Assembly (NCBI RefSeq): GCF_010233585.1
Contig: NZ_CP045997.1
Location: 7,300,914-7,364,913 of the forward strand
DNA from: Spirosoma endbachense
Lineage (GTDB): Bacteria; Bacteroidota; Bacteroidia; Cytophagales; Spirosomataceae
Direction: 5' to 3'
DNA: 64,000 nt
Below are positions 1 through 64,000 of the stretch, piece by piece. A program made the position numbers and the translations under genes. Each line of letters starts with the position of its first letter. Positions within the stretch are counted from its first letter, which is position 1. The notes under the pieces were generated by a model. The model worked only from the letters and a program-made list of their open reading frames with translations, searched no databases and was not told the DNA's origin.

Positions 1-1245
1 ATCATCAACGATGGGTTCATGAATCAATTTGCCTTTGAAGAACAGTTCTGGCTGCCCCGACAAAACGTCTATTTTTTGTTCCCGCTCATTCTTTTCTATT
101 CACAACTGCTGTTTGTCCGAACGTTTCTTCCATTAATTAATACCCCGTCCCATCGCTGGCACAAAGTCGGAACAATCGTTTTGTGGTGTGGCGTTTTCTG
201 CCTGATCGCGCTGACCATCGAACGATTTACGCCCTACTCTGCCTTACTGGAGCTTATCCTGGTTCGAATTTTTTCCGTTTTTTACTGGTTTCCAATGCCT
301 GTTATCGGCGCTTATATCGTGGTGAGTATCGTCCGAAAATACCACGTTAAAGAAGCCTGGTTGTATCTCATAGCAGTCTTACCGTTTTATGCGTTGAATC
401 TCGGGCAGGTTTTTGCCAATTTCGGCATGCTGCCAACGTATGAGCCCGTTGCCAATTTTGCTTATTATGCCCCAGCGGCCCTGTTCGAGGTGCTGGTGTT
501 GACAGTCGGACTGGCGTATCGCTACAAAATGAACCGTGATCAGACCGAACGGCTCATCAAAGAACAAACGATCCAGCAGGAGCGAACCTACGAAGCTGAG
601 GTTCAGACGCTGGCCATGAAAAATAGCTTACTGGTTGAAAAAGAACGCATTGCCCGCGACCTTCACGATAATGTAGGTGCCCATCTGGCCTTTGTCGTTA
701 CCAACCTTACCCACATCAGTGATCAGGCTGAGAAACAGCCCCGAATGAACGGGCGTCAATGGGCCGACCAGTTACGCACCATTGTGAGCTATACGCGCGA
801 AGCGGTTAAACTCCTGCGCGAAACCATCTGGGCCATTCATCAGGAAAGTTTTACGGTCGAGGAATTTTCGGAACGCCTGAATCAGTATATCAACCGCTAC
901 GTACACGAAACCGACGGCCTGCATGTCGATGTGGTGGTCACCGGGTCGCAGGCGCAACGGCTAACCTCGACGCAGGTTCTGAATCTGTTCCGAATTGTTC
1001 AGGAAGCACTCAACAACGTGATCAAACACGCCTTTGCCACGCAGGCAACAGTACACCTCCAAATTCGACCCGGCGGACATATCAATCTCCGAATCCACGA
1101 TAATGGACGCGGGTTTACATGGGCAAACGGAGCGGTTTCCGAGCAACATTATGGTTTGCGAAATATGCAGACCCGCGCTGAAGAACTGGGAGGCACTTTC
1201 CGGGTTTTTGCCGAAGACGGAACAACGGTAGAAGTAGAAGTTTGA
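1..1245 (+). CDS. 7TMR-DISM-type sensor histidine kinase, 5' end outside the window
   Basis: The reading frame is open from base 1, so the ATG at 19 is probably internal and the true start lies upstream. What is visible is the later part of a polytopic membrane region, about six hydrophobic segments in the first 170 residues. This resembles the 7TMR-DISM transmembrane module of Cytophagales kinases. A coiled linker follows, then a HisKA_3 box (ERIARDLHDNVGAHLA, phospho-acceptor His), then a HATPase domain with an N box (EALNNVIKHA) and G1 box (DNGRGF). It would autophosphorylate and pass phosphate to a NarL/LuxR or LytTR regulator, which is not in view. The stop at 1245 lies 110 bp before treZ. 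Calling the membrane part 7TMR-DISM is a family judgement from the hydrophobic pattern. Confidence 0.85.
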   Translation: MINDGFMNQFAFEEQFWLPRQNVYFLFPLILFYSQLLFVRTFLPLINTPSHRWHKVGTIVLWCGVFCLIALTIERFTPYSALLELILVRIFSVFYWFPMPVIGAYIVVSIVRKYHVKEAWLYLIAVLPFYALNLGQVFANFGMLPTYEPVANFAYYAPAALFEVLVLTVGLAYRYKMNRDQTERLIKEQTIQQERTYEAEVQTLAMKNSLLVEKERIARDLHDNVGAHLAFVVTNLTHISDQAEKQPRMNGRQWADQLRTIVSYTREAVKLLRETIWAIHQESFTVEEFSERLNQYINRYVHETDGLHVDVVVTGSQAQRLTSTQVLNLFRIVQEALNNVIKHAFATQATVHLQIRPGGHINLRIHDNGRGFTWANGAVSEQHYGLRNMQTRAEELGGTFRVFAEDGTTVEVEV

Positions 1246-1354
1246 CTTTGTAAAGAGGGCCGTATACGCCTTTTTAGCCATTCCCGCCAACACATCCCGT
1301 TTGTTGCTTGTTAGTCTTGGCAATTGCAGACTCCCAACTCGCCATTCTCAACGT

Positions 1355-3190
1355 ATGAATGAGTCATTGATAAGCCAACGAACACTTGGCGTTACCTTCA
1401 CGAACGATAGTGCTGTCGTTCGTGTCTGGGCACCACTGGCCGAAGCCGTATCGCTTCGTATCTGCCATCAGGATTTAGTCATCCCTCTCCAGAACGATGG
1501 CGCTTACTGGCAAACGACTACCAGCCAGTTGAAACCGGGTGACACCTATACATTTATCCTGAACAACACAACTGAACGACCTGATCCGGCATCGCTATCG
1601 CAACCCGAAAGCGTTCATGGCCCATCGCAGGCGGTCGATACCGCTCAATTTGTATGGACAGATTCGACCTGGAACAACCTCCCGCTCGAAAGTTATCTCC
1701 TATACGAACTTCATACGGGCACATTCACTCCTGAGGGCACATTTGCCGGTATTGAAGCCAAACTGGATTATTTTGTTGAGTTAGGCATTAATGCCATTGA
1801 GATTATGCCCGTGGCGCAATTTCCCGGTACGCGCAACTGGGGCTACGATGGCGTTTGCCCGTATGCCGTACAGAATTCCTATGGCGGGGCTGCGGGGCTA
1901 CAACGGCTTGTAGACGCCTGTCATCGAAAAGGGCTGGCCGTGGTGCTCGATGTAGTCTATAATCACATGGGGCCAGAAGGAAATTATTTTGCCGATTACG
2001 GCCCTTATTTTACCAATAAACACCGAACGCCCTGGGGCGACGCCCTTAATTTCGATGATAATTACAGCGATAGTGTTCGGCGTTATTTCCTTGAAAACGT
2101 CCTGATGTGGTTTCGCGATTTCCATATTGATGCATTGCGTTTAGATGCTGTTCACGCCATTCATGATGAGAGTGAGCTGCATATCCTCCGCGAGATTAAA
2201 CAGTATGTTGATCAGTTTATGCAGGAAACCGGGCGGCAGTATTACCTCATCATTGAGTCAGATCAGAACGAAACGCGGTTTATTCAGCCGATTGCCAGTG
2301 ATGGTTATGGTATGGATGCGCAGTGGAACGACGAATTTCATCATGCCTTACGGGTAACAGCAGGTGGCGAGCGAAGCGGATATTATGCTGATTATGACGG
2401 TATTCGACATCTGGCCAAGTCATATCGTGATGCCTACGTGTACGATGGAACCTACATGCCCCGGCGCGCCAAAATCGTTGGAAAGCCGACAGGCAGCCAT
2501 CCGGGACAGCAGTTTGTCGTTTTCTCCCAAAATCACGACCAGATCGGAAACCGGATGCTGGGCGAGCGACCAAGTCAGTTGGTCAGTTTTTCCATGCAGA
2601 AACTCATGGCCGGAGCCGTGATGAGTAGTCCATACCTGCCCATGCTGTTCATGGGTGAGGAATGGGGCGAATTAAATCCATTTCTGTACTTCGTCAGTCA
2701 TTCTGACCCAGAGTTGATCGAAGCGGTTCGGCAGGGACGCAAAAAGGAGTTTGCTGCTTTTCAGACCTCCGTTGAGGCCCCTGATCCGCAGGCCGCTCAG
2801 ACATTTGAACGCTCCCGTCTTCGGTGGGAACGCCTGACTCAGGAGCCCCACCAAACGCTTTTTCGCTACTACCAGACGTTACTTTCCCTTCGCAAAAAAT
2901 CGCCCTTACGGCACCCAAATCGTGAATCGGTGGCCGTGGTTATGGACGATGCCCGACAAACACTCACCCTGATTCGCCACCATCCAAACGATGCCCCGAT
3001 TGTTTGTCTGATGAATTTCTCATCAAAACCCGAATCATTCCGGGTTCCAATTAGTATCAAACCCTGGCAAAAACTCCTGGACTCTGCTGATCCACAGTGG
3101 TTGGGTCCTCTTGCGGCTCCAATGGAAGTGGCAGGCGACGCGCCGGTCATCGTGCAGGCCGAATCCATTTTGATTTATACGAATGGGTAG
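1355..3190 (+). CDS. treZ: malto-oligosyltrehalose trehalohydrolase
   Basis: This GH13 enzyme releases trehalose from maltooligosyl-trehalose made by TreY. An N-terminal beta-sandwich (VRVWAPLAEAV, about residues 20-100) precedes the barrel. Barrel motifs are DVVYNHMGPEGN (region I), LRLDAVHAI (nucleophile Asp), IIESDQNE (acid/base Glu) and FSQNHDQIGNR (region IV). The ATG at 1355 gives 611 residues, the usual TreZ length. A TTG-initiated extension back to 1301 adds a non-conserved 18 residues and was not used. The 3' end overlaps a possible treY start by 8 bp, so the two genes are probably one operon. The partner enzyme directly downstream makes the specificity call firm. Confidence 0.95.
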   Translation: MNESLISQRTLGVTFTNDSAVVRVWAPLAEAVSLRICHQDLVIPLQNDGAYWQTTTSQLKPGDTYTFILNNTTERPDPASLSQPESVHGPSQAVDTAQFVWTDSTWNNLPLESYLLYELHTGTFTPEGTFAGIEAKLDYFVELGINAIEIMPVAQFPGTRNWGYDGVCPYAVQNSYGGAAGLQRLVDACHRKGLAVVLDVVYNHMGPEGNYFADYGPYFTNKHRTPWGDALNFDDNYSDSVRRYFLENVLMWFRDFHIDALRLDAVHAIHDESELHILREIKQYVDQFMQETGRQYYLIIESDQNETRFIQPIASDGYGMDAQWNDEFHHALRVTAGGERSGYYADYDGIRHLAKSYRDAYVYDGTYMPRRAKIVGKPTGSHPGQQFVVFSQNHDQIGNRMLGERPSQLVSFSMQKLMAGAVMSSPYLPMLFMGEEWGELNPFLYFVSHSDPELIEAVRQGRKKEFAAFQTSVEAPDPQAAQTFERSRLRWERLTQEPHQTLFRYYQTLLSLRKKSPLRHPNRESVAVVMDDARQTLTLIRHHPNDAPIVCLMNFSSKPESFRVPISIKPWQKLLDSADPQWLGPLAAPMEVAGDAPVIVQAESILIYTNG

Positions 3191-3233
3191 TAAGCCTACG
3201 CTGAACGCCTATCCCAATCCTTCCGCTCAACCT

Positions 3234-5987
3234 ATGTACAATCCTATTTCTACGTACCGGCTTCAGTTTCATAAAGATTTCACCTTTCAACAGCTCGATA
3301 CACTGCTGCCTTATCTCCAAAAGCTAGGCGTATCAACGATTTATGCCTCGCCAATTTTTGCGGCTGTACCCGCTAGTTCGCATGGCTACGATGGTGTTGA
3401 CCCGAACCGGATCAACCCTGAGATTGGGACAGAAGAGGAGCTACGAGCCATAAATCGCCAGCTGCAACTAGCCAATATGGGTTGGTTACAGGACATTGTC
3501 CCGAACCACATGGCCTACTATTTCACCAATCAATGGCTGATGGATGTGCTGGAGAAAGGCCCGTTATCTCGTTTTGCTTCGTTCTTTGATACATCGCTGG
3601 CAAGTTCATTTTTTCATGGCCGGGTCCTGGCCCCGTTTCTGGCCGAACCGATAGACGAAGCACTGGCCAAGGGTCACCTGACACTGCACTACGATCAGAC
3701 ACGCTTTTTGCTGGATGTGAGCGGGAATCGACTACCACTAAAGCCCGGTAGCTATGCAACTGTTCTGCAGGCAGATGCCGCTGAACCCTCCGACGCCATA
3801 CAGCAACTACTGATTCAGCTTGATCAGCTCCGGCATCTGGATGAACCAGAAGCGTATGGAATTGAATGGGCTGAATTTCGACTGCAACTGGCGGCTTTGA
3901 TGCACACCGACCAAACCGAAACGTACATTGAGGATTGCCTGAATGCGGTGAACCAAAATCCGGCTTTGTTACATCACCTCGCCGATGAACAGCACTATCG
4001 GTTTTGCACTGAGGCTGAAACCCGGCAGGAAATGACTTACCGCCGTTTCTTTACGATCAATGGGCTGATTTGCCTGAATATGGACGATGAGACCGTCTTT
4101 CAGCAACTTCACTATTTGACGAAAACATTCATAGACGACGGTGTTTTTCAGGGATTGCGAATTGATCATATCGACGGACTGTTCGACCCTAAACGGTATC
4201 TGGATCGGCTAAGGGCGCTGACAGGCGATGAAACCTACATCGTCGTTGAGAAAATTCTTCAGGGTAACGAGGCTTTACCAACCGACTGGCCTGTGCAGGG
4301 AACCTCGGGATATGATTTTCTGGCTCTGGTGAATAATCTGCTGACAAACAGCCAGGCAGAACCGGCCTTTCGCAATTTCTATCACAAATTAATTGGTAGT
4401 GATACGCCCCTGCCCGAGCGTATTCGGGATAGAAAAGCGTATTTTCTGGCTCAATACATGGGTGGTGAACTCAATAACCTCTACCATTATTTTCTCGATC
4501 TGAACCTGGCCGACGAAGCGGCACTGGCAGAATTGACAGCTGGTGAGTTAAAGCTGGCTATTGGCGAATTGCTCATCGAATGCCCCGTTTATCGGTACTA
4601 CGGTAATCAATTGCCGCTACCGGCCAACGAATCAGACAGTATAAGGCAGATGCTCAAAGCAATTCGGGAAACGAAACCAGAGCTGGAATCGGCACTTGCT
4701 ATGCTGGAAGAGGCATTATTGACCAGGCCAATGGAGGGTGACTCCGATTACAACCATCGGGCTCTTCGTTTTTATCACCGACTCATGCAGTTTTCAGGCC
4801 CATTGATGGCAAAAGGTGTTGAAGATACGTTGCTATACACCTACAATTGCTTTATCGGTCATAATGAAGTTGGCGATTCGCCCGAGCGTTTTGGCTTGTC
4901 AGTTGATGCTTTTCATGAAGCTATGCAGTACCGACAAACCCATTGGCCGCTTGCCCAGAACGCGACTGCCACCCATGACACCAAACGGGGTGAAGATGTG
5001 CGGGCAAGGCTCAATGTACTGACCGACCTGGCCGACGAATGGCTGGCTGAAGTTCAACACTGGCAGCAATTGAACGCTTCACTAAAGCAGTCAGCCGATG
5101 ATCAGACGTATGTGCCTGACGCGAATGATGAATATTTAATTTACCAGAACCTGCTCGGCGCTTACCCGATGCCCGGCGAATCCAATCGGGTCGACGATGA
5201 GGACGATTTCCCGAACCGGTTTCGTTTATACCTCGAAAAAGCATTGCAGGAGGCCAAACGCCACACCACCGGCTGGGTTGTTGACGATAGCTATCACGAA
5301 GGGGTTAAGGTATTTACCGATCGTCTGCTCGAACGATCAGGAGCATTCTGGCCTCGATTCGAATCGTTTCACCGGCAAATAGCCGATTTTGGTATAGTCA
5401 ATTCGCTGGCTCAGGTTCTGCTCAAATTCACCTGTCCGGGTGTTCCGGATGTTTACCAGGGAGCAGAAGGCTGGGATTTGAGTCTGGTCGATCCCGACAA
5501 TCGACGCCCTATTGATTTCGCCCGTCGGCAGATGTGGTTATCCGATTTGCTTTCTCTTCAGGAATCTGACCCAGAAACGCATTGGTCTACTCTTTGGCAA
5601 CATCGTTTCGACGGTCGTGTCAAATTCTGGCTCACGTATCTGCTCCTGCATGAGCGGCAGTCTAACACAACCTTATTTGCGGAGGGTGAATACGTGCCAT
5701 TACTCGTTGATGGTATGTATCGGGATCATGTATTGGCTTTTGCGCGTCGGCTTGGCGCCCAATGGTACATTATAACGATACCACTCCATTTTGCCCAACT
5801 CTGTCGGCAACAGAAGCAGGATGCACAGCGAATCGATTGGCATGACACTTCCATTCGCTTACCAGTCGATGCCCCAACGAAATGGGTCAATTGTCTGGAT
5901 GGGACCCTCAGCAGCACAACCGACCGTATGTTGGTGCAAGCTACGTTTACGGCACTACCCGTTGGGATTTTACGTAACACGGACTAA
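3234..5987 (+). CDS. treY: malto-oligosyltrehalose synthase
   Basis: This GH13 enzyme isomerises the reducing-end alpha-1,4 bond of maltodextrins to alpha-1,1, the first step of the TreY-TreZ route from glycogen to trehalose. The start MYNPISTYRLQFHKDF at 3234 is the usual family N-terminus. An alternative ATG at 3183 overlaps the treZ stop (ATGGGTAG) and would add 17 poorly conserved residues. Motifs include DIVPNHMAYY, LRIDHIDGLFDP (nucleophile), IVVEKIL (acid/base) and NATATHDTKRGEDVRARL. About 917 residues matches the family, including its long helical insertions. The stop lies inside a hairpin shared with the convergent DUF1059 gene. No treX debranching gene is visible. Confidence 0.95.
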   Translation: MYNPISTYRLQFHKDFTFQQLDTLLPYLQKLGVSTIYASPIFAAVPASSHGYDGVDPNRINPEIGTEEELRAINRQLQLANMGWLQDIVPNHMAYYFTNQWLMDVLEKGPLSRFASFFDTSLASSFFHGRVLAPFLAEPIDEALAKGHLTLHYDQTRFLLDVSGNRLPLKPGSYATVLQADAAEPSDAIQQLLIQLDQLRHLDEPEAYGIEWAEFRLQLAALMHTDQTETYIEDCLNAVNQNPALLHHLADEQHYRFCTEAETRQEMTYRRFFTINGLICLNMDDETVFQQLHYLTKTFIDDGVFQGLRIDHIDGLFDPKRYLDRLRALTGDETYIVVEKILQGNEALPTDWPVQGTSGYDFLALVNNLLTNSQAEPAFRNFYHKLIGSDTPLPERIRDRKAYFLAQYMGGELNNLYHYFLDLNLADEAALAELTAGELKLAIGELLIECPVYRYYGNQLPLPANESDSIRQMLKAIRETKPELESALAMLEEALLTRPMEGDSDYNHRALRFYHRLMQFSGPLMAKGVEDTLLYTYNCFIGHNEVGDSPERFGLSVDAFHEAMQYRQTHWPLAQNATATHDTKRGEDVRARLNVLTDLADEWLAEVQHWQQLNASLKQSADDQTYVPDANDEYLIYQNLLGAYPMPGESNRVDDEDDFPNRFRLYLEKALQEAKRHTTGWVVDDSYHEGVKVFTDRLLERSGAFWPRFESFHRQIADFGIVNSLAQVLLKFTCPGVPDVYQGAEGWDLSLVDPDNRRPIDFARRQMWLSDLLSLQESDPETHWSTLWQHRFDGRVKFWLTYLLLHERQSNTTLFAEGEYVPLLVDGMYRDHVLAFARRLGAQWYIITIPLHFAQLCRQQKQDAQRIDWHDTSIRLPVDAPTKWVNCLDGTLSSTTDRMLVQATFTALPVGILRNTD

Positions 5988-6009
5988 ACGAAACAGCCCG
6001 TGTTACGTA
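5971..6009. terminator. bidirectional hairpin terminator between treY and the DUF1059 gene
   Basis: A perfect 12-bp inverted repeat (TACGTAACACGG at 5971-5982, complement at 5998-6009) has a 15-nt loop and spans the treY stop codon. It lies between convergent genes and has no long T tract, so a terminator role is inferred from position and symmetry. Confidence 0.6.
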
Positions 6010-6018
6010 TGTTCGCGG

Positions 6019-6189
6019 CTATTCTTCCCGGATCAATTGTTTTAACTGGTCGGCTAGTTCAGGCGTCACAGTTACACCGTGCGCTTCCTGCGCATGGGCA
6101 GCGGCCTGTGTCAATACGGCATCTTCTGTGGAGGCCTTGATGACACCTTCGCAGTCGAAACCGGCATCGCGGCAATGGAGCGTTTTCAT
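6019..6189 (-). CDS. DUF1059 family small protein (56 aa)
   Basis: The minus strand encodes 56 residues from ATG at 6189 to TAG at 6019. The protein starts MKTLHCRDAGFDCEGVI and ends TPELADQLKQLIREE. Two cysteines in the first 13 residues, an internal THAQ/HAREVHG-like helix (AAAHAQEAHGVTV) and the length match the DUF1059 family (PF06348). That family is widespread in bacteria and archaea and has no assigned function. The gene is convergent with treY and shares the hairpin at 5971-6009. The recognition is from family memory, but start, stop and conserved cysteines are read directly. Confidence 0.8.
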   Translation of the reverse strand: MKTLHCRDAGFDCEGVIKASTEDAVLTQAAAHAQEAHGVTVTPELADQLKQLIREE

Positions 6190-6302
6190 GATAGAGGTTT
6201 GGGTTTAATTGATCTATGGTTATTCTGCAATAATACTACACTATTCTTACTGAGTCGATTATGGCTATTTATAACCCAAATAATGGCAAATTCAGGCAAC
6301 GG

Positions 6303-6746
6303 TCAGTCTTTGGACTGGGTAACAATATACTCTTTATAACTATTCGGCTTTACCGCATCCGTGAACAGCTTGAAATACTCTTTACCTTTTGGTTCACCAT
6401 ACATTTTCGTCAGCAAGGACGCAATATCATAATCGGCTCCTTTAATAACCGGGTCCATAATGAACAGGTAAGAATAGTAACCATCAGCATCCGCTTTGGT
6501 AGGGTGTAATATCCGCGTTTGCTTGAATATTTTCTGCTCAGCTACGGATAATTTCTTCGCGCCCGGCCAGAAAATTTCGTGGACAAACCGTTCATACTGG
6601 GCACGTTTGCTGGCTTTGACTGGATAAGCAACTACCCAAACCGTTTCATTTGGCTTAGCAGCCATGTGGCTTGTCTGGCTTATACCTGGTACAAAAATCA
6701 ACGTGATGAAGCCTAGAATGAGAAACGGGCGTAGATAGCTGTGCAT
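6303..6746 (-). CDS. small secreted protein of unknown function
   Basis: It encodes 147 residues. A signal peptide (LRPFLILGFITLIFVPGISQ) suggests cleavage near residue 24, so the product is periplasmic or outer-membrane associated. The mature part (WVVAYPVKASKRAQYERFVHEIFWPG) has the alternating strand-helix pattern of dimeric alpha-beta barrel (ABM/ferredoxin-like) proteins, but I cannot name a family. No metal-binding or catalytic motif is evident. It is transcribed alone, with its promoter presumably in the 6747-7102 gap. Confidence 0.65.
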   Translation of the reverse strand: MHSYLRPFLILGFITLIFVPGISQTSHMAAKPNETVWVVAYPVKASKRAQYERFVHEIFWPGAKKLSVAEQKIFKQTRILHPTKADADGYYSYLFIMDPVIKGADYDIASLLTKMYGEPKGKEYFKLFTDAVKPNSYKEYIVTQSKD

Positions 6747-7102
6747 AGTAAATGGGTGAATTTATGGTAAACAGGAAACGTATCGATTACTAATCTAGCT
6801 CCATACTAACGGTGAGTTATTAACAAAACTAAAGGTAAATAAAGCAAGCAGTAATCAATTGACTAACAGCGTCGATTGATCAAACGGTAAGCCACGGATC
6901 AGAAGGCCGCTCAATCCAGATCCCGCACGTTTATCCATCATACTTAATCACTTTCTGGCACTAGTTGCCTTCGCCTTCAACGAGCACGATCGTTTCGTTT
7001 TCTTACAATTTTATCCAGCAAGGGCGGTAGACCTTTGTCCTGTCAAAAACGAAATAATAGCTGGTCTGTACACAACAGGCCAATTTTAACTAAACGTCCG
7101 GC
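6747..7102. other. divergent intergenic region without a recognisable gene
   Basis: This is 356 bp between two divergently transcribed genes. No ORF with coding character and no long inverted repeat was found. It should hold promoters in both directions. A weak -7-like GACCTTTG lies near 7030 on the plus strand, with one mismatch to TAnnTTTG. Confidence 0.5.
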
Positions 7103-8041
7103 ATGAATACACGCTCAACTCCCGCTTTGCAACCAGAAGGCGCAACGATTCCAGCAACCTCCCCTGCCATCCTTATTACGGGTGCAACCGGCACGATTGG
7201 CACTGAACTTACCCGCATTTTATCCGAGAAAGGAGTGAGTTTTCGGGTCATGGTTCGCTCAGCCAGGGATGCACAAAAATTTGATACACTGGCCGGTGCC
7301 GAAGTTGTTACAGGTGATTTCAACGATACAGCAACAATTGCACAGGCTTTAGCTGGCATTGATCGTGCCTTTCTACTCACGAATTCGTCGGAACAGGCCG
7401 AAAGTCAGCAGCTCAATTTCGTTACCGAAGCTCAGCGTGCAGGCGTCGAACACATCGTAAAATTATCGCAGTTTGCGGCCGACCTCGCTTCTCCCGTTCG
7501 GTTCTTACGCTACCATGCCGTTGTTGAGCAGGCAATCCAGTTGTCGGGGATGGCTTTTACCTTTCTGCGACCCAATTTATTTATGCAGGGATTGCTGGGA
7601 TTCCGGGCTTCGATTGCTGATCAGGGAAAGTTCTTCGCAGCCGTCGGTGATGCCAGAGTCAGCGCCATCGATATACGCGATATTGCCGCTGTTGCGGCTG
7701 CGGCTTTGACCGGTTCAGGCCATGCGGGGAAAATCTATACCCTCACCGGTCCTGAAGCACTAACCCACCCGGAAATGGCCGATAAACTCGCAACAGCCCT
7801 TGGACGCTCAGTTACCTTTATCGATGTGCCACCAGCTGCCATGCGGGACGCACTGATTCAGTTTGACTTTCCGATCTGGCAGGCCGATGGCCTGATCGAA
7901 GATTACGCACATTATAGCCGCAATGAAGCGTCGGTAGTTACGACCGATGTACAGGACGCTACCGGTTCGGCCCCACGGGACTTTTCCGCATTTGCCCATG
8001 ATTACGCGCCTGGCTTCTTGATACCTTCAGTTGATCACTAA
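7103..8041 (+). CDS. NmrA-like / atypical SDR NAD(P)-binding protein
   Basis: It encodes 312 residues. After about 20 variable N-terminal residues comes a Rossmann glycine motif, ILITGATGTIGTELTRIL, then FRVMVRSARDAQKF, where the basic residues suggest NADP(H). VVTGDFNDTATIAQALAGIDRAFLLT and FTFLRPNLFMQG are typical of the NmrA/NAD(P)H:quinone oxidoreductase-like group. That group lacks a reliable YxxxK and includes both redox sensors and reductases. The substrate cannot be inferred. The gene is monocistronic: divergent from the upstream gene and followed by a hairpin at 8054-8091. Confidence 0.8.
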   Translation: MNTRSTPALQPEGATIPATSPAILITGATGTIGTELTRILSEKGVSFRVMVRSARDAQKFDTLAGAEVVTGDFNDTATIAQALAGIDRAFLLTNSSEQAESQQLNFVTEAQRAGVEHIVKLSQFAADLASPVRFLRYHAVVEQAIQLSGMAFTFLRPNLFMQGLLGFRASIADQGKFFAAVGDARVSAIDIRDIAAVAAAALTGSGHAGKIYTLTGPEALTHPEMADKLATALGRSVTFIDVPPAAMRDALIQFDFPIWQADGLIEDYAHYSRNEASVVTTDVQDATGSAPRDFSAFAHDYAPGFLIPSVDH

Positions 8042-8053
8042 CTGTTTTACTTA

Positions 8054-8091
8054 TAGAGGCCGGTACATCCAGGCAGGAACACCGGCTTCTA
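8054..8091 (+). terminator. hairpin terminator after the NmrA-like gene
   Basis: TAGAGGCCGGT at 8054-8064 pairs with ACCGGCTTCTA at 8081-8091, giving 11 bp with one G-U pair and a 16-nt loop. It begins 13 bp after the stop codon and has no long T tract. Confidence 0.55.
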
Positions 8092-8137
8092 CAAAAGAAT
8101 CAATCACCTAATAATCAGATAATTAATTACCATAAAA

Positions 8138-8210
8138 ATTAAACTATTATTTTTTCTAACAAATCAACTAATATATTAGTTGTAAAACTAAACTATTAGT
8201 CATACCTTTC
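8138..8210 (+). promoter_or_regulatory. BlaI-type operator repeats overlapping a Bacteroidota promoter
   Basis: Two copies of ACTAA-N4-TTAGT occur at 8167-8180 (inside the perfect 18-bp palindrome CAACTAATATATTAGTTG, 8165-8182) and at 8187-8200, exactly 20 bp apart. A third degenerate copy at 8138-8151 (ATTAAACTATTATT) matches 12 of 14 positions of the second. TACCTTTC at 8203-8210 resembles the -7 element TAnnTTTG. It lies 20 bp downstream of a TTG at 8180-8182 that can act as the -33 element. The operators would thus cover the promoter, as expected for autorepression by the BlaI-family protein starting at 8239. The repeats are read directly; the protein that binds is inferred. Confidence 0.7.
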
Positions 8211-8238
8211 AGGTACGAAACCAGTCTACGCAAATACG

Positions 8239-8610
8239 ATGCAACTACGCGAACTCACTAAGGCCGAAGAAGAGATCATGCGCGTGTTATGGCAGCTCAA
8301 AAAAGGCTTTGTAAAAGATGTACTGGCCGAACTGCCTGAGCCAAAGCCTGCCTACAATACCGTCTCGACCATTATCCGAATTCTGGAAAAAAAAGAACTG
8401 GTGGGTTATACGGCTTATGGCAAAACCCACGAATACTACCCGCTAATTACGGAGGAACAATACCGCCGTTTCCAAACGGAGCAGTTAATGGCGAATTACT
8501 TCGATAACTCGCTAAAAAAGCTGGTGTCGTTTTTTGTACAGGACAAGAACATCAGTCTTTCCGAAGCCGATGAGATCATTAAGCTCCTAAACAAAAACAA
8601 AGACCAATGA
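8239..8610 (+). CDS. BlaI/MecI/CopY-family transcriptional repressor
   Basis: It encodes 123 residues with an N-terminal winged helix (ELTKAEEEIMRVLWQLKKGFVKDVLAEL, then YNTVSTIIRILEKKELV as recognition helix and wing) and a C-terminal dimerisation helix bundle. These repressors bind as dimers and are inactivated by cleavage after signalling from an M56 membrane peptidase. The next gene, which overlaps it by 4 bp (ATGA), is such a peptidase. The palindromes at 8165-8200 are the likely operators. In Bacteroidota this pair is common without any beta-lactamase, so resistance should not be assumed. Confidence 0.92.
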   Translation: MQLRELTKAEEEIMRVLWQLKKGFVKDVLAELPEPKPAYNTVSTIIRILEKKELVGYTAYGKTHEYYPLITEEQYRRFQTEQLMANYFDNSLKKLVSFFVQDKNISLSEADEIIKLLNKNKDQ

Positions 8611-10619
8611 ACACCCTCGACTATTTCCTGAAGGCTAACCTATATGGTCTGCTATTCGCGGGCTGTTACTGGCTATTGTTGCGCCGACATACATTCTTCG
8701 GACTCAACCGGGCTTATCTGATCCTTTCGGTTCTGTTGTCACTGACATTACCGCTGGTAAGTTTGCCCGCAGAAACCGTCGAGACGCTACCTGTGCCAGT
8801 AGGCGTCATTGCCTTACCAACAGCAACGGCCACACCACGGGCCGAAACCGGGCCAGATTGGAATTTAGTCTGTATATGGGCTTATGGTATCGTAGCCCTT
8901 GGTTTACTGGCACGCCTGCTGATCAGGACTGGCAGTTTGCTTTGGCTCATCCGGCGTTCGCCCCGGCAAGCTGGCGAGGGTTATGTGCTGGTACAGGTCA
9001 ACGACCCAAAAACGCCAACGTTCTCATTCTTTCACTATATCGTTCTGAACCCGGCCGACATTAGTAATGAATTAATTCTCAAACATGAATTAATTCATGT
9101 TCGGCAGATGCACAGTGTCGATGTGTTAGGTTTAGCCCTGTTACGAACGCTATTCTGGGCGTGTCCTGCCCTATGGCTTCTTGATCGAATGCTACGACAA
9201 GTGCATGAATTCATTGCCGATCAGCACACCGACCAGCCCACTCATTATGCCCGCTTTCTGGTTGAATACAGCTTTGGTCTGCAACCAAGCCCGTTAACGA
9301 ATGGCTTCTTCAATCCGTCCTTGCTGAAGCAGCGCATCCAGATGCTTCACCGTAGTTCCACAACCCGCTGGGCATTGACCAAATACACCTTAATTATTCC
9401 GGTAGCGTTCGTCCTACTCGCTATGACCACGGCACGGGAGCAGCTTTCCGATGTTGTCAGTCAGGTAACGGACGAGACCATAACCGTTTCGGGGCGGGTA
9501 ACGAATGCGGTGGACGGGAAGCCGCTGTCTGGCGCTCATGTAGGCGTGGCTACTACGGGTAAAGGCACGACAACCGATCGTCATGGCTTTTATAAACTCA
9601 CGGATGTTCCGATAACTTCACGAATTACCTATAGCCATCTCGGCTATCGTATGGATGTGTGGCGCCTTGAATCACTTGATAACCGAATCAAAAACAACGC
9701 ATTAACCTTAAACCCAAAGCTAACAACAACTCTGGAAGATGAGCTACCGGCCATGGGATCAACGGCCATGTACAAAGCTGTTAAGCCCAATCCAGTCATG
9801 CCTCTTTCCACACCATCGGACTCACAAACGATAAATGGTAAGGTGTTTAAGGCTGTGGAAGAAAAGGCTGTTTTCCCAACGGGAATTCCAGGACTGATGC
9901 AGTATGTTGCCCATAATCTGCGCTATCCAGCTAAAGCAAAAGTGGCCGGGATTGAAGGTGATGTTTACGTTATATTCACGATACTGCCAACAGGCGCCGT
10001 CGGCGAAACGAAAGTGAATAAGACTATCGAACGAATTGGCGGAGGCTGTGAAGAAGAGGCTATTCGGGTTGTCAGGAGCATGCCTAAATGGATTCCCGCC
10101 AGGCAAAATGGCAAACCTGTAGCTGTACAGTACCAACTACCCATTCGGTTTGCGCTGGAAAAAGAAGCCAGGCAGACAGGCCAGGTTACCCCAACGGTCA
10201 ACACTGCTGGTCCTGGTAAAAATAAAGCTCACGCCTTATATGAGGATGGCTCGTCGCAAAAAATAGCTTATCCCGACTCAAATCCTGCCCATTATCGGGA
10301 TAGTGTTAAAACCCACAGCAGGCTGTTTCAGGCTGCTCCATTCGAGCGAACAAGCAAAGAACGTTATTCGATGCCCTTGCCCAATCGTTACAAATTATTC
10401 GTACCAGCTAAAGCCATCGTTCCTCCAGGGACGGACAACTTGTTTCTACTAAATGGGACGAAGCAAATCGGTAGCATTGATGGTGTAAACGCCAAAGATA
10501 TTGAGTCTATCGATGTGTACAAAGATGAGCAGACCATCGCTAAATATAGAACCTTATATGGAGATAAAGCCTGGAAAGGCGTCGTCATTATTCACCTCAA
10601 AAGTGCAAATGTTTTATGA
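8607..10619 (+). CDS. M56 (BlaR1-like) membrane peptidase fused to carboxypeptidase-regulatory and TonB domains
   Basis: It encodes 670 residues. Membrane helices lie near residues 9-26, 36-54 and 88-115. The zinc peptidase motif is KHELIHVRQ (H160, E161, H164), and a further helix follows near 260-275. Periplasmic modules come next: a carboxypeptidase regulatory-like beta-sandwich (VSGRVTNAVDGKPLSGAHVG), a TonB C-terminal domain (NLRYPAKAKVAGIEGDVYV to VQYQLPIRFAL), and a C-terminal plug-like stretch (IESIDVYKDEQTIAKYR, GVVIIHLKS). By family it should sense an envelope signal and trigger cleavage of the BlaI-type repressor. The TonB domain suggests an additional link to TonB-dependent transport. 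Stop and start overlap both neighbours by ATGA, so translation is probably coupled. Confidence 0.88.
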   Translation: MNTLDYFLKANLYGLLFAGCYWLLLRRHTFFGLNRAYLILSVLLSLTLPLVSLPAETVETLPVPVGVIALPTATATPRAETGPDWNLVCIWAYGIVALGLLARLLIRTGSLLWLIRRSPRQAGEGYVLVQVNDPKTPTFSFFHYIVLNPADISNELILKHELIHVRQMHSVDVLGLALLRTLFWACPALWLLDRMLRQVHEFIADQHTDQPTHYARFLVEYSFGLQPSPLTNGFFNPSLLKQRIQMLHRSSTTRWALTKYTLIIPVAFVLLAMTTAREQLSDVVSQVTDETITVSGRVTNAVDGKPLSGAHVGVATTGKGTTTDRHGFYKLTDVPITSRITYSHLGYRMDVWRLESLDNRIKNNALTLNPKLTTTLEDELPAMGSTAMYKAVKPNPVMPLSTPSDSQTINGKVFKAVEEKAVFPTGIPGLMQYVAHNLRYPAKAKVAGIEGDVYVIFTILPTGAVGETKVNKTIERIGGGCEEEAIRVVRSMPKWIPARQNGKPVAVQYQLPIRFALEKEARQTGQVTPTVNTAGPGKNKAHALYEDGSSQKIAYPDSNPAHYRDSVKTHSRLFQAAPFERTSKERYSMPLPNRYKLFVPAKAIVPPGTDNLFLLNGTKQIGSIDGVNAKDIESIDVYKDEQTIAKYRTLYGDKAWKGVVIIHLKSANVL

Positions 10620-12040
10620 GCACACCACCCTACCTCCTCGTAGCCAGCCTGTATTTGGTGCTGTTTTACGGCTGCTACTGGTTACTACTGCGCCGAAATA
10701 CGTTTTTTGGCCTCAACCGAGCCTACCTGCTTACGTCAGTGGTACTTTCAGCAGTATTGCCCCTTGTTGAATTACCGGGCGGCCTTTCCGAAGACCTGAC
10801 GCTGACGAGCATTTCCTCAGTCACGTTTACAGTTGGCACTGCATCAGCCAACTCCTACAACCTAACGTTATCGCAGTGGTTCTGGCTGATCTATGGCCTG
10901 GGCGTTGGGGGCATGCTCATTCGCTTACGTCTGAACCTGCGTTCGGTCTTTCGGCTGATCAGGAGCGGTTCTCCCGAAAAAAGGAAGGCATTTACCCTCG
11001 TTCGGCTGGGCGACGATGCATCGCCTTCGTTCTCTTTCGGGCGGTATCTGGTACTGAATCGTACGGATACACTGGCCCAACCCGACGCCCTCCTTCGCCA
11101 TGAGGAAGCTCATATACGCCAGTATCATACGGTCGATATCTTATTCCTGGAAATTGTGCGAGTTGCATTCTGGTTCAATCCAGTACTATGGCTCTACAAG
11201 CGTGCGGTGCAGGAGGTTCACGAATTTCTGGCCGATCGGGCGGTGCTGAAAACACCCCAACCGGATTATCCGCACCAGTTGGTTGCCTATGCGTTGAATG
11301 TCCCGTCAACCGCTTTAACTACTCCTTTTGTTTCTAAATCAACCCTAAAACAACGAATTGTTATGTTGCAAAAACCTGCCTCAAATCGCCGGGCCTTACT
11401 CGGTTATGCGCTGGCTTTACCGCTGGCCGCCTTACTCGCTATGTGTACGCAAGAACGCGACCTGCCCCAAAGCGCTACAGCGCAGGCATCGACCCAAAAA
11501 TCCGGGAAAATTGCCGGTGGAGAAATTTTTACAACTGTGGAAAATCCCCCGGTATTTCCGGGCGGCATGCAAAAACTAGGCGAATACCTGGGCCAGAATC
11601 TGAAGTATCCTGAAGCGGCCCAGAAAGCCAAAGCAGAAGGGAAGGTATTCGTGAGTTTTGTGGTCACCAATACGGGCGGGATTAGTGATGTTCAGATTGC
11701 CAAAGGAATTGGTTTCGGCGCTGATGCAGAAGCCGCACGGGTTGTCAAGAATATGCCAAATTGGGAACCCGGTACACAGGGCGGACAGGCCGTGAGTGTT
11801 AAATACACGCTACCCATTAATTTTCAGCTGGAGGATCAAAATGGGCAACGAATCGAGAAGTTGCCTCCACCTCCACCCCCAGTTCCAGCGGCTAAAGGGT
11901 CCGCTTTAAATGAGCCAAAACACTTTCTGATCGATGGCAAAGAAGTTTCAGAAGCGGAATTGAAAGCGTTATCACCCAATACAATCCTTCGGATGGATGT
12001 CAATAAAGAGAAGGGAATAATTGCTGTTACCACTAAATAA
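10616..12040 (+). CDS. second M56 membrane peptidase-TonB fusion
   Basis: It encodes 474 residues and is a shorter paralogue of the preceding gene. Both share the opening pattern GCYWLLLRRxTFFGLNRAYL near residues 19-38. The zinc motif is LRHEEAHIRQYH (H162, E163, H166). A helix near 260-275 (ALPLAALLAMC) leads to a TonB C-terminal domain (NLKYPEAAQKAKAEGKVFVSF to VKYTLPINFQL), then a proline stretch and a short C-terminal FLIDGKEVSEAEL segment. It lacks the carboxypeptidase regulatory-like insert of its neighbour. It starts within the preceding stop (ATGAG) and ends before a strong hairpin at 12076-12119, closing a three-gene operon. Confidence 0.87.
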   Translation: MSTPPYLLVASLYLVLFYGCYWLLLRRNTFFGLNRAYLLTSVVLSAVLPLVELPGGLSEDLTLTSISSVTFTVGTASANSYNLTLSQWFWLIYGLGVGGMLIRLRLNLRSVFRLIRSGSPEKRKAFTLVRLGDDASPSFSFGRYLVLNRTDTLAQPDALLRHEEAHIRQYHTVDILFLEIVRVAFWFNPVLWLYKRAVQEVHEFLADRAVLKTPQPDYPHQLVAYALNVPSTALTTPFVSKSTLKQRIVMLQKPASNRRALLGYALALPLAALLAMCTQERDLPQSATAQASTQKSGKIAGGEIFTTVENPPVFPGGMQKLGEYLGQNLKYPEAAQKAKAEGKVFVSFVVTNTGGISDVQIAKGIGFGADAEAARVVKNMPNWEPGTQGGQAVSVKYTLPINFQLEDQNGQRIEKLPPPPPPVPAAKGSALNEPKHFLIDGKEVSEAELKALSPNTILRMDVNKEKGIIAVTTK

Positions 12041-12075
12041 AGTACCTGAATAAGAGCCATTTCCAGTTAAAAGCT

Positions 12076-12119
12076 CGTGGCCCCTAGTAAAACTTCCGAT
12101 GAGTTTACTAGGGGCCACG
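12076..12119. terminator. 16-bp perfect hairpin between convergent genes
   Basis: CGTGGCCCCTAGTAAA at 12076-12091 is perfectly complementary to 12104-12119, with a 12-nt loop. It separates the BlaI/M56 operon from the convergent M4 protease gene, so a bidirectional terminator is likely. Confidence 0.75.
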
Positions 12120-12153
12120 GCTGTTACAGTCAATGCTGCATCCGGCAATTAAA

Positions 12154-15100
12154 TTACTCCTTCATAACCTTCCGGTTCGCCGTTCCGCTGGGGGTCTGCA
12201 CCTGTAGGAAATAGAGTCCTTTCGGCAACTGTCCAACATCAAGTATGGCCGTTTTCTGACGCCCATGAATGGTCGGTTGCACGACGGTTGCACCCGTGAT
12301 CGTTTTAAGCGATATAGTTTCAATCGTCTCGGAAGCAGGCAGTTCGACGGTCAGGGTAGTATTGGCGGGGTTCGGATAAACCGATAACGCATTCGACCAG
12401 GTTGGCTCAAGAGCCGTAACTGCCAGCACCGTAAACGTACGATCAACGGGGGTAGCCGCGTAAAACTGTGCGCTTCCATCCTGATAAGCCCGAATCGTAA
12501 CTGATCCTACGCCCGTCATTTGCAAGGTTGTGCCGCTCAATTTGGCCGGACCGCTCTGGACCAGGAAACTCACGGATAGATTTGACGATGACGTAGCCTT
12601 TAGTGTCAGATCACCCTGATCCGAATAACGGTCAGTAATCGCATCGAACGTAATGGTTTGGGTCGTTTTTGCTGGCAATGCACGTGTTGCCTGTGTGTAC
12701 CAGACGGGCCATTTGGCTTCCGTATACAAGACAGTTGCCCCTCCTGATGGTGTCAGTTTATCGGCACCCAGATTAATGCCTGCTATATCTTCCCGACCAT
12801 TTGTTTCTACACCGAACACCAGTTTATTATCCAGCCGCGAATAACTGGGAAAGCCCAGCGTATTATTCTCATACACCTGTTTGAGCGCCCCTTTGCTCAG
12901 ATCGGCAGCCACCACATAGTAGCTGTCATCGTTCTCATTGAAGTAGTCGAAGGCAATGACGTCAGGGGAATTTTTGGAATACGACGGATTTCCTACGCTT
13001 TCGCCATCCTCCAGGTCAGAGAATAGCTTTTCAATGGTTCCATCCGCAAAATCGCCCGCTTTATTGTCCCAAACGTTAATGAATCCGACATCCCAGTAAT
13101 CAATAGTCTCACCTATGCCGTTCTGAAGCTCATTAAAGGCGTCATAGACAATGTTTTCGCCCGTAAAATCCCATTCGAACGAATCGGCATATTTCACTTC
13201 GCCGGTTTCAACACCCTCCGAGTAGGTCGGGTTATACAATTTAAACTCAGCCCACTTTTTCTTTGCGTAGCTATACACATAGATTGAGCCATCTTTATCC
13301 GCCGTCAAGGCAGCCAGTTTGGTGCCATCTTTCGAGATCGCTACGTTATCCCAGATCGTCTCGTCGGAAACCACCGTTTCGGTTGGCGTTCCGGTCAGGT
13401 TCACCGAGCGAATCCGTTTGTCGGTCGTCACATAATAAGCAAACTTTCCATCGTCGGTTATGCTTGGGCGATGCACCAGACTTCGTGAGGTTTTCAGATC
13501 GAATTTCGCGGGTTTGACATCCACATTGGTCGAGTACAGATTTGCATCGGCGGCATCCGACAGCAACAGTAAATCCTGCCCGGCAGCAATTGGCACGTCG
13601 GGCTGTTTGCCGGGGTCGGGCGAGGTCTGGCCATTCTCCACAATACCCACCGCGTCGAATGCAGTTTTCGCAGCTGCAACCTCCGCCCCTGTTGCTCCGT
13701 AAAGATCGCCAGCCGCTTTAATAACCGCTAACCGCAAATCAAGGAACTGCGACGTACGAACCAGGTAGGTCGTTAATGCCCGATAATAGACCTTTTCGGC
13801 TTTATCCTTCGTAATGGCCGTTGCAAATTTATAGAAGGCAAAATTAGGAATACCACTGTTGATATGCACCCCGCCATTATCGGCCGTTGTCTTGTCAAAT
13901 TGCGACATAGTGGCCGGTTGATAACCCTCGGGGTCTTTTGTCTTTCCACCCTGATTCGGGTTAGACATATTTCTAAGGGCTCCCGACGGCAACATAACCG
14001 GGGTGGCAATGTCCTCCCCGATTAGCCAATCATCGCGATCGATCATGGCACCAAATACATCAGCCATTGATTCATTGATGGCTCCCGACTGATTTTTATA
14101 TTGCAGATTAGCTGTATTCTCAATAACGCCGTGCGTCATTTCGTGGCCAGCTACATCTAAACCGCCTGCCAATGGTTTCAATAACTTACCATTACCATAA
14201 GCCATTACTTTGCCATTCCAGGAAGCATTATCAAGTCCTTTACCATCCTCATCGGCAAGATTTATCACCGAAATCATGGTGCCACCATTCCCGTTCAGGG
14301 CATTCCGGTTAAACGTTGTCCGGTAATAATCGTAAGCAACTCCAGCATTATAGTGAGCCGACACGGCCGTTGGCGACCAGTCCGTATTATTTCCTGATGT
14401 AATCTGATAAACTTTCTGATTGTCACCGAATGTGTTTTTTGCATCTATTGTCCATAAGGCACCCACCGGATTACCCGGCATTTTGGATGTCGCGGCATTG
14501 AACATTGGCTTCGACGCATCAATCATGTAGTACAAATTAGCATCCTGATACGTCTGGAAAGAGCGCGTTACGCCATTCAAATCTTTCCCCGATGCTTTCG
14601 TAGGTCCAATGAACGTACAGGTATTATCGTACTTATCGATCACTTCGCCCGTCTGGGCATCAATTACATACTGCCAACGCTCAAGCATGTTTGGGCGAAC
14701 CGTCAGTTGATAGGCCAGCTTAGCGCCATTCGTGGTCATAAATACGCACAGATCGCCTTCTGTCGGCTTCATATTCAGGATATTATCACCAAACGCTCGC
14801 ACGTTCGATGTCTTTCGAACATCGGCCAATGCTCGTTCAGACGCATCGGTTAGAGCCAGCTTTGGCGTTGTCGACAGCCCATCGGGTAGGGACTGATACC
14901 GGCCGTTCAGCAGAGTAACCTCACCATCGGTCAGGTGAGCAACGAGTTCAGAGCCGAGTACGGGCACCCCAGCATGCGTCTGCGTCAGCCGAACGTGCAT
15001 CTGCCCCAGGTCATCGGTTTCGGTACGGGCAACGGTGAAATTAGCCTGAGGATCCTCAAGCTTTAACAGCCCCTTGATCTGCTCCATAAACTGGTAAGTC

Positions 15101-15450
15101 ACAGATGCAGCGGCTGCCGCCGACAAGCGTGCTCCGCCGTTTTTCGATTGGCTGGCGATCGCTGGTTTTGTCGATTTTCTTTCGATAAAAACGGGGAGCC
15201 CCGTCACTGAATCACGAACGACACGCAAACGCATCGCCTGCGTTGTCAATCGCGCACCAGCCGCCCCACTACCTACTAGCTGACGGCCAGCCTGATGGGT
15301 AGGAGCCGGCACGACGACGGCATTCAGCCGCGCGGCCAGACCGGGTTTGGATGATGTAGTTTTATACTTCCGGCCAAAGCCAGCGTCGGGTTGCTGGGCC
15401 ATTGCGACCGTAGCAGTCAGTAGCGATAAAACCAGTAAATGTCGTTTCAT
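12154..15450 (-). CDS. secreted M4 (thermolysin-like) metallopeptidase with beta-propeller and T9SS sorting domain
   Basis: It encodes 1098 residues. The order is signal peptide (LLVLSLLTATVAMAQ), FTP/PepSY propeptide (about 80-260), then an M4 catalytic domain with GHEMTHGVIE (zinc ligands, catalytic Glu), NESMADVFG (third ligand) and GGVHINSGIPN (catalytic His). After about residue 610 comes a PD40/WD40-like propeller (FDLKTSRSLVHRPSITDDGKFAYY). Next is an Ig-like TITFDAITDRY segment. The C-terminus (VYPNPANTTLTVELP to GLYFLQVQTPSGTANRKVMK) is a type A T9SS sorting domain. The protease should be exported and self-activate by removing its propeptide. The internal propeller is unusual for the family. 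It is monocistronic. Confidence 0.93.
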   Translation of the reverse strand: MKRHLLVLSLLTATVAMAQQPDAGFGRKYKTTSSKPGLAARLNAVVVPAPTHQAGRQLVGSGAAGARLTTQAMRLRVVRDSVTGLPVFIERKSTKPAIASQSKNGGARLSAAAAASVTYQFMEQIKGLLKLEDPQANFTVARTETDDLGQMHVRLTQTHAGVPVLGSELVAHLTDGEVTLLNGRYQSLPDGLSTTPKLALTDASERALADVRKTSNVRAFGDNILNMKPTEGDLCVFMTTNGAKLAYQLTVRPNMLERWQYVIDAQTGEVIDKYDNTCTFIGPTKASGKDLNGVTRSFQTYQDANLYYMIDASKPMFNAATSKMPGNPVGALWTIDAKNTFGDNQKVYQITSGNNTDWSPTAVSAHYNAGVAYDYYRTTFNRNALNGNGGTMISVINLADEDGKGLDNASWNGKVMAYGNGKLLKPLAGGLDVAGHEMTHGVIENTANLQYKNQSGAINESMADVFGAMIDRDDWLIGEDIATPVMLPSGALRNMSNPNQGGKTKDPEGYQPATMSQFDKTTADNGGVHINSGIPNFAFYKFATAITKDKAEKVYYRALTTYLVRTSQFLDLRLAVIKAAGDLYGATGAEVAAAKTAFDAVGIVENGQTSPDPGKQPDVPIAAGQDLLLLSDAADANLYSTNVDVKPAKFDLKTSRSLVHRPSITDDGKFAYYVTTDKRIRSVNLTGTPTETVVSDETIWDNVAISKDGTKLAALTADKDGSIYVYSYAKKKWAEFKLYNPTYSEGVETGEVKYADSFEWDFTGENIVYDAFNELQNGIGETIDYWDVGFINVWDNKAGDFADGTIEKLFSDLEDGESVGNPSYSKNSPDVIAFDYFNENDDSYYVVAADLSKGALKQVYENNTLGFPSYSRLDNKLVFGVETNGREDIAGINLGADKLTPSGGATVLYTEAKWPVWYTQATRALPAKTTQTITFDAITDRYSDQGDLTLKATSSSNLSVSFLVQSGPAKLSGTTLQMTGVGSVTIRAYQDGSAQFYAATPVDRTFTVLAVTALEPTWSNALSVYPNPANTTLTVELPASETIETISLKTITGATVVQPTIHGRQKTAILDVGQLPKGLYFLQVQTPSGTANRKVMKE

Positions 15451-15533
15451 AACCGTTTGTGGTTTGTTGTTTTCAGTTCATGTGGTTCGGTTCATTGTTC
15501 ATGATTCCGGTGCATCTGTCCGGTAAACTGATT

Positions 15534-16034
15534 CTATTTCAGTCGTAACGATGCCGGAATCATGGTCATAAAGGAGTCGTAAAATTTTTGATAATTGGCA
15601 GGTACAGTCTTCTCCGGTATTCCCCAGGTAACCTTATAGGCCTGTTTCCCTTTTTGCCACTGAACGAACCTGTATGTATTGCCGGGATTGTCAAAATGGG
15701 TCGTCTTGATTTTGCAGTTACTTTCCACCGTTTTAAATACACGCTTTGTATTGGCAGCCGTTTGTTTAGCAATCAGTGTAAACGTGGTATCCCGGCTGCG
15801 TCGACCAAAAAGTTGTCCATTATCGAGCAGGTAATACGTCGTTGAAAAACCGGTAAAACCACCGCCACTACCCACCGCAATCTGACGACCCGTGTAGGTA
15901 ATCGGTGTAACCGCCCGAACCGTTTTTTTTAGCACTACGGGCACCTTCCCGGTGGCAGTTTTAGTCGGCTGCGCCTGAGCAGTAAGTACGCCCGCACCAA
16001 TCAGGCAGGTTATCAGGATAACGAATCGTTGCAT
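15534..16034 (-). CDS. small exported protein of unknown function
   Basis: Starting at ATG 16034 it encodes 166 residues with a clear signal peptide (MQRFVILITCLIGAGVLTAQAQ). An ATG at 16070 would put 12 unlikely residues ahead of that signal. The mature protein is basic, glycine-rich near ITYTGRQIAVGSGGGFTG, and ends FYDSFMTMIPASLRLK. No catalytic or lipobox motif is seen and I do not recognise the family. It lies downstream of the M4 protease start on the same strand but upstream in transcription order, with about 85 bp between them. A role as inhibitor or partner of the protease is possible but unsupported. Confidence 0.65.
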   Translation of the reverse strand: MQRFVILITCLIGAGVLTAQAQPTKTATGKVPVVLKKTVRAVTPITYTGRQIAVGSGGGFTGFSTTYYLLDNGQLFGRRSRDTTFTLIAKQTAANTKRVFKTVESNCKIKTTHFDNPGNTYRFVQWQKGKQAYKVTWGIPEKTVPANYQKFYDSFMTMIPASLRLK

Positions 16035-16228
16035 GAGCAAATAATTGACTTCTGCTAACTGTATGAACAAAGGTATACGTCGATATCAGTGCCATCAATA
16101 CTGCATTTGTATGATTTGATCAAGACACAGGTTGAGACGTCATATAATGGCTATCAACTGTGCGTCTGATGATTCACTAAGTTGGCGGCTGATCAGAGGA
16201 AGTCGTTACGAAAGTATCGGAATGATGC

Positions 16229-16735
16229 TTATAGAGAAGTAATTTGCCCGTAGGTTGTTTGTGAAAGGTCAACAGACTTACGGAACGGTCCACGATGAAT
16301 ACGTACTCGCAACAGATTATCAAAATCACCGGCCTCAATTTTGGTCATCGTTGGCCGGGCGCCCAATCCCTTCGCAATCTCCAGAATCGTGTTACTGTGT
16401 CCGGCCACCACGACCGTTTTGTTTCGAATTCGGCTGACCCGATCTGCAATGGCCTCAATCGGTTTAGGTGAGTAATTCACAACGTTCACGCCGATTCGTT
16501 TTGCCAATGGTTCAACCGTCTGGCGAGTGCGTCGAAACGGGGTCGAAAAAATGGAATCGATACCCCGGCCTGCCAGCGTGTCGGCCAGTGCCGCTGCTCG
16601 TGCAAAACCCGCCGGACTCAAATCGGTTGAATCCGTTTCATCAACCTTTTCGCCATGGCGAACAATATAAACAGTAGTTGTCGAGCAGCTCGCCAGTATG
16701 GTCAACAAAGCAAAGGAGAGTAGAGTTGAGCGCAT
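16229..16735 (-). CDS. histidine phosphatase (phosphoglycerate mutase-like) lipoprotein
   Basis: From ATG 16735 the product starts MRSTLLSFALLTILASCS, a lipoprotein signal with lipobox LASC. An upstream ATG at 16744 is equally possible. The catalytic RHG motif follows (VYIVRHGEKVDETD), with an Arg in FRRTRQTVEPLA and the second His in VVAGHSNTI, so the histidine phosphatase active site is complete. At about 168 residues it is a single-domain member. Substrate is unknown: family members include broad phosphatases and SixA-like enzymes. Anchoring in the periplasm argues against phosphohistidine signalling in the cytoplasm. Confidence 0.85.
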   Translation of the reverse strand: MRSTLLSFALLTILASCSTTTVYIVRHGEKVDETDSTDLSPAGFARAAALADTLAGRGIDSIFSTPFRRTRQTVEPLAKRIGVNVVNYSPKPIEAIADRVSRIRNKTVVVAGHSNTILEIAKGLGARPTMTKIEAGDFDNLLRVRIHRGPFRKSVDLSQTTYGQITSL

Positions 16736-16903
16736 GGTTATCATGGGGTTATAATCACAATGATACAAAAAAGCAGGCGATAGGTATGTGCCAGGCGCTA
16801 TCTCTGAACCTTACTGCGTTCTGAGGCCCGAGACCGTTTCGGGTTTGGGCTATCGCACAACGCTAACCCATTAGCGATGAAAGGCTATTCAGCGTATCCT
16901 GAT

Positions 16904-17629
16904 TTATAGCTCGGCAAACACAATACCTGTTTGCAGGAGGGGAACTTGAGCTACTACTACTCCAGCCGGGTTGATAGCCGAAGTAGGCCCATAGCCAATT
17001 CGCCCTTCATACTCTCCCGTTACGTCGGCAGACATTAGCCAGACTTGGTTTTCCTTTACCCGTTCCATTCGTACTTGGTGATGGATGTGTTTATAGGTTT
17101 CGGCCGTTTGATACCGCATCATATTATTGGCCGGGCAAAGGATAAGCTTAGCGCCTTGCCCGGCGAGTTTAGCCGCTGGCTGGGTAAATTGGGTGTCATA
17201 ACAAATCGTGATGCCAAACCGGAGTTCGTCAATGTCAAAAACAGGATACTCATGACCGGCCGTAAATACCTGCTCACCGGGCAATAAGTGTATTTTTCGA
17301 TATTTCCCCAGCAATTTACCCTGCCTGATGACCACGGCTGTATTAAAGATTCTGTTCTCTTCTTCTTCAATTAAGCCAACTACAATCGCAGGTCGATAGG
17401 TAGCTAAACGATTAAGGATAGCCTTAAAAAAGGGCGAGTTTAAGTTAAGAGCATATTTTTTAGCTAACGCTTGCTGGGTTAAGTAGCCTTGCAGAAAGCA
17501 TTCTGGAAAACAGACTAAGCAAGCGGCATTCTCTTCTGCCTGTTGGGTAAAAGACTCGATCCAGTTTAGTGATGTCTGCACATCTTGGCGGATATCCGGT
17601 ACCTGGCAAACAGCCACTTTTGTCGGCAT
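16904..17629 (-). CDS. carbon-nitrogen hydrolase (nitrilase superfamily)
   Basis: It encodes 241 cytoplasmic residues with the full Glu-Lys-Cys triad: LVCFPECFLQGYL (Glu), LGKYRKIHLLPGE (Lys) and FGITICYDTQFTQPA (Cys). The fold core PTSAINPAGVVVAQ follows. The length and KYRKIHL style fit the amidase/N-carbamoyl hydrolase branches more than true nitrilases, but the substrate cannot be told from sequence. It appears monocistronic. A weak hairpin-like element (CCCGA/TCGGG near 16827-16843) lies beyond its stop. Confidence 0.88.
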   Translation of the reverse strand: MPTKVAVCQVPDIRQDVQTSLNWIESFTQQAEENAACLVCFPECFLQGYLTQQALAKKYALNLNSPFFKAILNRLATYRPAIVVGLIEEEENRIFNTAVVIRQGKLLGKYRKIHLLPGEQVFTAGHEYPVFDIDELRFGITICYDTQFTQPAAKLAGQGAKLILCPANNMMRYQTAETYKHIHHQVRMERVKENQVWLMSADVTGEYEGRIGYGPTSAINPAGVVVAQVPLLQTGIVFAEL

Positions 17630-17890
17630 TATCCTATAAAATCAACTGTTGGAGAAGGGATGACGAATCGTCTCGTGAAATGAAATACCTATTGGCCAAG
17701 ATGTTTTAGCCCATCCTGTAAAGAAAGTTCAGCAAACCGATAATCAGTTAAAATCGGGAATAACTAAGTCAAAAATAATCGAGCAGTTCTACTAGAGTAA
17801 GACCAATAACAAACTATTCCAACCCTTTCGGCACAACAGGAATCCTGTCATTAACAGGGAGTTGCCACTAAAATACGACCTGTTTTCACC

Positions 17891-18241
17891 ATGAAAATTC
17901 AGCTTCAAATTCTCGCTTTCTTTGGTTTAATCAGCCTGGGGTTCATAAACAACGAAATGCCTAAGGGAATACCGCCCTCTATTGAGAAGTTGATTATTCA
18001 AACAAAAAGCCAACCACCGTGGACTCCACGAGCCAAAATATATTGTTATTCCTTCAAAGGGAAAACCGTCTATTACCTCTCATCGAGATGCTGCGACATA
18101 CCCAGCACTCTGTTTGACGAAAACGGCAATGTGCTTTGTTTGCCCCAGGGCGGTTTTACGGGTTCGGGAGATGGAAAGTGCACTGACTTTTTCACCTCCC
18201 GGTCCAATGAACGGTTAATCTGGGAAGACACCAGAAAATAA
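17891..18241 (+). CDS. small exported protein, DUF6970-like
   Basis: It encodes 116 residues with an N-terminal hydrophobic signal (IQLQILAFFGLISLGF). The conserved pattern is KIYCYSFKGKTVYYLSSRCCD, then NVLCLPQGGFTGSGDGKC. Paired cysteines and a GGxTGxGDGxC signature recall the DUF6970 domain of small Bacteroidota envelope proteins, function unknown. Family assignment is from memory. The 260 bp upstream contains no other gene. Confidence 0.7.
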   Translation: MKIQLQILAFFGLISLGFINNEMPKGIPPSIEKLIIQTKSQPPWTPRAKIYCYSFKGKTVYYLSSRCCDIPSTLFDENGNVLCLPQGGFTGSGDGKCTDFFTSRSNERLIWEDTRK

Positions 18242-18407
18242 CTGATCAGGTTGGGAACATGCCACAAATAGTACTTAAGTATGGTTATTTGTATCATGAC
18301 TTTCGCAAAAGTCCTGTGTATATTAGCCAGTGTTTTATGTAACGTTGCGTACTTTCAACTAAAGACATCATCAGTTAGCGTTAGACTAAATCCCAACTGC
18401 CCTACGT

Positions 18408-19175
18408 ATGCGAAGCCTTACGATTCAGATTCCGCAGCCGTGCCACGAACGCTGGAGCGAAATGGAGCCGACCGAACAGGGGCGGTTTTGCGCCAGTTGT
18501 CAGAAAACAGTAGTCGACTACACGGCCCTCTCCGATCAGGAATTAGTCCGATTGCTTAGTCAGCCGACCGAAACAACCTGCGGGCGTTTCCGTAATGAAC
18601 AGCTTAACCGCCCATTGGCCCTATCAGCGCCGGTTAGTGTCCCTATCTGGCGGCATTGGATCGGCCTACTAACTATGGGGTTATTCGGCTGGCAAACGGC
18701 TCGGGCTCAATTGAATCAAACCAGTAATCTGGCCCCGACAACCACAGTGAAGACCAGCTACCCGATAACGGCGATTCCTATTCGGGCCGCTATTGGTGGC
18801 TCCTTTACCGAGCTGACTGTTACCGGAAAAGTAATGTGCATGGATTCAAGTGGAAATCTATTGCCAGCCGCTAAAGCTTACGTATTTGTTGGGCGACCGG
18901 GAAAGAACTGGCAAACCCAAACGGATAGTACCGGCGCATTTACCCTATCGGTTTCGATTCCGATGCAAGCCACAGAATTTACCCTCTCAACATTGGCACC
19001 ATACCATCCTCCCGAAAAAACAACCTTCCAGGCAACTCCATCGACCACTTCCATTGTCCTGAATGATATTATATTGCGCGAACCACAACAGAGAATCAAT
19101 ATCACAGGGGGTGGAATGGCGATTATAAAAACACCTTCCCGCTGGCAGAAATTTAAACGCAAATTATTTCACTGA
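18408..19175 (+). CDS. membrane protein with N-terminal cysteine cluster and carboxypeptidase-regulatory-like domain
   Basis: It encodes 255 residues. The cytoplasmic N-terminus has a conserved cysteine array: PCHERW, EQGRFCASCQKTVVDYT and TTCGRF, a likely zinc- or cluster-binding site. A transmembrane helix follows near residues 84-99 (WRHWIGLLTMGLFGW). The C-terminal part (LTVTGKVMCMDSSGNLLPAAKAYVFVG to LSVSIPMQATEFTL) is a carboxypeptidase regulatory-like beta-sandwich, presumably periplasmic. The architecture recurs in Spirosoma-type genomes, as far as I recall, without a known role. The start follows from the conserved IQIPQPCHERW opening. Confidence 0.75.
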   Translation: MRSLTIQIPQPCHERWSEMEPTEQGRFCASCQKTVVDYTALSDQELVRLLSQPTETTCGRFRNEQLNRPLALSAPVSVPIWRHWIGLLTMGLFGWQTARAQLNQTSNLAPTTTVKTSYPITAIPIRAAIGGSFTELTVTGKVMCMDSSGNLLPAAKAYVFVGRPGKNWQTQTDSTGAFTLSVSIPMQATEFTLSTLAPYHPPEKTTFQATPSTTSIVLNDIILREPQQRINITGGGMAIIKTPSRWQKFKRKLFH

Positions 19176-19354
19176 GTCCGGAAAATCACAGAAAAATTGC
19201 TTCCGATCTCGATTGCACTAACACGCTGAGTATAGGCTTTTCGGAGTCACAAAGGGTATGTTCATAAAACGGTATACGTTCTTTTTAGTTAAGCTAGTGA
19301 CAGGCAACCGATAAACTGTCGGTTCGTTATACGCACATTAGCCGAATAACTAAA

Positions 19355-19792
19355 ATGAGCGAATTTGTGGTCAGGAAGAACGTGAGAATTAAAGCGGCTC
19401 CTGCTGTGGTCTGGGATGCGCTGACCAATCCAGAGAAAACGAAACAATATTTTTTCAACTGCGAAGTTTTCTCCGATTGGGAGGTAGGTAGCACGATCCT
19501 TTTTACAGGAAGAATGTTCCTCATCAAAAAAGTGGAGTTCAAGGGACAAATCCTGAAGATTGAGCCAGAACGACTTTTAAAGTACACATTAACGAACGAC
19601 GATGATGACATCGACTCCTCCAGCTTCTCGACGGTGACCGATGAATTGACCTACGAAAATGGCGAAACAATTCTGTCGATTACAGATGATGTAGGCGAAG
19701 GCAAGGGAGCTGAAGATCGCTTTAAACGATCAGAAAAAGGTTGGGATAAAATACTGGAGGGCCTAAAAGAAGTCGTAGAAAAACAGCCCTGA
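19355..19792 (+). CDS. SRPBCC/AHSA1-like domain protein
   Basis: It encodes 145 residues with the AHSA1/START-like pattern: VRIKAAPAVVWDALTNPEKTK at the N-terminus, a central FEGQILKIEPERLLKYT-type strand run (VEFKGQILKIEPERLLKYT), and a C-terminal helix (KGWDKILEGLKEVVE). The fold forms a hydrophobic ligand pocket. Bacterial single-domain members are usually of unknown function, though some sit in ArsR-type operons. No regulator is adjacent here. A hairpin at 19824-19869 ends the unit. Confidence 0.85.
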   Translation: MSEFVVRKNVRIKAAPAVVWDALTNPEKTKQYFFNCEVFSDWEVGSTILFTGRMFLIKKVEFKGQILKIEPERLLKYTLTNDDDDIDSSSFSTVTDELTYENGETILSITDDVGEGKGAEDRFKRSEKGWDKILEGLKEVVEKQP

Positions 19793-19823
19793 AAAACTTT
19801 TATCGGCCAGGTAGCCTCAAAAA

Positions 19824-19869
19824 ACCAACGTGCAAACAGAGCCAGTGATGAGCCTGTTTGCACGTTGGT
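19824..19869. terminator. 16-bp perfect hairpin between convergent genes
   Basis: ACCAACGTGCAAACAG at 19824-19839 is perfectly complementary to 19854-19869, with a 14-nt loop. It lies between the SRPBCC gene and the convergent DUF1080 gene and probably terminates both. Confidence 0.7.
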
Positions 19870-19932
19870 AGTTAACCTAAAAAATAATGGCTGCCAATCA
19901 GGAAGGATAGGGAGCCGTAGTGAGTCGATCCG

Positions 19933-20739
19933 TTACAACTCGCGCACCCAGATATTACGGAATCCAACTGGGTTGCCATGATCCTGAAGCAGAATCGGAC
20001 CAGCGCCGTGGGCCTGCACTTTCGGATAACCAATGTACTCGGTCGTGCCACGAATAGCTACGTGGTTTTGCACCAGAATTCCATTCAGCAACACCGTTAC
20101 GTAGGCGAAATCGACCATCAGACCGGCTTTATTGAAGCGAGGTGCCTGATAAATAACGTCATAGGTCTGCCACTCACCTGGCTTACGGCTTGGGTTTGCC
20201 AAGGGGATCGCCTGTTTGTAGATCGAGCCAACCATCCCATTCACATACGTTGGGTTGTTGTAGTTGTCGAGAACCTGTAATTCATAACGGCCTTGTAAAA
20301 AGACACCACTGTTGCCACGACCCTGGCTGTTTCCCTCTACCTTTTCGGGTGTTTTGAATTCAAGGTGAAGTTGAAAATCGTTAAACTCCTTCTTGGAACG
20401 AGCCGAAAAGCCTTTCGTTGAATACATTATACCATCCTGCACTGGCCATTTTAGTGGGCCTTCGTTGGTTTTTTCCCAACTGGCTGGCGCATAGCCTTTA
20501 ATGGCTACCCATTCGTCGGTATTCTTACCATCAAACAGTACAATGGCGTCAGAAGGGGGCGTTGTGCCACTCGTATTTGCAGAGACAGTACCGGGGGTGA
20601 CAACGGGTGGTACAGGCTCCCAAATTTCGGTAGACTGGGGCGTTTGTTTGCTGGGTTCAGTCTGAGCCGAAGCCGAATAGGTAAGCGCTAAACCAACGAT
20701 ACCAACGCAAAAAGCGAGCGATAACGGAGCATTTTTCAT
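19933..20739 (-). CDS. DUF1080 (3-keto-disaccharide hydrolase type) secreted protein
   Basis: It encodes 268 residues: a signal peptide (LSLAFCVGIVGLALTYSASAQ), a low-complexity linker, then one DUF1080 domain. That domain runs from IVLFDGKNTDEWVAIKG through LHLEFKTPEKVEG and GRGNSGVFLQGRYELQVLDNY to GHGNPVGFRNIWVREL. This concanavalin-like fold has been linked to hydrolysis of 3-keto-glycosides in Bacteroidota. It is divergent from a larger DUF1080 gene 120 bp away, and the two probably share a regulatory region. Substrate is inferred only at the level of glycosides. Confidence 0.88.
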   Translation of the reverse strand: MKNAPLSLAFCVGIVGLALTYSASAQTEPSKQTPQSTEIWEPVPPVVTPGTVSANTSGTTPPSDAIVLFDGKNTDEWVAIKGYAPASWEKTNEGPLKWPVQDGIMYSTKGFSARSKKEFNDFQLHLEFKTPEKVEGNSQGRGNSGVFLQGRYELQVLDNYNNPTYVNGMVGSIYKQAIPLANPSRKPGEWQTYDVIYQAPRFNKAGLMVDFAYVTVLLNGILVQNHVAIRGTTEYIGYPKVQAHGAGPILLQDHGNPVGFRNIWVREL

Positions 20740-20858
20740 GGAAATGTAAAGGGATTAATGAATTCGCCAATAAAACCCTCAAAGATAGAGCAATTGCCGA
20801 ATCACATCCTTTTGTAGGGAAAAAATGGTAAATTTCGAGCCAAAAATTACGAACATAC

Positions 20859-22760
20859 ATGTCAAAACCAACTACTACAGCACGCTTCCGCTGGCTGTTG
20901 GGCATCGGCTGGATCGTCGGAACAGGATTAACCCTGGCTCAACCTGTTCCAACGCCTGGTACACCTATTCTACTCAATGATCTGAGCGCGTTTAAACCGG
21001 CCACGCAAAACTGGCAAATTGTTGGTACTACCCGCGCTGAACTGAACAAACCGAATACCATCATCACGGAGAAAGGAACGGGTGAGCTAGCCAACGTTCC
21101 ACTCGCCAAAGCGCCCGAAGACCCCAAAAATCCCTATAAATATAACCTGTTCACAACCATGGAACACGGGGATATTGATCTGGAACTGGATTATATGATT
21201 GCCTCGAAATCGAACTCAGGCGTCTATCTTCAGGGTCGTTATGAAGTGCAGTTGTTCGATAGCTGGGATAACAGCGGCTGGGACCTCCACAGCCCGCGCG
21301 TTGTCGACAATGGTTCGATCTATGAACGCTGGGACCCCAAACGTCCTGAAGGGCAGAATGGTTACGAAGGCCATCCGGCCCGCCAGAATGCCAGCCGGGC
21401 TCCCGGTTTATGGCAACACCTGAAAATCTCATTTCAGGCTCCGCGCTTCAACGCAAACGGACAGAAGACCGAAAATGCCCGGATGATCCGGGTGGAATTG
21501 AACGGTGTTGTCATTCACGAAGATGTTGAGTTGACTGGTCCAACCCGTGCGGCTGGTTTCGAGGATGAGAAACCACTCGGTCCAATCATGCTTCAGGGCG
21601 ATCATGGTCCCGTAGCCTTTCGCAATATTCGGTACATATCGTACGACAAACCGCGTCCCGAATTGCTGAATCTGAAGTATTCAATCTACAAAGGAAAGTA
21701 CGAAAAAGAGCCGGAATACGACAAAACGGCTCCCGAATCTGAAGGTGCCTCAAAAGTGCTGACTTCATCGGTAAGCCGTATTCCAAATGACTTTCTGATT
21801 CGCTATACGGGTACGATCAGGATTGCGGAACCGGGGGAATACCGTTTTAACCTGGGCGTTCCAGGCGGTGGAGGCATGCTTAAGATCAACAACCAGTCGG
21901 TCGTGGCACCTGATGGCAGGGGCAACAGAGGCAAAATTACATTGCCCAAAGGCGATCTGCCTTTTGAACTCTTTTATTCCAAATTTGTCGGCTGGTTTCA
22001 ACCTTCACTGGGGCTAAGTGTTGCCGGACCGGGTATTCGCGAATTCCTGATCAGTGATTCCGTCGGGGGAAATAGCGACGATACGGACCCGATCCTGATC
22101 GAAGCCTCTACAAATACCATACTCCGTAGCTTTATGGATCTTCCCGGCGATAAAAATACGCAGGGGAAAACCATTCGCGTTACGCATGGCATTTCGGTAG
22201 GCAGCCCTGAACAGGTCCACTACACCTATGATCTGGACAAAGGTGCCGTGGTACAGGTATGGCGTGGCCTGTTTCTGGATGCGACTCCTATGTGGCACGA
22301 CCGGGGCGATGGTTCTTCGCGGCCGCTCGGTATGGTACAACGCATGGGCGCACCGGTACTTTTCCTGACCAAACTCGCATCGCCACAGGCCAACTGGGTA
22401 ACCGATACAACCGGTTCTGGCTACCGCCCGAAAGGCTATGTACTCGATGGGAGCGATCGGCCTACATTCCGCTATCAGAGCTATGGCAGTATGGTTGACG
22501 ATAAGATTCGGGTGCTGGAAGCCGGACAGGGAATAAAGCGCGAAGTAACAATAGCCACTCCTGCCGACAATCTCTACGCCCGGCTGGCCAGCGGTAGTGT
22601 TATTAGTCCCCTGGAAAACGGCATGTATCTCATTGATGGACAGGAATACCTGCGTATCGACGATGCTGGCGGAGCAAAACCGATTGTTCGGGAATCTAAC
22701 GGCCAGAAAGAATTACTTGTGCCTGTGAAAGGGAAATTGACCTATTCGATCTTGTTTTAA
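20859..22760 (+). CDS. DUF1080 domain protein with PA14-like module
   Basis: It encodes 633 residues: signal peptide (WLLGIGWIVGTGLTLAQP), then a DUF1080 domain at about 30-270 with DYMIASKSNSGVYLQGRYEVQLFD and the closing GDHGPVAFRNIRYI. A PA14-like sandwich (FLIRYTGTIRIAEPGEYRFNLG) follows at about 305-390. A roughly 220-residue C-terminal region (YDLDKGAVVQVWRG, TFRYQSYGSM) resembles domains found in heme/cytochrome-associated carbohydrate proteins, but I cannot name it. The gene lies 75 bp before the propeller-cytochrome gene and probably forms an operon with it. A role in glycoside binding or hydrolysis is inferred. Confidence 0.82.
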   Translation: MSKPTTTARFRWLLGIGWIVGTGLTLAQPVPTPGTPILLNDLSAFKPATQNWQIVGTTRAELNKPNTIITEKGTGELANVPLAKAPEDPKNPYKYNLFTTMEHGDIDLELDYMIASKSNSGVYLQGRYEVQLFDSWDNSGWDLHSPRVVDNGSIYERWDPKRPEGQNGYEGHPARQNASRAPGLWQHLKISFQAPRFNANGQKTENARMIRVELNGVVIHEDVELTGPTRAAGFEDEKPLGPIMLQGDHGPVAFRNIRYISYDKPRPELLNLKYSIYKGKYEKEPEYDKTAPESEGASKVLTSSVSRIPNDFLIRYTGTIRIAEPGEYRFNLGVPGGGGMLKINNQSVVAPDGRGNRGKITLPKGDLPFELFYSKFVGWFQPSLGLSVAGPGIREFLISDSVGGNSDDTDPILIEASTNTILRSFMDLPGDKNTQGKTIRVTHGISVGSPEQVHYTYDLDKGAVVQVWRGLFLDATPMWHDRGDGSSRPLGMVQRMGAPVLFLTKLASPQANWVTDTTGSGYRPKGYVLDGSDRPTFRYQSYGSMVDDKIRVLEAGQGIKREVTIATPADNLYARLASGSVISPLENGMYLIDGQEYLRIDDAGGAKPIVRESNGQKELLVPVKGKLTYSILF

Positions 22761-22835
22761 CCGGTTTATGGCATTCGGTATGGTTTAGTGTGATTTATTC
22801 AGCGCGATCAATCAGCCCATGCCTATCCCCAGATT

Positions 22836-24842
22836 ATGAAAAAGCTATTGACAACCCTCTTCGCTATGGCCAGCCTGACAGCGGTTCAGGCGCAGGAATC
22901 GCCTAAAGAGGAAGATTTTTTTAAGATTCTGAAAGTAACGGCTCCCGAAGGTACGCTGCTCGAAGTGGGCGGCCTGACGACTCTACCCGACGGTAGCTTA
23001 GGTGTAGCCACGCGCCGGGGCGATGTCTGGATTGTGGAAAACCCAACGAGTCGTAAGCCGTTCTTCCGCAAGTTTGCCTCGGGTCTCCACGAGATTCTGG
23101 GTCTTACCTATAAAGACGGCGCCCTTTATTGCGCCCAGCGCGGTGAATTGACCAAAATGGTCGATACCAATAAAGACGGGAAAGCCGATGTCTTCGAAAC
23201 TGTTTATGCCTGGCCGCTGTCGGGTCATTACCACGAATACAGCTTCGGCCCAAAAATTGCACCCGATGGGACATTTTTTGTCACCGCCAATGTTGCCTTT
23301 GGCGATGAAGAATGGTGGCGGGGTGAAAGCCGTGTTCCCTGGCGGGGCTGGACCATGAACATTACCGAAAGCGGCAACATGCAGCCCTGGGCCACAGGAA
23401 TGCGTTCCCCCTGCGGATTAGGTATTTACGATGGTCAGCTGTTTTATGCCGATAACCAGGGTGACTGGATGGGATCGGGCGGTATTGTCCACGTCAAAAA
23501 AGGAGCGTTTGTCGGTCACCCGGCGGGTTTACGCTGGACCGGCATGGCCAATTCGCCGGTTAAACTCACTCCCGAACAGTTTTACGCCAAAATTGACGAA
23601 CGTCGGCGTAGAGACGAGAATGGCCGGGCTATTAAACCCGAAAACGTGGTCAACGAAACACCAGCTTTGCTCTATAGTATGAAAGAGCAATTTCCAAGTG
23701 CTGACATTCAGACGCCCGCTGTTTGGTTGCCCCATGGTATTCTTGGCATTTCGAACTCCGAAATTGTGGAAATTCCACAGGGAGCATTTGGACCATTCGA
23801 AGGCCAGTTGCTGGTCGGCGATCAGGGCATGAGCAAAATTTCGCGGGTATTCATGGAGAAAGTGAACGGCGAATACCAGGGCGGAGCCATTGAATTCCGG
23901 AATGGATTCCGGTCGGGGGTTTTGCGGATGGCCTGGGGTAAAGACGGTTCTCTGTTTGTGGGCGAAACCAACCGTGGCTGGGGATCGGCTGGCGAAGCCA
24001 ATGAAGGGCTGCAACGACTGGCCTGGAACGGCACGATGCCCTTTGAGATGCGGACAGTAAAGGCCATGCCCGACGGCTTTGAAGTAGAATTCACCAAACC
24101 TGTCGACCGAAAATCGGCCGAAGATCTGGCGTCGTATCGGGTTGAAAGTTTTATTTACAAATACCATTCCGTCTATGGTAGCCCGACAATCAACAAGGAG
24201 GCTCTTCCGATCAAAGGCGTAAAAGTATCGGCCGATGGCCTCAAAGCCCGGCTGATTGTTGGTGATCTGCGCAAATACTACATTCACCAGCTAACGCTCG
24301 ATGGCGTCCGGGGAGAAGAGGGTTCCTACTCACTCGTCCATCCGATTGCCTACTACACACTGAATAATATTCCCGATGGTCAGAAGCTGGCTCTTAGCGA
24401 AGTAAGTACGAAAAACTCAGCAACTGCTCCCGTAACCACACCGGCAACGCCCCCAACTGCGGATAAAAAGGTGGTTCCGGCCAAAAAGCCTGTTACGGGC
24501 GGCAAGCCTAAACTGGTCGAAGGGCAAGCAGTTACGATGGCCAAAGCACCAACTTACGAAGAAGTGAAAGGATTGTTAACCCGCCATACGTGCGCTGCCT
24601 GTCATCAGGCGAATAAACGTCAGGTAGGGCCTGCTTTTTCGGATGTTGCCAAACGCAAATACACGAACGACCAGATTGTGGATTTGATCTATAGCCCAAA
24701 GCCAAAAAACTGGCCAGATTACGCAACTGAGATGCCCCCCATGCCACAGGTTCCAAAAGCGGATGCGCTGAAAATTGCAGCCTGGATTAATTCGCTGGGT
24801 GCATCGGCGAAGAGCGAAGCTACTGGTGAACCAAAGCCATAG
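22836..24842 (+). CDS. exported beta-propeller (sugar-dehydrogenase-like) protein with C-terminal cytochrome c
   Basis: It encodes 668 residues: signal peptide (LTTLFAMASLTAVQAQ), then a propeller of about 430 residues (LTTLPDGSLGVATRRGDVWIV, GMRSPCGLGIYDGQLFYADNQGD) like PQQ/NHL-type glucose dehydrogenases. A proline/lysine linker leads to a class I cytochrome c domain with heme motif CAACH (about residue 588) and axial Met candidates in ATEMPPMP. It probably transfers electrons from a sugar-type substrate to the respiratory chain. Sitting beside DUF1080 genes, it could supply the 3-keto sugars they are thought to cleave. PQQ binding is not shown by sequence. A T-tailed terminator follows. 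Confidence 0.85.
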   Translation: MKKLLTTLFAMASLTAVQAQESPKEEDFFKILKVTAPEGTLLEVGGLTTLPDGSLGVATRRGDVWIVENPTSRKPFFRKFASGLHEILGLTYKDGALYCAQRGELTKMVDTNKDGKADVFETVYAWPLSGHYHEYSFGPKIAPDGTFFVTANVAFGDEEWWRGESRVPWRGWTMNITESGNMQPWATGMRSPCGLGIYDGQLFYADNQGDWMGSGGIVHVKKGAFVGHPAGLRWTGMANSPVKLTPEQFYAKIDERRRRDENGRAIKPENVVNETPALLYSMKEQFPSADIQTPAVWLPHGILGISNSEIVEIPQGAFGPFEGQLLVGDQGMSKISRVFMEKVNGEYQGGAIEFRNGFRSGVLRMAWGKDGSLFVGETNRGWGSAGEANEGLQRLAWNGTMPFEMRTVKAMPDGFEVEFTKPVDRKSAEDLASYRVESFIYKYHSVYGSPTINKEALPIKGVKVSADGLKARLIVGDLRKYYIHQLTLDGVRGEEGSYSLVHPIAYYTLNNIPDGQKLALSEVSTKNSATAPVTTPATPPTADKKVVPAKKPVTGGKPKLVEGQAVTMAKAPTYEEVKGLLTRHTCAACHQANKRQVGPAFSDVAKRKYTNDQIVDLIYSPKPKNWPDYATEMPPMPQVPKADALKIAAWINSLGASAKSEATGEPKP

Positions 24843-24887
24843 ACTATAACAGTAAAGTTGACATAAAATAAAGAGTACATACTTAGC

Positions 24888-24919
24888 AAAAAAGCCTGAT
24901 CGATTGGTCAGGCTTTTTT
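24888..24919 (+). terminator. rho-independent terminator
   Basis: AAAAAAGCCTGA (24888-24899) pairs with TCAGGCTTTTTT (24908-24919), with an 8-nt loop. The T run makes it a classical intrinsic terminator for the DUF1080-cytochrome unit, separating it from susC. Confidence 0.85.
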
Positions 24920-25085
24920 CATTTAGGCGTAGTAAAAACGAGCATAATTCATCGATTCTTTAGTAACAAATACTCAAAATACATAGTAGATGGGGTTTAT
25001 ATAGGCCTTTTAAGAAAATAGAAACCAGACAAGATTACTTTGTTCTATTTGAATACATGATTATAAAACCAATTCTTATCCTCTG

Positions 25086-28000
25086 ATGAAACACTATCTA
25101 CTAATCAAAGGCGGTCAACTTAGCATATTGCTGTGTGCCGTTTTTCTACTCATCAACGTAGCCCACGCGCAGGACCGCCGGGTTACGGGTCGCGTCGTAT
25201 CGAGTAAAGACCAGCAGGCCATTCCGGGCGTGAACATCCTTATCAAAAATACACAGACAGGTACAACAACCGATGCCAATGGAAACTTCTCATTGAATAC
25301 CCCGCCCAATGCTACACTGGTTATCAGCGCCATTGGTTTTACGGGTCGGGAAATAGCCGTCGGTAATCAATCGCAGGTGAACGTAACGCTTCAGGAAGGT
25401 GAACAGAACCTGAACGAAGTAGTCGTTACGGCGCTGGGTATCAAGAAAGAAGCGAAACGATTAGGCTACGCGACTGCTATTGTGACGCCCGAGCAGGTTA
25501 CTACCAACCGTACGGTTAACTTCATGAATGCTCTACAGGGCAAAATTGCCGGGGTGAACATTTCCAGCCTTGGTACGGGCGCAGCCGGTACGAGTAAAAT
25601 CCGGATTAGGGGTCAATCGTCGTTTTCGGGTCAGAATAGCCCGCTTATCGTGGTGAATGGCGTCCCGATCGATAACACCAACTTTGGTCAGAACAACGGT
25701 AACACCGGTAGCGACAACTCCATTGCCAGCCGAAACGGCGATAACTACTCCGATGGCGGTGACGGTCTGTCGTCTATTAACCCCGATGACATCGAAGGCA
25801 TGACGGTTCTGAAAGGGGGCACAGCTGCCGCTCTCTATGGCTCACGCGCCAAAGACGGTGCCATTCTGATTACCACCAAAACCAAAGGAATTGGCCAGGG
25901 CATTGGAGTAACCTACAACTCGAACTTCACGACTGATCATCCGCTGGACTACACCGACTACCAGTACGAATACGGCCAGGGTGAATACGGCGTTCGGCCA
26001 ACGGCACCCAACCCGACATCTGGCGTATGGAGTTTCGGCGAGAAGTTTAACGGTCAGACACAGGTACTTTTCGGTGGTGTAACCGTACCCTACCAGCCCG
26101 TCCGTAACCGGATCAATACGTTTTATCGGGATGGATCGACCTGGACAAATTCGATTTCAATTTCAACCGGTAGTGATCGGGGCGGTTTGAACCTGTCGCT
26201 TTCGAATCTGGACAACAAAGGAATTACCCCAAACAACTCGTTCAATCGGAAAACGATCAATCTGGGCTTCAGCTATAATCTTTCGCCCAAGCTGAGCGTA
26301 ACCGGCTCGATCAATTACTCGAACGAGTACAATAAAAACCCACCTCAGATTGCCCAGCAGGACAATAGTACACCAACGGTCATTTACACGCTGGCCAACT
26401 CGATGCCGCTCGATGTGCTGGAAGCAAACCAGATCAATCCAACAACTGGCAACGAGTTTGTATACTCGCGGTTTATGAACCGGACGAATCCGTACTTCGT
26501 CATGAACTATAAGTTTGAGAATATTCGCCGGGATCGTCTGTTTGGTAATATTTCAGCTCGCTATAATTTTACGGACTGGCTCTATCTACAAGGCCGCGTC
26601 GGGCAGGATTACTGGTCGCGCGATCAGGACTATAACTTCCCAACGGGTCAGGCTTCCCTCGCAGCGGCACCCGCAGGTTTTGTGAACGGACGTTACGTGC
26701 AGGAAGCCCGCCGATTCCGCGAATTAAACACCGACTTCCTGATTGGTGCCAACCGTAAGTTTGGCGTACTGGGTATTGACCTGACGGTGGGCGGCAATCA
26801 GCTCTATCGCCGGAGCGACCTGAATAGCGTTATGGCCACGGATTTCATTGTTCGGGGCTTGTATGTACCACAGAACGGTCGTGTGAAAGATCCGCTGTAT
26901 GGCCTTAGCGAACGGAAAGTAAACTCCTTATATGCAGCGGCCGAATTCTCATTTAAGGACGTGTTGTTCCTGAACGGAACGATCCGGAATGACTGGTTCT
27001 CGACCCTCGCCCCGGCGAATAGAAGCATTCTGTATCCATCGGTCACAGGAAGTTTCGTCTTTTCGCAAGCCTTCAATAATTTACCAGCCTGGTTAAACTT
27101 CGGAAAACTTCGGGCGGCCTACGCTGAGGTCGGTAGCGATGGTGATGTAGCGCCTTACTCGAACAACCTGTTCTACGCTGTTGCGGCAAACCTCTTTCCG
27201 AATCCTGCCGGAGCAGGCCAGCCTGTAGGCAATATCACATCGAATACTGTACCGAGTGCCACCCTCAAACCAAGTCGGGTTGCTGAGGCCGAAGTTGGAT
27301 TGGAGTTAAAGATGTTTAACAACCGCGTAGGTTTAGATCTGGCTTTCTACAACAAAATCACTAGCGATCAGATCGTTGCGGCACAGACCTCCGATGCATC
27401 AGGTTATACCAGCGCGTTGATCAACAGTGGACAGAGCAGAAACCGGGGCGTTGAAGTATTATTGAACCTCTCCCCCGTCAGGACGAAGGATTTCTCCTGG
27501 GATGTAACGTTGAATGGTTCGTATAATAAGACGAAACTGCTCAAACTTCTGACCGACGACGACGGCACACCCGAAAAGGATTATAACAAGGATAAGCAAG
27601 CCGATCAGATTGTAGTCGGCACCGGAATTTATGTCGGTGAACTTCGGCAGGTAGTTGGTCAGGAATTGGGTCAATTATTCACCTACGGCTATGCAAGAGA
27701 TGCACAGGGACGGATTGTCCACGGCAGCGATGGCATACCGAACCGTACACCGGCTCCTATTTCGCTTGGTTCAGCACTCCCCAAATACGTCGGTGGCATT
27801 ACAAACACCTTTAACTATAAAGGTCTAAACCTATCGTTCCTGATCGACTTCAAACTGGGCGGTAAGATGATTTCGGGCACCAACCTGAATGCGTTCCGGC
27901 ATGGTTTGCAAAAAGAAACCCTGATTGGCCGGGGTGAAGCCGACAACAAAATGGTCGGTGTTGGTGTGAATGATAAAGGGGAGGTCAATGCAGTTCGGGC

Positions 28001-28310
28001 ATTTGTACAGGATTACTATTCAGTTGGGCGCTCGAAAAGTCTTGGCGAACAGGTTCTTTACGATGCTGGCTTATGGAAACTTCGTCAGATCAGCATTGGC
28101 TATGACTTCACCAAATTCCTACCCAAAACGTTGTTTATCAAAGGGATTCGATTGAGTGCCGTGGCCAACAACGTAGCAGTCCTGAAAAAATGGGTGCCCA
28201 ATATCGACCCTGAACAATTCGGTTTCAGCTCTGATAACCTGATCGGTCTGGAGTCGACTGGATTGCCCATCACCCGCAGTATTGGTTTCAACCTGAATGT
28301 TAGATTTTAA
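25086..28310 (+). CDS. SusC/RagA-family TonB-linked outer membrane transporter
   Basis: It encodes 1074 residues. The order is signal peptide (ending VAHAQ), carboxypeptidase regulatory-like domain (VTGRVVSSKDQQAIPGVNI, about 30-115), plug with the LNEVVVTALG TonB-box-like stretch and the KGGTAAALYGSRAKDGAILITTK signature, then a 22-strand barrel ending in an aromatic residue (GFNLNVRF). SusC proteins form a pedal-bin complex with the SusD lipoprotein, encoded 90 bp downstream, to import oligomeric nutrients. No adjacent anti-sigma or hybrid sensor was found. The nearby DUF1080/cytochrome genes suggest a glycoside substrate. Confidence 0.96.
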   Translation: MKHYLLIKGGQLSILLCAVFLLINVAHAQDRRVTGRVVSSKDQQAIPGVNILIKNTQTGTTTDANGNFSLNTPPNATLVISAIGFTGREIAVGNQSQVNVTLQEGEQNLNEVVVTALGIKKEAKRLGYATAIVTPEQVTTNRTVNFMNALQGKIAGVNISSLGTGAAGTSKIRIRGQSSFSGQNSPLIVVNGVPIDNTNFGQNNGNTGSDNSIASRNGDNYSDGGDGLSSINPDDIEGMTVLKGGTAAALYGSRAKDGAILITTKTKGIGQGIGVTYNSNFTTDHPLDYTDYQYEYGQGEYGVRPTAPNPTSGVWSFGEKFNGQTQVLFGGVTVPYQPVRNRINTFYRDGSTWTNSISISTGSDRGGLNLSLSNLDNKGITPNNSFNRKTINLGFSYNLSPKLSVTGSINYSNEYNKNPPQIAQQDNSTPTVIYTLANSMPLDVLEANQINPTTGNEFVYSRFMNRTNPYFVMNYKFENIRRDRLFGNISARYNFTDWLYLQGRVGQDYWSRDQDYNFPTGQASLAAAPAGFVNGRYVQEARRFRELNTDFLIGANRKFGVLGIDLTVGGNQLYRRSDLNSVMATDFIVRGLYVPQNGRVKDPLYGLSERKVNSLYAAAEFSFKDVLFLNGTIRNDWFSTLAPANRSILYPSVTGSFVFSQAFNNLPAWLNFGKLRAAYAEVGSDGDVAPYSNNLFYAVAANLFPNPAGAGQPVGNITSNTVPSATLKPSRVAEAEVGLELKMFNNRVGLDLAFYNKITSDQIVAAQTSDASGYTSALINSGQSRNRGVEVLLNLSPVRTKDFSWDVTLNGSYNKTKLLKLLTDDDGTPEKDYNKDKQADQIVVGTGIYVGELRQVVGQELGQLFTYGYARDAQGRIVHGSDGIPNRTPAPISLGSALPKYVGGITNTFNYKGLNLSFLIDFKLGGKMISGTNLNAFRHGLQKETLIGRGEADNKMVGVGVNDKGEVNAVRAFVQDYYSVGRSKSLGEQVLYDAGLWKLRQISIGYDFTKFLPKTLFIKGIRLSAVANNVAVLKKWVPNIDPEQFGFSSDNLIGLESTGLPITRSIGFNLNVRF

Positions 28311-28400
28311 ATGAGGTTCATGGCTTTCATCGTTTACAAGTGCACACGAAAACTATAGCGTAAAAGCGCTCTGAAAGCCAAACCCAAAAACTCTTTACCA

Positions 28401-29933
28401 ATGAAAAAGACACTTATCTATATACCACTTGTCGCCTTTCTGGTTGGCCTAAGTAGTTGCGAGAACGGGTTCGACCAGCTCAATACCAACCCGACTGCCG
28501 CTACGGCGCTGAATCCGGTCTTTACGTTCAACAACGCGATCATAAACACTTCCTATCCGGGGGGCATGCTCATCTTCGAGGAGCCGATCGTACAGCAGAT
28601 GTTTTCACCGAACTCCGGTATCCTGTCCGGAGGAAATTTCAACATCGATAACCGGGGTTCAGCCGGTGCAAACGCACAGCTCTGGCAACGGTATTTCCGG
28701 GATAACATCCGCTATCTGGTCGATGTATTAGCCAAAACCAAAACGGATGCTACTCGAAGCAATCTGTATAATATGACTCGCATCTGGAAAGCCTTTGCGT
28801 CTATGGTGCTGACCGATACCTATGGCGATATTCCCTATACCGAAGCTGGGCTAGGCTATCTAAGTGCAAACGTTACGCCCAAATACGACACGCAGGAAAG
28901 TATCTATAACGATCTCATCAAAGAGCTCACGGAAGCTACAGCCGCACTGGATGCAACCAAACCTACGGAAGCGGGAGAGATTATGTATGGTGGCGACATT
29001 GCCAAATGGAAAAAATTTGGCAATTCGGTGCTGCTCCGGGTTGGAATGCGCTTATCGAAAGTTAACCCGACGCTGGCACAGTCAACCGTACAGAAAGCCG
29101 TAGCTGGCGGGTTAATGCAGTCAAATGCCGACAATTGCGCCGTTCGTAATAATGCCAACTACCAGAATTCGGTGGGTGGTACGCTCAACTCAACCGAAGC
29201 TGCGAACTATTACCTGACGGGTGCTTTTGTCGATTACCTGAAATCAACGTCCGATCCTCGATTGGCCTCCATTGCTGTTCGCTACGTGGGTGCTAAAAGC
29301 GGGCCGGAACAAACAGCCGCCAAAGCCAACCGTGATCCGGTGGTGCAGATTGGCATGCCTCTCGGCTACGATAACGGGACAATTCCAGCCAAAGCCATTG
29401 CCGATGGTCTGGCTAGTTTCTATGACTACTCACAACTGGACCGTACCCGAATGGGGGCTTTTACTGCCCCCTGCTTTCTGGTAACCTATGCCCAGACCCA
29501 ATTGCTCCTGGCTGAAGCCGTCCAACGCGGCTGGACAACAGGCAGTGCCGCCGATTTTTATAATGCAGGTGTAACGGCTCACATGAAGCAACTCGGCGAC
29601 TATGATGCGACATCCCTGGTGTCAGATGCGAACATTGCCGCTTATTTACAGAAGAATCCTTACGTGGCAGCTCGTGGACTGGAGCTTATCAACACACAAT
29701 ACTGGGTTGCCTCGTTCCTGAACGGTCCCGAAGCGTTTGCGAATTTCCGCCGGAGTGGTTTCCCAGCCCTGAAGCCGAACCCCTATCCGGGTAAAGAAAT
29801 AAAAGGTAATTTCATTAACCGGCTAAGCTACCCTGATTCAGAAATTTCGGTCAATCAGGCCAAAGTAAACGAAGCGATAGCACGCCAGGGCCCCGACAAC
29901 CTCGACACCCGCGTTTGGTGGGATAAGCAGTAA
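28401..29933 (+). CDS. SusD/RagB-like outer membrane lipoprotein
   Basis: It encodes 510 residues with a lipoprotein signal (LVAFLVGLSSCENG) and the N-terminal FDQLNTNPTAAT pattern. A TPR-like helical core follows (LYNMTRIWKAFASMVLTDTYGDIPYTEAG) and the usual C-terminal LSYPDSEISVNQAKVNEAI. It fits the SusD-like type 2 group (PF12771). It caps the SusC channel and binds substrate at the cell surface. It is paired with the preceding susC and ends in a long hairpin at 29939-29995. Confidence 0.95.
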   Translation: MKKTLIYIPLVAFLVGLSSCENGFDQLNTNPTAATALNPVFTFNNAIINTSYPGGMLIFEEPIVQQMFSPNSGILSGGNFNIDNRGSAGANAQLWQRYFRDNIRYLVDVLAKTKTDATRSNLYNMTRIWKAFASMVLTDTYGDIPYTEAGLGYLSANVTPKYDTQESIYNDLIKELTEATAALDATKPTEAGEIMYGGDIAKWKKFGNSVLLRVGMRLSKVNPTLAQSTVQKAVAGGLMQSNADNCAVRNNANYQNSVGGTLNSTEAANYYLTGAFVDYLKSTSDPRLASIAVRYVGAKSGPEQTAAKANRDPVVQIGMPLGYDNGTIPAKAIADGLASFYDYSQLDRTRMGAFTAPCFLVTYAQTQLLLAEAVQRGWTTGSAADFYNAGVTAHMKQLGDYDATSLVSDANIAAYLQKNPYVAARGLELINTQYWVASFLNGPEAFANFRRSGFPALKPNPYPGKEIKGNFINRLSYPDSEISVNQAKVNEAIARQGPDNLDTRVWWDKQ

Positions 29934-29938
29934 ATTTA

Positions 29939-29995
29939 GCGTGTAAAAACAGCGAAGACCGACCATGATGGCCGGTCTTTGCTGTTTTTACACGC
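29939..29995. terminator. 23-bp hairpin between susD-like gene and convergent membrane protein gene
   Basis: Arms 29939-29961 and 29973-29995 pair over 23 positions with one G-U wobble (29954/29980); the loop is 11 nt. The outer part GTGTAAAAACAGC provides A/T tracts for either direction. It starts 5 bp after the susD stop. Confidence 0.8.
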
Positions 29996-30000
29996 CACGG

Positions 30001-30435
30001 TCAGCTGGCAGAGGATTTGGGTTCGTCCTGATGAGGGGGCTCTTCAAACGGTGGCGAACCCCAACGGCCCCTCCCCCAGCTACGGCAACGGTCGCGCCAT
30101 TGCTGCTTCATCTGGTCGCGCTGTTCGGGCGTCATCTGCTTCCAGCGTTCGGCCATTTTCTGCTTCCATTCACGGCGACCACGGCCAAATCCGCCCTGCT
30201 CCCAGCCGTTTTCACCGCGCCAGTCGTATCCACGGGGACCACCTCTAAACCCTCCAAAAAGAATACGGCTGAGTACCAGCAGGCCCAATGCCTGCCCAAA
30301 CGTAATAGCCGATACGCCCAGAATCTCTGGCAATAAAGCATTCCAGAGCGTCATGACGACCAGACCAGCCAGTCCGACAAAAACTATTGCGAAGCCGAGG
30401 AAACGTAGCCCCCGACGAAACCAGAATCGTCTCAT
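30001..30435 (-). CDS. small membrane protein with basic Arg/Gln-rich tail
   Basis: It encodes 144 residues. Two hydrophobic helices (FLGFAIVFVGLAGLVVMTLW and a second near ITFGQALGLLVLSRILFG) are followed by a glycine/arginine-rich segment. The helical basic tail contains MAERWKQMTPEQRDQMKQQW, which resembles Spy/CpxP-type LTxxQ helices. It is the last gene of a sigma factor-led unit, 22 bp after a related 112-residue protein. It may sense envelope or metal stress, but that is inference. The tail could also be cytoplasmic. Confidence 0.7.
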   Translation of the reverse strand: MRRFWFRRGLRFLGFAIVFVGLAGLVVMTLWNALLPEILGVSAITFGQALGLLVLSRILFGGFRGGPRGYDWRGENGWEQGGFGRGRREWKQKMAERWKQMTPEQRDQMKQQWRDRCRSWGRGRWGSPPFEEPPHQDEPKSSAS

Positions 30436-30457
30436 TTCTTATTAATCTAAAAATCTC

Positions 30458-30796
30458 TTACTCCTGATCAGGCACTGGGGTCGGAGTGTTCGGCTTTAAC
30501 CGATGCTCCGAATGACGCCCATTGTCCAATCGTTCATTATGCTGACGCCACCCATGATGCCAGTAAGGTCGACCATAGCCATAATGGCCATGATGCCCGA
30601 ATCCGCCACCGAATCCAAACAGCAATCGGGCCAGGACAAATAAACCCAACGCCTGTACAAACCGAAGCCGGGGGCCGTTAAACAACGACGGAACCAGCCA
30701 GTTCCAAAGCCGCATGACTACATAGGTTGCCAACAAAAACAATCCGATACCAAGCAGGGCAAAGCCAATTACTTTTAAGATTATCATGGTTTCCAA
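30458..30796 (-). CDS. small two-helix membrane protein, His/Gly-rich tail
   Basis: It encodes 112 residues with the same two-helix plan as the next gene: VIGFALLGIGLFLLATYVVMRLWNWL, then RFVQALGLFVLARLLFG. The tail GGGFGHHGHYGYGRPYWHHGW is rich in His, Gly and Tyr and could bind metal. The shared motif (F/RxVQALGLxVLxRxLFG) marks the two as paralogues. It lies 72 bp downstream of the ECF sigma gene. No recognised anti-sigma domain is present, so an anti-sigma role is only a possibility from position. Confidence 0.7.
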   Translation of the reverse strand: METMIILKVIGFALLGIGLFLLATYVVMRLWNWLVPSLFNGPRLRFVQALGLFVLARLLFGFGGGFGHHGHYGYGRPYWHHGWRQHNERLDNGRHSEHRLKPNTPTPVPDQE

Positions 30797-30868
30797 GGGT
30801 TAAATTAGCGAATTAGTGATTGAGTGACTAAAGCAGCCGCGATTTTCTGTTTAAGCTCTGACCTGCGT

Positions 30869-31489
30869 TCACTCATTGAAGAAATCGTCGTACAAATCCC
30901 GTAGCCGTTCCCGAAGGTGCAGTACGGCATATCGCTTTCGCGACAGTAGCGTATTCACAGAAACATCCCATTCACTGGCCATATCCTTGAAGCTTCGCCC
31001 TTCCAGTTCGTGCTGAACAAACACCTCGCGCTGGTCAGCCGGAAGTTCGGCCAGGGCTTCGGTCAGCGCATCCATCAGCGTTTCGCGAAAAAATTCGCTT
31101 TCCGGCCCCGAATCATCAGCCACCGCCAGCCACTCGCCAAGTACCGGTGCATCTTCGTCATCATCAGTATAGTTCGACGTATCGAGCGAAACAGTGCGCA
31201 TACCATTTGGTTGACTTTTACGATACCAGTCGCTGATTTTGTTACGGGCTACCGAAAATAGCCACGATGCAACCCGTTCAATGGGCTTTGCTAACTGATA
31301 AGCTTCTGTCAGTTCGACGAACACGTCCTGTAACACATCCTCGGCCTCGTCGGGGTCGGGCAATCGACGTCGAATAAACGCCAGCAACCGTCCTCGCTCC
31401 TTACGGACCGTTTCACCAAGTTGCTGTGGCGTATTACGCTCAGTTGCCTTAACGGTTGACGATGGTGTATTAATAAGAGTAGTATTCAC
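30869..31489 (-). CDS. ECF-type RNA polymerase sigma factor
   Basis: It encodes 206 residues. Region 2 reads RRLPDPDEAEDVLQDVFVELTEAYQL and WLFSVARNKISDWYRK. Region 4 reads LPADQREVFVQHELEGRSFKDMASEWDVSVNTLLSRKRYAVLHLR. An acidic inter-region linker (DDDEDAPVLGEW) is longer than average. It heads a three-gene unit with two small paired membrane proteins, which are candidates for its target genes or regulators. Upstream 31490-31672 is free of genes and should hold its promoter. Confidence 0.93.
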   Translation of the reverse strand: MNTTLINTPSSTVKATERNTPQQLGETVRKERGRLLAFIRRRLPDPDEAEDVLQDVFVELTEAYQLAKPIERVASWLFSVARNKISDWYRKSQPNGMRTVSLDTSNYTDDDEDAPVLGEWLAVADDSGPESEFFRETLMDALTEALAELPADQREVFVQHELEGRSFKDMASEWDVSVNTLLSRKRYAVLHLRERLRDLYDDFFNE

Positions 31490-31672
31490 GTTCTGATGGC
31501 CCGATTACCAGCGGCCTTACCACAAGGTAGTCGGAATCAGAAGGAAAATATTTTACGACAAGTGCCGAATTTTGAAGAAAAGGGATGAAAGGAGAAGAGA
31601 AAAGAGGAGCGGTTGATTTACAGGATCGTATAAATCAGGCAGGAGAGCCAGATGCCACTTCATTTGTCAGGG

Positions 31673-32713
31673 CTAATTTCTAACAAAAACTACGTCGGCA
31701 AAGTACCCCTTACAATCTGTAAACCAGCCACTAACCGAAAATCCGGTTTTCGTTGCCAACTGCTCAATCTGGGAACGGGTGAATTTGCGGGAAATCTCGG
31801 TATGAATAATTTCGCCGTATTGAAACGGCACAGTCATCTCCAAGGCTCTAATAGTAACCGTCTGCGATTTCTGGCTCACCAAATACGAACGCGCTTCGCC
31901 GGTTTCGGGATTGTAGACTTCATAATGATCGAAGGATGACAGGTCGAAATTCGCATCGAGTTCGCGGTTGATCCGCCGAAGCAGGTTCAGGTTAAACGCC
32001 CGCGTCAGGCCCTGACGGTCGTTATAAGCGGCATGAATCACCGCCGGATGCTTTTGCAGATCGAAGCCCGTCAACACAAGGTCGCCAGGCAGGAGCTGGT
32101 CGTGAAGCTGGCGATAAAAATCAAGCGCTTCCTCAGGTGTAAAGTTACCAATGTTCGACCCTAAGAATAGAACAATACGCCGGGCATCCGACTCGGCAGA
32201 AAGTTGATGGAGGGAGTTGAAGTAATCGTCGTGGCGGGGTTTAAGCCGTAAATCAGGCCACTGTCGTTGTATATCAGCAACCAGCCCATCGAGCGCATCG
32301 GACGAAATATCGACCGGAGCATAGGCGAAATCGACCTGTTGTTCCGAAAAAAAACCCAGCAGGATCTTCGTTTTTAGCCCATCGCCAGCACCAAGCTCAA
32401 CCAGGTCGAAAGGGCGTTGATCAGCGACGAACAGCTGAAGCAACTCCGTTTTATGGGTTTCCAGAATTTCATATTCCGACCGGGTCAGATAGTATTCCGG
32501 GGTATGCATGATTTCCTGAAAAATCCGGCTTCCTTCAGCATCGTAAAAAAAGCGTGATGACAATCGCTTCGGCGTTTTTACCAGGCCTGTTCGTACTTCC
32601 TCAGCTAGTGCCGTCGAGCCGGAAGCCAGTTCAACCTCCAATGCTTCAGGTTCTTCACGCCATGCCTTTATTCCATTTATTCTACTATCAGTCGTATTCC
32701 CGTGAACTGCCAT
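31673..32713 (-). CDS. egtD: L-histidine N-alpha-methyltransferase (ergothioneine biosynthesis)
   Basis: It encodes 346 residues. The EgtD signatures KRLSSRFFYDAEGSRIFQEI, TPEYYLTRSEYEIL, VELGAGDGLKTKILL (SAM site) and IVLFLGSNIGNFTPEEA are all present. It makes hercynine from histidine by triple methylation. The 5' end overlaps egtB by 37 bp. No later in-frame ATG precedes the conserved core, so this overlap is probably real and implies coupled translation. Together with EgtB it forms the two core steps; no egtA, egtC or egtE is adjacent. Confidence 0.93.
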   Translation of the reverse strand: MAVHGNTTDSRINGIKAWREEPEALEVELASGSTALAEEVRTGLVKTPKRLSSRFFYDAEGSRIFQEIMHTPEYYLTRSEYEILETHKTELLQLFVADQRPFDLVELGAGDGLKTKILLGFFSEQQVDFAYAPVDISSDALDGLVADIQRQWPDLRLKPRHDDYFNSLHQLSAESDARRIVLFLGSNIGNFTPEEALDFYRQLHDQLLPGDLVLTGFDLQKHPAVIHAAYNDRQGLTRAFNLNLLRRINRELDANFDLSSFDHYEVYNPETGEARSYLVSQKSQTVTIRALEMTVPFQYGEIIHTEISRKFTRSQIEQLATKTGFSVSGWFTDCKGYFADVVFVRN

Positions 32714-33870
32714 CGTTTGTCAGGTTGAAAAAAATTGCGGTAAGTTGACCGCGAATGCCCTTCTGGTGTAGCCACCGAAGCGCCACGCAGAACGATCTGT
32801 CCGCTCATAAACTTACCATTGTATTCACCTACAGCCCCCTCGGCGGTTGTGAAGCCGGGATAAGGCAAGTAAGCCGAGTTGGTCCACTCCCAGCGAGCGC
32901 CCCAACTCAATTGAGCTGCTGCTGCTTCCCATTCAAATTCCGTTGGCAAACGCTGGCCTGTCCAACGGGCATAGGCATCGGCTTCATATTGGCTGACATG
33001 GCAGACGGGCTCATTCAGATCAACAGGCGCCAGACCAGCGAAGGAATAGTTCCACCACTCACCATCGATTTTATGCCAGTACAATGGAGCCTGAACTCCA
33101 TTGTTCTTAACCCACGCCCAACCATCAGAAAGCCAGTATCTGAAATTCTGGTAGCCACCCGCTTCCATAAAAGCCAGGTATTCGCCATTGGTTGTTAAAC
33201 CGTTGGTTATAGTTGTTTTGTTCAGATAAACCTTATGTCGGGCCAGTTCATTATCGAAATAGAACGATCCGGCGTCCGGGCCGCTATTCTGATGGCCAAT
33301 GCTATAAATTCCTTCGGGTATGGTTATCGTTCGCTCTTCCCTGGCATTGAGCCTTTTGTGACCGGAGGGGTTAGTCAGGGGCATGTCAATAGCCGGAAAC
33401 AATGGATTATGACCCAGTATGTACTTGATATCGGTAATGAGCAGTTCCTGGTGCTGTTGCTCATGATTCAGACCAAGCTGGATGAGCGCGTAGAGATCGG
33501 GCGACAAGTCTGAGGTATTCAGAAAATGGCTCATGTGCTCGTCTACATAAGCGCGATAGGCATACACGCCCGCAACGGTAGGACGGCTCAGATTACCCCG
33601 ATCTGTCCGCAGAACGCGTTTGCCGATCGTTTCGTAATAACTATTGAAAACGTAGCTAAAGTCTTCGTGGAAAATACGATAGTTTGGTGCGTTGGGAACC
33701 AGCACAAAGGTTTCCCAAAACCAGGTCGTATGCCCCAGATGCCATTTGGGTGGGCTGACATCTGCAATAGGCTGGACAACGTAATCTTCCGTTTCAAGCC
33801 CCAGGCAAATAGCTTCGGAGTGCGCCCGAACACGGATATAGTGCTCAGTAAGCGTTTGTTCAGCAATCAT
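32677..33870 (-). CDS. egtB: hercynine oxygenase EgtB-like (ergothioneine biosynthesis)
   Basis: It encodes 397 residues. The N-terminal DinB-like domain has the iron-binding elements PKWHLGHTTWFWE and GLNHEQQHQELL. The C-terminal FGE-sulfatase domain has GHKRLNAREERTITIPEG and CHVSQYEADAYARWTGQRLPTEFEWE, and ends RSTYRNFFQPDKRWQFTGIRL. It couples hercynine to cysteine or gamma-glutamylcysteine using O2. It precedes egtD in the same operon. The thiol donor cannot be decided from sequence here. Confidence 0.92.
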   Translation of the reverse strand: MIAEQTLTEHYIRVRAHSEAICLGLETEDYVVQPIADVSPPKWHLGHTTWFWETFVLVPNAPNYRIFHEDFSYVFNSYYETIGKRVLRTDRGNLSRPTVAGVYAYRAYVDEHMSHFLNTSDLSPDLYALIQLGLNHEQQHQELLITDIKYILGHNPLFPAIDMPLTNPSGHKRLNAREERTITIPEGIYSIGHQNSGPDAGSFYFDNELARHKVYLNKTTITNGLTTNGEYLAFMEAGGYQNFRYWLSDGWAWVKNNGVQAPLYWHKIDGEWWNYSFAGLAPVDLNEPVCHVSQYEADAYARWTGQRLPTEFEWEAAAAQLSWGARWEWTNSAYLPYPGFTTAEGAVGEYNGKFMSGQIVLRGASVATPEGHSRSTYRNFFQPDKRWQFTGIRLIVE

Positions 33871-33968
33871 TCAGGTTTATGTATTCGGTTTACTGCACCC
33901 GGCCGTCTGGCTCCAGCGTACTGACGCGACAGCACCGTAAAGCGTAAACCGAATAGCATACATCTTGT

Positions 33969-34241
33969 TTAGTAGCCCACAATCTGTTCATCAACAAAGC
34001 ACCACAACCATTGTTCGCCGGGTTCGGCCGAAGCAACGACAGGGTGGCCACTTCGGTGGAAGTGTTTGGTAGCATGTTTATTGGGCGATGAATCGCAGCA
34101 GTGCGTTTTGCCACAGGTCTGACAGGTACGCAGATGCACCCACATACTACCTGTTTTAATACACTCCTCGCAGACATGCTCCTGGGCAGTGCGAATTTCC
34201 GTCAGGGCGGAAAGGTGTTCGCAAATCGATTGTTGGTTCAT
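33969..34241 (-). CDS. UBP-type zinc finger protein
   Basis: It encodes 90 residues, almost all a ZnF-UBP domain: CEHL, HVCEECIKTGSMWVHLRTCQTCGKTHCC, then NKHATKHFHRSGHPVVAS and EQWLWCFVDEQ. The Cys/His ligands and the aromatic residues of the ubiquitin C-terminus pocket pattern are conserved. In eukaryotes this domain binds free ubiquitin C-termini or other C-terminal peptides. Bacterial stand-alone copies have no known partner. It follows the receiver-oxidoreductase gene on the same strand, separated by an 85-bp gap holding a hairpin. It probably belongs to that redox-signalling locus. Confidence 0.9.
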   Translation of the reverse strand: MNQQSICEHLSALTEIRTAQEHVCEECIKTGSMWVHLRTCQTCGKTHCCDSSPNKHATKHFHRSGHPVVASAEPGEQWLWCFVDEQIVGY

Positions 34242-34255
34242 AGGTTTGAGAGGGG

Positions 34256-34320
34256 TAGGCTGTATGACGTATGCTATAGAGAGCTTACCTACGCCTGACT
34301 ATCATTCGTCATACAGCCTA
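34256..34320 (-). terminator. hairpin between oxidoreductase and UBP zinc finger genes
   Basis: TAGGCTGTATGACG at 34256-34269 is perfectly complementary to 34307-34320, and partial pairing continues inward. Both flanking genes read leftward, so it is either an intercistronic terminator/attenuator or an RNA processing site. Confidence 0.55.
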
Positions 34321-34326
34321 TCTTAT

Positions 34327-35988
34327 TTAGTTTTCGGCCAGGTATTTATGAACAAAGCTGACCGCCATAGCGCCTTCGCCCACCGCCGATGCGACCCGGT
34401 TCATGGCACCAGCCCGAACATCGCCAGCCGCGAAAATACCGGCGCTGCATGTTTCGAGCAAATAGGGTTCCCGATCGTGCTTCCAGACTTTCTTGAAATC
34501 AGCGTATTTAGCGAGGTCCCGGCCCGTAGCGATAAACCCTTTGGGATCTTTGATGATGTCCATTTCGATCCAATCGGTCAATGGCTTCGTTCCGATAAAA
34601 ATGAAGAGTCCGGCAGCCGGTACCGTTTGGCGCTCTTTCGAGTTCATATTTTCGAGGACCAGGCATTCTAACTGTTCGTTACCTAACCCCTCAACGATCT
34701 CGGTACAGCCCAAAACGGTAATATTTGGCGTCTTGTCAATCTGATCGATCAGGTATTGCGACATGGTTTCGGTGAGGTCGGGACGACGCACACAAATGAA
34801 CACCTCCGAAGCCGTTCGTGACAGGTACATTGCGCCCTGCCCGGCCGAATTACCTCCCCCAACAATATAGACCGGTTTGCCTTTAAAGGCATATGCTTCG
34901 GTCGTGGCAGCTCCATAATACACACCGGCACTCGTAAACTTATCCAGGCTTTCGTTCGCCAGTTTGTGGTACGACACACCCGTACTCAGCACAATAGCCC
35001 GCGTTATCACCTCGCTGCCATCGGCCATTTTAATGTGTTTGTACAACCCCTGCGATTTAATGGAAATAACCTCCTGTGGGGCCAGGAACTCAACGCCAAA
35101 CCGTTGCGCCTGGGTGATAGCCCGACGTGTTAAGTCGGCACCACTCAGACCGTTCGGGAAGCCAAGGTAGTTTTCGATCCGCGAACTCGTACCGGCCTGT
35201 CCACCGGGTCCCCGTTTATCAACCAGAATCGTTTTTAGCCCTTCAGAACCACCATAAACCGCAGCGGCCAACCCGGCCGGGCCTGCACCAATAATGGCCA
35301 GATCGTAAAGACTTTCGGAGGCTTTGGGTTTCAGTCCCAGTTTTTCGCCCAGATCACCGATGGTGGGTTGGGTCAATACAGAACCATCTTCAAAGGCAAT
35401 GACGGGCAGATCGCTTCGATCGATGTTATGCAGATCGAGCAGTTCCTGAGCCAGTGGATCACCTTCAATATCGAGCCATTGGTACGGGAATAAATTACCC
35501 GCCATAAAGTCCTTCAATTCATGGGACCGGGGAGAGAATTGGTAGCCTACCAGTTTCAGCCCCTGGAACGTTGGCCGATAGTCCGACAGCCAGTCGCCAA
35601 GCAGATCGTCGAGTACGGGATACAATTTTTCTTCGGGTGGGTCCCAGGGCTTGGCAATATAATAGTCTAGTTGAACTTCGTTAATGGCCCGTACAGCCGC
35701 ATCAATGTCCGAGTAGGCCGTCAGCAGGGCTCGTTTTGCATTTGGGAATACTTTACGAGCCTGCGACAGGAATTCAACACCGGTCATATCGGGCATTCGC
35801 TGATCAGACAGAAACAAGGCCACTTCTTCGCCCTTTTTCTTCAGCTCAGTGAGTGATTCGAGCGCTTCACGGGCCGAACTGGTGCAAAGAATTCGATATT
35901 GTTTCCGATACTGCTTGCGAAGGTCATATTGAATCGCCTGCAATACCTGTGGATCATCATCAATGGAGAAAATAATAGGAAGGCGCAT
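34327..35988 (-). CDS. fused response regulator / glutaredoxin-like / thioredoxin-reductase-like FAD oxidoreductase
   Basis: It encodes 553 residues. Residues 1-125 are a receiver domain (acidic D10-D12, phospho-acceptor D62 in LFLSDQRMPD, YYIAKPW). Residues about 143-222 look like a thioredoxin/glutaredoxin fold (KLVGYQFSPRSHELKDFM, LPVIAFEDGSVLTQPT), with the redox CxxC position occupied by SPRS (152-155). Residues about 228-553 are a TrxB-like FAD/NAD(P)H module: IIGAGPAGLAAA, the GGQAGTSSRIENYLGFP region, IVGGGNSAGQGAMYLS, GIFAAGDVR. The TrxB CATC site aligns with GAAT (359-362), so both cysteine pairs are absent. It cannot act as a classical thioredoxin reductase. Phosphorylation by the upstream kinase is likely. 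Confidence 0.9.
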   Translation of the reverse strand: MRLPIIFSIDDDPQVLQAIQYDLRKQYRKQYRILCTSSAREALESLTELKKKGEEVALFLSDQRMPDMTGVEFLSQARKVFPNAKRALLTAYSDIDAAVRAINEVQLDYYIAKPWDPPEEKLYPVLDDLLGDWLSDYRPTFQGLKLVGYQFSPRSHELKDFMAGNLFPYQWLDIEGDPLAQELLDLHNIDRSDLPVIAFEDGSVLTQPTIGDLGEKLGLKPKASESLYDLAIIGAGPAGLAAAVYGGSEGLKTILVDKRGPGGQAGTSSRIENYLGFPNGLSGADLTRRAITQAQRFGVEFLAPQEVISIKSQGLYKHIKMADGSEVITRAIVLSTGVSYHKLANESLDKFTSAGVYYGAATTEAYAFKGKPVYIVGGGNSAGQGAMYLSRTASEVFICVRRPDLTETMSQYLIDQIDKTPNITVLGCTEIVEGLGNEQLECLVLENMNSKERQTVPAAGLFIFIGTKPLTDWIEMDIIKDPKGFIATGRDLAKYADFKKVWKHDREPYLLETCSAGIFAAGDVRAGAMNRVASAVGEGAMAVSFVHKYLAEN

Positions 35989-36030
35989 AGTTATAAAGAA
36001 TAAAAGAGCGATTGAGTAATTGAGTGGATA

Positions 36031-36084
36031 ATAGCCGCCTGAGCAAAAGAACCATAAACTTCGCTCTTTTGCTCAGGCGACTAT
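36031..36084 (-). repeat. 20-bp inverted repeat between kinase and oxidoreductase genes
   Basis: Arm 36031-36050 pairs with 36065-36084 at 19 of 20 positions around a 14-nt loop. A second, competing pairing exists: AAAAGAGCGA (36003-36012 region) with TCGCTCTTTT (36061-36070). It lies 5 bp past the kinase stop, so it may terminate or modulate read-through into the oxidoreductase gene. Confidence 0.6.
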
Positions 36085-36088
36085 CGGC

Positions 36089-37483
36089 TCACTGAGTTGG
36101 CAAACAGACGCTAAATTCGGTGTGGCCCGGTTCTGAATGCACTTTAATTGAACCGTTATGGTGTTCAACGATTCCGTTTACAATATCGAGGCCCAAACCA
36201 GTACCTTTACCTATTTCTTTGGTCGTAAAAAACGGATCGAATATTTTGTCCCGAATATCATCCGGAATGCCAGTGCCATTGTCGATGATTCGGGTTAGCA
36301 CAAATTCCCGGTCCGGCAGACTGACAATATCGATTTTACCGCCATCAGGCAAAGCGTCGATCGCGTTATCGATCAGGTTTGTCCAGACTTGATTCAGCTC
36401 ACCCGGCCACCCGCAAACGGCGGGCAGATTGTCAGGAATGGAAAGATTCAGCTCAATATGCTTGCTCTTGATTTTATGGTTCAATAGCGTAATGGTACTA
36501 CGAATGCCATCGGCAAGCATAACTTGTTCTTTGCCACCGCCCCGGTCCATGTGTGTATAATTTTTGATGGAGCCGATCAGTGTCGAAATTCGTTTTGATG
36601 CTTCGCTAATATCAGAAACCAGCTTTTCAGTCACCAAATTATTGACAATCCAGTTGGTCACACCCGCCAGATTCGTATCATCAACTTTGTCCAGAAGCCA
36701 GTCCAGATCATCGACCGTAAAGCTAAACTCCACCAGTGGCCCGGCCAGGTCCATACTGTCATCGATGCCATGATCATCCAGCCAGTCGGTCAATTCATCT
36801 TCCAGACTCGTTCGTTCGAGTAAGCTCAACTGGCGCGTTTCGCCCGCCGACTTCTGATCCATCTTTTTAAAGAATACCGTTTTCACGCAATCAACCTGAT
36901 CGTCGGTCAGGTTAAGGCTCATCACGGTTTTGAATGCTTCGGGTGTAGCCCGCAAATGCGTACTCAGCGTATCAACCGAACGCACCACCGCTGCCACAGG
37001 ATTATTTAGCTCGTGAGCCAACCCCGCCGACAGTCGTCCCAGCGACGCCAGTTTATCATTCTGCTGAGCCTGCTTCGTAAAATAACGAACGCGGCTGGTC
37101 ATTTGCTGAACCAGCGAGGCCGTCAATTCGTAACAGGTCTGTATCATTCCAAGCAGGTGATCGCGGTGAAGCCGAAGCATTCTTACCGCCGTATGGGTCA
37201 CAAATCGGCTGGGAAAGCTTTTCATCCGCGAGAACGGTAGTACGCCCAAAATGGAGTGCGGATCGTACATATACAATTCATCACCGACACCACTGGAGCC
37301 ATTATCGATACGAACGCGCCCCTCCAGCAACAGCATCAGGTGATCGGCGGGTTCGCCAGGTTTATAGAGTATTGTCTCCTGTTCGTACATAACTTCTTCG
37401 GCCCGGTCGATCAGCCATTGAAGTTGTTCATCCGGAACAGTTGTGAACTCCGGAAATTTTTTAAGGTTCTCTAAAAGGGTCAT
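36089..37483 (-). CDS. sensor histidine kinase with N-terminal cyclic nucleotide-binding domain
   Basis: It encodes 464 residues. Residues about 10-125 form a cNMP-binding/CRP-like fold (EETILYKPGEPADHLMLLLEGRVRI-type pattern, RMLRLHRDHLLGMI). A coiled linker leads to the HisKA box (LASLGRLSAGLAHELNNPVAA, phospho-His), and the HATPase domain has NLIDNAIDALPDGG, DNGTGIPDD, FFTTKEIGKGTGLGL. There is no transmembrane segment, so it senses a cytoplasmic signal. The next gene downstream begins with a receiver domain, its probable partner. Whether it binds cAMP, another nucleotide or nothing cannot be read from the sequence. Confidence 0.93.
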   Translation of the reverse strand: MTLLENLKKFPEFTTVPDEQLQWLIDRAEEVMYEQETILYKPGEPADHLMLLLEGRVRIDNGSSGVGDELYMYDPHSILGVLPFSRMKSFPSRFVTHTAVRMLRLHRDHLLGMIQTCYELTASLVQQMTSRVRYFTKQAQQNDKLASLGRLSAGLAHELNNPVAAVVRSVDTLSTHLRATPEAFKTVMSLNLTDDQVDCVKTVFFKKMDQKSAGETRQLSLLERTSLEDELTDWLDDHGIDDSMDLAGPLVEFSFTVDDLDWLLDKVDDTNLAGVTNWIVNNLVTEKLVSDISEASKRISTLIGSIKNYTHMDRGGGKEQVMLADGIRSTITLLNHKIKSKHIELNLSIPDNLPAVCGWPGELNQVWTNLIDNAIDALPDGGKIDIVSLPDREFVLTRIIDNGTGIPDDIRDKIFDPFFTTKEIGKGTGLGLDIVNGIVEHHNGSIKVHSEPGHTEFSVCLPTQ

Positions 37484-37543
37484 GAGGAAGTAAGACTGGG
37501 TGGAAAAAATTCGATTTGATCCCTGTATTTGATTGACAGACGG

Positions 37544-37571
37544 GTAACTAATTATCCGTCCTATTAGTTAC
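37544..37571. promoter_or_regulatory. 9-bp perfect inverted repeat in divergent promoter region
   Basis: GTAACTAAT (37544-37552) and ATTAGTTAC (37563-37571) are separated by 10 bp, about 60 bp upstream of the kinase gene. The half-site AACTAAT matches the arms of the BlaI-type operator at 8165-8182 but with wider spacing. It is a candidate operator; the regulator is unknown. Confidence 0.35.
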
Positions 37572-37612
37572 AGAAAGACGGTTATGCATTAGGTTTATAG
37601 GTTATTTACTGT

Positions 37613-37690
37613 AGGTCTTTGGCTGTAAAGCGTGCCACGGTTATCAGGAGCAGCATCAGTAACCGTGGCACGCTTTACAGCCAAAGACCT
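37613..37690. repeat. 31-bp perfect hairpin carrying the 48-bp repeat core (copy 1)
   Basis: Arms 37613-37643 and 37660-37690 are perfectly complementary over 31 bp with a 16-nt loop (TCAGGAGCAGCATCAG). The central 48 bp (37628-37675) recur at 41151-41198 with three differences, all in or at the loop. The outer 15 bp of each arm are unique to this locus. It lies between the divergently oriented kinase and ChaN-like genes, so it is not positioned as a terminator for either. Confidence 0.85.
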
Positions 37691-37760
37691 AAGCAGAATT
37701 GAGCAGTTAATATATTCGTTTTCTCCGACATTGAGCTTATAAAATTCGCAAATCCTGCCT

Positions 37761-38672
37761 ATGCGTATCGCCCTGCTTCTCCTTTGCCTGATTGCATTTG
37801 CTTTCCGGCCCGACAAACCTGCCTATCGACTTTACAGTCCTGAGCTGAAATCGCAAACATACGCTAAATTATTGCGTCAGGCCACCGGTGCCGACGTTGT
37901 TTTGTTTGGCGAATTGCACAATAACCCAATCTGTCACTGGCTGGAGCTTCAGCTAACCAAAGATTTACAGGTAGCTAAAAAAGGCACCCTTATTCTGGGC
38001 GCAGAAATGTTTGAGGCCGACAATCAAACGGCACTTACCGACTACGTAACAGGCCATACTACCAGCAAAGAACTAGCTGCTCAAGCCCGGCTCTGGCCCA
38101 ATTTCGATACCGATTACATGCCCATTGCCAGTTTCGCCCGAGAACAGAAGATTCCGTTCGTCGCCACGAATGTACCTCGTAAATATGCGACGCTGGTTGC
38201 CCGGAAAGGCTTAAGCGCACTGGATACCCTATCTGCAGAGGCCAAACGCCAGATGGCCCCATTACCCCTCACCGTTGACCTCACTCTGCCGGGTTATAAG
38301 GCCATGCTCGATATGATGGGGACTCATGGGGGTACTGAGACCAAAACCGACGCACATAAAGCGAACCCCGAACAGGCGGAACGCAGTCCGGCGGCCAATT
38401 TTGCCCGCGCTCAGGCCATCAAAGATGCCACGATGGCTTATTTTATTTTACAGAATCTGAAACCCGGTCAGACCCTCCTGCACTTTAACGGCGATTACCA
38501 TTCCAAGAATTTTGAAGGTATCGTTTGGTATTTACGCCAGCAACGGCCTGATATCAAGGTCGTAACGCTCTCATCCGTTGAAATGGCCGATCCTGATAAA
38601 CCTAAAGTAGAAAGCCCAAACCTGGCCAACTTCATTCTGGCGATTCCGGCCGATATGACGAAGACCTACTGA
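37761..38672 (+). CDS. ChaN-like (DUF399) exported protein
   Basis: It encodes 303 residues with an N-terminal hydrophobic signal (IALLLLCLIAFAF). The family core is ADVVLFGELHNNPICHWLELQL, LGAEMFEADNQTAL, and the C-terminal LLHFNGDYHSKNFEGIVWYL. ChaN-family proteins bind heme or iron in the periplasm. The GELHNNP and HFNGDYHS motifs carry the conserved His residues. No lipobox cysteine is evident. Its stop is only 4 bp from that of the convergent VWA gene, leaving no room for a separate terminator. Confidence 0.85.
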   Translation: MRIALLLLCLIAFAFRPDKPAYRLYSPELKSQTYAKLLRQATGADVVLFGELHNNPICHWLELQLTKDLQVAKKGTLILGAEMFEADNQTALTDYVTGHTTSKELAAQARLWPNFDTDYMPIASFAREQKIPFVATNVPRKYATLVARKGLSALDTLSAEAKRQMAPLPLTVDLTLPGYKAMLDMMGTHGGTETKTDAHKANPEQAERSPAANFARAQAIKDATMAYFILQNLKPGQTLLHFNGDYHSKNFEGIVWYLRQQRPDIKVVTLSSVEMADPDKPKVESPNLANFILAIPADMTKTY

Positions 38673-38676
38673 CCGA

Positions 38677-40182
38677 TCAGAGCGATTTAGCCTTATCAAT
38701 CAATTGAATGAACTCCTGTCGGTACCCGTAGGGATCATAGCGCATGGCGGCCGATGCCCAATTGCGAACATTGCTATAGGTGGCAGTTCCTTTATAAGCT
38801 GAGTTACGCAACAACAGGCCATAGGATGCCACAGAAGCAGCAAATCGCATGTTTTCACTCGCCATACCAAAGTCGACACTGGAATCGAAAATTTGTAAGT
38901 CAAGAGCCTCACTACTAGCTGCCGTAGGGCGTTTGTAGCGAAAATTAATGGTGAACGTTGGTGCAGAACGCAGGCTGGCCTGACCCGGAGAAATCTCTGG
39001 CAAAGCCGGTACAATTTCGTAGAGAGCCGTAATGGTCTGCCCGGCATTCACTTCTCCGGCATCTTCCCGATCGTCGGTAAAATCTTCTTTTTTCAGCAGG
39101 CGGTTTTCATAGCCGATCAGACGATACGACTTTACCTGGCTGGTGTTGAATGTCAATTGAATTTTTACATCCTTGGCGACCGTGTAAAACTTACTGAACT
39201 CGTCCACGAATACCTTCTTCGCCTGTTTTAGATTATCGATGTATTCGTAGTTACCATTTCCTTTGTTGGCAACCTGCTCCATCATGCCATCGTTAAGATT
39301 GCCAACACCAACGCCCACCACCGTCAGAAAAATACCTTTGTCACGTTTGCTGACAATTAGGTCGACCAGCTCTTTCTGACTGCTGGGGCCTACGTTGAAG
39401 TCACCGTCGGTCATCAGGATAACCCGGTTATTTCCGCCGTCAACAAAGTTTTTTTCGGCAATTTCATAGGCCGTAATAATGCCCTGTGCCCCGGCCGTAC
39501 TCCCTCCGGCGCCCAATTGGCTAATGGCCGCTTTCAGCTTACTTTTCTCCGAACCACTGGTTGCGTCAAGTGCTACACCGGCCTGTCCGGCGTAGGTAAC
39601 GATTGCTACTTTATCCTGAGCCCGAAGGTTATCGACAAACGTGGGCAATGCTTCTTTCAGCAGGGGTAATTTATTGGCATCACCCATCGAGCCAGACACA
39701 TCGACCAGCAAAACGATGTTAGAAGGGAGCAGGTTTTCTTTGGCAATCGATTGGCCTTTTACGCCAATCCGAATCAGTTTATGGGCTGCATCCCATGGGC
39801 AACTGCTTACTTCGCCATCAACCGTAATCGGGCGACCGTCCGTTGGATCGGCGTAGTTGAGCGGAAAATAATTGATCAGTTCTTCGGTCCGAATCGCATC
39901 AGCTACAGGCCTGGTATTCGTCGATAGAAATCGACGAACGTTAGCATAGGAGGCTCCATCGGCATCTATCGAAAAGGTAGACGTAGCCTCTTTGGCTACA
40001 TCGACAAAAGGATTTTCAACAATTGTGTTGTATTGCTCTGTACGTATGGGTTCACTTCCGGAAATAAAGTCTGACGAATTGGCGTACTGTGTCGCGTAGG
40101 GATACGGGCCGTTTTTCTCGTCAGCGGTTTGACAGCCTGCCAGCACGAGCAAAGCACTTAGGAACCAGGTTAGTTTTTTCAT
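38677..40182 (-). CDS. VWA-domain lipoprotein, YfbK-like
   Basis: It encodes 501 residues with a lipoprotein signal (LSALLVLAGCQTAD). A Bacteroidota-type N-terminal domain (STFSIDADGASYANVRRFL, EELINYFPLNY) precedes a von Willebrand A domain at about 155-330 with an intact MIDAS (LLVDVSGSMGDANKL, MTDGDFNVG). A DUF3520-type C-terminus follows (ASVASYGLLLRNSAYKG, QEFIQLIDKAKSL). It is surface or periplasmic with a metal-dependent protein-binding role; no partner is known. It is monocistronic and convergent with the ChaN-like gene. Confidence 0.9.
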   Translation of the reverse strand: MKKLTWFLSALLVLAGCQTADEKNGPYPYATQYANSSDFISGSEPIRTEQYNTIVENPFVDVAKEATSTFSIDADGASYANVRRFLSTNTRPVADAIRTEELINYFPLNYADPTDGRPITVDGEVSSCPWDAAHKLIRIGVKGQSIAKENLLPSNIVLLVDVSGSMGDANKLPLLKEALPTFVDNLRAQDKVAIVTYAGQAGVALDATSGSEKSKLKAAISQLGAGGSTAGAQGIITAYEIAEKNFVDGGNNRVILMTDGDFNVGPSSQKELVDLIVSKRDKGIFLTVVGVGVGNLNDGMMEQVANKGNGNYEYIDNLKQAKKVFVDEFSKFYTVAKDVKIQLTFNTSQVKSYRLIGYENRLLKKEDFTDDREDAGEVNAGQTITALYEIVPALPEISPGQASLRSAPTFTINFRYKRPTAASSEALDLQIFDSSVDFGMASENMRFAASVASYGLLLRNSAYKGTATYSNVRNWASAAMRYDPYGYRQEFIQLIDKAKSL

Positions 40183-40353
40183 GATTATCAGGAATTTGGT
40201 CTGGAATTCAGGCTAGTGATTCCTTTGTTTACTCAATGGTTGGAACCAGCGTAGGTGCATTTCATTGAATAAAGTTTTCAGGCCTTTTGCCACCAATTGC
40301 AGTTACATTAATTGGTGGCGTTTTCTTCTTCGCACCAGAAACCCCAACAGAAC

Positions 40354-41118
40354 ATGCTAAAAAACTTACTCAACTTATCAGGGAAGAATGCGCTCGTGAC
40401 AGGATCAAGCCAGGGTATAGGTCAGGGAATTGCACTAGGTCTTGCTGAATTTGGCGCCAATGTGCTGGTTCATTACCGCAGCGATGCCGATGAAGCCAAG
40501 AGCGTATCGGAAGCTATTGCTAAATTTGGCGTAAAAACCAGCGCAATAGGTGTCGATCTGGCAAGCGATAACGCAGCCGACGATTTATTTGACCAAGCCA
40601 CGAAGCAGTTCGGCTCTATCGATATTTTGGTATTGAATGCATCCGTTCAGAAACCCAAACAATGGGCCGAAACCACCCCTCAGGAATTCGAGGAGCAGGT
40701 GATGGCCAACTGGAAATCGACATTATTTATCATGCAAAAGTTTTTGCCCGGCATGACTGAGCGCGGCTGGGGACGAATTCTTACACTGGGTAGTGTTCAG
40801 GAACTGAAGCCGCACCCCGCTATGGTTGTTTATGCCGGTACGAAAGCTGCGGTGGCGAATACGGTTCGCAATCTGGCCATTCAGGTAGCCGATCAGGGCG
40901 TTACAATCAATAATCTCTCCCCTGGTATTATCGACACGCCACGCACCGATGAACCGACCCCGCCTATACCTGATCGCATTAGCCAGCGCATGAGCGTTCC
41001 GGTTGGCTACGACGGTCAGCCAGAAGATATTGCCGGAATGGCTGTCCTTCTCTGTTCCGATGCCGGACGTTATGTGACGGGGCAAACAATTTTCGTGGAT
41101 GGAGGAATGAGTTTGTGA
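40354..41118 (+). CDS. short-chain dehydrogenase/reductase
   Basis: From ATG 40354 it encodes 254 residues. It has the classical SDR features TGSSQGIGQGIALGL (NAD(P) binding), the NAS motif in LVLNASVQKPK, Ser in TLGSVQEL, YAGTKAAV (YxxxK) and the C-terminal YVTGQTIFVDGGMSL. FabG-like proteins of this type reduce 3-oxoacyl or sugar substrates, and specificity cannot be assigned. A GTG start at 40312 adds 14 non-conserved residues and is rejected. It is followed 10 bp later by a 92-bp hairpin element. Confidence 0.92.
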   Translation: MLKNLLNLSGKNALVTGSSQGIGQGIALGLAEFGANVLVHYRSDADEAKSVSEAIAKFGVKTSAIGVDLASDNAADDLFDQATKQFGSIDILVLNASVQKPKQWAETTPQEFEEQVMANWKSTLFIMQKFLPGMTERGWGRILTLGSVQELKPHPAMVVYAGTKAAVANTVRNLAIQVADQGVTINNLSPGIIDTPRTDEPTPPIPDRISQRMSVPVGYDGQPEDIAGMAVLLCSDAGRYVTGQTIFVDGGMSL

Positions 41119-41128
41119 GGATTAGAGC

Positions 41129-41220
41129 TTCGCGCAGAGGTGTCGTTCAGAAGCGTGCCACGGTTATTAGGAGCAGCATTAGAAACCGTGGCACGCTTCT
41201 GAACGACACCTCTGCGCGAA
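41129..41220. repeat. 37-bp perfect hairpin carrying the 48-bp repeat core (copy 2)
   Basis: Arms 41129-41165 and 41184-41220 are perfectly complementary over 37 bp with an 18-nt loop. The core 41151-41198 matches 37628-37675 at 45 of 48 positions. The outer 22 bp of each arm are unrelated to copy 1. It lies between convergent genes, where it could also act as a bidirectional terminator. Confidence 0.85.
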
Positions 41221-41230
41221 AGTTACGGAT

Positions 41231-42298
41231 CTAATTATCCACCAAATCAACGTATTCTGCGACGAGCGCCCAGCAGTGAGCCTCGCACTGCCAGCGCATT
41301 TGCATAAGCGGCCGATCAGCGAACCGGCGCAACCAGGGCTGTTCGTAAGCGGTAAGCAAACCGGCAATGAAGAAATTGAAGGTGTCGAAGTCCCGTTCAA
41401 TATGGTTCGTATCGATGGTAGGCAACACCTCCCCTAATCGCCTGAGCGACGTTGCCAGTATAATTTGTTCAAGACGATTGCCGGTTTTGCTCAACTCCCG
41501 ATGCGCATCGGCAATAAGCCGCGAACGAACGGATTCCAGTTCAGGTATCGTAAAAGCCGCCATCAATCGGGCCAGATGGTAAATAATCAGGGAGGTGCGG
41601 GCATAATGCGGAGCGCACCGAAATGGCTCGGCCACATACCGGCCTGACTCGACTACTGAGCGCAGATAAACCAGCGAATCGGCATCGTGCTGATTGCGGG
41701 GCAAGTTATACTGGTAGATGCAGAACAGGACATTGCTTAAGGCACAGGCATCAAAATCGACACCCATATTTTTCCCGAACCAGGTGGAGTACGCACGCAG
41801 ATTTCGGTACTCGGGATAGGTATTTTTGATTTGATGCCGTTGGCTCCCGTTGGCATGCCGGGCTAGTTTCGCTTTAAGCCAGTTCAATGTATCGGTGGAG
41901 GGCGGTTCAGCGATCTGGGTCAGGTAGACCATGGCCGTATCGTCAATATCGTCGGGAATGCGAAAATGCTCGAAATGACGAAACAGATAACCATTGGGAA
42001 AGTGTCGGGATGGCCGCGTTGGCCAGAAATTATAAGTATCCAGCCCATCTTTGTTCTGAAAAATGGGGAAGGCAGTCCGCGCCTGTTCCGAAATCTGGCG
42101 GATCAGATGCTGCGTATGGGGCGAAACAGCCGAACGCAACGACTGTACTGTAAAAACCGTAATGGCCGTAAAAAAGATATTGGTATCGGAACGTCGATAA
42201 AAAATGGCCGGATTACTGCGAAATGAAGGGAACAAACCGGTTTCGTCCTGCAAATCAGCAATCTTCTCTATAAGATAATCCGTAGTCAACGTTGCCAT
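41231..42298 (-). CDS. uncharacterised protein with DxDDTA motif (possible alpha/alpha-toroid)
   Basis: Starting at ATG 42298 it encodes 355 residues. I recognise no named family. It is helix-rich, and RIPDDIDDTAMVYL (D117-I-D119-D120-T-A) matches the DxDDTA motif where class II terpene cyclases and squalene-hopene cyclases protonate their substrate. Other features are DTNIFFTAITVFTVQSLR, DTYNFWPTRPSRHFPNGYLF and ALSNVLFCIYQYNL. Length is about half that of a squalene cyclase and I see no QW repeats. No signal peptide. It could be a distant prenyl-cyclase-fold protein or the motif could be chance. Confidence 0.7.
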   Translation of the reverse strand: MATLTTDYLIEKIADLQDETGLFPSFRSNPAIFYRRSDTNIFFTAITVFTVQSLRSAVSPHTQHLIRQISEQARTAFPIFQNKDGLDTYNFWPTRPSRHFPNGYLFRHFEHFRIPDDIDDTAMVYLTQIAEPPSTDTLNWLKAKLARHANGSQRHQIKNTYPEYRNLRAYSTWFGKNMGVDFDACALSNVLFCIYQYNLPRNQHDADSLVYLRSVVESGRYVAEPFRCAPHYARTSLIIYHLARLMAAFTIPELESVRSRLIADAHRELSKTGNRLEQIILATSLRRLGEVLPTIDTNHIERDFDTFNFFIAGLLTAYEQPWLRRFADRPLMQMRWQCEAHCWALVAEYVDLVDN

Positions 42299-42886
42299 GT
42301 TCTTCGTAAACATACGTTTTGTTCTAACTTTTCCATTCCGAGAATTAAAGTGCCACTACGTCAGAATGATAAAATTATATATTGTTATTGATGCGTGAAT
42401 TAATTTGTAAAGAAGGCGACCTATTTCTATAGTGCGCCCCTTTTTAGAATCACCCGTTAAATTGGATAACGGGCTAAATTTAGTCCCGTATGAAAGGCAA
42501 AAGCAAACGTATTGGGCCATCCGGGTAGTTGTTTTTGACGTGTTCAGGGCTGGCGGTGATGAATATGTCGATGGCCACCACCGCGCTTTGCGCGGTTCAA
42601 TCTTCATCTCATCGAAGCGCACTTTTCGTCAGTGGCCGGATCATTCGTGTCGGCTATTCGCTGGTTCAGCTCCAGGTTAGCCGGATCTGCATTCAGGGTT
42701 TCACACTTTCGTTCGACGTGCGAACCATGCCCGCTGACATTGCCCATCGTCTTTAATTTGGCAACTCGTAAAATTGTGTAAGCCGATAGTAAACGGGGAT
42801 AGATTTAGTGGTATGCCGCGCTATGCAGGACGAACAAGCAATGGAATCTCAGCGTGAACCGATCGTGTGGAGGGGAAAAACTGAGT

Positions 42887-42942
42887 TCGCTTTCGCGCAT
42901 ATACCACCTTTTAAAACAAAGGTGGTATATGCGCGAAAGCGA
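42887..42942. repeat. 25-bp perfect hairpin
   Basis: Arms 42887-42911 and 42918-42942 are perfectly complementary, with a 6-nt loop (TAAAAC). It lies more than 250 bp from the nearest supported gene, so it is not clearly a terminator. The arm contains TTTCGCGCA, also seen as TTCGCGCA in the outer arm of 41129-41220. Confidence 0.8.
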
Positions 42943-43094
42943 CGGTAAACTAAAGTTACAGGCTGGCCAGCATTACTCTTGCCAATAACCTTCGTTTTTG
43001 TAAATATTTGATAATTGACACAATTTAACGTTAACCTCTCTTAGGGTAATTCCTTGCCCAGTTACTAAAAGAAGCCACTTTAGAAAGGAAAGAA

Positions 43095-43134
43095 GGGGAG
43101 TAACCAGCATTTGTGCAAATGCTGGTTACTCCCC
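43095..43134 (-). terminator. 19-bp perfect hairpin downstream of a small secreted protein gene
   Basis: GGGGAGTAACCAGCATTTG (43095-43113) is perfectly complementary to 43116-43134 with a 2-nt centre. It lies 66 bp past the stop of the minus-strand gene ending at 43200 and could terminate it. Confidence 0.65.
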
Positions 43135-43199
43135 AGTAATTGGATTTACATTATAATACGTCTTATCATCGCCAAGAGAAAATAGAGAATTTAAGCCAG

Positions 43200-43706
43200 T
43201 TATTGGCGAGTGAAATTTATTGCTTCGGGTAACGAAAAGCCATCACCTTGTTTTTTGGTACGAATACCCTCCCGATTAGAAAAATTAGCCTGAAGAACGT
43301 TTTGATTTACCGTCAAGTGAATGTTTACTGATTTGTCTTTTTTCAAATCGTTAAATATTCCGTTGATCGTGTTCAGATTACTAGGAGTACCTGTTGCCAA
43401 AATGGTTGAACGCTTGTCAGAATAGTTTGTATTCTTAAATTCCAACGAACTGCTCACTGCTTTTTTATCTTTCTTATACAGATGAAAGCCGACTATGGCA
43501 TCAGTTCGGATGTTACCTGGAAATAAGATATTCTCCTTTTTTAATAACATCGTTACCGTGTCTTTTCCGTTTGTCCACATCCAAGTTCCTACGAATTTGT
43601 CCAGGTTATTATTCGTGAGATTACTTCCTGAACGGGGAAGCTCTTGTGCGTTGGAAACCGAATTGATCATAACTAAAAAATAAAGGAAGCCGACTATTTT
43701 TTTCAT
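43200..43706 (-). CDS. small secreted protein, DUF6705-like
   Basis: It encodes 168 residues with a signal peptide (VGFLYFLVMINSVSNAQ). The mature part begins NLDKFVGTWMWTNGKDTVTMLL, a lipocalin-like opening, followed by strand-rich sequence (AIVGFHLYKKDKKAV, SVNIHLTVNQNVLQANF). This resembles the DUF6705 group of Bacteroidota secreted proteins, from memory. The coding sequence is visibly richer in A/T than the neighbouring housekeeping genes, and it sits beside a decayed gene, so this may be acquired DNA. Confidence 0.7.
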   Translation of the reverse strand: MKKIVGFLYFLVMINSVSNAQELPRSGSNLTNNNLDKFVGTWMWTNGKDTVTMLLKKENILFPGNIRTDAIVGFHLYKKDKKAVSSSLEFKNTNYSDKRSTILATGTPSNLNTINGIFNDLKKDKSVNIHLTVNQNVLQANFSNREGIRTKKQGDGFSLPEAINFTRQ

Positions 43707-43788
43707 TGGAGTAAGTGATTATGAGTTATCGCGTTAATAGGTGTATTGTCTAATCTCCTATGTGCAAATACAGAAAATGGTGATTAGA

Positions 43789-44733
43789 CTAATTGCAGGG
43801 ATTGCTTACAATATTACCCTGATCATCCACTTTGATGGGATTCCAGTTGCTAAAGTCATCGTTGCCTTTATGGAGACGTAGGCCACAATCGGTTGCCTTC
43901 AAATATTGCAGAAAATTCTTCTCATTTGTATCCTTGTCATTAGCAGGCTTGATGTTGAAGAGGTTTTCTTATGCGATAGAGTAAAGGTCAAAAGATCCTG
44001 TATTGGTTATGTAATCGGCAAACTTCTTGAACTTGTCCAGGTCATCAATATACAGCAAATATTGGGTACCCGAGGCAGTGACTACACCTAACGAAAATGT
44101 TTTGGGATCTACCATTTTGTTTTCCTTATAGATTCCCACTATAGCATACATATCATCGGGAGAAAAGATTGATAATAATCCGGTATAGTGCGAATGTATT
44201 AATCCGTTTATAGGAGCGGTAATATTTAAAGCGACGCCTGCTGTGTTTGGCTCCCCCTGGAAGGCTTGATAAGTAGTGCCAGTGACCGTATAGGCTGATT
44301 CGTAGTTTTGTGTTACTTTACCCTTTAGATCAGCCATTTTGGCCTTGAAGTCATCGTTTTTACTCAGGCTTTCCGAATCCTGACAGGGGTTGGATGGTTG
44401 TGTTTGGGGGGCTGGTCCAGTCCCTTCACCTGGACTAGGGGTGCCACCGGTATCATAACACTGTTGATAAGAGTCAGTATCTACTAATTCCCAACTTGTA
44501 CAGTAATACTCATCCGTGGACCCATGTCCGTAGTCTGGATATGAACAGTTCCCATTGAGACCTGTTGTCGTTGTACCATAAGTAGTTAACGAACCCCAGT
44601 GGAGATTTCGCTGCCTCAGACCACCTGATTCCGTTGCCAATTGACCGCGCCACGGTGGCCACTGCACATAGTTCATCAAACAGACGTTAATAGGCTGATG
44701 AAAAGAAAAATAAGCGGGGCCGCCCGGCGGTGA
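43789..44733 (-). pseudogene. decayed JAMM-like (Mov34/MPN-type) protein gene with internal stop
   Basis: The frame runs without an upstream start from an in-frame TGA at 44734-44736. It contains a repeat-poor Tyr/Gly/Thr region (YGTTTTGLNGNCSYPDYG) and a Pro/Gly linker, then GLIHSHYTGLLSIFSPDDMYA, close to the JAMM zinc motif HxH-x(7-8)-SxxD. It stops at TAA 43969-43971, but the same frame continues for 59 codons (ENLFNIKPANDKD to NGNIVSNPCN-type end) to TAG at 43789. That extension reads like a genuine C-terminus. Loss of the N-terminus and signal plus the internal stop argue for a pseudogene. Confidence 0.7.
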
Positions 44734-44736
44734 TCA

Positions 44737-45035
44737 ATCACCAGTGGAATCGACTGATCTGGCGATGACGGAATCGGGTAGTCAATATGCCCGAAATAAC
44801 CCCTCAATCAAATCAAGCACTGATTGAGAAACTGGGAAAGTTTGAAGCAAGCGGATTGCTGGCAGAGTACGACGCTTAATTTTTTTTAGTGTTTTGCTTA
44901 CTGTTTCGCTTGCTAAAGGTCAAAAACGGCCTTTCCAGCTTATAGAGGTTAGTTAAAGTAATTAAAACGTAACTGTTAATACGTTCTTTTTTTTCAAATT
45001 AAGGTTGAATATTTGCGTCTACAATTGCTTTTCGC
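44737..45035. other. intergenic remnant region
   Basis: No supported gene. A 30-codon plus-strand ORF at 44787-44879 (MPEITPQSNQALIEKLGKF) has no recognised family. On the minus strand, the frame of the pseudogene shows another short open stretch between stops at 44734 and 44782. The promoter for the gene at 45036 should lie in the A/T-rich 44880-45035. Confidence 0.4.
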
Positions 45036-46262
45036 ATGTCCAATCTAGTTTTATTTGACGATCTGACCATTCGGCCAGCGCTGCTGCCCTTTACCTTTAC
45101 CCGTCCCGTGGCTGGTATTCGGATTGGAATACAGACGCTTGCCGAGAAATGGGCCGATGCATTGGGTCAGATACCGTCGTATTTGACCGAGTCTTATCTG
45201 GCGGTAAAGTTTCCACAAAAGGCTGATGCAGACAATTGGTATGTGAATGGCGCGGTCTGCCCAACGGCCGCTTTGCAGACATCCATTTCGGCATTGCCAG
45301 TCGGCAGTTGCCTTCATACACCCGATGGGCTGGTACTGGCCGTAAGGACAGATAAACCGTTATCGACCTCCCCCACGCTCAACGACCCCTATGAGTTCAA
45401 GGCGTTTGCTGAGCCGCTGACTATTATCAGAAATCTGTGGGATATTTTTGTCCATAACGGCGATCAAATCCGAGCGGACTTTGCCCGCTTGACAGCCGGG
45501 CGGCAATCTGCTCCGATTACGGACCCGTTTACGCGGTGCTATGCCCCCGAAAATATCTTTGTGGAAGAGGGTGCCACCATCCGGGCCTCGGTCCTGAACG
45601 CAGAAGGAGGCCCCATTTACATTGGCCGTAACGCAACCATCAGCGAAGGTTCCGTTGTGATCGGCCCATTTTCGCTCGGCGAAAGCTCTACCGTAAACTG
45701 GGGCGGAAAAATGCGGAGCAACACGACAATCGGGCCATTTTGCAAAGTTGGCGGAGAGGTCGGCAATTCTGTCTTCTTTGGCTACAGCAACAAAGGTCAC
45801 GATGGTTTTCTGGGCAATTCGGTCGTTGGCGAGTGGTGCAATCTAGGAGCTAATACCAATAATTCGAACCTCAAAAACGATTACAGTAACGTTAAACTCT
45901 ACTCCTATGCCACTGGTCAGCTCGAAGATACCGGACGTATTTTCTGCGGGCTGATGATGGGCGATTTTACAAAAGCAGGCATCAGTACCATGTTTAATAC
46001 CGGTACTGTTGTTGGTGTTAGTGTCAATGTTTTTGGCAGCAGCTTTCAACCTAAATACATACGATCCTTTTCGTGGGGCGGAGCCAGCGATGGCTTTATG
46101 ACCTACCGTCTTGAAAAAGCTATTCATGTAGCTACCGAAGCCTTCAAGCGACGTGACCTGGACTTCGACGAGCAGGAAGAGAACATTTTACGGGAAATCT
46201 TCAATATCGAACGGATGGGGCCACCCACTATAACTCCACTCAGCATCCTAAACAGCCTATAG
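45036..46262 (+). CDS. GlmU-like putative sugar nucleotidyltransferase / left-handed beta-helix protein
   Basis: It encodes 408 residues. The N-terminus (LVLFDDLTIRPALLPFTFTRPVAGIRIG) is the reduced nucleotidyltransferase-like domain typical of the Bacteroidota GlmU-family proteins. From about residue 180 there are hexapeptide repeats (VLNAEGGPIYIGRNATISEGSVVIGPFSLGE). The C-terminus has HDGFLGNSVVGEWCNLGANTNNSNLKNDYSNV, as in GlmU acyltransferase domains. The first domain lacks a clear GxGTRM loop, so uridylyltransferase activity is doubtful. Probable role in cell-envelope sugar metabolism. Confidence 0.85.
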   Translation: MSNLVLFDDLTIRPALLPFTFTRPVAGIRIGIQTLAEKWADALGQIPSYLTESYLAVKFPQKADADNWYVNGAVCPTAALQTSISALPVGSCLHTPDGLVLAVRTDKPLSTSPTLNDPYEFKAFAEPLTIIRNLWDIFVHNGDQIRADFARLTAGRQSAPITDPFTRCYAPENIFVEEGATIRASVLNAEGGPIYIGRNATISEGSVVIGPFSLGESSTVNWGGKMRSNTTIGPFCKVGGEVGNSVFFGYSNKGHDGFLGNSVVGEWCNLGANTNNSNLKNDYSNVKLYSYATGQLEDTGRIFCGLMMGDFTKAGISTMFNTGTVVGVSVNVFGSSFQPKYIRSFSWGGASDGFMTYRLEKAIHVATEAFKRRDLDFDEQEENILREIFNIERMGPPTITPLSILNSL

Positions 46263-46327
46263 CTATCCAACTCGCTTAATGATCGCACCGGATATCACTA
46301 CGGGTGATGTTGTGCGGTCAACAGATT

Positions 46328-47470
46328 ATGCAATTCTCCGAAATCATAGGCCATACCGAAACCAAACAGTTACTGCTGAGGGCCGTTCAGACAAACCACC
46401 TTGCCCATGCGTTGCTGTTCGACGGGCCAATGGGTAGCGCCAACCTGGCACTGGCACTGGCGCTGGCTCAATATGTCAATTGCGAAGACAGGCAGCAGTC
46501 GGGTGAACCAGGTATGGATTCATGCGGTCGATGCGCATCCTGCATAAAAATCCAGAAGCTCGTGCACCCCGACCTGCACATGGTCTTTCCGGTGGCGAAT
46601 CTGGCCAAAGGAAAAACGTCGGAAGCCTATCTGGCCGATTGGCGAAAATTTTTGCTTGACCAGCCTTACCGAACCCTACCCGAATGGCTCGAAACGGTCG
46701 GGGCAGATAATAAGCAGGGCAATATTTCGGCCGAAGAGGCTCGTGCCATTTTGCAGAAACTCTCCCTCAAAGCGTATGAAGGTGCTTATAAGATCATGTT
46801 GATCTGGCTTCCTGAACTAATGAACGTTACGTCGGCCAATGCCCTGCTGAAAGTATTGGAAGAGCCACCAGCCCAGACATTATTCCTGCTCGTTACGAAT
46901 CAATCCGACAAATTATTAATTACGATTCTATCGCGAACGCAGCGTGTTGCCGTCCGGGCTTTTTCGGATGAAGAAGTAGCAACCTATCTGCGCCAGCACC
47001 TGAATCTCGATGAAACAACCGCCCGCCGGACGGCATATCTGGCCGATGGCAATCTTTCGGTAGCCTTGAATCTGGTCCGGTCTGAACCCGATCAGGGGTC
47101 GGGTTCAGACCGGCACACCTGGTTTGCCGATTGGATGCGGACCTGCTACCGGCAGGATTTAATCACACTGGTTAAACAAGCCGACCAATTCGACGGTTTC
47201 AGCAAGGAAAAACAAAAAGGTTTACTTGAGTACAGCATCCGACTCTATCGGGACTTATTTTTGTGGCAACAGGGAGCCGGTGCCCTGCTTCGCCTGCCTG
47301 ATGAAGAAATGGCCTTCGTCAAAAATTTCGCCAAAATACTGACAATCAAACACATTGAACAGATCGTAAGCGATCTGAATGAAGCAACTTACCACCTCGA
47401 ACGAAACGCCAGAGCCAAAATGATTATGCTGGATATGTCACTCACATTTAGCCGATTGATCAGGTCATAA
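46328..47470 (+). CDS. holB: DNA polymerase III subunit delta'
   Basis: From ATG 46328 (MQFSEIIGHTETKQLLLRAV) it encodes 380 residues; an upstream GTG at 46304 adds eight non-conserved residues. Features are the AAA+ clamp-loader core LAHALLFDGPMGSANLALALA, the zinc module (CEDRQQSG to CGRCASCIKI, Cys ligands), SAEEARAILQKLSLKAYEG, VTSANALLKVLEEPP and the sensor TILSRTQR. The modified P-loop is expected for delta', which does not hydrolyse ATP. The CDS contains a perfect 15-bp hairpin at 47077-47113. Confidence 0.92.
   Translation: MQFSEIIGHTETKQLLLRAVQTNHLAHALLFDGPMGSANLALALALAQYVNCEDRQQSGEPGMDSCGRCASCIKIQKLVHPDLHMVFPVANLAKGKTSEAYLADWRKFLLDQPYRTLPEWLETVGADNKQGNISAEEARAILQKLSLKAYEGAYKIMLIWLPELMNVTSANALLKVLEEPPAQTLFLLVTNQSDKLLITILSRTQRVAVRAFSDEEVATYLRQHLNLDETTARRTAYLADGNLSVALNLVRSEPDQGSGSDRHTWFADWMRTCYRQDLITLVKQADQFDGFSKEKQKGLLEYSIRLYRDLFLWQQGAGALLRLPDEEMAFVKNFAKILTIKHIEQIVSDLNEATYHLERNARAKMIMLDMSLTFSRLIRS
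47077..47113 (+). repeat. 15-bp perfect inverted repeat inside holB
   Basis: CCGGTCTGAACCCGA (47077-47091) is perfectly complementary to 47099-47113 with a 7-nt loop. It encodes the hydrophilic linker RSEPDQGSGSDRH between the AAA+ and collar domains, so the reading frame is kept. Confidence 0.75.
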
Positions 47471-47549
47471 GCTTTCGGTTTATGGTTTTCGGTAAATAAC
47501 TCAGGAATCAGCGTTGACCCGAAAGTCCAGAAACCGTAACTCATTATCC

Positions 47550-48053
47550 ATGAAAGTCCGCCCGAAAAAAGCCCGAGTTGCTAAGCCTAAGCAGATTATC
47601 GGTATGACTGATCTGGTCGATTTCCCGGATCTGGCGCTTTTCGATGTACAGGCGAAAGTAGATACGGGAGCTTATACATCGTCGCTGCACTGTAATGATG
47701 TTCAGCTCGTGAAGGTGGAGGGAAAAATAAAATTAAGTTTTGGCGTAATTGATAAAACCGGAGAGGGCACAAGACGGTTTTATAGTGACGAGTTCAGCCA
47801 GCGGATGATTCGTAATTCCTTCGGAGTAGCCGAAAAACGATATGTGATCAAGACGCGTATCGTCTTGTTTGGGCGCATTATCCGGGCCGAATTTACACTT
47901 GCCGACCGCGAACAACTTAAAAACCCGGTTCTCTTAGGCCGAAAACTACTTCGTAATCGTTTCGTCGTCGACGTTTCGCAGAAAAACCTGTCTTATACAG
48001 CCAAAAATAACTCTCGTCAGAAGGCCACCAGAGCGGTCATCAGCCCTCAGTAA
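47550..48053 (+). CDS. RimB-like putative ATP-dependent zinc protease (retropepsin-like)
   Basis: From ATG 47550 it encodes 167 residues of the PF05618 family: IIGMTDLVDFPDLALFDVQAKVDTGAYTSSLHC with the DTGA motif, FTLADREQLKNPVLLGRKLLRNRFVVDVS at the end. These are retropepsin-like aspartic proteases despite the 'zinc protease' name. Members called RimB act on poly-glutamate tails added by RimK to ribosomal protein S6. The rimK gene follows 63 bp downstream, which supports that role. A TTG start at 47514 was rejected. Confidence 0.88.
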   Translation: MKVRPKKARVAKPKQIIGMTDLVDFPDLALFDVQAKVDTGAYTSSLHCNDVQLVKVEGKIKLSFGVIDKTGEGTRRFYSDEFSQRMIRNSFGVAEKRYVIKTRIVLFGRIIRAEFTLADREQLKNPVLLGRKLLRNRFVVDVSQKNLSYTAKNNSRQKATRAVISPQ

Positions 48054-48116
48054 ACTTAATTTATCAGCAAAACGGCCTGGCGGTTACTCTACCACTCTTT
48101 ATTAAACACTACCTCA

Positions 48117-49025
48117 ATGCGTATTGCCATTTTATCGGCCAATCCGAATTTATATTCTACCCAACGGCTCCTTGATGCCGCCAATCAGCGTGGTCACGAA
48201 GGCGTTGTGGTAAACCACCTGAACTGCCAGGTCATGATTGAAGGCGGCAAACCATCTGTACTCTACGAAGGCCGTGAACTGGAATCATTCGATGCCATCG
48301 TGCCACGTATTGGAGCCTCCGTTACCGATTACGGCTGCGCTATTGTCCGGCAGTTTGAGATGATGAAAGTGTTCACTACCGCCAAGTCGCAGGCCATTAC
48401 CCGATCACGCAATAAACTCCGGAGTTTACAAATCCTCTCGAAAGCCGGGGTCGGTTTACCCAAAACGGTCTTCGCCAATCACCCCAAAAACGGCAACGTT
48501 ACACAGCTCATCGAACTGGTTGGCGGGCCGCCCGTTGTGATCAAACTATTGGAAGGAACACAGGGAATCGGCGTGGTTCTGGCCGAAACGACCAAAGCCG
48601 CCAAATCGACCATCGAAGCCTTCTACGGATTAAAAAAGCATGTTTTAGTCCAGGAATTCGTTGCTGAAGCGAAAGGATCTGACCTCAGAGCCTTTGTGAT
48701 AGGTGGTCGGGTTGTGGGGGCCATGCGACGGCAGGGTCTTGACGGGGAATTTCGATCAAATATCCATCGGGGAGGCAATGCCGTGGCCGTAAAACTTACG
48801 CCGGATGAAGAGCAGACTGCGATAGAGGCAGCCCGCGCGCTTGGTCTGAAAGTAGCCGGAGTCGATATGTTACCGTCCGACCGGGGGCCACTTGTACTCG
48901 AAGTTAACTCGTCGCCGGGATTAGAAGGTTTCGAAACCGCAACCGGCATTAACGTGGCCGATCAGATCATCGCCTACATTGAAGATAAAATCCGGGCCGA
49001 CGAAGGCGATATGGTTGGGGTTTAG
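48117..49025 (+). CDS. rimK: RimK-family ATP-grasp ligase (ribosomal protein S6 glutamylation)
   Basis: It encodes 302 residues. The ATP-grasp ligase core is complete: [92 protein letters not shown] and [21 protein letters not shown]. RimK adds glutamates to the C-terminus of S6. Proximity to the RimB-like protease gene supports this over the LysX or cyanophycin-like branches. Probably co-transcribed with it. Confidence 0.93.
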
Positions 49026-49110
49026 TTTGGTTCATGAAGAAAGTAGAATGAATAGTGTAGAATAGATAATTTTGCGAATCCCTTTATCTGTTCCGTCTTA
49101 GTATTACGAT

Positions 49111-49665
49111 ATGCCTGCTCTTGACCCAGACCTGAAGAAAGCGATTGTCCGGATGCCGGGCGTTGAGAAAGATAAGCTACTCCTTCGACTTATTGCCAAA
49201 GATGCGGTTCTGACCGAAAAACTCCAGTTTGAGCTGGTCGAACACAGCGACACCCTCGACGAACGTCGTGAGCTGATCCGGCAGTTTATCAGCCGAACGG
49301 CCAATCTCAATCAGGATTCGGCGGGTTGGGTTATGATGGATATGCGGACGATTAGTGGGTATATCAGTCGGCATCTGAAGGTTACCAAAGACAAGTACGG
49401 CGAGGTGGAATTGATGTTGTATATGCTCAATACGTTTTACGATCACAACGCTCATCTGCTTCAGAAATATAACTCCCGTACGGATAAAGCCGCTGATTAC
49501 ATAGCCAAGCGTACAGATCAGGTGCTAAAAAAAGCCAGTAAACTTGATCCTGATTACCACATTGAATTTGCCGACGAGATCAATAAACTCCTTCGTTGGG
49601 TACATTCTACGGCTCCGGCCCATTACGCCCGGCAGTTAGGTTTGCCTACTGAGTGGGCGGTTTAG
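49111..49665 (+). CDS. conserved cytoplasmic protein of unknown function
   Basis: It encodes 184 residues, predominantly helical, with no signal or membrane segment. Recognisable blocks are KKAIVRMPGVEKDKLLLRLIAKD, TISGYISRHLKVTKDKYGEVELMLYML and FADEINKLLRWVHSTAPAHYARQLG. I do not know a family name; it looks like a conserved Cytophagales protein. It is 85 bp after rimK and may be in the same unit. No catalytic motif is apparent. Confidence 0.75.
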   Translation: MPALDPDLKKAIVRMPGVEKDKLLLRLIAKDAVLTEKLQFELVEHSDTLDERRELIRQFISRTANLNQDSAGWVMMDMRTISGYISRHLKVTKDKYGEVELMLYMLNTFYDHNAHLLQKYNSRTDKAADYIAKRTDQVLKKASKLDPDYHIEFADEINKLLRWVHSTAPAHYARQLGLPTEWAV

Positions 49666-49724
49666 CCACGATCAGTTAGTCTCTACTTTTATTGAACGAT
49701 CGAGTAGTTGCTTCCCTATGAGGT

Positions 49725-50837
49725 TTACTGAACAACGATTTTCCGAATAGCCTGGTTACTCAGGTCGGCTACATACAATATGCCTTTGCTATCTATTGCG
49801 ATGGATCGTGCGTTATTAAACCGGACCGCTGTACCTGCGCCATCAACGTAGCCCGGACTACTGCCAGCAATTGTCGTGACCGTACCATCAGGGGTAACCT
49901 TCCGAATCAGATAGCTGTCGGCTACATATATATTACCCTGTTTATCAACCACTAAGCTATTTATACTACTGAATGTAGCGGCCGACCCTTTTCCATCACC
50001 ACTACCGTTCACCTTTGGCTGGCCTGCCAGCAAGCTGACCACGCCTGCCGGTGTAATTTTCCGGATACAGTCATTCGCATCACCTACATACAGATTGCCG
50101 TCGGTATCAAATGCGAGCGCATCAGGATTACTAAATTGAGCCTCACTCAATGTTCCGTTGGCATATCCTCGGGTGCCACCCGCAAAAATGGTAAGGTTAC
50201 CGTTCCGGAAGAGTCGAATTGCACCGCCATCAGAAATGTAAAGATCACCGTTCGAAGCGGTAGTAATTCCATAAAACCCAAGCGGGTTTCCCACACCGAT
50301 TGACACGCTGGTTAACGTACTCACTATACCTGCCGGGGTAACCTGGCGAATGGATGCGCGAGTCGTACTATTTTCCGACAGCAACATATTTCCCGATGCA
50401 TCCCGGCATACGTAACCTCCACCCGCCAGATAGAACGACGCACTGGCTCCGGCTCCATCGGTTATACCAACGCTCCCGTTACCGGCCAGTGTTGTTACAA
50501 CGCCCGCTGGCGATACAAGCCGAATGCGTGCATTATTTAAATCAACGACGTAGATATTATCGGCCTTATCGCACACGAGTGCTGATGGGTTTTTGAATCG
50601 GGCTGCTGAACCGGTTGCATCCACATAACCTTCTGTGCCATTACCTGCGAGGGTCGTAACGATAGTGCCAGTGGTGGCGGTAGGCGGTGTTGTGGTTGTG
50701 GTCGAAGGGGGCATAGTCATCGTGGTCGAGGTGGGTGGCGTGGTCGTACCAGGGGAAGGGGAATCTGTTTTCCCTGAACAACCTGCCAGCAACAGACCTA
50801 TCACCAGCGTAAAAATGTAGATAGAAGCGAATTTCAT
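49725..50837 (-). CDS. NHL-repeat lipoprotein
   Basis: From ATG 50837 it encodes 370 residues with a lipoprotein signal (IYIFTLVIGLLLAGCSG), then a Pro/Thr-rich linker (residues about 25-60) and six NHL-type beta-propeller blades. Each blade carries a version of GTLSEAQFSNPDALAFDTDG or IYVADSYLIRKVTPDGTV. The product is probably anchored at the outer membrane or surface with a binding role. The ATG at 50867 would precede the signal by 10 residues and is less likely. It is downstream of the NarL-type regulator gene on the same strand. Confidence 0.87.
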   Translation of the reverse strand: MKFASIYIFTLVIGLLLAGCSGKTDSPSPGTTTPPTSTTMTMPPSTTTTTPPTATTGTIVTTLAGNGTEGYVDATGSAARFKNPSALVCDKADNIYVVDLNNARIRLVSPAGVVTTLAGNGSVGITDGAGASASFYLAGGGYVCRDASGNMLLSENSTTRASIRQVTPAGIVSTLTSVSIGVGNPLGFYGITTASNGDLYISDGGAIRLFRNGNLTIFAGGTRGYANGTLSEAQFSNPDALAFDTDGNLYVGDANDCIRKITPAGVVSLLAGQPKVNGSGDGKGSAATFSSINSLVVDKQGNIYVADSYLIRKVTPDGTVTTIAGSSPGYVDGAGTAVRFNNARSIAIDSKGILYVADLSNQAIRKIVVQ

Positions 50838-50942
50838 TGTAGTAATCAATCGTTGATTTCTCAACAAAATTCAGCTCCCCAAACCTGGCATACTATAGTT
50901 AGTGCTAACGATTTTAGGCCAGACTTTACGCTTATGAATAAC

Positions 50943-51560
50943 TCATGCCAGACCTTGTTCGCGCGCAAAATTGACCAGGCCAACGGGGGTATCGATGCCG
51001 AGCTTGCGGGCAATGTTACGCCGATGAGCATTGACGGTAAACTCACTTAACGAGAGCGCATCGGCTATTTGCTTCGTGGTCAACCCACCGACAATCTGCT
51101 GAATAATTTCAATTTCCCGTTTTGTCAGCTGGTATTTCTGCATAAAGGCGTCGGCGGGTGGCTCAACCACCACCCGTTGGAGCATCGGGAACCACGGCCG
51201 TCCTGCCCAAACCTGCTGCACGGCGGTTTTAAGCGTTGGCGCATCGGTGGTTTTAAGCAAATAACCCATTGCACCGAGTGCCTGCACCTCCCGCATACGC
51301 TGAGGTTGATTGTAGCTGGTGAAAACAATGACCTTTATGGCGGGAAAATCCCGACGAATCTGTTTGAGAGCCGTCAATCCATCGGTCTTGGGCATATTCA
51401 GATCCAGCAGGATCATATCGACAGGATGCCGGTGGAGGTAATCCAGTAACTGATGTCCGTTATTGACAGCAGGCAACAGATCGGTATCGGGCAGATCGGC
51501 CAGGACGCTTCGAAGCCCGTCGAGCAGGAGCGGATGGTCGTCGGCAAGGAGTAGCGTCAT
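50943..51560 (-). CDS. NarL/LuxR-family response regulator
   Basis: It encodes 205 residues: receiver domain with LLADDHPLLLDGL, phospho-acceptor D53 in MILLDLNMPKTDG, and Lys in GYLLKTTD. The C-terminal LuxR helix-turn-helix is LTKREIEIIQQIVGGLTTKQIADALSLSEFTVNAHRRNIARKLG. Its partner is probably the HisKA_3-type kinase encoded at 52196-54484, with one lipoprotein gene between them. Targets are unknown. Confidence 0.93.
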   Translation of the reverse strand: MTLLLADDHPLLLDGLRSVLADLPDTDLLPAVNNGHQLLDYLHRHPVDMILLDLNMPKTDGLTALKQIRRDFPAIKVIVFTSYNQPQRMREVQALGAMGYLLKTTDAPTLKTAVQQVWAGRPWFPMLQRVVVEPPADAFMQKYQLTKREIEIIQQIVGGLTTKQIADALSLSEFTVNAHRRNIARKLGIDTPVGLVNFAREQGLA

Positions 51561-51579
51561 GATTCAGACAACTTAGAGG

Positions 51580-52107
51580 TCAACGTTTGCCGGGCGGTGG
51601 TGTTGTTACACTAGTCTTGTAAATAGCAGAACGAAACCGCCCATTCGAAATACGGATACGGCTACCATTTTTATTGTGGATAGCTTCACCCATAAAAGTT
51701 CCTTCAACAATTCCGGCAGCTTCGTCGAACCGGGTCACAGTCAGCGTTCCGCTACCTCCTTTACTGGGATCGGCGGAGTAGCCTTCGGTCTCAGAAATCG
51801 AGTACGCCAGCGCCAGGTATTGCGCCGGATCGATAGCAACGGCCGTGTTTAGTGTGATGGATTCAGGGAAGACCACACCAAGGGCCGTCGTGGCATTATC
51901 GGCATTTTGTGCCGCTACAACGACCACTAAATTTTGACTGATTGTTGCTGCCACGGGCGTATTCTGACTGTTATTCACGTTTGCTATCCATTCTTTGTCG
52001 CCAATGGTTGCCGACACGTAAAATTCAGGCTCTGGTTCAGGCGAAGATTTGCTACACCCTGTCAGTAACCCAATACTAAACAGGATCAGACGTAAGCTGG
52101 TTTTCAT
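51580..52107 (-). CDS. small lipoprotein of unknown function, DUF6252-like
   Basis: It encodes 175 residues with a lipoprotein signal (LILFSIGLLTGCSKS). The mature part is strand-rich: FYVSATIGDKEWIANVNNS, LTVTRFDEAAGIVEGTFMGEA, RISNGRFRSAIYK. This pattern of a domain measuring gain of 'F.G' and a closing 'I.G.F' strand is common in Bacteroidota calycin-like lipoproteins such as DUF6252, but assignment is tentative. It is wedged between a kinase and its regulator, and could be a signalling accessory. Confidence 0.72.
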   Translation of the reverse strand: MKTSLRLILFSIGLLTGCSKSSPEPEPEFYVSATIGDKEWIANVNNSQNTPVAATISQNLVVVVAAQNADNATTALGVVFPESITLNTAVAIDPAQYLALAYSISETEGYSADPSKGGSGTLTVTRFDEAAGIVEGTFMGEAIHNKNGSRIRISNGRFRSAIYKTSVTTPPPGKR

Positions 52108-52195
52108 AGCCTTTGCGACACAGATTGAAAGTTATTGAAGTCTGTGCCGAACAAAGTTCCTCGCTGCATCTTTTGCCTGAAATAGTTACCGCTAA

Positions 52196-54484
52196 CTAAT
52201 TCACCGACTGAGTAGGTCGATTAGCCTCTCTGCTACTTTCAGGCAGTTCGAGATCATCAATAACGACCAGCGTGCCGCCATCCGATTTACGCTGCACATC
52301 CATCTGGCCGTGGCGCATGGCCACTTTGGCCCGGATCGTCTGCAAGCCCTGCCCATCGCCCCCGGTGTTAGCCGTTATGCCCACGCCATTATCTTCCACC
52401 AGAATAGTTACGTGCCGATCATGTTCAATAACCTCAACGGTAGCTTCTGTAGCCTGGGCGTGTCGAATCACGTTATGAACCAATTCCTGCACAATTCGAT
52501 AGAGGTCGCTAAGAAATGACAACGGCAAGGCCTTGTCAAATCCTACCACAATAGTATGAAGCTGTACTTTCCCTGACATATTGACACTTTCGGCCAACTC
52601 CTCGATGGCGCGCCTAAATCCATGCTGCTCAATGAGTTGCGGAGTCAGTCGATGACTAATGCCACGTACTGTACTATTGATGGACGTTAGGACATCCTGC
52701 GCTTTACGGAGCTTTGGAGCAGTTGATGCATCTGGTGCCACCGTTTCCAGGGCCGACGATACGTTAAGCAACACGACTGCCAGTAATGGATTCACCTCGT
52801 TGTGTAGCTGGTCGGCAATGGTTAGTCGCTCGTTTTCCTCGGCTTTTATAATGCCTTGCATTAAGTCAATATGACGCTGTTTTTCGAGCTGTTCCAATTG
52901 GCTTTGTTGTAGGGCCTCGCGCTGCCGGGCCCGAATCTGCCGGTTTCGCACATACAATACTAGCAAGCCAATAGTCAGAACAGCCAGTGTAATAATGGCT
53001 CCGTAAAATAGTCGCTCACGGCGCAATTGCCGGGTCCGGGCTTCATTTTCAGCATTCAGCCGGTCAATCTGCTGCTCCTTGTCCCGAATTCTTACGCGAG
53101 CCAGAATCTGCTGTACAGCCCGATACTGGTTCAGACTCGTCAGTGAGTCACGAATGGCATGGTAGGTATCGAGTGCCTGCCCATAACGGACATAATTACC
53201 CTGCGCTTTGTTGAGTTCGGCCAACGACTGGTAATAGTATAACCCAATGGCCGAATACTGATTCGTTGTTGCGGCAGTTGTTAAAGGAGCCAGCATTTGC
53301 CGGGCTTTGTCATAATGGCCGGTTCGGAGTAAAGCGCGTACATAATGAAGCTCGAGAGGAATCCGCGAAAACGAAACCGAAGTCAATCCTTTTGTTAGCG
53401 ATTGTTTATAGTAATCAGCTGCTTTCGCCAATTGTCCATCCTGTTCGGCCAATAGACCAGCCGCCAAAAAATAACCGGAATACGGAATTTGGGCTTCTGC
53501 TCCGCCAAACTGCCGACGACTCGAATCAACGAAGACGCTGGCCTGCTTTATCTGACCCTGATAAACCCGGATAATGGCCATTTCGGCGTTAAAATAAGGC
53601 ACCATTGGCGCCTTAGGATTGGGTCTGACAAGCTCGTCGTAAACCATATCGGCAAACTTTCCGGCATTCTCGTAATCCGTTAGCAACAGATTTAATTGAG
53701 CAAGTTTGAAAAGAACAGTCGGACGAGGACTGCGAAAATAGACCGTCGTACGTTCATAAAAGCGGGGATTTCGGGACAGACTACTGTCTTTGGCGAGTTC
53801 GAGCAGACTGTCGAACGCCATAACTTGTTGCTGTAGATTAGTCAGGTAATACGAAGCCAGACTATGACGAGCCATGAAAAGCGCGTTTTTATCAGGCAGG
53901 TCTGCTGACAGTCGGATCGCTTCTTCGAAATCGGCCCGCATGGCCTCACGTTGGTCCGACCGGATACGCGAAGCCCCCCGGAAGTCGCGTAAAAGAGCTA
54001 ACGTTTCGCGATCATTGGCAGACCGGGCAGCCTGTTCGCCGAGCGTTAAATAGTGGGCTAGCGAATCGGGCTTACCCCAGTCATAATAAAGCTGAACGGT
54101 GTAGGTCAGTGCATGGCAGTATAATAAAGGAATAGCTCGGGCATTCTGGCGAGCCTGCCGAAACAGAGGTTCGGCCTCGTCGTAATGATTCAGCGATTCT
54201 TTAGCTTTTCCCCAGTTGATAAGCAGGATATGAATCCAGCGTCGATTGCCGCTCTTTTGTACTTTCGATACATACTGAGCCAGCCATTCATATGCCAATG
54301 GTAGGTTCGTTTGCCCTACATCCTGAATCAGGTCGCAGGTTTTCCGAAAGGTCTGTTCAGTAATCGGCTGCCGCTGAAGTTGCGTCCAGGCAGCATGCGC
54401 TTCGGCGTCAGTATACGTACGAGCCCAGGCGCTGATACCCGTTAGCCACCAGATTCCAATTCCGACAAGTAGCCAACCTTTCAT
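52196..54484 (-). CDS. TPR-containing sensor histidine kinase
   Basis: From ATG 54484 it encodes 762 residues: signal peptide (LVGIGIWWLTGISAWA), about 12 TPR-like helical pairs (residues about 30-480), a single transmembrane helix (FYGAIITLAVLTIGLLVLYV), then HisKA_3 (KAEENERLTIADQLHNEVNPLL, phospho-His) and HATPase (QELVHNVIRHAQATEATV, EDNGVGI). Periplasmic TPRs would sense a protein or peptide signal. NarL-type output is expected from HisKA_3, matching the regulator two genes downstream. An ATG at 54517 adds 11 residues ahead of the signal and is less likely. Confidence 0.9.
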   Translation of the reverse strand: MKGWLLVGIGIWWLTGISAWARTYTDAEAHAAWTQLQRQPITEQTFRKTCDLIQDVGQTNLPLAYEWLAQYVSKVQKSGNRRWIHILLINWGKAKESLNHYDEAEPLFRQARQNARAIPLLYCHALTYTVQLYYDWGKPDSLAHYLTLGEQAARSANDRETLALLRDFRGASRIRSDQREAMRADFEEAIRLSADLPDKNALFMARHSLASYYLTNLQQQVMAFDSLLELAKDSSLSRNPRFYERTTVYFRSPRPTVLFKLAQLNLLLTDYENAGKFADMVYDELVRPNPKAPMVPYFNAEMAIIRVYQGQIKQASVFVDSSRRQFGGAEAQIPYSGYFLAAGLLAEQDGQLAKAADYYKQSLTKGLTSVSFSRIPLELHYVRALLRTGHYDKARQMLAPLTTAATTNQYSAIGLYYYQSLAELNKAQGNYVRYGQALDTYHAIRDSLTSLNQYRAVQQILARVRIRDKEQQIDRLNAENEARTRQLRRERLFYGAIITLAVLTIGLLVLYVRNRQIRARQREALQQSQLEQLEKQRHIDLMQGIIKAEENERLTIADQLHNEVNPLLAVVLLNVSSALETVAPDASTAPKLRKAQDVLTSINSTVRGISHRLTPQLIEQHGFRRAIEELAESVNMSGKVQLHTIVVGFDKALPLSFLSDLYRIVQELVHNVIRHAQATEATVEVIEHDRHVTILVEDNGVGITANTGGDGQGLQTIRAKVAMRHGQMDVQRKSDGGTLVVIDDLELPESSREANRPTQSVN

Positions 54485-54762
54485 ATAGCCTTCCGCACAA
54501 AAACAAACCCACATCATACCTCAACCTAGAGGGAGACGTATTATCCTATTGAGATATCCACAAAAATAACCCTGCTATAATGCAAACAAAAAGGAGTTAT
54601 TTTCCGGCATAACAGGCAGTAAAAACTTAAAATCCAGACACTTAACCGACAGTAATGAATACTAACTGATCAATGCCGGCGATTTGCCGGTTGAAGCCAT
54701 TAAATCGACCGTTCCTGCAATTTTTCAACTTTTGATTGGCTATCTGTATCCTTTTAATCGCG

Positions 54763-55518
54763 TTAAAAACTGTAAGCCAGTGCCAATCCAAACGCACGAA
54801 CGCCATAATAAGGGCCCTGCAACTGAGCAAGAATAGTCGGTAAATTCAGGGTGGCTTTAACTGTATAAAGTGGCAGATCTGTACTGTCAATATCGTTCTT
54901 CAGTTTTACGATATCAGCGGGTTTTAAACTTGGCCAAAGTGGGTCTTCGCCTGTAAAATTGGCGGTAATTTTTGTTCCGTAAAAAGGCCCTAACAGCCAC
55001 AAATCGAGCCCTACCCGTTTACCAAACATCCATTGATAGCCCAATAACAGACCCGCCCCACCCGCACTGAATCCAGCATCAAGATGGGCATGGTGTAGAA
55101 TACCATCACTGGGTGTGTAGGTATAATCCTGACTGATATCCATGTTTATATAGCGAACAAAAGGGGCTATATACCAACCCGTTGGTGCGTGACCTGCCAT
55201 ATAGAATCGATACTCCAGTGTTGCGATTCGTTTCGTAAACAGCGTATTGTCGATAGCCCTTTTGGCATCATCATTCCCACCATACTGGTCCATAAGTGCC
55301 TGTTTGAAAGGAAGTGGGGCATTGGGTGATAAACTGGCCGACAATGTAATGGAGCTCCGTCGGGAAAGTAATCGCTCATACTGGACGGTATAACTCTTTA
55401 TGGCCACACCCGACAGGTTGATTTTTACAACAGATCGATTCGTTAACAGTTGTGCCTGCCCGATAGAAATACCGGCTAGTAACGTAGAGAGGATAAGACT
55501 AATACCTTGCTTTTTCAT
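54763..55518 (-). CDS. outer membrane beta-barrel protein, DUF3575-like
   Basis: It encodes 251 residues: signal peptide (LILSTLLAGISIGQAQ), then amphipathic strands: VVKINLSGVAIKSYTVQYERLL, RIATLEYRFYMAG, TGWYIAPFVRYI, AGLLLGYQWMFGKRVGLDLWLLGPFYG. It ends in a C-terminal aromatic (LALAYSF), as expected for an outer membrane barrel. The pattern is that of DUF3575-type barrels. Function is unknown. It is divergent from the TIGR01777 gene. Confidence 0.82.
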   Translation of the reverse strand: MKKQGISLILSTLLAGISIGQAQLLTNRSVVKINLSGVAIKSYTVQYERLLSRRSSITLSASLSPNAPLPFKQALMDQYGGNDDAKRAIDNTLFTKRIATLEYRFYMAGHAPTGWYIAPFVRYINMDISQDYTYTPSDGILHHAHLDAGFSAGGAGLLLGYQWMFGKRVGLDLWLLGPFYGTKITANFTGEDPLWPSLKPADIVKLKNDIDSTDLPLYTVKATLNLPTILAQLQGPYYGVRAFGLALAYSF

Positions 55519-55716
55519 TTCGTCCAGTCTGAATAGTGTTTTTGATCAGACCAAAATTGACGATAAGCACCTCCGGCGGCAATAGTTACACCTAACTATC
55601 TTGATGGCCCGAAAATGGGTGGTAACCATTTATCGAATTCGATTACCCGTTTGCAGGTATTCAAAACCCCAGCCGCTCTCAGCGGGTTATACCTTCACCA
55701 ACCCATTCTATTACTC

Positions 55717-56628
55717 ATGAGTAAAACCGTTCTGATAACTGGCGGCACCGGTACCATTGGCCGTCATTTAACCCAATTACTTCGTCAACAAGGTTTTCAG
55801 GTTTCACTGCTTAGCCGGGAAAGCAAGCCCGTATCGGGCGTGACAGTCTATCAGTGGGACATTGATAAAGGACATATCGACCCGAAAGCGATTCAAACCG
55901 CCGATCATATTATTCATCTCGCCGGAGCAGGCATTGCCGACGAACGCTGGACCGATGCTCGTAAAGATAAAATCCTGACCAGTCGTACTCAATCCACCGA
56001 ACTTTTAGCGCAGGCACTCGCGAAAAATCCACATAAAGTAAAATCATTCATTGGCTCATCGGGCATTGGTTTTTACGGTAGCGACACCGCCGATCGGCCA
56101 TTAACCGAAACAAGCCAGGGCGGGTCCGATTTTCTGGCTCAGGTAGTACGCGCCTGGGAACGCTCGGAGGACCTGATAGCTGCACTAGGCATTCGAACCG
56201 TCAAGCTACGAACGGGCGTCGTATTGACGATGGATGGCGGGGCATTACCTAAATTAGCGCAACCCGTTCGGCTGGGAGCTGGCGCACCCATCGGATCGGG
56301 TCAGCAATATATTTCGTGGATTCATATCGACGACCTCTGCCGGATGTACCTTCAGGCACTGACCGACGAATCGTGGCAGGGTGTTTATAATGCGGTAGCT
56401 CCCAATCCTGCTACGAACGAATCGCTGACAAAAGCCATTGCCAGCGTGTTGCACCGCCCTATGATCCTGCCCAACATTCCGGGCTTCGTGATTAAGATGA
56501 TGTACGGTGAACTGGCGATTGCCGTCACAGGAGGAAATTATGTTCTGAACAAGCGTATCGCCGATGAAACAACGTTCGCCTATCATTACACCGATTTAAC
56601 GAATGCGCTCAAAAATCTTTTACAGTAA
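55717..56628 (+). CDS. TIGR01777-family NAD(P)-dependent epimerase/oxidoreductase
   Basis: From ATG 55717 (MSKTVLITGGTGTIGRHLTQLL) it encodes 303 residues; the longer ORF start at 55615 has no homologous sequence. Diagnostic pieces are HLAGAGIADERWTDARKDKILTSR, FIGSSGIGFYG, VKLRTGVVLTMDGGALPKLA and YISWIHIDDLCRMYL. TIGR01777 proteins (YfcH-type) are extended SDRs of unknown substrate. A 30-bp perfect hairpin begins 4 bp after the stop. Confidence 0.9.
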   Translation: MSKTVLITGGTGTIGRHLTQLLRQQGFQVSLLSRESKPVSGVTVYQWDIDKGHIDPKAIQTADHIIHLAGAGIADERWTDARKDKILTSRTQSTELLAQALAKNPHKVKSFIGSSGIGFYGSDTADRPLTETSQGGSDFLAQVVRAWERSEDLIAALGIRTVKLRTGVVLTMDGGALPKLAQPVRLGAGAPIGSGQQYISWIHIDDLCRMYLQALTDESWQGVYNAVAPNPATNESLTKAIASVLHRPMILPNIPGFVIKMMYGELAIAVTGGNYVLNKRIADETTFAYHYTDLTNALKNLLQ

Positions 56629-56632
56629 GCCA

Positions 56633-56696
56633 TTTACAATAAGTGGTAAGTGGTGTCGGGTTTGAGAACCCGACACCACTTACCACTTATTGTAAA
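56633..56696. terminator. 30-bp perfect hairpin between convergent genes
   Basis: Arms 56633-56662 and 56667-56696 are perfectly complementary with a 4-nt loop (TGAG). It fills almost the whole 73-bp gap between two convergent stop codons, so bidirectional termination is likely. Arm length far exceeds what termination needs. Confidence 0.8.
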
Positions 56697-56701
56697 CCTA
56701 A

Positions 56702-58141
56702 CTAACTCCACTCCCGATCGGCCGAATCACGGGTATTCCACACATCGGTCGGCGCAAACCAGGTACCTCCTTTTTTCAGGAATTTCTTGGCTACTTCTTC
56801 ATTCAATTCAACACCAAGACCCGGTTTTTCGGGCACCCGAACAAAGCCTTTCTCTACGATTGGCTTCATGCCTGTGATCAGATCTTCCCAACCCACCACA
56901 TCGACACCGTGGTGTTCAAGCGCTACAAAATTCTCGGTGGCAGCCGCACAATGCACATTAGCCATCATCGAAATCGGCGAACCCGCAAAGTGCATCGCCA
57001 TCGGTATGCCTTTTTCTTCGGCATAATCCCCAATTTTTTTCGTTTCCAGCAAACCGCCTGATGATGCCAGATCCGGATGGATCATGTCAATGGCTTTGGC
57101 GTCGATGAGTTTGATAAAACCTTCTTTCAGGTAGATGTCTTCGCCCGTCAGCGTGGGCGTATCGATCGCATCCGAAATTTGCTTCCATTGATCGGTGTAG
57201 AACCAGGGGACAAGATCTTCGAGCCAGGCCAGCCGGAAAGGCTCCATCGCTTTACCAATCTGGATCGCTGTATTCACATCGAAATGGCCAAAGTGGTCGG
57301 CAGCCAGTGGGGTGTCATAACCGACAATGTCGCGTACTTTGCCAACGTGCTCCACTAATCTGTCTAAGCCTTTTTTGGTGACCTGAATACGGGTGAACGG
57401 GTGCTTCGTATTGGCGTAATTCCCCAGCTTACCGGGTTCTGAGTCATTCCACTGTCTTTTTACACTCCAGTTATTGGCATTGACCAGCATGCCCGGCTGA
57501 TCGGCCAGCATGCCGATACCAAAGTCCATTTTCAGGAAGGTATAACCCTGATCCCGGCGCTTCTTCATGTTTTCGGCAAAGCCTTCGTAAGTATCGGCTT
57601 CGGGTGTATCGGCGTATAACCGAATGAAATCGCGGTATTTACCACCCAGCAACTGATAAGCCGGTACGTTATAGGCTTTACCGGCCAGGTCCCAAAGAGC
57701 CATTTCTACCCCGCAGACGCCACCGGCCGCCCGGCTCTGGCCACCAAACTGCTTAATCTGTTTGAAGATCTGCTCAACATTACAAGGGTTTTTTCCGAGT
57801 AGGCGGCTTTTGAGCATCAGGGCATAGTTGGCGCTGGCTCCGTCGCGAACCTCTCCCCAGCCTACGAGTCCCTGGTTGGTATCGATGCGAATGATGGGGC
57901 TGCTAAAGGGCACACCATTCAGGATCGCTACGCGCATATCGGTAATTTTCAGCTCCGATGGCTTAGCGAAACGACTTACCTTCTGCGTGATAAACTCCAT
58001 CTCTTGTTCGGCCGCGTAAGGCCCAGGCTGTTTATCGAACATGAGACCAAGCGACAAGCCACCCAGACTGGCATTCCGCAGGAAATCACGGCGGTCAGAT
58101 GATTTGTCGGATAATGACAATCGAGATAAAATGTTTTTCAT
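56702..58141 (-). CDS. Tat-exported enolase-superfamily enzyme (mandelate racemase/muconate lactonizing type)
   Basis: It encodes 479 residues with a Tat signal (SDRRDFLRNASLGGLSLGLMF). The N-terminal capping domain (ITDMRVAILNGVPFSSPIIRIDTNQGLVGWGEV) precedes a barrel with the base motif YTFLKMDFGIG, metal ligands in LAADHFGHFD (Asp), WLEDLVPW (Glu) and TGEDIY (Glu), and MAMHFAG (His). This resembles sugar-acid dehydratases of the superfamily. Export as a folded enzyme is implied. Two exported RraA-fold proteins lie divergently upstream, suggesting a periplasmic sugar-acid pathway. Substrate is not assignable. Confidence 0.88.
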   Translation of the reverse strand: MKNILSRLSLSDKSSDRRDFLRNASLGGLSLGLMFDKQPGPYAAEQEMEFITQKVSRFAKPSELKITDMRVAILNGVPFSSPIIRIDTNQGLVGWGEVRDGASANYALMLKSRLLGKNPCNVEQIFKQIKQFGGQSRAAGGVCGVEMALWDLAGKAYNVPAYQLLGGKYRDFIRLYADTPEADTYEGFAENMKKRRDQGYTFLKMDFGIGMLADQPGMLVNANNWSVKRQWNDSEPGKLGNYANTKHPFTRIQVTKKGLDRLVEHVGKVRDIVGYDTPLAADHFGHFDVNTAIQIGKAMEPFRLAWLEDLVPWFYTDQWKQISDAIDTPTLTGEDIYLKEGFIKLIDAKAIDMIHPDLASSGGLLETKKIGDYAEEKGIPMAMHFAGSPISMMANVHCAAATENFVALEHHGVDVVGWEDLITGMKPIVEKGFVRVPEKPGLGVELNEEVAKKFLKKGGTWFAPTDVWNTRDSADREWS

Positions 58142-58375
58142 GATAAAGGTTATCGGGTTTATAGATAATCATTTATAAAATGAATCAATGCCAGTATTTT
58201 ACTTATCTGGTTGCCTTTTTGGTTATGATTACCTTAACAAATCAGCACTACTCGCCAACTCGATAATACGTTCTCAGTTAACCGTAGGGGCCAGTTGTTC
58301 AAAGACTAAAAATACGTTCAAACGTTTGCCATGCCTATCATTAATTCTACTAATCCTTCAACGCCACTTAAAGCA

Positions 58376-59311
58376 ATGATAAAAAGGACATTACTAGTAC
58401 TGACACTTTGTATTTGGGGCGGTTTTATTGCGCAGGCCCAACGGGTAGGTTCTTCTCCGGAGTATGTTAAAGCATTAACCGCCGATTGGAAAGGAGAACG
58501 GTTTCCGGATGGCCGTCCGAAAATACCTGATCTGGTTCTGGAGCGGTTACAGAATTGCACACTGGAGCAAATCTGGGGTTATCTAGGGAAAAAAGGCTAT
58601 CGGAATCAGGTCGAAAAAAACTGGGTTATCCTCAAACCGGGTGAGACGATGACCGGCCGTGCCGTGACCGCTCAGTTCATGCCGACCCGACCCGATCTCG
58701 ACAGTTTGGTCAGAGCGCAGGGCAAAGCCGAAGGCCGATCGCAAAAAGGAGGGATCAATATCTGGCCAATTGATATATTAACCAAAGGCGATATTTATGT
58801 AGCTGATGGCTATGGAAAGATCAAAGATGGTACGTTAATCGGGTCAAGTTTAGGGAATGCGATCTACGGAAAAACGGGCAAAGGCGTCATCTTTTACGGA
58901 TCGGTTCGCGATATGCAGGAACTGAAAGACACGAAAGGATTTAACGCCTGGGTAAAAGGGCATGATCCGTCTTACATTAAAGATATGACCCCAACGTCAA
59001 TCAATGCCCCGATTCGCATTGGTGAGGTTACCGTGATACCCGGTGATGCCGTCTTTGCGAATGAATATGGAACCGTATTCATTCCGGCGCACCTCGTCGA
59101 AGGGTTGGTATCGGCGTCTGAAATGACCGCCCTGCGCGACGAGTTTGAACGGGTACTCCTTCAGCAGGGGAAATATCCATCCGGTGAAATCCACGGCGAC
59201 TGGTCCGACAAAATCAAAGGTGAGTTCAGAGCCTGGGTCGGCAAGTATCCGAAGAAACTGGCAATCACCGAAAAAGATATCGAATCCTATCTGGCCAAAG
59301 AAGGCCATTGA
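58376..59311 (+). CDS. exported RraA-family (class II aldolase-like) protein, copy 1
   Basis: From ATG 58376 it encodes 311 residues: signal peptide (LLVLTLCIWGGFIAQAQ), then the RraA fold: LIGSSLGNAIYGKTGKGVIFYGSVRDMQELKDTKGF with the Arg-Asp pair used by HMG/CHA-type aldolases, INAPIRIGEVTVIPGDAVFANEYGTVFIP. True RraA is cytoplasmic and lacks a signal, so this is a secreted enzyme homologue. A conserved N-terminal block TADWKGERFPDGRPKIPD is shared with the next gene. It is divergent from the enolase-superfamily gene. Confidence 0.87.
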   Translation: MIKRTLLVLTLCIWGGFIAQAQRVGSSPEYVKALTADWKGERFPDGRPKIPDLVLERLQNCTLEQIWGYLGKKGYRNQVEKNWVILKPGETMTGRAVTAQFMPTRPDLDSLVRAQGKAEGRSQKGGINIWPIDILTKGDIYVADGYGKIKDGTLIGSSLGNAIYGKTGKGVIFYGSVRDMQELKDTKGFNAWVKGHDPSYIKDMTPTSINAPIRIGEVTVIPGDAVFANEYGTVFIPAHLVEGLVSASEMTALRDEFERVLLQQGKYPSGEIHGDWSDKIKGEFRAWVGKYPKKLAITEKDIESYLAKEGH

Positions 59312-59482
59312 GCGAGTCTGCTCTGAGCAGTCAGCGACTGATGGTACCGAAGGTAAACAGGGTTCGCGCAAAGGATCTGCCGACTGAAAAATGCTTACGT
59401 AATAGGCCTTAGGGCCTATTATTTTTTAGGGATGAAATTTATAAATCCTGATTTTTGCATTGTCATAAATAAAACCAGACTA

Positions 59483-60415
59483 ATGAAATCCAGTCTTGCC
59501 CTCTTCTTTTCTTTTAGTGCTCTCCTTTGCGTAGAAAGCGCTTCATTCGCTCAAACAATCCCCAAAGATGAATTGGTATTTTTAACATCAGAATGGCAGG
59601 GTGAGCGCTTTCCCGATGGCCGGCCTAAGATTCCTGATGCCTTATTGGAACGAGCTAAAAACATAGGGCTCGATGATGCCTGGACCGTTTTAAAAAATGA
59701 AGGCTATACGAATCAGTATGAAGGCAACTGGAAACTGATAAAGGATGATGTGCCGGTAATCGGTCGTGCCGTTACGGCCATGTTTATGCCGAGCCGACCG
59801 GATATTGAGAAAAATATTAAAGAGCGGGGTTTTACCAAACAAGGTCGAAAAGGCAATACAAACACCTGGCCAATAGAAACGCTTACCAAAGGCGACGTGT
59901 ACGTAGCTGATGCTTTTGGCAAAATTGGTGGCGGAACACTGATGGGGGCGACATTGGGGAATGCCATTTTTAGTAAAACCGGCAACGGAGTTATTTTTAA
60001 TGGGGCCGCCAGAGATCTTCAGGAATTGCAGAATATCAAAGGATTTAATGCCTTTGTCCGTGATTTCCACCCTTCTTTTCTGGAAGAAATGGTGCTCATG
60101 GGCCTCAATACACCGATTCGCATAGGTAGTACCATGGTCTTACCCGGCGACCTGGTGATCGCCCAGCGGGAAGGCGTTCTTTTTGTTCCGGCCCACATGG
60201 CCGAACAGGTGATCAGTACCTGCGAATTTGTTACCCGCAAAGACCAGTTTGGCTTTGAAATGGTTAAGTCAGGGCGCTACACCACTGGCCAGATCGATAG
60301 CCAGTGGACAGACGATATTAAAACTAATTTCCTCAAATGGCTCGGTCAGCATCCCGAACTGGGAAGCATGACGCGACCCGAGCTGGATAAAATGATGAGC
60401 AAAAGAACATGGTAA
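59483..60415 (+). CDS. exported RraA-family (class II aldolase-like) protein, copy 2
   Basis: From ATG 59483 it encodes 310 residues: signal peptide (LALFFSFSALLCVESASFAQ), TSEWQGERFPDGRPKIPD, LMGATLGNAIFSKTGNGVIFNGAARDLQELQNIKGF and LNTPIRIGSTMVLPGDLVIAQREGVLFVP. It is clearly paralogous to the preceding gene across the full length, so a tandem duplication. Both keep the Arg-Asp catalytic pair. Likely substrate is a 4-hydroxy-2-oxo acid or related sugar acid, by family only. A 36-bp palindrome follows 5 bp after the stop. Confidence 0.87.
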   Translation: MKSSLALFFSFSALLCVESASFAQTIPKDELVFLTSEWQGERFPDGRPKIPDALLERAKNIGLDDAWTVLKNEGYTNQYEGNWKLIKDDVPVIGRAVTAMFMPSRPDIEKNIKERGFTKQGRKGNTNTWPIETLTKGDVYVADAFGKIGGGTLMGATLGNAIFSKTGNGVIFNGAARDLQELQNIKGFNAFVRDFHPSFLEEMVLMGLNTPIRIGSTMVLPGDLVIAQREGVLFVPAHMAEQVISTCEFVTRKDQFGFEMVKSGRYTTGQIDSQWTDDIKTNFLKWLGQHPELGSMTRPELDKMMSKRTW

Positions 60416-60420
60416 GTCAG

Positions 60421-60456
60421 GTCTGCATGCGGTCAGCTAGCTGACCGCATGCAGAC
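60421..60456. repeat. 36-bp perfect palindrome
   Basis: Bases 60421-60456 form a perfect palindrome with no loop (centre CAGCTAGCTG between 60438 and 60439). It lies between two genes reading rightward. It could terminate the RraA-like unit as a hairpin, but a zero-loop symmetry also fits a protein-binding or cruciform site. Confidence 0.8.
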
Positions 60457-60496
60457 TCGATCCGAACCTCTCCCCCAGTCTCCGTGTTTTTACTAT

Positions 60497-60955
60497 ATGA
60501 CCGATTATCTGAAAGACGCCCTTCGCAAAGCGGCCATGTTTTGCGCCTATCAGGAACGAACACAGCAGGAAGTACGCGACCGATTGAAGGAATGGGGCGT
60601 TTTAGGCGACGATGCCGAAGAAGTTATCGCCGAGCTGATTCAACAGAATTACCTGAATGAAGAACGGTTTGCTAAAAGTTTCGCCGGGGGCAAGTTTCGG
60701 GTAAAAGGCTGGGGTAAACGAAAAATCAAACAGCACCTTCAGCAACGGGGAATTTCGGGTTATAACCTCGAAGAGGCTATGAAAGAAATTGCCCCGGATG
60801 ACTATCGAACCGCTCTCACTGAACTGCTGGACAAGAAACGCCGAAGCATTCGCGACGACAACCCGCTGATTGTCAAACAAAAACTCGTCCGTTATGCATT
60901 GAGCAAAGGCTATGAGTCAGATTTAGTCTGGCAGGTATTGGGGGCAGATGAATAA
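60497..60955 (+). CDS. recX: regulatory protein RecX
   Basis: From ATG 60497 (MTDYLKDALRKAAMFCAYQERTQQEVRDRLKEWG) it encodes 152 residues with three tandem RecX helical repeats: the first as above, EEVIAELIQQNYLNEERFAKSFAGGKFRVKGWGKRKIKQHLQQRGI, and LVRYALSKGYESDLVWQVL. RecX caps and disassembles RecA filaments. A longer frame starting at 60449 would begin inside the palindrome and is rejected. recA is not in the window. Confidence 0.92.
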   Translation: MTDYLKDALRKAAMFCAYQERTQQEVRDRLKEWGVLGDDAEEVIAELIQQNYLNEERFAKSFAGGKFRVKGWGKRKIKQHLQQRGISGYNLEEAMKEIAPDDYRTALTELLDKKRRSIRDDNPLIVKQKLVRYALSKGYESDLVWQVLGADE

Positions 60956-61036
60956 GCCGATAAGAATGATATCTGTTTTTGTTTTCTGAGCCAAATACTG
61001 GTTCTTTGCGGTTTTGCCGGCCATCTATCATGGGTA

Positions 61037-61954
61037 ATGAATCAGCGTATCGTCTCGATTATTCTTCTTAATTATAACTCTCATCAGTTTACATTTGACT
61101 GCGTCGACTCGATTAACGAAAAAACGCAGGGGGTTCATTATGAAATTATTGTCGTCGACAATAACTCATCGCCCGATAATTACAAGGCGCTGGAACCCGT
61201 TGCCAGCCGCCCAAACGTTCGTCTGATCCGCAGTCGAATTAATCTCGGTTTCTCGGGTGGAAATATGATGGGCATTCAGTTTGCAGACCCCAGAGCCGAC
61301 TACTACTATTTTTTAAACAACGACTGCCTGCTCCGGACAAATGTGTGCAGTCAGTTAGCTGCATTTATGGACGCCACACCTGACGCGGGTGTGTGCGGGG
61401 CGCAGATGTTTGCCGGTGACGGATCACGGCAGGCAACATTTGGTTATTTACCCACGCTCGGGAGCAAAATTCTTGGCCATAGCTTTGTCCGGATGCTCAA
61501 TCCGGCTCTCTATCCTCCCATCCGGCATATTTACACCGAACCGCAGCGTGTTCCGTTCATTATGGGTAGCACGCTCTTTGTCAGAGCATCGGCTTTCCAT
61601 ACGATCGGCGGCTTCGACGTCGCTCATTTTCTCTACGTCGAAGAAGAAGATCTGGCTAAGCGGTTGTTAATGAATGGATTTTACGCGTATCTGATTCCAC
61701 AGGCGGAGTATGTCCATTTTACGGGGCAAAGTACAAACCGCAACTACGACGTCGAAAAAGAATACTACATTTCGCTCTTTTATTACTTCCGGAAATACCA
61801 CTCCTGGACCGAACGAGCTTTATTCAGGGCTTATTATTTTATCAAAAACGGTCGCAAATTCCGCCGTAACCGGATCTATGCCCGACTGGCCGGATTCATC
61901 TGGCGCGGTAGTCCTATGCGTGAGAGTTTGCGATACCGTCAGGTTATTCGGTAA
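61037..61954 (+). CDS. GT2-family glycosyltransferase
   Basis: It encodes 305 residues. GT-A features are VSIILLNYNSHQFTFDCVDSI, IIVVDNNSSPDNY, LIRSRINLGFSGGN, YFLNNDCLL (DxD-like, metal) and FLYVEEEDLAKRLLMNG. The C-terminal amphipathic helices are rich in Arg (KNGRKFRRNRIYARL). It resembles rhamnosyltransferase/WcaA-type enzymes acting on envelope polysaccharides. It is convergent with a methyltransferase gene, with only 24 bp between stops. Confidence 0.9.
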   Translation: MNQRIVSIILLNYNSHQFTFDCVDSINEKTQGVHYEIIVVDNNSSPDNYKALEPVASRPNVRLIRSRINLGFSGGNMMGIQFADPRADYYYFLNNDCLLRTNVCSQLAAFMDATPDAGVCGAQMFAGDGSRQATFGYLPTLGSKILGHSFVRMLNPALYPPIRHIYTEPQRVPFIMGSTLFVRASAFHTIGGFDVAHFLYVEEEDLAKRLLMNGFYAYLIPQAEYVHFTGQSTNRNYDVEKEYYISLFYYFRKYHSWTERALFRAYYFIKNGRKFRRNRIYARLAGFIWRGSPMRESLRYRQVIR

Positions 61955-61978
61955 GGGAATCGACAACGACCGCCGTCT

Positions 61979-62683
61979 TTATTTTTGAAGACCGAAATAG
62001 TCGTAGAAAAAGCTGGCTGGCTTTAAATCAAGCCATTTATTTCGATTTTGAACCAGACTATCGTACGTTAATGCGTTAATATCCGCGGGTGCAAAGACCG
62101 GTGCAGGTTCCAGTGCTACAGACGGCGGTCCGGCGTCTCCAGCCTGTTTACGGGTAACAATACCCAGACCCTGGTCGCAGTCGAGAACGAACACATTTAA
62201 ATCGGGGCGCTGGCTTCGCAGGTGAATGACCGTCTTCCAGACATCGCCGTTCCATTCACCGGTTTCCCAATCGTCAAAACGCCCCGCTGCCCCCTGCGTC
62301 TGCGGATTGCAGTCGTGCATAATGATAACACCATCATTACCCATGTAATTGAGCGTGTTTTCAACATCACGCAGGGCGAACTGATATTCGTGCATGCCAT
62401 CGACCAAAGCCAGCTGAATTTTTTTCTGAGAAAAAACGCTGGGGGCGTCCTGCGCAAAGAAATCATCACTGGTTTTCTCGAAATACTGATTGGTAAGATT
62501 ATAGGGATTGATCAGCGTTTTGCCGATCCGGCGGCTGGTATCAAACATAAAATTCGGATCCACAGCAACTTTAAACGAACTCTTGATCCGGAAAAAAATA
62601 TGCCCGTTTTCAACACCAATTTCAAGGTAGTTTTTTAAGTTTTTCTGGCGCATCAAGGCCTGAATAACATCTAATCGATTCAT
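61979..62683 (-). CDS. class I SAM-dependent methyltransferase-like protein
   Basis: From ATG 62683 it encodes 234 residues: a motif I region YLEIGVENGHIFFRIKSSFKVAVDPNF, KIQLALVDGMHEYQFALRDVENTLNYMGNDGVIIMHDCNPQTQGAA and a C-terminal domain. The DGMHEYQFALRDVE/HDCNP pattern is that of the Methyltransf_24 group often found in surface polysaccharide loci. It sits next to a glycosyltransferase gene. Substrate is unknown. The ATG at 62719 is less likely. Confidence 0.85.
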   Translation of the reverse strand: MNRLDVIQALMRQKNLKNYLEIGVENGHIFFRIKSSFKVAVDPNFMFDTSRRIGKTLINPYNLTNQYFEKTSDDFFAQDAPSVFSQKKIQLALVDGMHEYQFALRDVENTLNYMGNDGVIIMHDCNPQTQGAAGRFDDWETGEWNGDVWKTVIHLRSQRPDLNVFVLDCDQGLGIVTRKQAGDAGPPSVALEPAPVFAPADINALTYDSLVQNRNKWLDLKPASFFYDYFGLQK

Positions 62684-62721
62684 AAACAAGGGATAAGTAA
62701 CAAGTCGGATAAACCCCAAAA

Positions 62722-62766
62722 ATAGAAAGTCCCGCTATAATCATCAATTATAGCGGGACTTTCTAT
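62722..62766. terminator. 20-bp perfect hairpin upstream of the methyltransferase gene and downstream of nrdB
   Basis: ATAGAAAGTCCCGCTATAAT (62722-62741) is perfectly complementary to 62747-62766 with a 5-nt loop. Both flanking genes read leftward, so it most likely terminates nrdB, whose stop is at 62817, before the methyltransferase gene. Confidence 0.75.
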
Positions 62767-62816
62767 CTAACGAAGCGATTATTTATAGTCTATAACGAAT
62801 CTATCGCTTTAAGTAT

Positions 62817-63866
62817 CTAAAAATCGGCATCGAATGTAATTCCTTTGGGTTCTTCGACAACGGCCACTGGTGTCGGATTTCCGGAATCCTGCGATTGGGT
62901 AGCGCTGGCTTTGGCGGCTTTAAATTTGGCCATTACTTCACCCCGTTGGTATTCGCCAACACGCTTTTCGAAGAAGTTCGTTTTACCCTGTAACGAAATC
63001 ATGTCCATGAAATCGAATGGGTTCGATACGTCATAGAGTTTACGCAAACCCAGCGTAACCAGCAGGTGATCGGCAACGAAAGCAATGTATTGCTTCATCA
63101 GATCGGCATTCATACCAATCAATGACACGGGCAAGGCATCAACAACGAACTCCTGCTCGATTTCAACGGCATTGCGGATAATGTCGTAAATCTGCGATTC
63201 GGGCAGTTTATGCTGGATATGATCGGTGTAGAGCAAACACGCAAAATCGCGGTGCAGCCCTTCATCGCGGGAAATTAGCTCGTTCGAGAAAGTTAGGCCG
63301 GGCATCAGGCCGCGCTTTTTGAGCCAGTAGATTGAGCAGAACGACCCCGAGAAGAAAATACCTTCAACAGCTGCGAAAGCAATCAATCGCTCGGCAAAAC
63401 TCCCGTTATCAATCCATCGCAACGCCCATTCAGCTTTTTTCTGAACGCACGGAATGGTGTCCATAGCATTCAACAGCCGGTCTTTTTCGGCCGCATCTTT
63501 AATGTAGGTGTCAATCAGCAACGAATAGGTTTCGGAGTGGATATTCTCCATCATGACCTGAAAGCCATAAAAACATTTAGCTTCGGCATATTGTACCTCC
63601 GACAAAAAATTAACGGCGAGGTTTTCGTTTACGATTCCATCGGAAGCAGCAAAAAACGCCAGAACGTGCGAAATGAAATGTCGTTCGCCATCGTTCAGAC
63701 CGTTCCAGTCTTTCATGTCCTGGCCAAGATCAATTTCCTCGGCAGTCCAGAACGATGCCTGGTGGGTTTTATAGTATTCCCAAATGTCCCAGTGTTCAAT
63801 CGGGAACAGCACAAATCGGCCTTTGTCTTCCTGTAAAATCGGTTCGATTACATCGTTTTGTACCAT
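62817..63866 (-). CDS. nrdB: class I ribonucleotide reductase beta subunit
   Basis: It encodes 349 residues. R2 features are [27 protein letters not shown] (metal Glu), [13 protein letters not shown] (Glu, His and the radical-site Tyr), [27 protein letters not shown] and [14 protein letters not shown] (Glu, His ligands). The Tyr is retained, so it looks like a tyrosyl-radical class Ia/b-type enzyme. The variable C-terminus ends KGITFDADF, the tail used to dock to the alpha subunit. No nrdA is visible and no NrdR-box could be recognised upstream. Confidence 0.94.
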
Positions 63867-64000
63867 AATGGGCTTGCAGTTTATATGATTTTTACCAGTC
63901 GGGCAGAACTGGCTTATGAAGAAACCAATCGACTATATCGTTCCAACAAAATTAACCGTTTGGGGCACTTCTGCAAGCCAGTTTATCCAATGATTATAAG
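63867..64000. other. region upstream of nrdB, no gene visible
   Basis: The last 134 bp hold no supported gene. A 25-codon plus-strand ORF at 63916-63993 ([17 protein letters not shown]) resembles nothing known. The nrdB promoter must lie here. Confidence 0.4.

Follow-up and report, generated by a model that had tools for sequence, protein, structure and literature searches.

A MITE-like palindromic repeat family of Spirosoma with arms probably remodelled in place by arm-to-arm templating

Template switching between inverted repeats has been described as leaving two hallmarks, homogenization of the arms and inversion of the spacer (PMC8604942), and quasipalindrome mutagenesis has been studied in E. 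coli (PMC7202029). In RNA genes, template switching creates and maintains hairpins, a single event of reverse-complement copying being enough to make or repair a perfect stem (PMC8794818). Evidence for the process usually comes from isolated events, one here and one there. We here describe a family of hairpins from Spirosoma that shares arm homogenization and spacer inversion with the template-switched short inverted repeats, but that differs from the cases in the parts of PMC8604942 and PMC7202029 drawn on here in that it is mobile and dispersed, has many parallel copies, and shows mirrored indels as well as flanking gene ends copied in inverted orientation. It would resemble the RNA hairpins in that a perfect stem may be made or repaired in one reverse-complement copying event, whereas it is a mobile DNA repeat, and PMC8794818, in the sections used, deals with RNA genes. 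Like bacterial MITEs as outlined in PMC10969869, the element is short, non-coding, multicopy and mostly intergenic, with terminal inverted repeats and target duplications; unlike the MITEs of that outline, it is inverted repeat over nearly its whole length, its arms appear to co-evolve in place, and no parent IS was found for it at the tips examined. With dozens of related hairpins in one genome, some with counterparts at the same site in a sister species, the family amounts to a natural replicate experiment, one that would address how fast arms are repaired, spacers flip and palindromes grow in bacteria.

The window analysed here, a stretch of 64,000 nucleotides of the Spirosoma endbachense chromosome, holds two hairpins and one remnant of the family:

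37612..37691, unstranded: copy 1; left arm 37612-37643, spacer 37644-37659, right arm 37660-37691; tips TAGG...CCTA; no intact target duplication remaining; match to model R1 with E=2e-21, copy 1 itself being part of the model
41129..41220, unstranded: copy 2; left arm 41129-41165, spacer 41166-41183, right arm 41184-41220; match to model R1 at 41135-41214
18295..18316, unstranded: third copy, a collapsed remnant with both tips kept and the centre deleted; missed by model R1
18290..18294, unstranded: 5-bp target duplication TGTAT, left of the remnant
18317..18321, unstranded: 5-bp target duplication TGTAT, right of the remnant

Copy 1 is a perfect hairpin with 32-bp arms and a 16-nt loop (31 + 18 + 31 in the canonical reading), and copy 2 has perfect 37-bp arms around an 18-nt loop. 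An earlier note on this DNA had reported two perfect hairpins with a common 48-bp core, differing only in or at the loop and lying in different gene contexts, all of which was borne out: the cores match at 94%, their three differences are in or beside the loop, and by ORFs copy 1 (37.6 kb) lies between divergent genes and copy 2 (41.1 kb) between convergent ones. The outer arms, which the same note took to be unrelated, are not. The arm of copy 1, TAGGTCTTTGGCTGTAAAG, is a variant of TAGGACTTTCGCT..GAG, the family arm common to many copies, and the arm of copy 2 reads as that arm after an internal insertion, mirrored on the other side, and the loss of a tip. In the sister genome G004 the site of copy 2 is occupied (locus L178); the arms there differ by one mirrored base, and more of the right tip is retained. 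The G004 site of copy 1 is too diverged to be classed as empty or decayed, and at the site of the remnant G004 carries an 80-bp element.

Members of the family are about 80 bp long and consist of TAGGACTTTCGC, a variable stretch, GCCGTGCCACGGTT and an 18-nt spacer, followed by the mirror image. The core recurs far beyond chance: its exact pattern was counted 74 times over the 10.3 Mb of the genome (G000), against 0 for a reversed control pattern. G004 has 46 exact cores; these two genomes are the richest in them, core matches being present in 9 of 36 genomes of the genus. Copy positions were taken from the core-pattern listing up to 6.4 Mb and, beyond, from BLAST matches and later searches. 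Aligning the copies gave an outer-arm consensus common to many of them, so that other copies of the core carry the same outer arms, which by the earlier note's own test speaks against the view that these are generally host flank specific to each locus; the arm ends are element tips, often with 5-bp target duplications, and some sister sites are empty. Inside the reported arms, 85 of 117 listed hairpins have zero mismatches, and 21 of 113 copies compared without gaps have none over the outer 22 columns, which include host bases past the tip. An earlier pass had recognised both tips in 61 of the 117 hairpin rows; the 67 tip-defined elements used below were chosen for matching outer 12 bases, and 38 of them are 80 bp long (range 57-112). 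Among the 120 loci L068-L187, 16 have no listed core hairpin, L135 being no copy site and others holding imperfect or variant copies. Searches from unpaired tips turned up more variants of the family, whose GC-rich centres are modular, as well as solo ends. The exact cores of two other hairpins of the window (at 42887 and 56633) did not recur among the 248 loci compared, and no match to a single family copy was found in plasmid and phage records.

Five-bp target duplications are exact in 17 of the 67 tip-defined elements and carry one mismatch in 24, and at the control lengths exact duplications numbered 1 (4 bp) and 3 (6 bp). A comparison with sister strains for empty sites had been proposed in the earlier note, and 12 loci were looked up in G004: the joined flanks matched contiguously in 8, and the gap was occupied in 4. 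Clean empty sites with a single target copy were found at L092, L072, L077 and L081 (4 of 12); L078 retains a remnant tip there, and L084, L098 and L068 are ambiguous contiguous sites. An empty G004 site could also reflect excision. The element is MITE-like because it is multicopy and has 5-bp target duplications and empty sites in the sister genome. It has the features by which MITEs are known, being short and non-coding, with terminal inverted repeats, a duplication of fixed length and empty sites in relatives; since no mobilising transposase came up in the Y1 and Tn3 searches or at the tips examined, the label rests on the tips and target duplications, the number of copies and the empty sites. 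As a separate observation, the two flanks of L073 are separated by about 31 kb in G004.

A short, multicopy, mostly intergenic palindrome recalls REP/RAYT elements, hairpins moved by a Y1 (TnpA-REP) transposase, and Y1 (PF01797) matches do exist in other carriers of the family, for example G003 (9), G007 (10) and G009 (7). Target duplications of 5 bp are not, however, expected from Y1 transposition, and PF01797 had 0 matches in both G000 and G004 against matches in 29 of 36 genomes of the genus, so that this origin was rejected as extremely improbable. The family is small, multicopy and extragenic like the REP/GTAG and CGTC palindromes, but the account of these in PMC3733652, as far as it is used here, concerns repeats of 20-40 bp, and the Spirosoma element is about 80 bp long, makes 5-bp duplications and has no Y1 match in the two copy-richest genomes. 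A Tn3-derived miniature element (TIME) was likewise rejected, as the Tn3 transposase domain PF01526, found in 19 of 36 genus genomes, had 0 matches in G000, G003 and G004. No transposon, and hence no autonomous partner with the same ends, lay at the unpaired family tips examined.

The fate of the arms was followed at 15 counted sites where both species carry a copy. There, 25 arm columns had changed on both sides and 23 on one side only, where about 1 mirrored column would be expected of independent arms; this is the arm homogenization seen in template-switched inverted repeats. The 11 ortholog pairs with intact cores (L123/L175 left out) contributed 18 mirrored and 6 one-arm columns (expected mirrored, 0.48), together with one mirrored 5-nt indel and two one-arm 1-nt indels. 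Columns in this tally were counted only while pairing runs, so that one-arm end events, such as a 10-nt one-arm deletion at L125/L167 and an eroded end at L106/L146, fall outside it. The 4 pairs located by their flanks contributed 7 mirrored and 17 one-arm columns (expected mirrored, 0.65), with L102, L113, L115 and the first L106 hairpin omitted as remnants or for want of a simple alignment. Mirrored changes thus come mostly from intact copies and one-arm changes mostly from decaying ones. Homogenization is incomplete: L123/L175 has a 16-nt insertion confined to one arm, and L113 and L102 show asymmetric differences. Over all 31 columns of the 51 canonical copies among 113, there were 167 mirrored and 91 one-arm deviations from the consensus, 53 of the latter in two columns outside the tip, and 30 cells in which both arms differ from the consensus and from each other.

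We conclude, with a probability of roughly 0.78, that the family consists of non-autonomous, MITE-like elements, each about 80 bp long, that make 5-bp duplications and have their arms remodelled in place by arm-to-arm templating. Insertion, with its 5-bp duplication, would be the work of a putative transposase. Because two closely spaced inverted halves take up almost all of its length, the element could fold into a hairpin or cruciform, presumably during replication, and one arm may then serve as the template for the other. Changes and small indels at mirror positions are observed, as are an inverted 18-nt spacer at some sites and, at two loci, a palindrome that extends beyond the tip and there repeats the end of the neighbouring gene in inverted form; from such footprints a template-switching mechanism is inferred. 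Other copies, as several examples show, gather one-sided changes and then decay or collapse, and a damaged core would halt arm repair. The template switching suggested in the earlier note is therefore retained, on the strength of arms that stay perfect despite change, mirrored indels and the footprints of arm copying and spacer inversion, with the correction that it acts on a mobile element. A bolder version, in which the element spreads through a folded hairpin intermediate with one arm templating the other and is a self-renewing foldback element distinct from ordinary MITEs, seems improbable to us; if true, palindromy, spacer flips, mirrored indels and gene-end capture would all be by-products of its life cycle.

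Selection on an RNA hairpin (a 3'-end stabiliser, terminator or RNase III site) could also drive compensatory mutations in the stem, mobility being incidental. The strong covariation fits this, as does the position of the copies near gene ends: the median distance to a facing stop codon is 33 bp, and 70 of 108 measured sides are within 50 bp. In the family alignment, into which 41 of 81 canonically spaced copies were taken, 136 of 1271 cells differ on both sides, but only 8 on one side as G-U and 18 are unpaired, and G-U intermediates are therefore nearly absent. Point compensation would moreover not be expected to produce multi-base indels at mirrored positions, to invert the 18-nt spacer or to copy a gene end into the other arm. 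Gene contexts, placed for 116 of 117 rows with a simple ORF caller instead of annotation, resemble the background as well: 101 intergenic rows are convergent in 22, divergent in 15 and tandem in 64 cases, and the 273 gaps of at least 80 bp at the same loci in 52, 54 and 167; 15 of the 116 placed rows lie inside an ORF. With contexts so mixed across the family, a terminator as sole role was rejected, as the earlier note had anticipated. Rfam matches over positions 37400-41400 of the window were to microRNA hairpins only, all below the gathering score, and a known RNA family was rejected. We regard an RNA role as the driver of the arm changes as unlikely, and would add the caution that covariation in a hairpin family can come from the DNA level without RNA function.

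Spacer orientation was compared in 15 ortholog pairs, which differ from the 15 arm pairs in that L125a, with a 3-nt loop, is out and L123 is in. The spacer is inverted in 4 of the 15, which is the second hallmark of a template-switched inverted repeat, direct in 9 and ambiguous in 2. A site-specific invertase acting on the conserved GTGCCACGGTT arms and flipping the spacer as a phase switch would account for these inversions and for a conserved inner arm; it leaves the mirrored arm changes and indels unexplained, and the conservation is partly an artefact because the search pattern demanded the inner arm, which makes such a switch very unlikely. At L108/L147 the spacers look unrelated although the site is the same, which suggests replacement from another copy. 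Together with the recurrence of spacer types among copies, this pair speaks for recombination with another family member that overwrites a locus with a new palindrome in either orientation. At copy 2/L178, L125a/L167 and L133/L141, on the other hand, the arms or spacers are absent from other listed copies and the counted arm columns differ by mirrored bases only, and for these reasons change in place is probable for the three pairs; nor could another copy be the source of a copied gene end. We hold whole-copy replacement to be an improbable general explanation.

Arm-to-arm templating may reach past the element at a few sites. At L106 the left outer arm repeats, in inverted orientation, the end of the ...RGYDYYVGL* gene lying on the right; G004 has a deletion of the left side, which leaves the copying there undated. 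At L115 the right outer arm copies CAATAAC from the end of the ...EKLTLQ* gene, a copy that is missing in G004. The proposal of the earlier note that an arm copies its local flank holds for these two loci, to which neither hairpin of the window belongs. The arm extensions at L071 and L246 have nearly the same outer arms in G004 and are undated for that reason. The other suggestion of the earlier note, insertion into a pre-existing palindrome, may hold at L246, because the arm there runs past the tip and G004 has a different palindrome with a nearly identical outer arm at the same place.

The two window hairpins that the earlier note had described as perfect palindromes around a common 48-bp core are indeed perfect, and their cores are identical at 45 of 48 positions. 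They are copies of a dispersed palindromic element of about 80 bp (left arm, spacer of about 18 nt, mirror-image right arm), of which the window also holds a collapsed copy:

37612-37691, no strand: copy 1, hairpin with perfect 32-bp arms
41129-41220, no strand: copy 2, hairpin with perfect 37-bp arms
18295-18316 (18290-18321 with duplications), no strand: collapsed third copy, both tips (outer ends) and flanking TGTAT repeats left, centre deleted

The note had further taken the outer arms to be locus-specific and unrelated, which is not borne out, as the arms of the copies follow one consensus, TAGGACTTTCGCT..GAGCCGTGCCACGGTT, whose middle stretch varies. Copy 1 fits this consensus directly; copy 2 can be read as a family arm that has lost its tip and gained a mirrored insertion, and its counterpart in the sister-species genome (G004) retains more of the right tip. 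Two other perfect hairpins in the window, at 56633-56696 (30-bp arms) and 42887-42942 (25-bp arms), have short loops and do not carry the element's core; their own exact cores did not recur among the 248 loci searched.

The proposed search of the genome and its relatives, using the core pattern GTGCCACGGTT-N(10-40)-AACCGTGGCAC, gave 74 matches in the 10.3-Mb window genome (G000), where a reversed control pattern gave none, and found the pattern in 9 of 36 genus genomes (46 matches in G004, 18 in G003, another Spirosoma genome, and 1-9 in each of six further genomes). Of 121 family genomes, 14 gave matches to a covariance model of the element; because 38 candidates were scored in each genome, per-genome counts are lower bounds. 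Stretches reaching about 2 kb either side of copies were fetched (67 from G000, 45 from G004, 8 from G003; individual loci bear L-numbers), and together with the window they contain 117 core hairpins (63, 45 and 9, respectively), 85 of them without a mismatch inside the reported arms. At 16 of the 120 fetched loci no core hairpin was listed; among these, L135 lacks a copy altogether, and others have imperfect or variant copies. Among the papers listed from openly licensed literature on MITEs, palindromic repeats and REP in Spirosoma and Bacteroidetes, and on the core sequence, none describes the family in its title or opening abstract. As a MITE, the element is a new family within a known category, and the way its arms evolve is an established process, template switching; the novelty lies in the two being combined at numerous replicate loci that have counterparts in a sister species.

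The element inserted as a mobile element. Among 67 elements with both tips recognised, 5-bp direct repeats lie outside the tips exactly in 17 and with one mismatch in 24, exact repeats of other lengths being found once at 4 bp and three times at 6 bp. The note's check for empty sister-genome sites was run by looking up 12 G000 loci in G004 through their flanks: eight gave a single contiguous match over the joined flanks and four an occupied gap. L092, L072, L077 and L081 have a single target copy in G004, a tally of four that leaves out L084, L098, L068 and L078, the last not being an empty site because a remnant tip persists in G004. The site of the collapsed window copy carries a full 80-bp element there (L177). 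Profile searches for the Y1 (TnpA-REP/RAYT) transposase PF01797 and the Tn3 transposase PF01526 gave no match in G000 or G004; Y1 matches exist in other carrier genomes, e.g. nine in G003. By a simple ORF caller, copies lie between tandem (64), convergent (22) or divergent (15) genes or within an ORF (15), as against 167, 52 and 54 background gaps of at least 80 bp in the same loci, and a facing stop codon stands at a median of 33 bp from the copy (108 sides). At L073 of G000 (803604), the two flanks are about 31 kb apart in G004, which places one junction of a large insertion or deletion at the palindrome or close to it.

The two arms evolve in concert. Among 41 canonical copies, pairing holds in 98.6% of the 1271 cells, and in the per-pair table both sides differ from the commonest pair in 136 cells, one side in 8, while 18 are unpaired. 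At 11 intact-core sites where G000 and G004 both carry a copy, 18 columns are mirrored (changed in both arms) and 6 one-arm, in a count that stops where pairing stops and omits one-arm end loss, for example a 10-nt deletion at L125/L167; indels comprise a mirrored 5-nt change in one pair and one-arm 1-nt changes in two. Four more sites, located by their flanks and hence less biased toward intact cores, have 7 mirrored and 17 one-arm columns, showing that arm repair is far from complete. Over all 15 sites, 25 mirrored columns were observed where about one is expected for independent arms. These counts exclude the first L106 hairpin as well as L123, L113, L102 and L115, each of which is asymmetric, a remnant or does not align in a simple way. 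Compensation at the RNA level would account for the mirrored changes, but it explains only these, and neither the mirrored indels, nor inverted spacers, nor copied flank. Compared with shuffles, 15 spacer pairs fall into 4 inverted (L075, L094, L114, L133), 9 direct and 2 in neither class, and at L114 18 of 18 bases agree once inverted. Overwriting of a locus by other family copies may account for L108/L147, but not for loci with private arms or spacers.

Copying of flank into an arm, as the note had proposed, finds support at two clearer loci, L106 and L115, but does not hold as a general rule, since arms follow the family consensus. In the first L106 hairpin, the right outer arm coincides with a gene's 3' end (...RGYDYYVGL*), found in G004 as well, and the left outer arm is a 14-bp inverted copy of it; since it is the right side that codes, copying ran from right to left. 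G004 has a deletion on the left side here. In both species, the left flank of L115, CAATAAC, closes a gene (...EKLTLQ*); an inverted copy of this flank on the right is present in G000 only. The perfect inverted repeat reaches 7-9 bp past the tip in 3 of 67 tip-defined elements (L071, L246, L181), the chance expectation for reaching 5 bp being 0.08; at L071 and L246 the G004 outer arms are nearly identical, and L246 could have had an older palindrome at the site. Taken together, the mirrored changes and indels, the inverted spacers and the copied flank match published accounts of template switching between inverted repeats (PMC8604942, PMC8794818).

Eight loci (L235, L236, L240, L243, L244, L104, L177, L087) keep the family tips around modular, GC-rich centres (e.g. 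CCGCAGCCGCGGACGG, CGGCGGACCGTGG), which are apparently shuffled and inverted, possibly through internal template-switch rearrangements. Beyond Spirosoma, exact-core matches among named genomes occur in Niastella, one Persicitalea MAG and one Cytophagaceae MAG. Niastella belongs to a different class of Bacteroidota from Spirosoma. Its loci L199, L201-L204 and L222 carry short forms of the core, five of the six with 14-20-bp arms and the remaining one with no arm of 14 bp; either shared descent or transfer could relate them to the Spirosoma element, and the spacers of some resemble Spirosoma ones.
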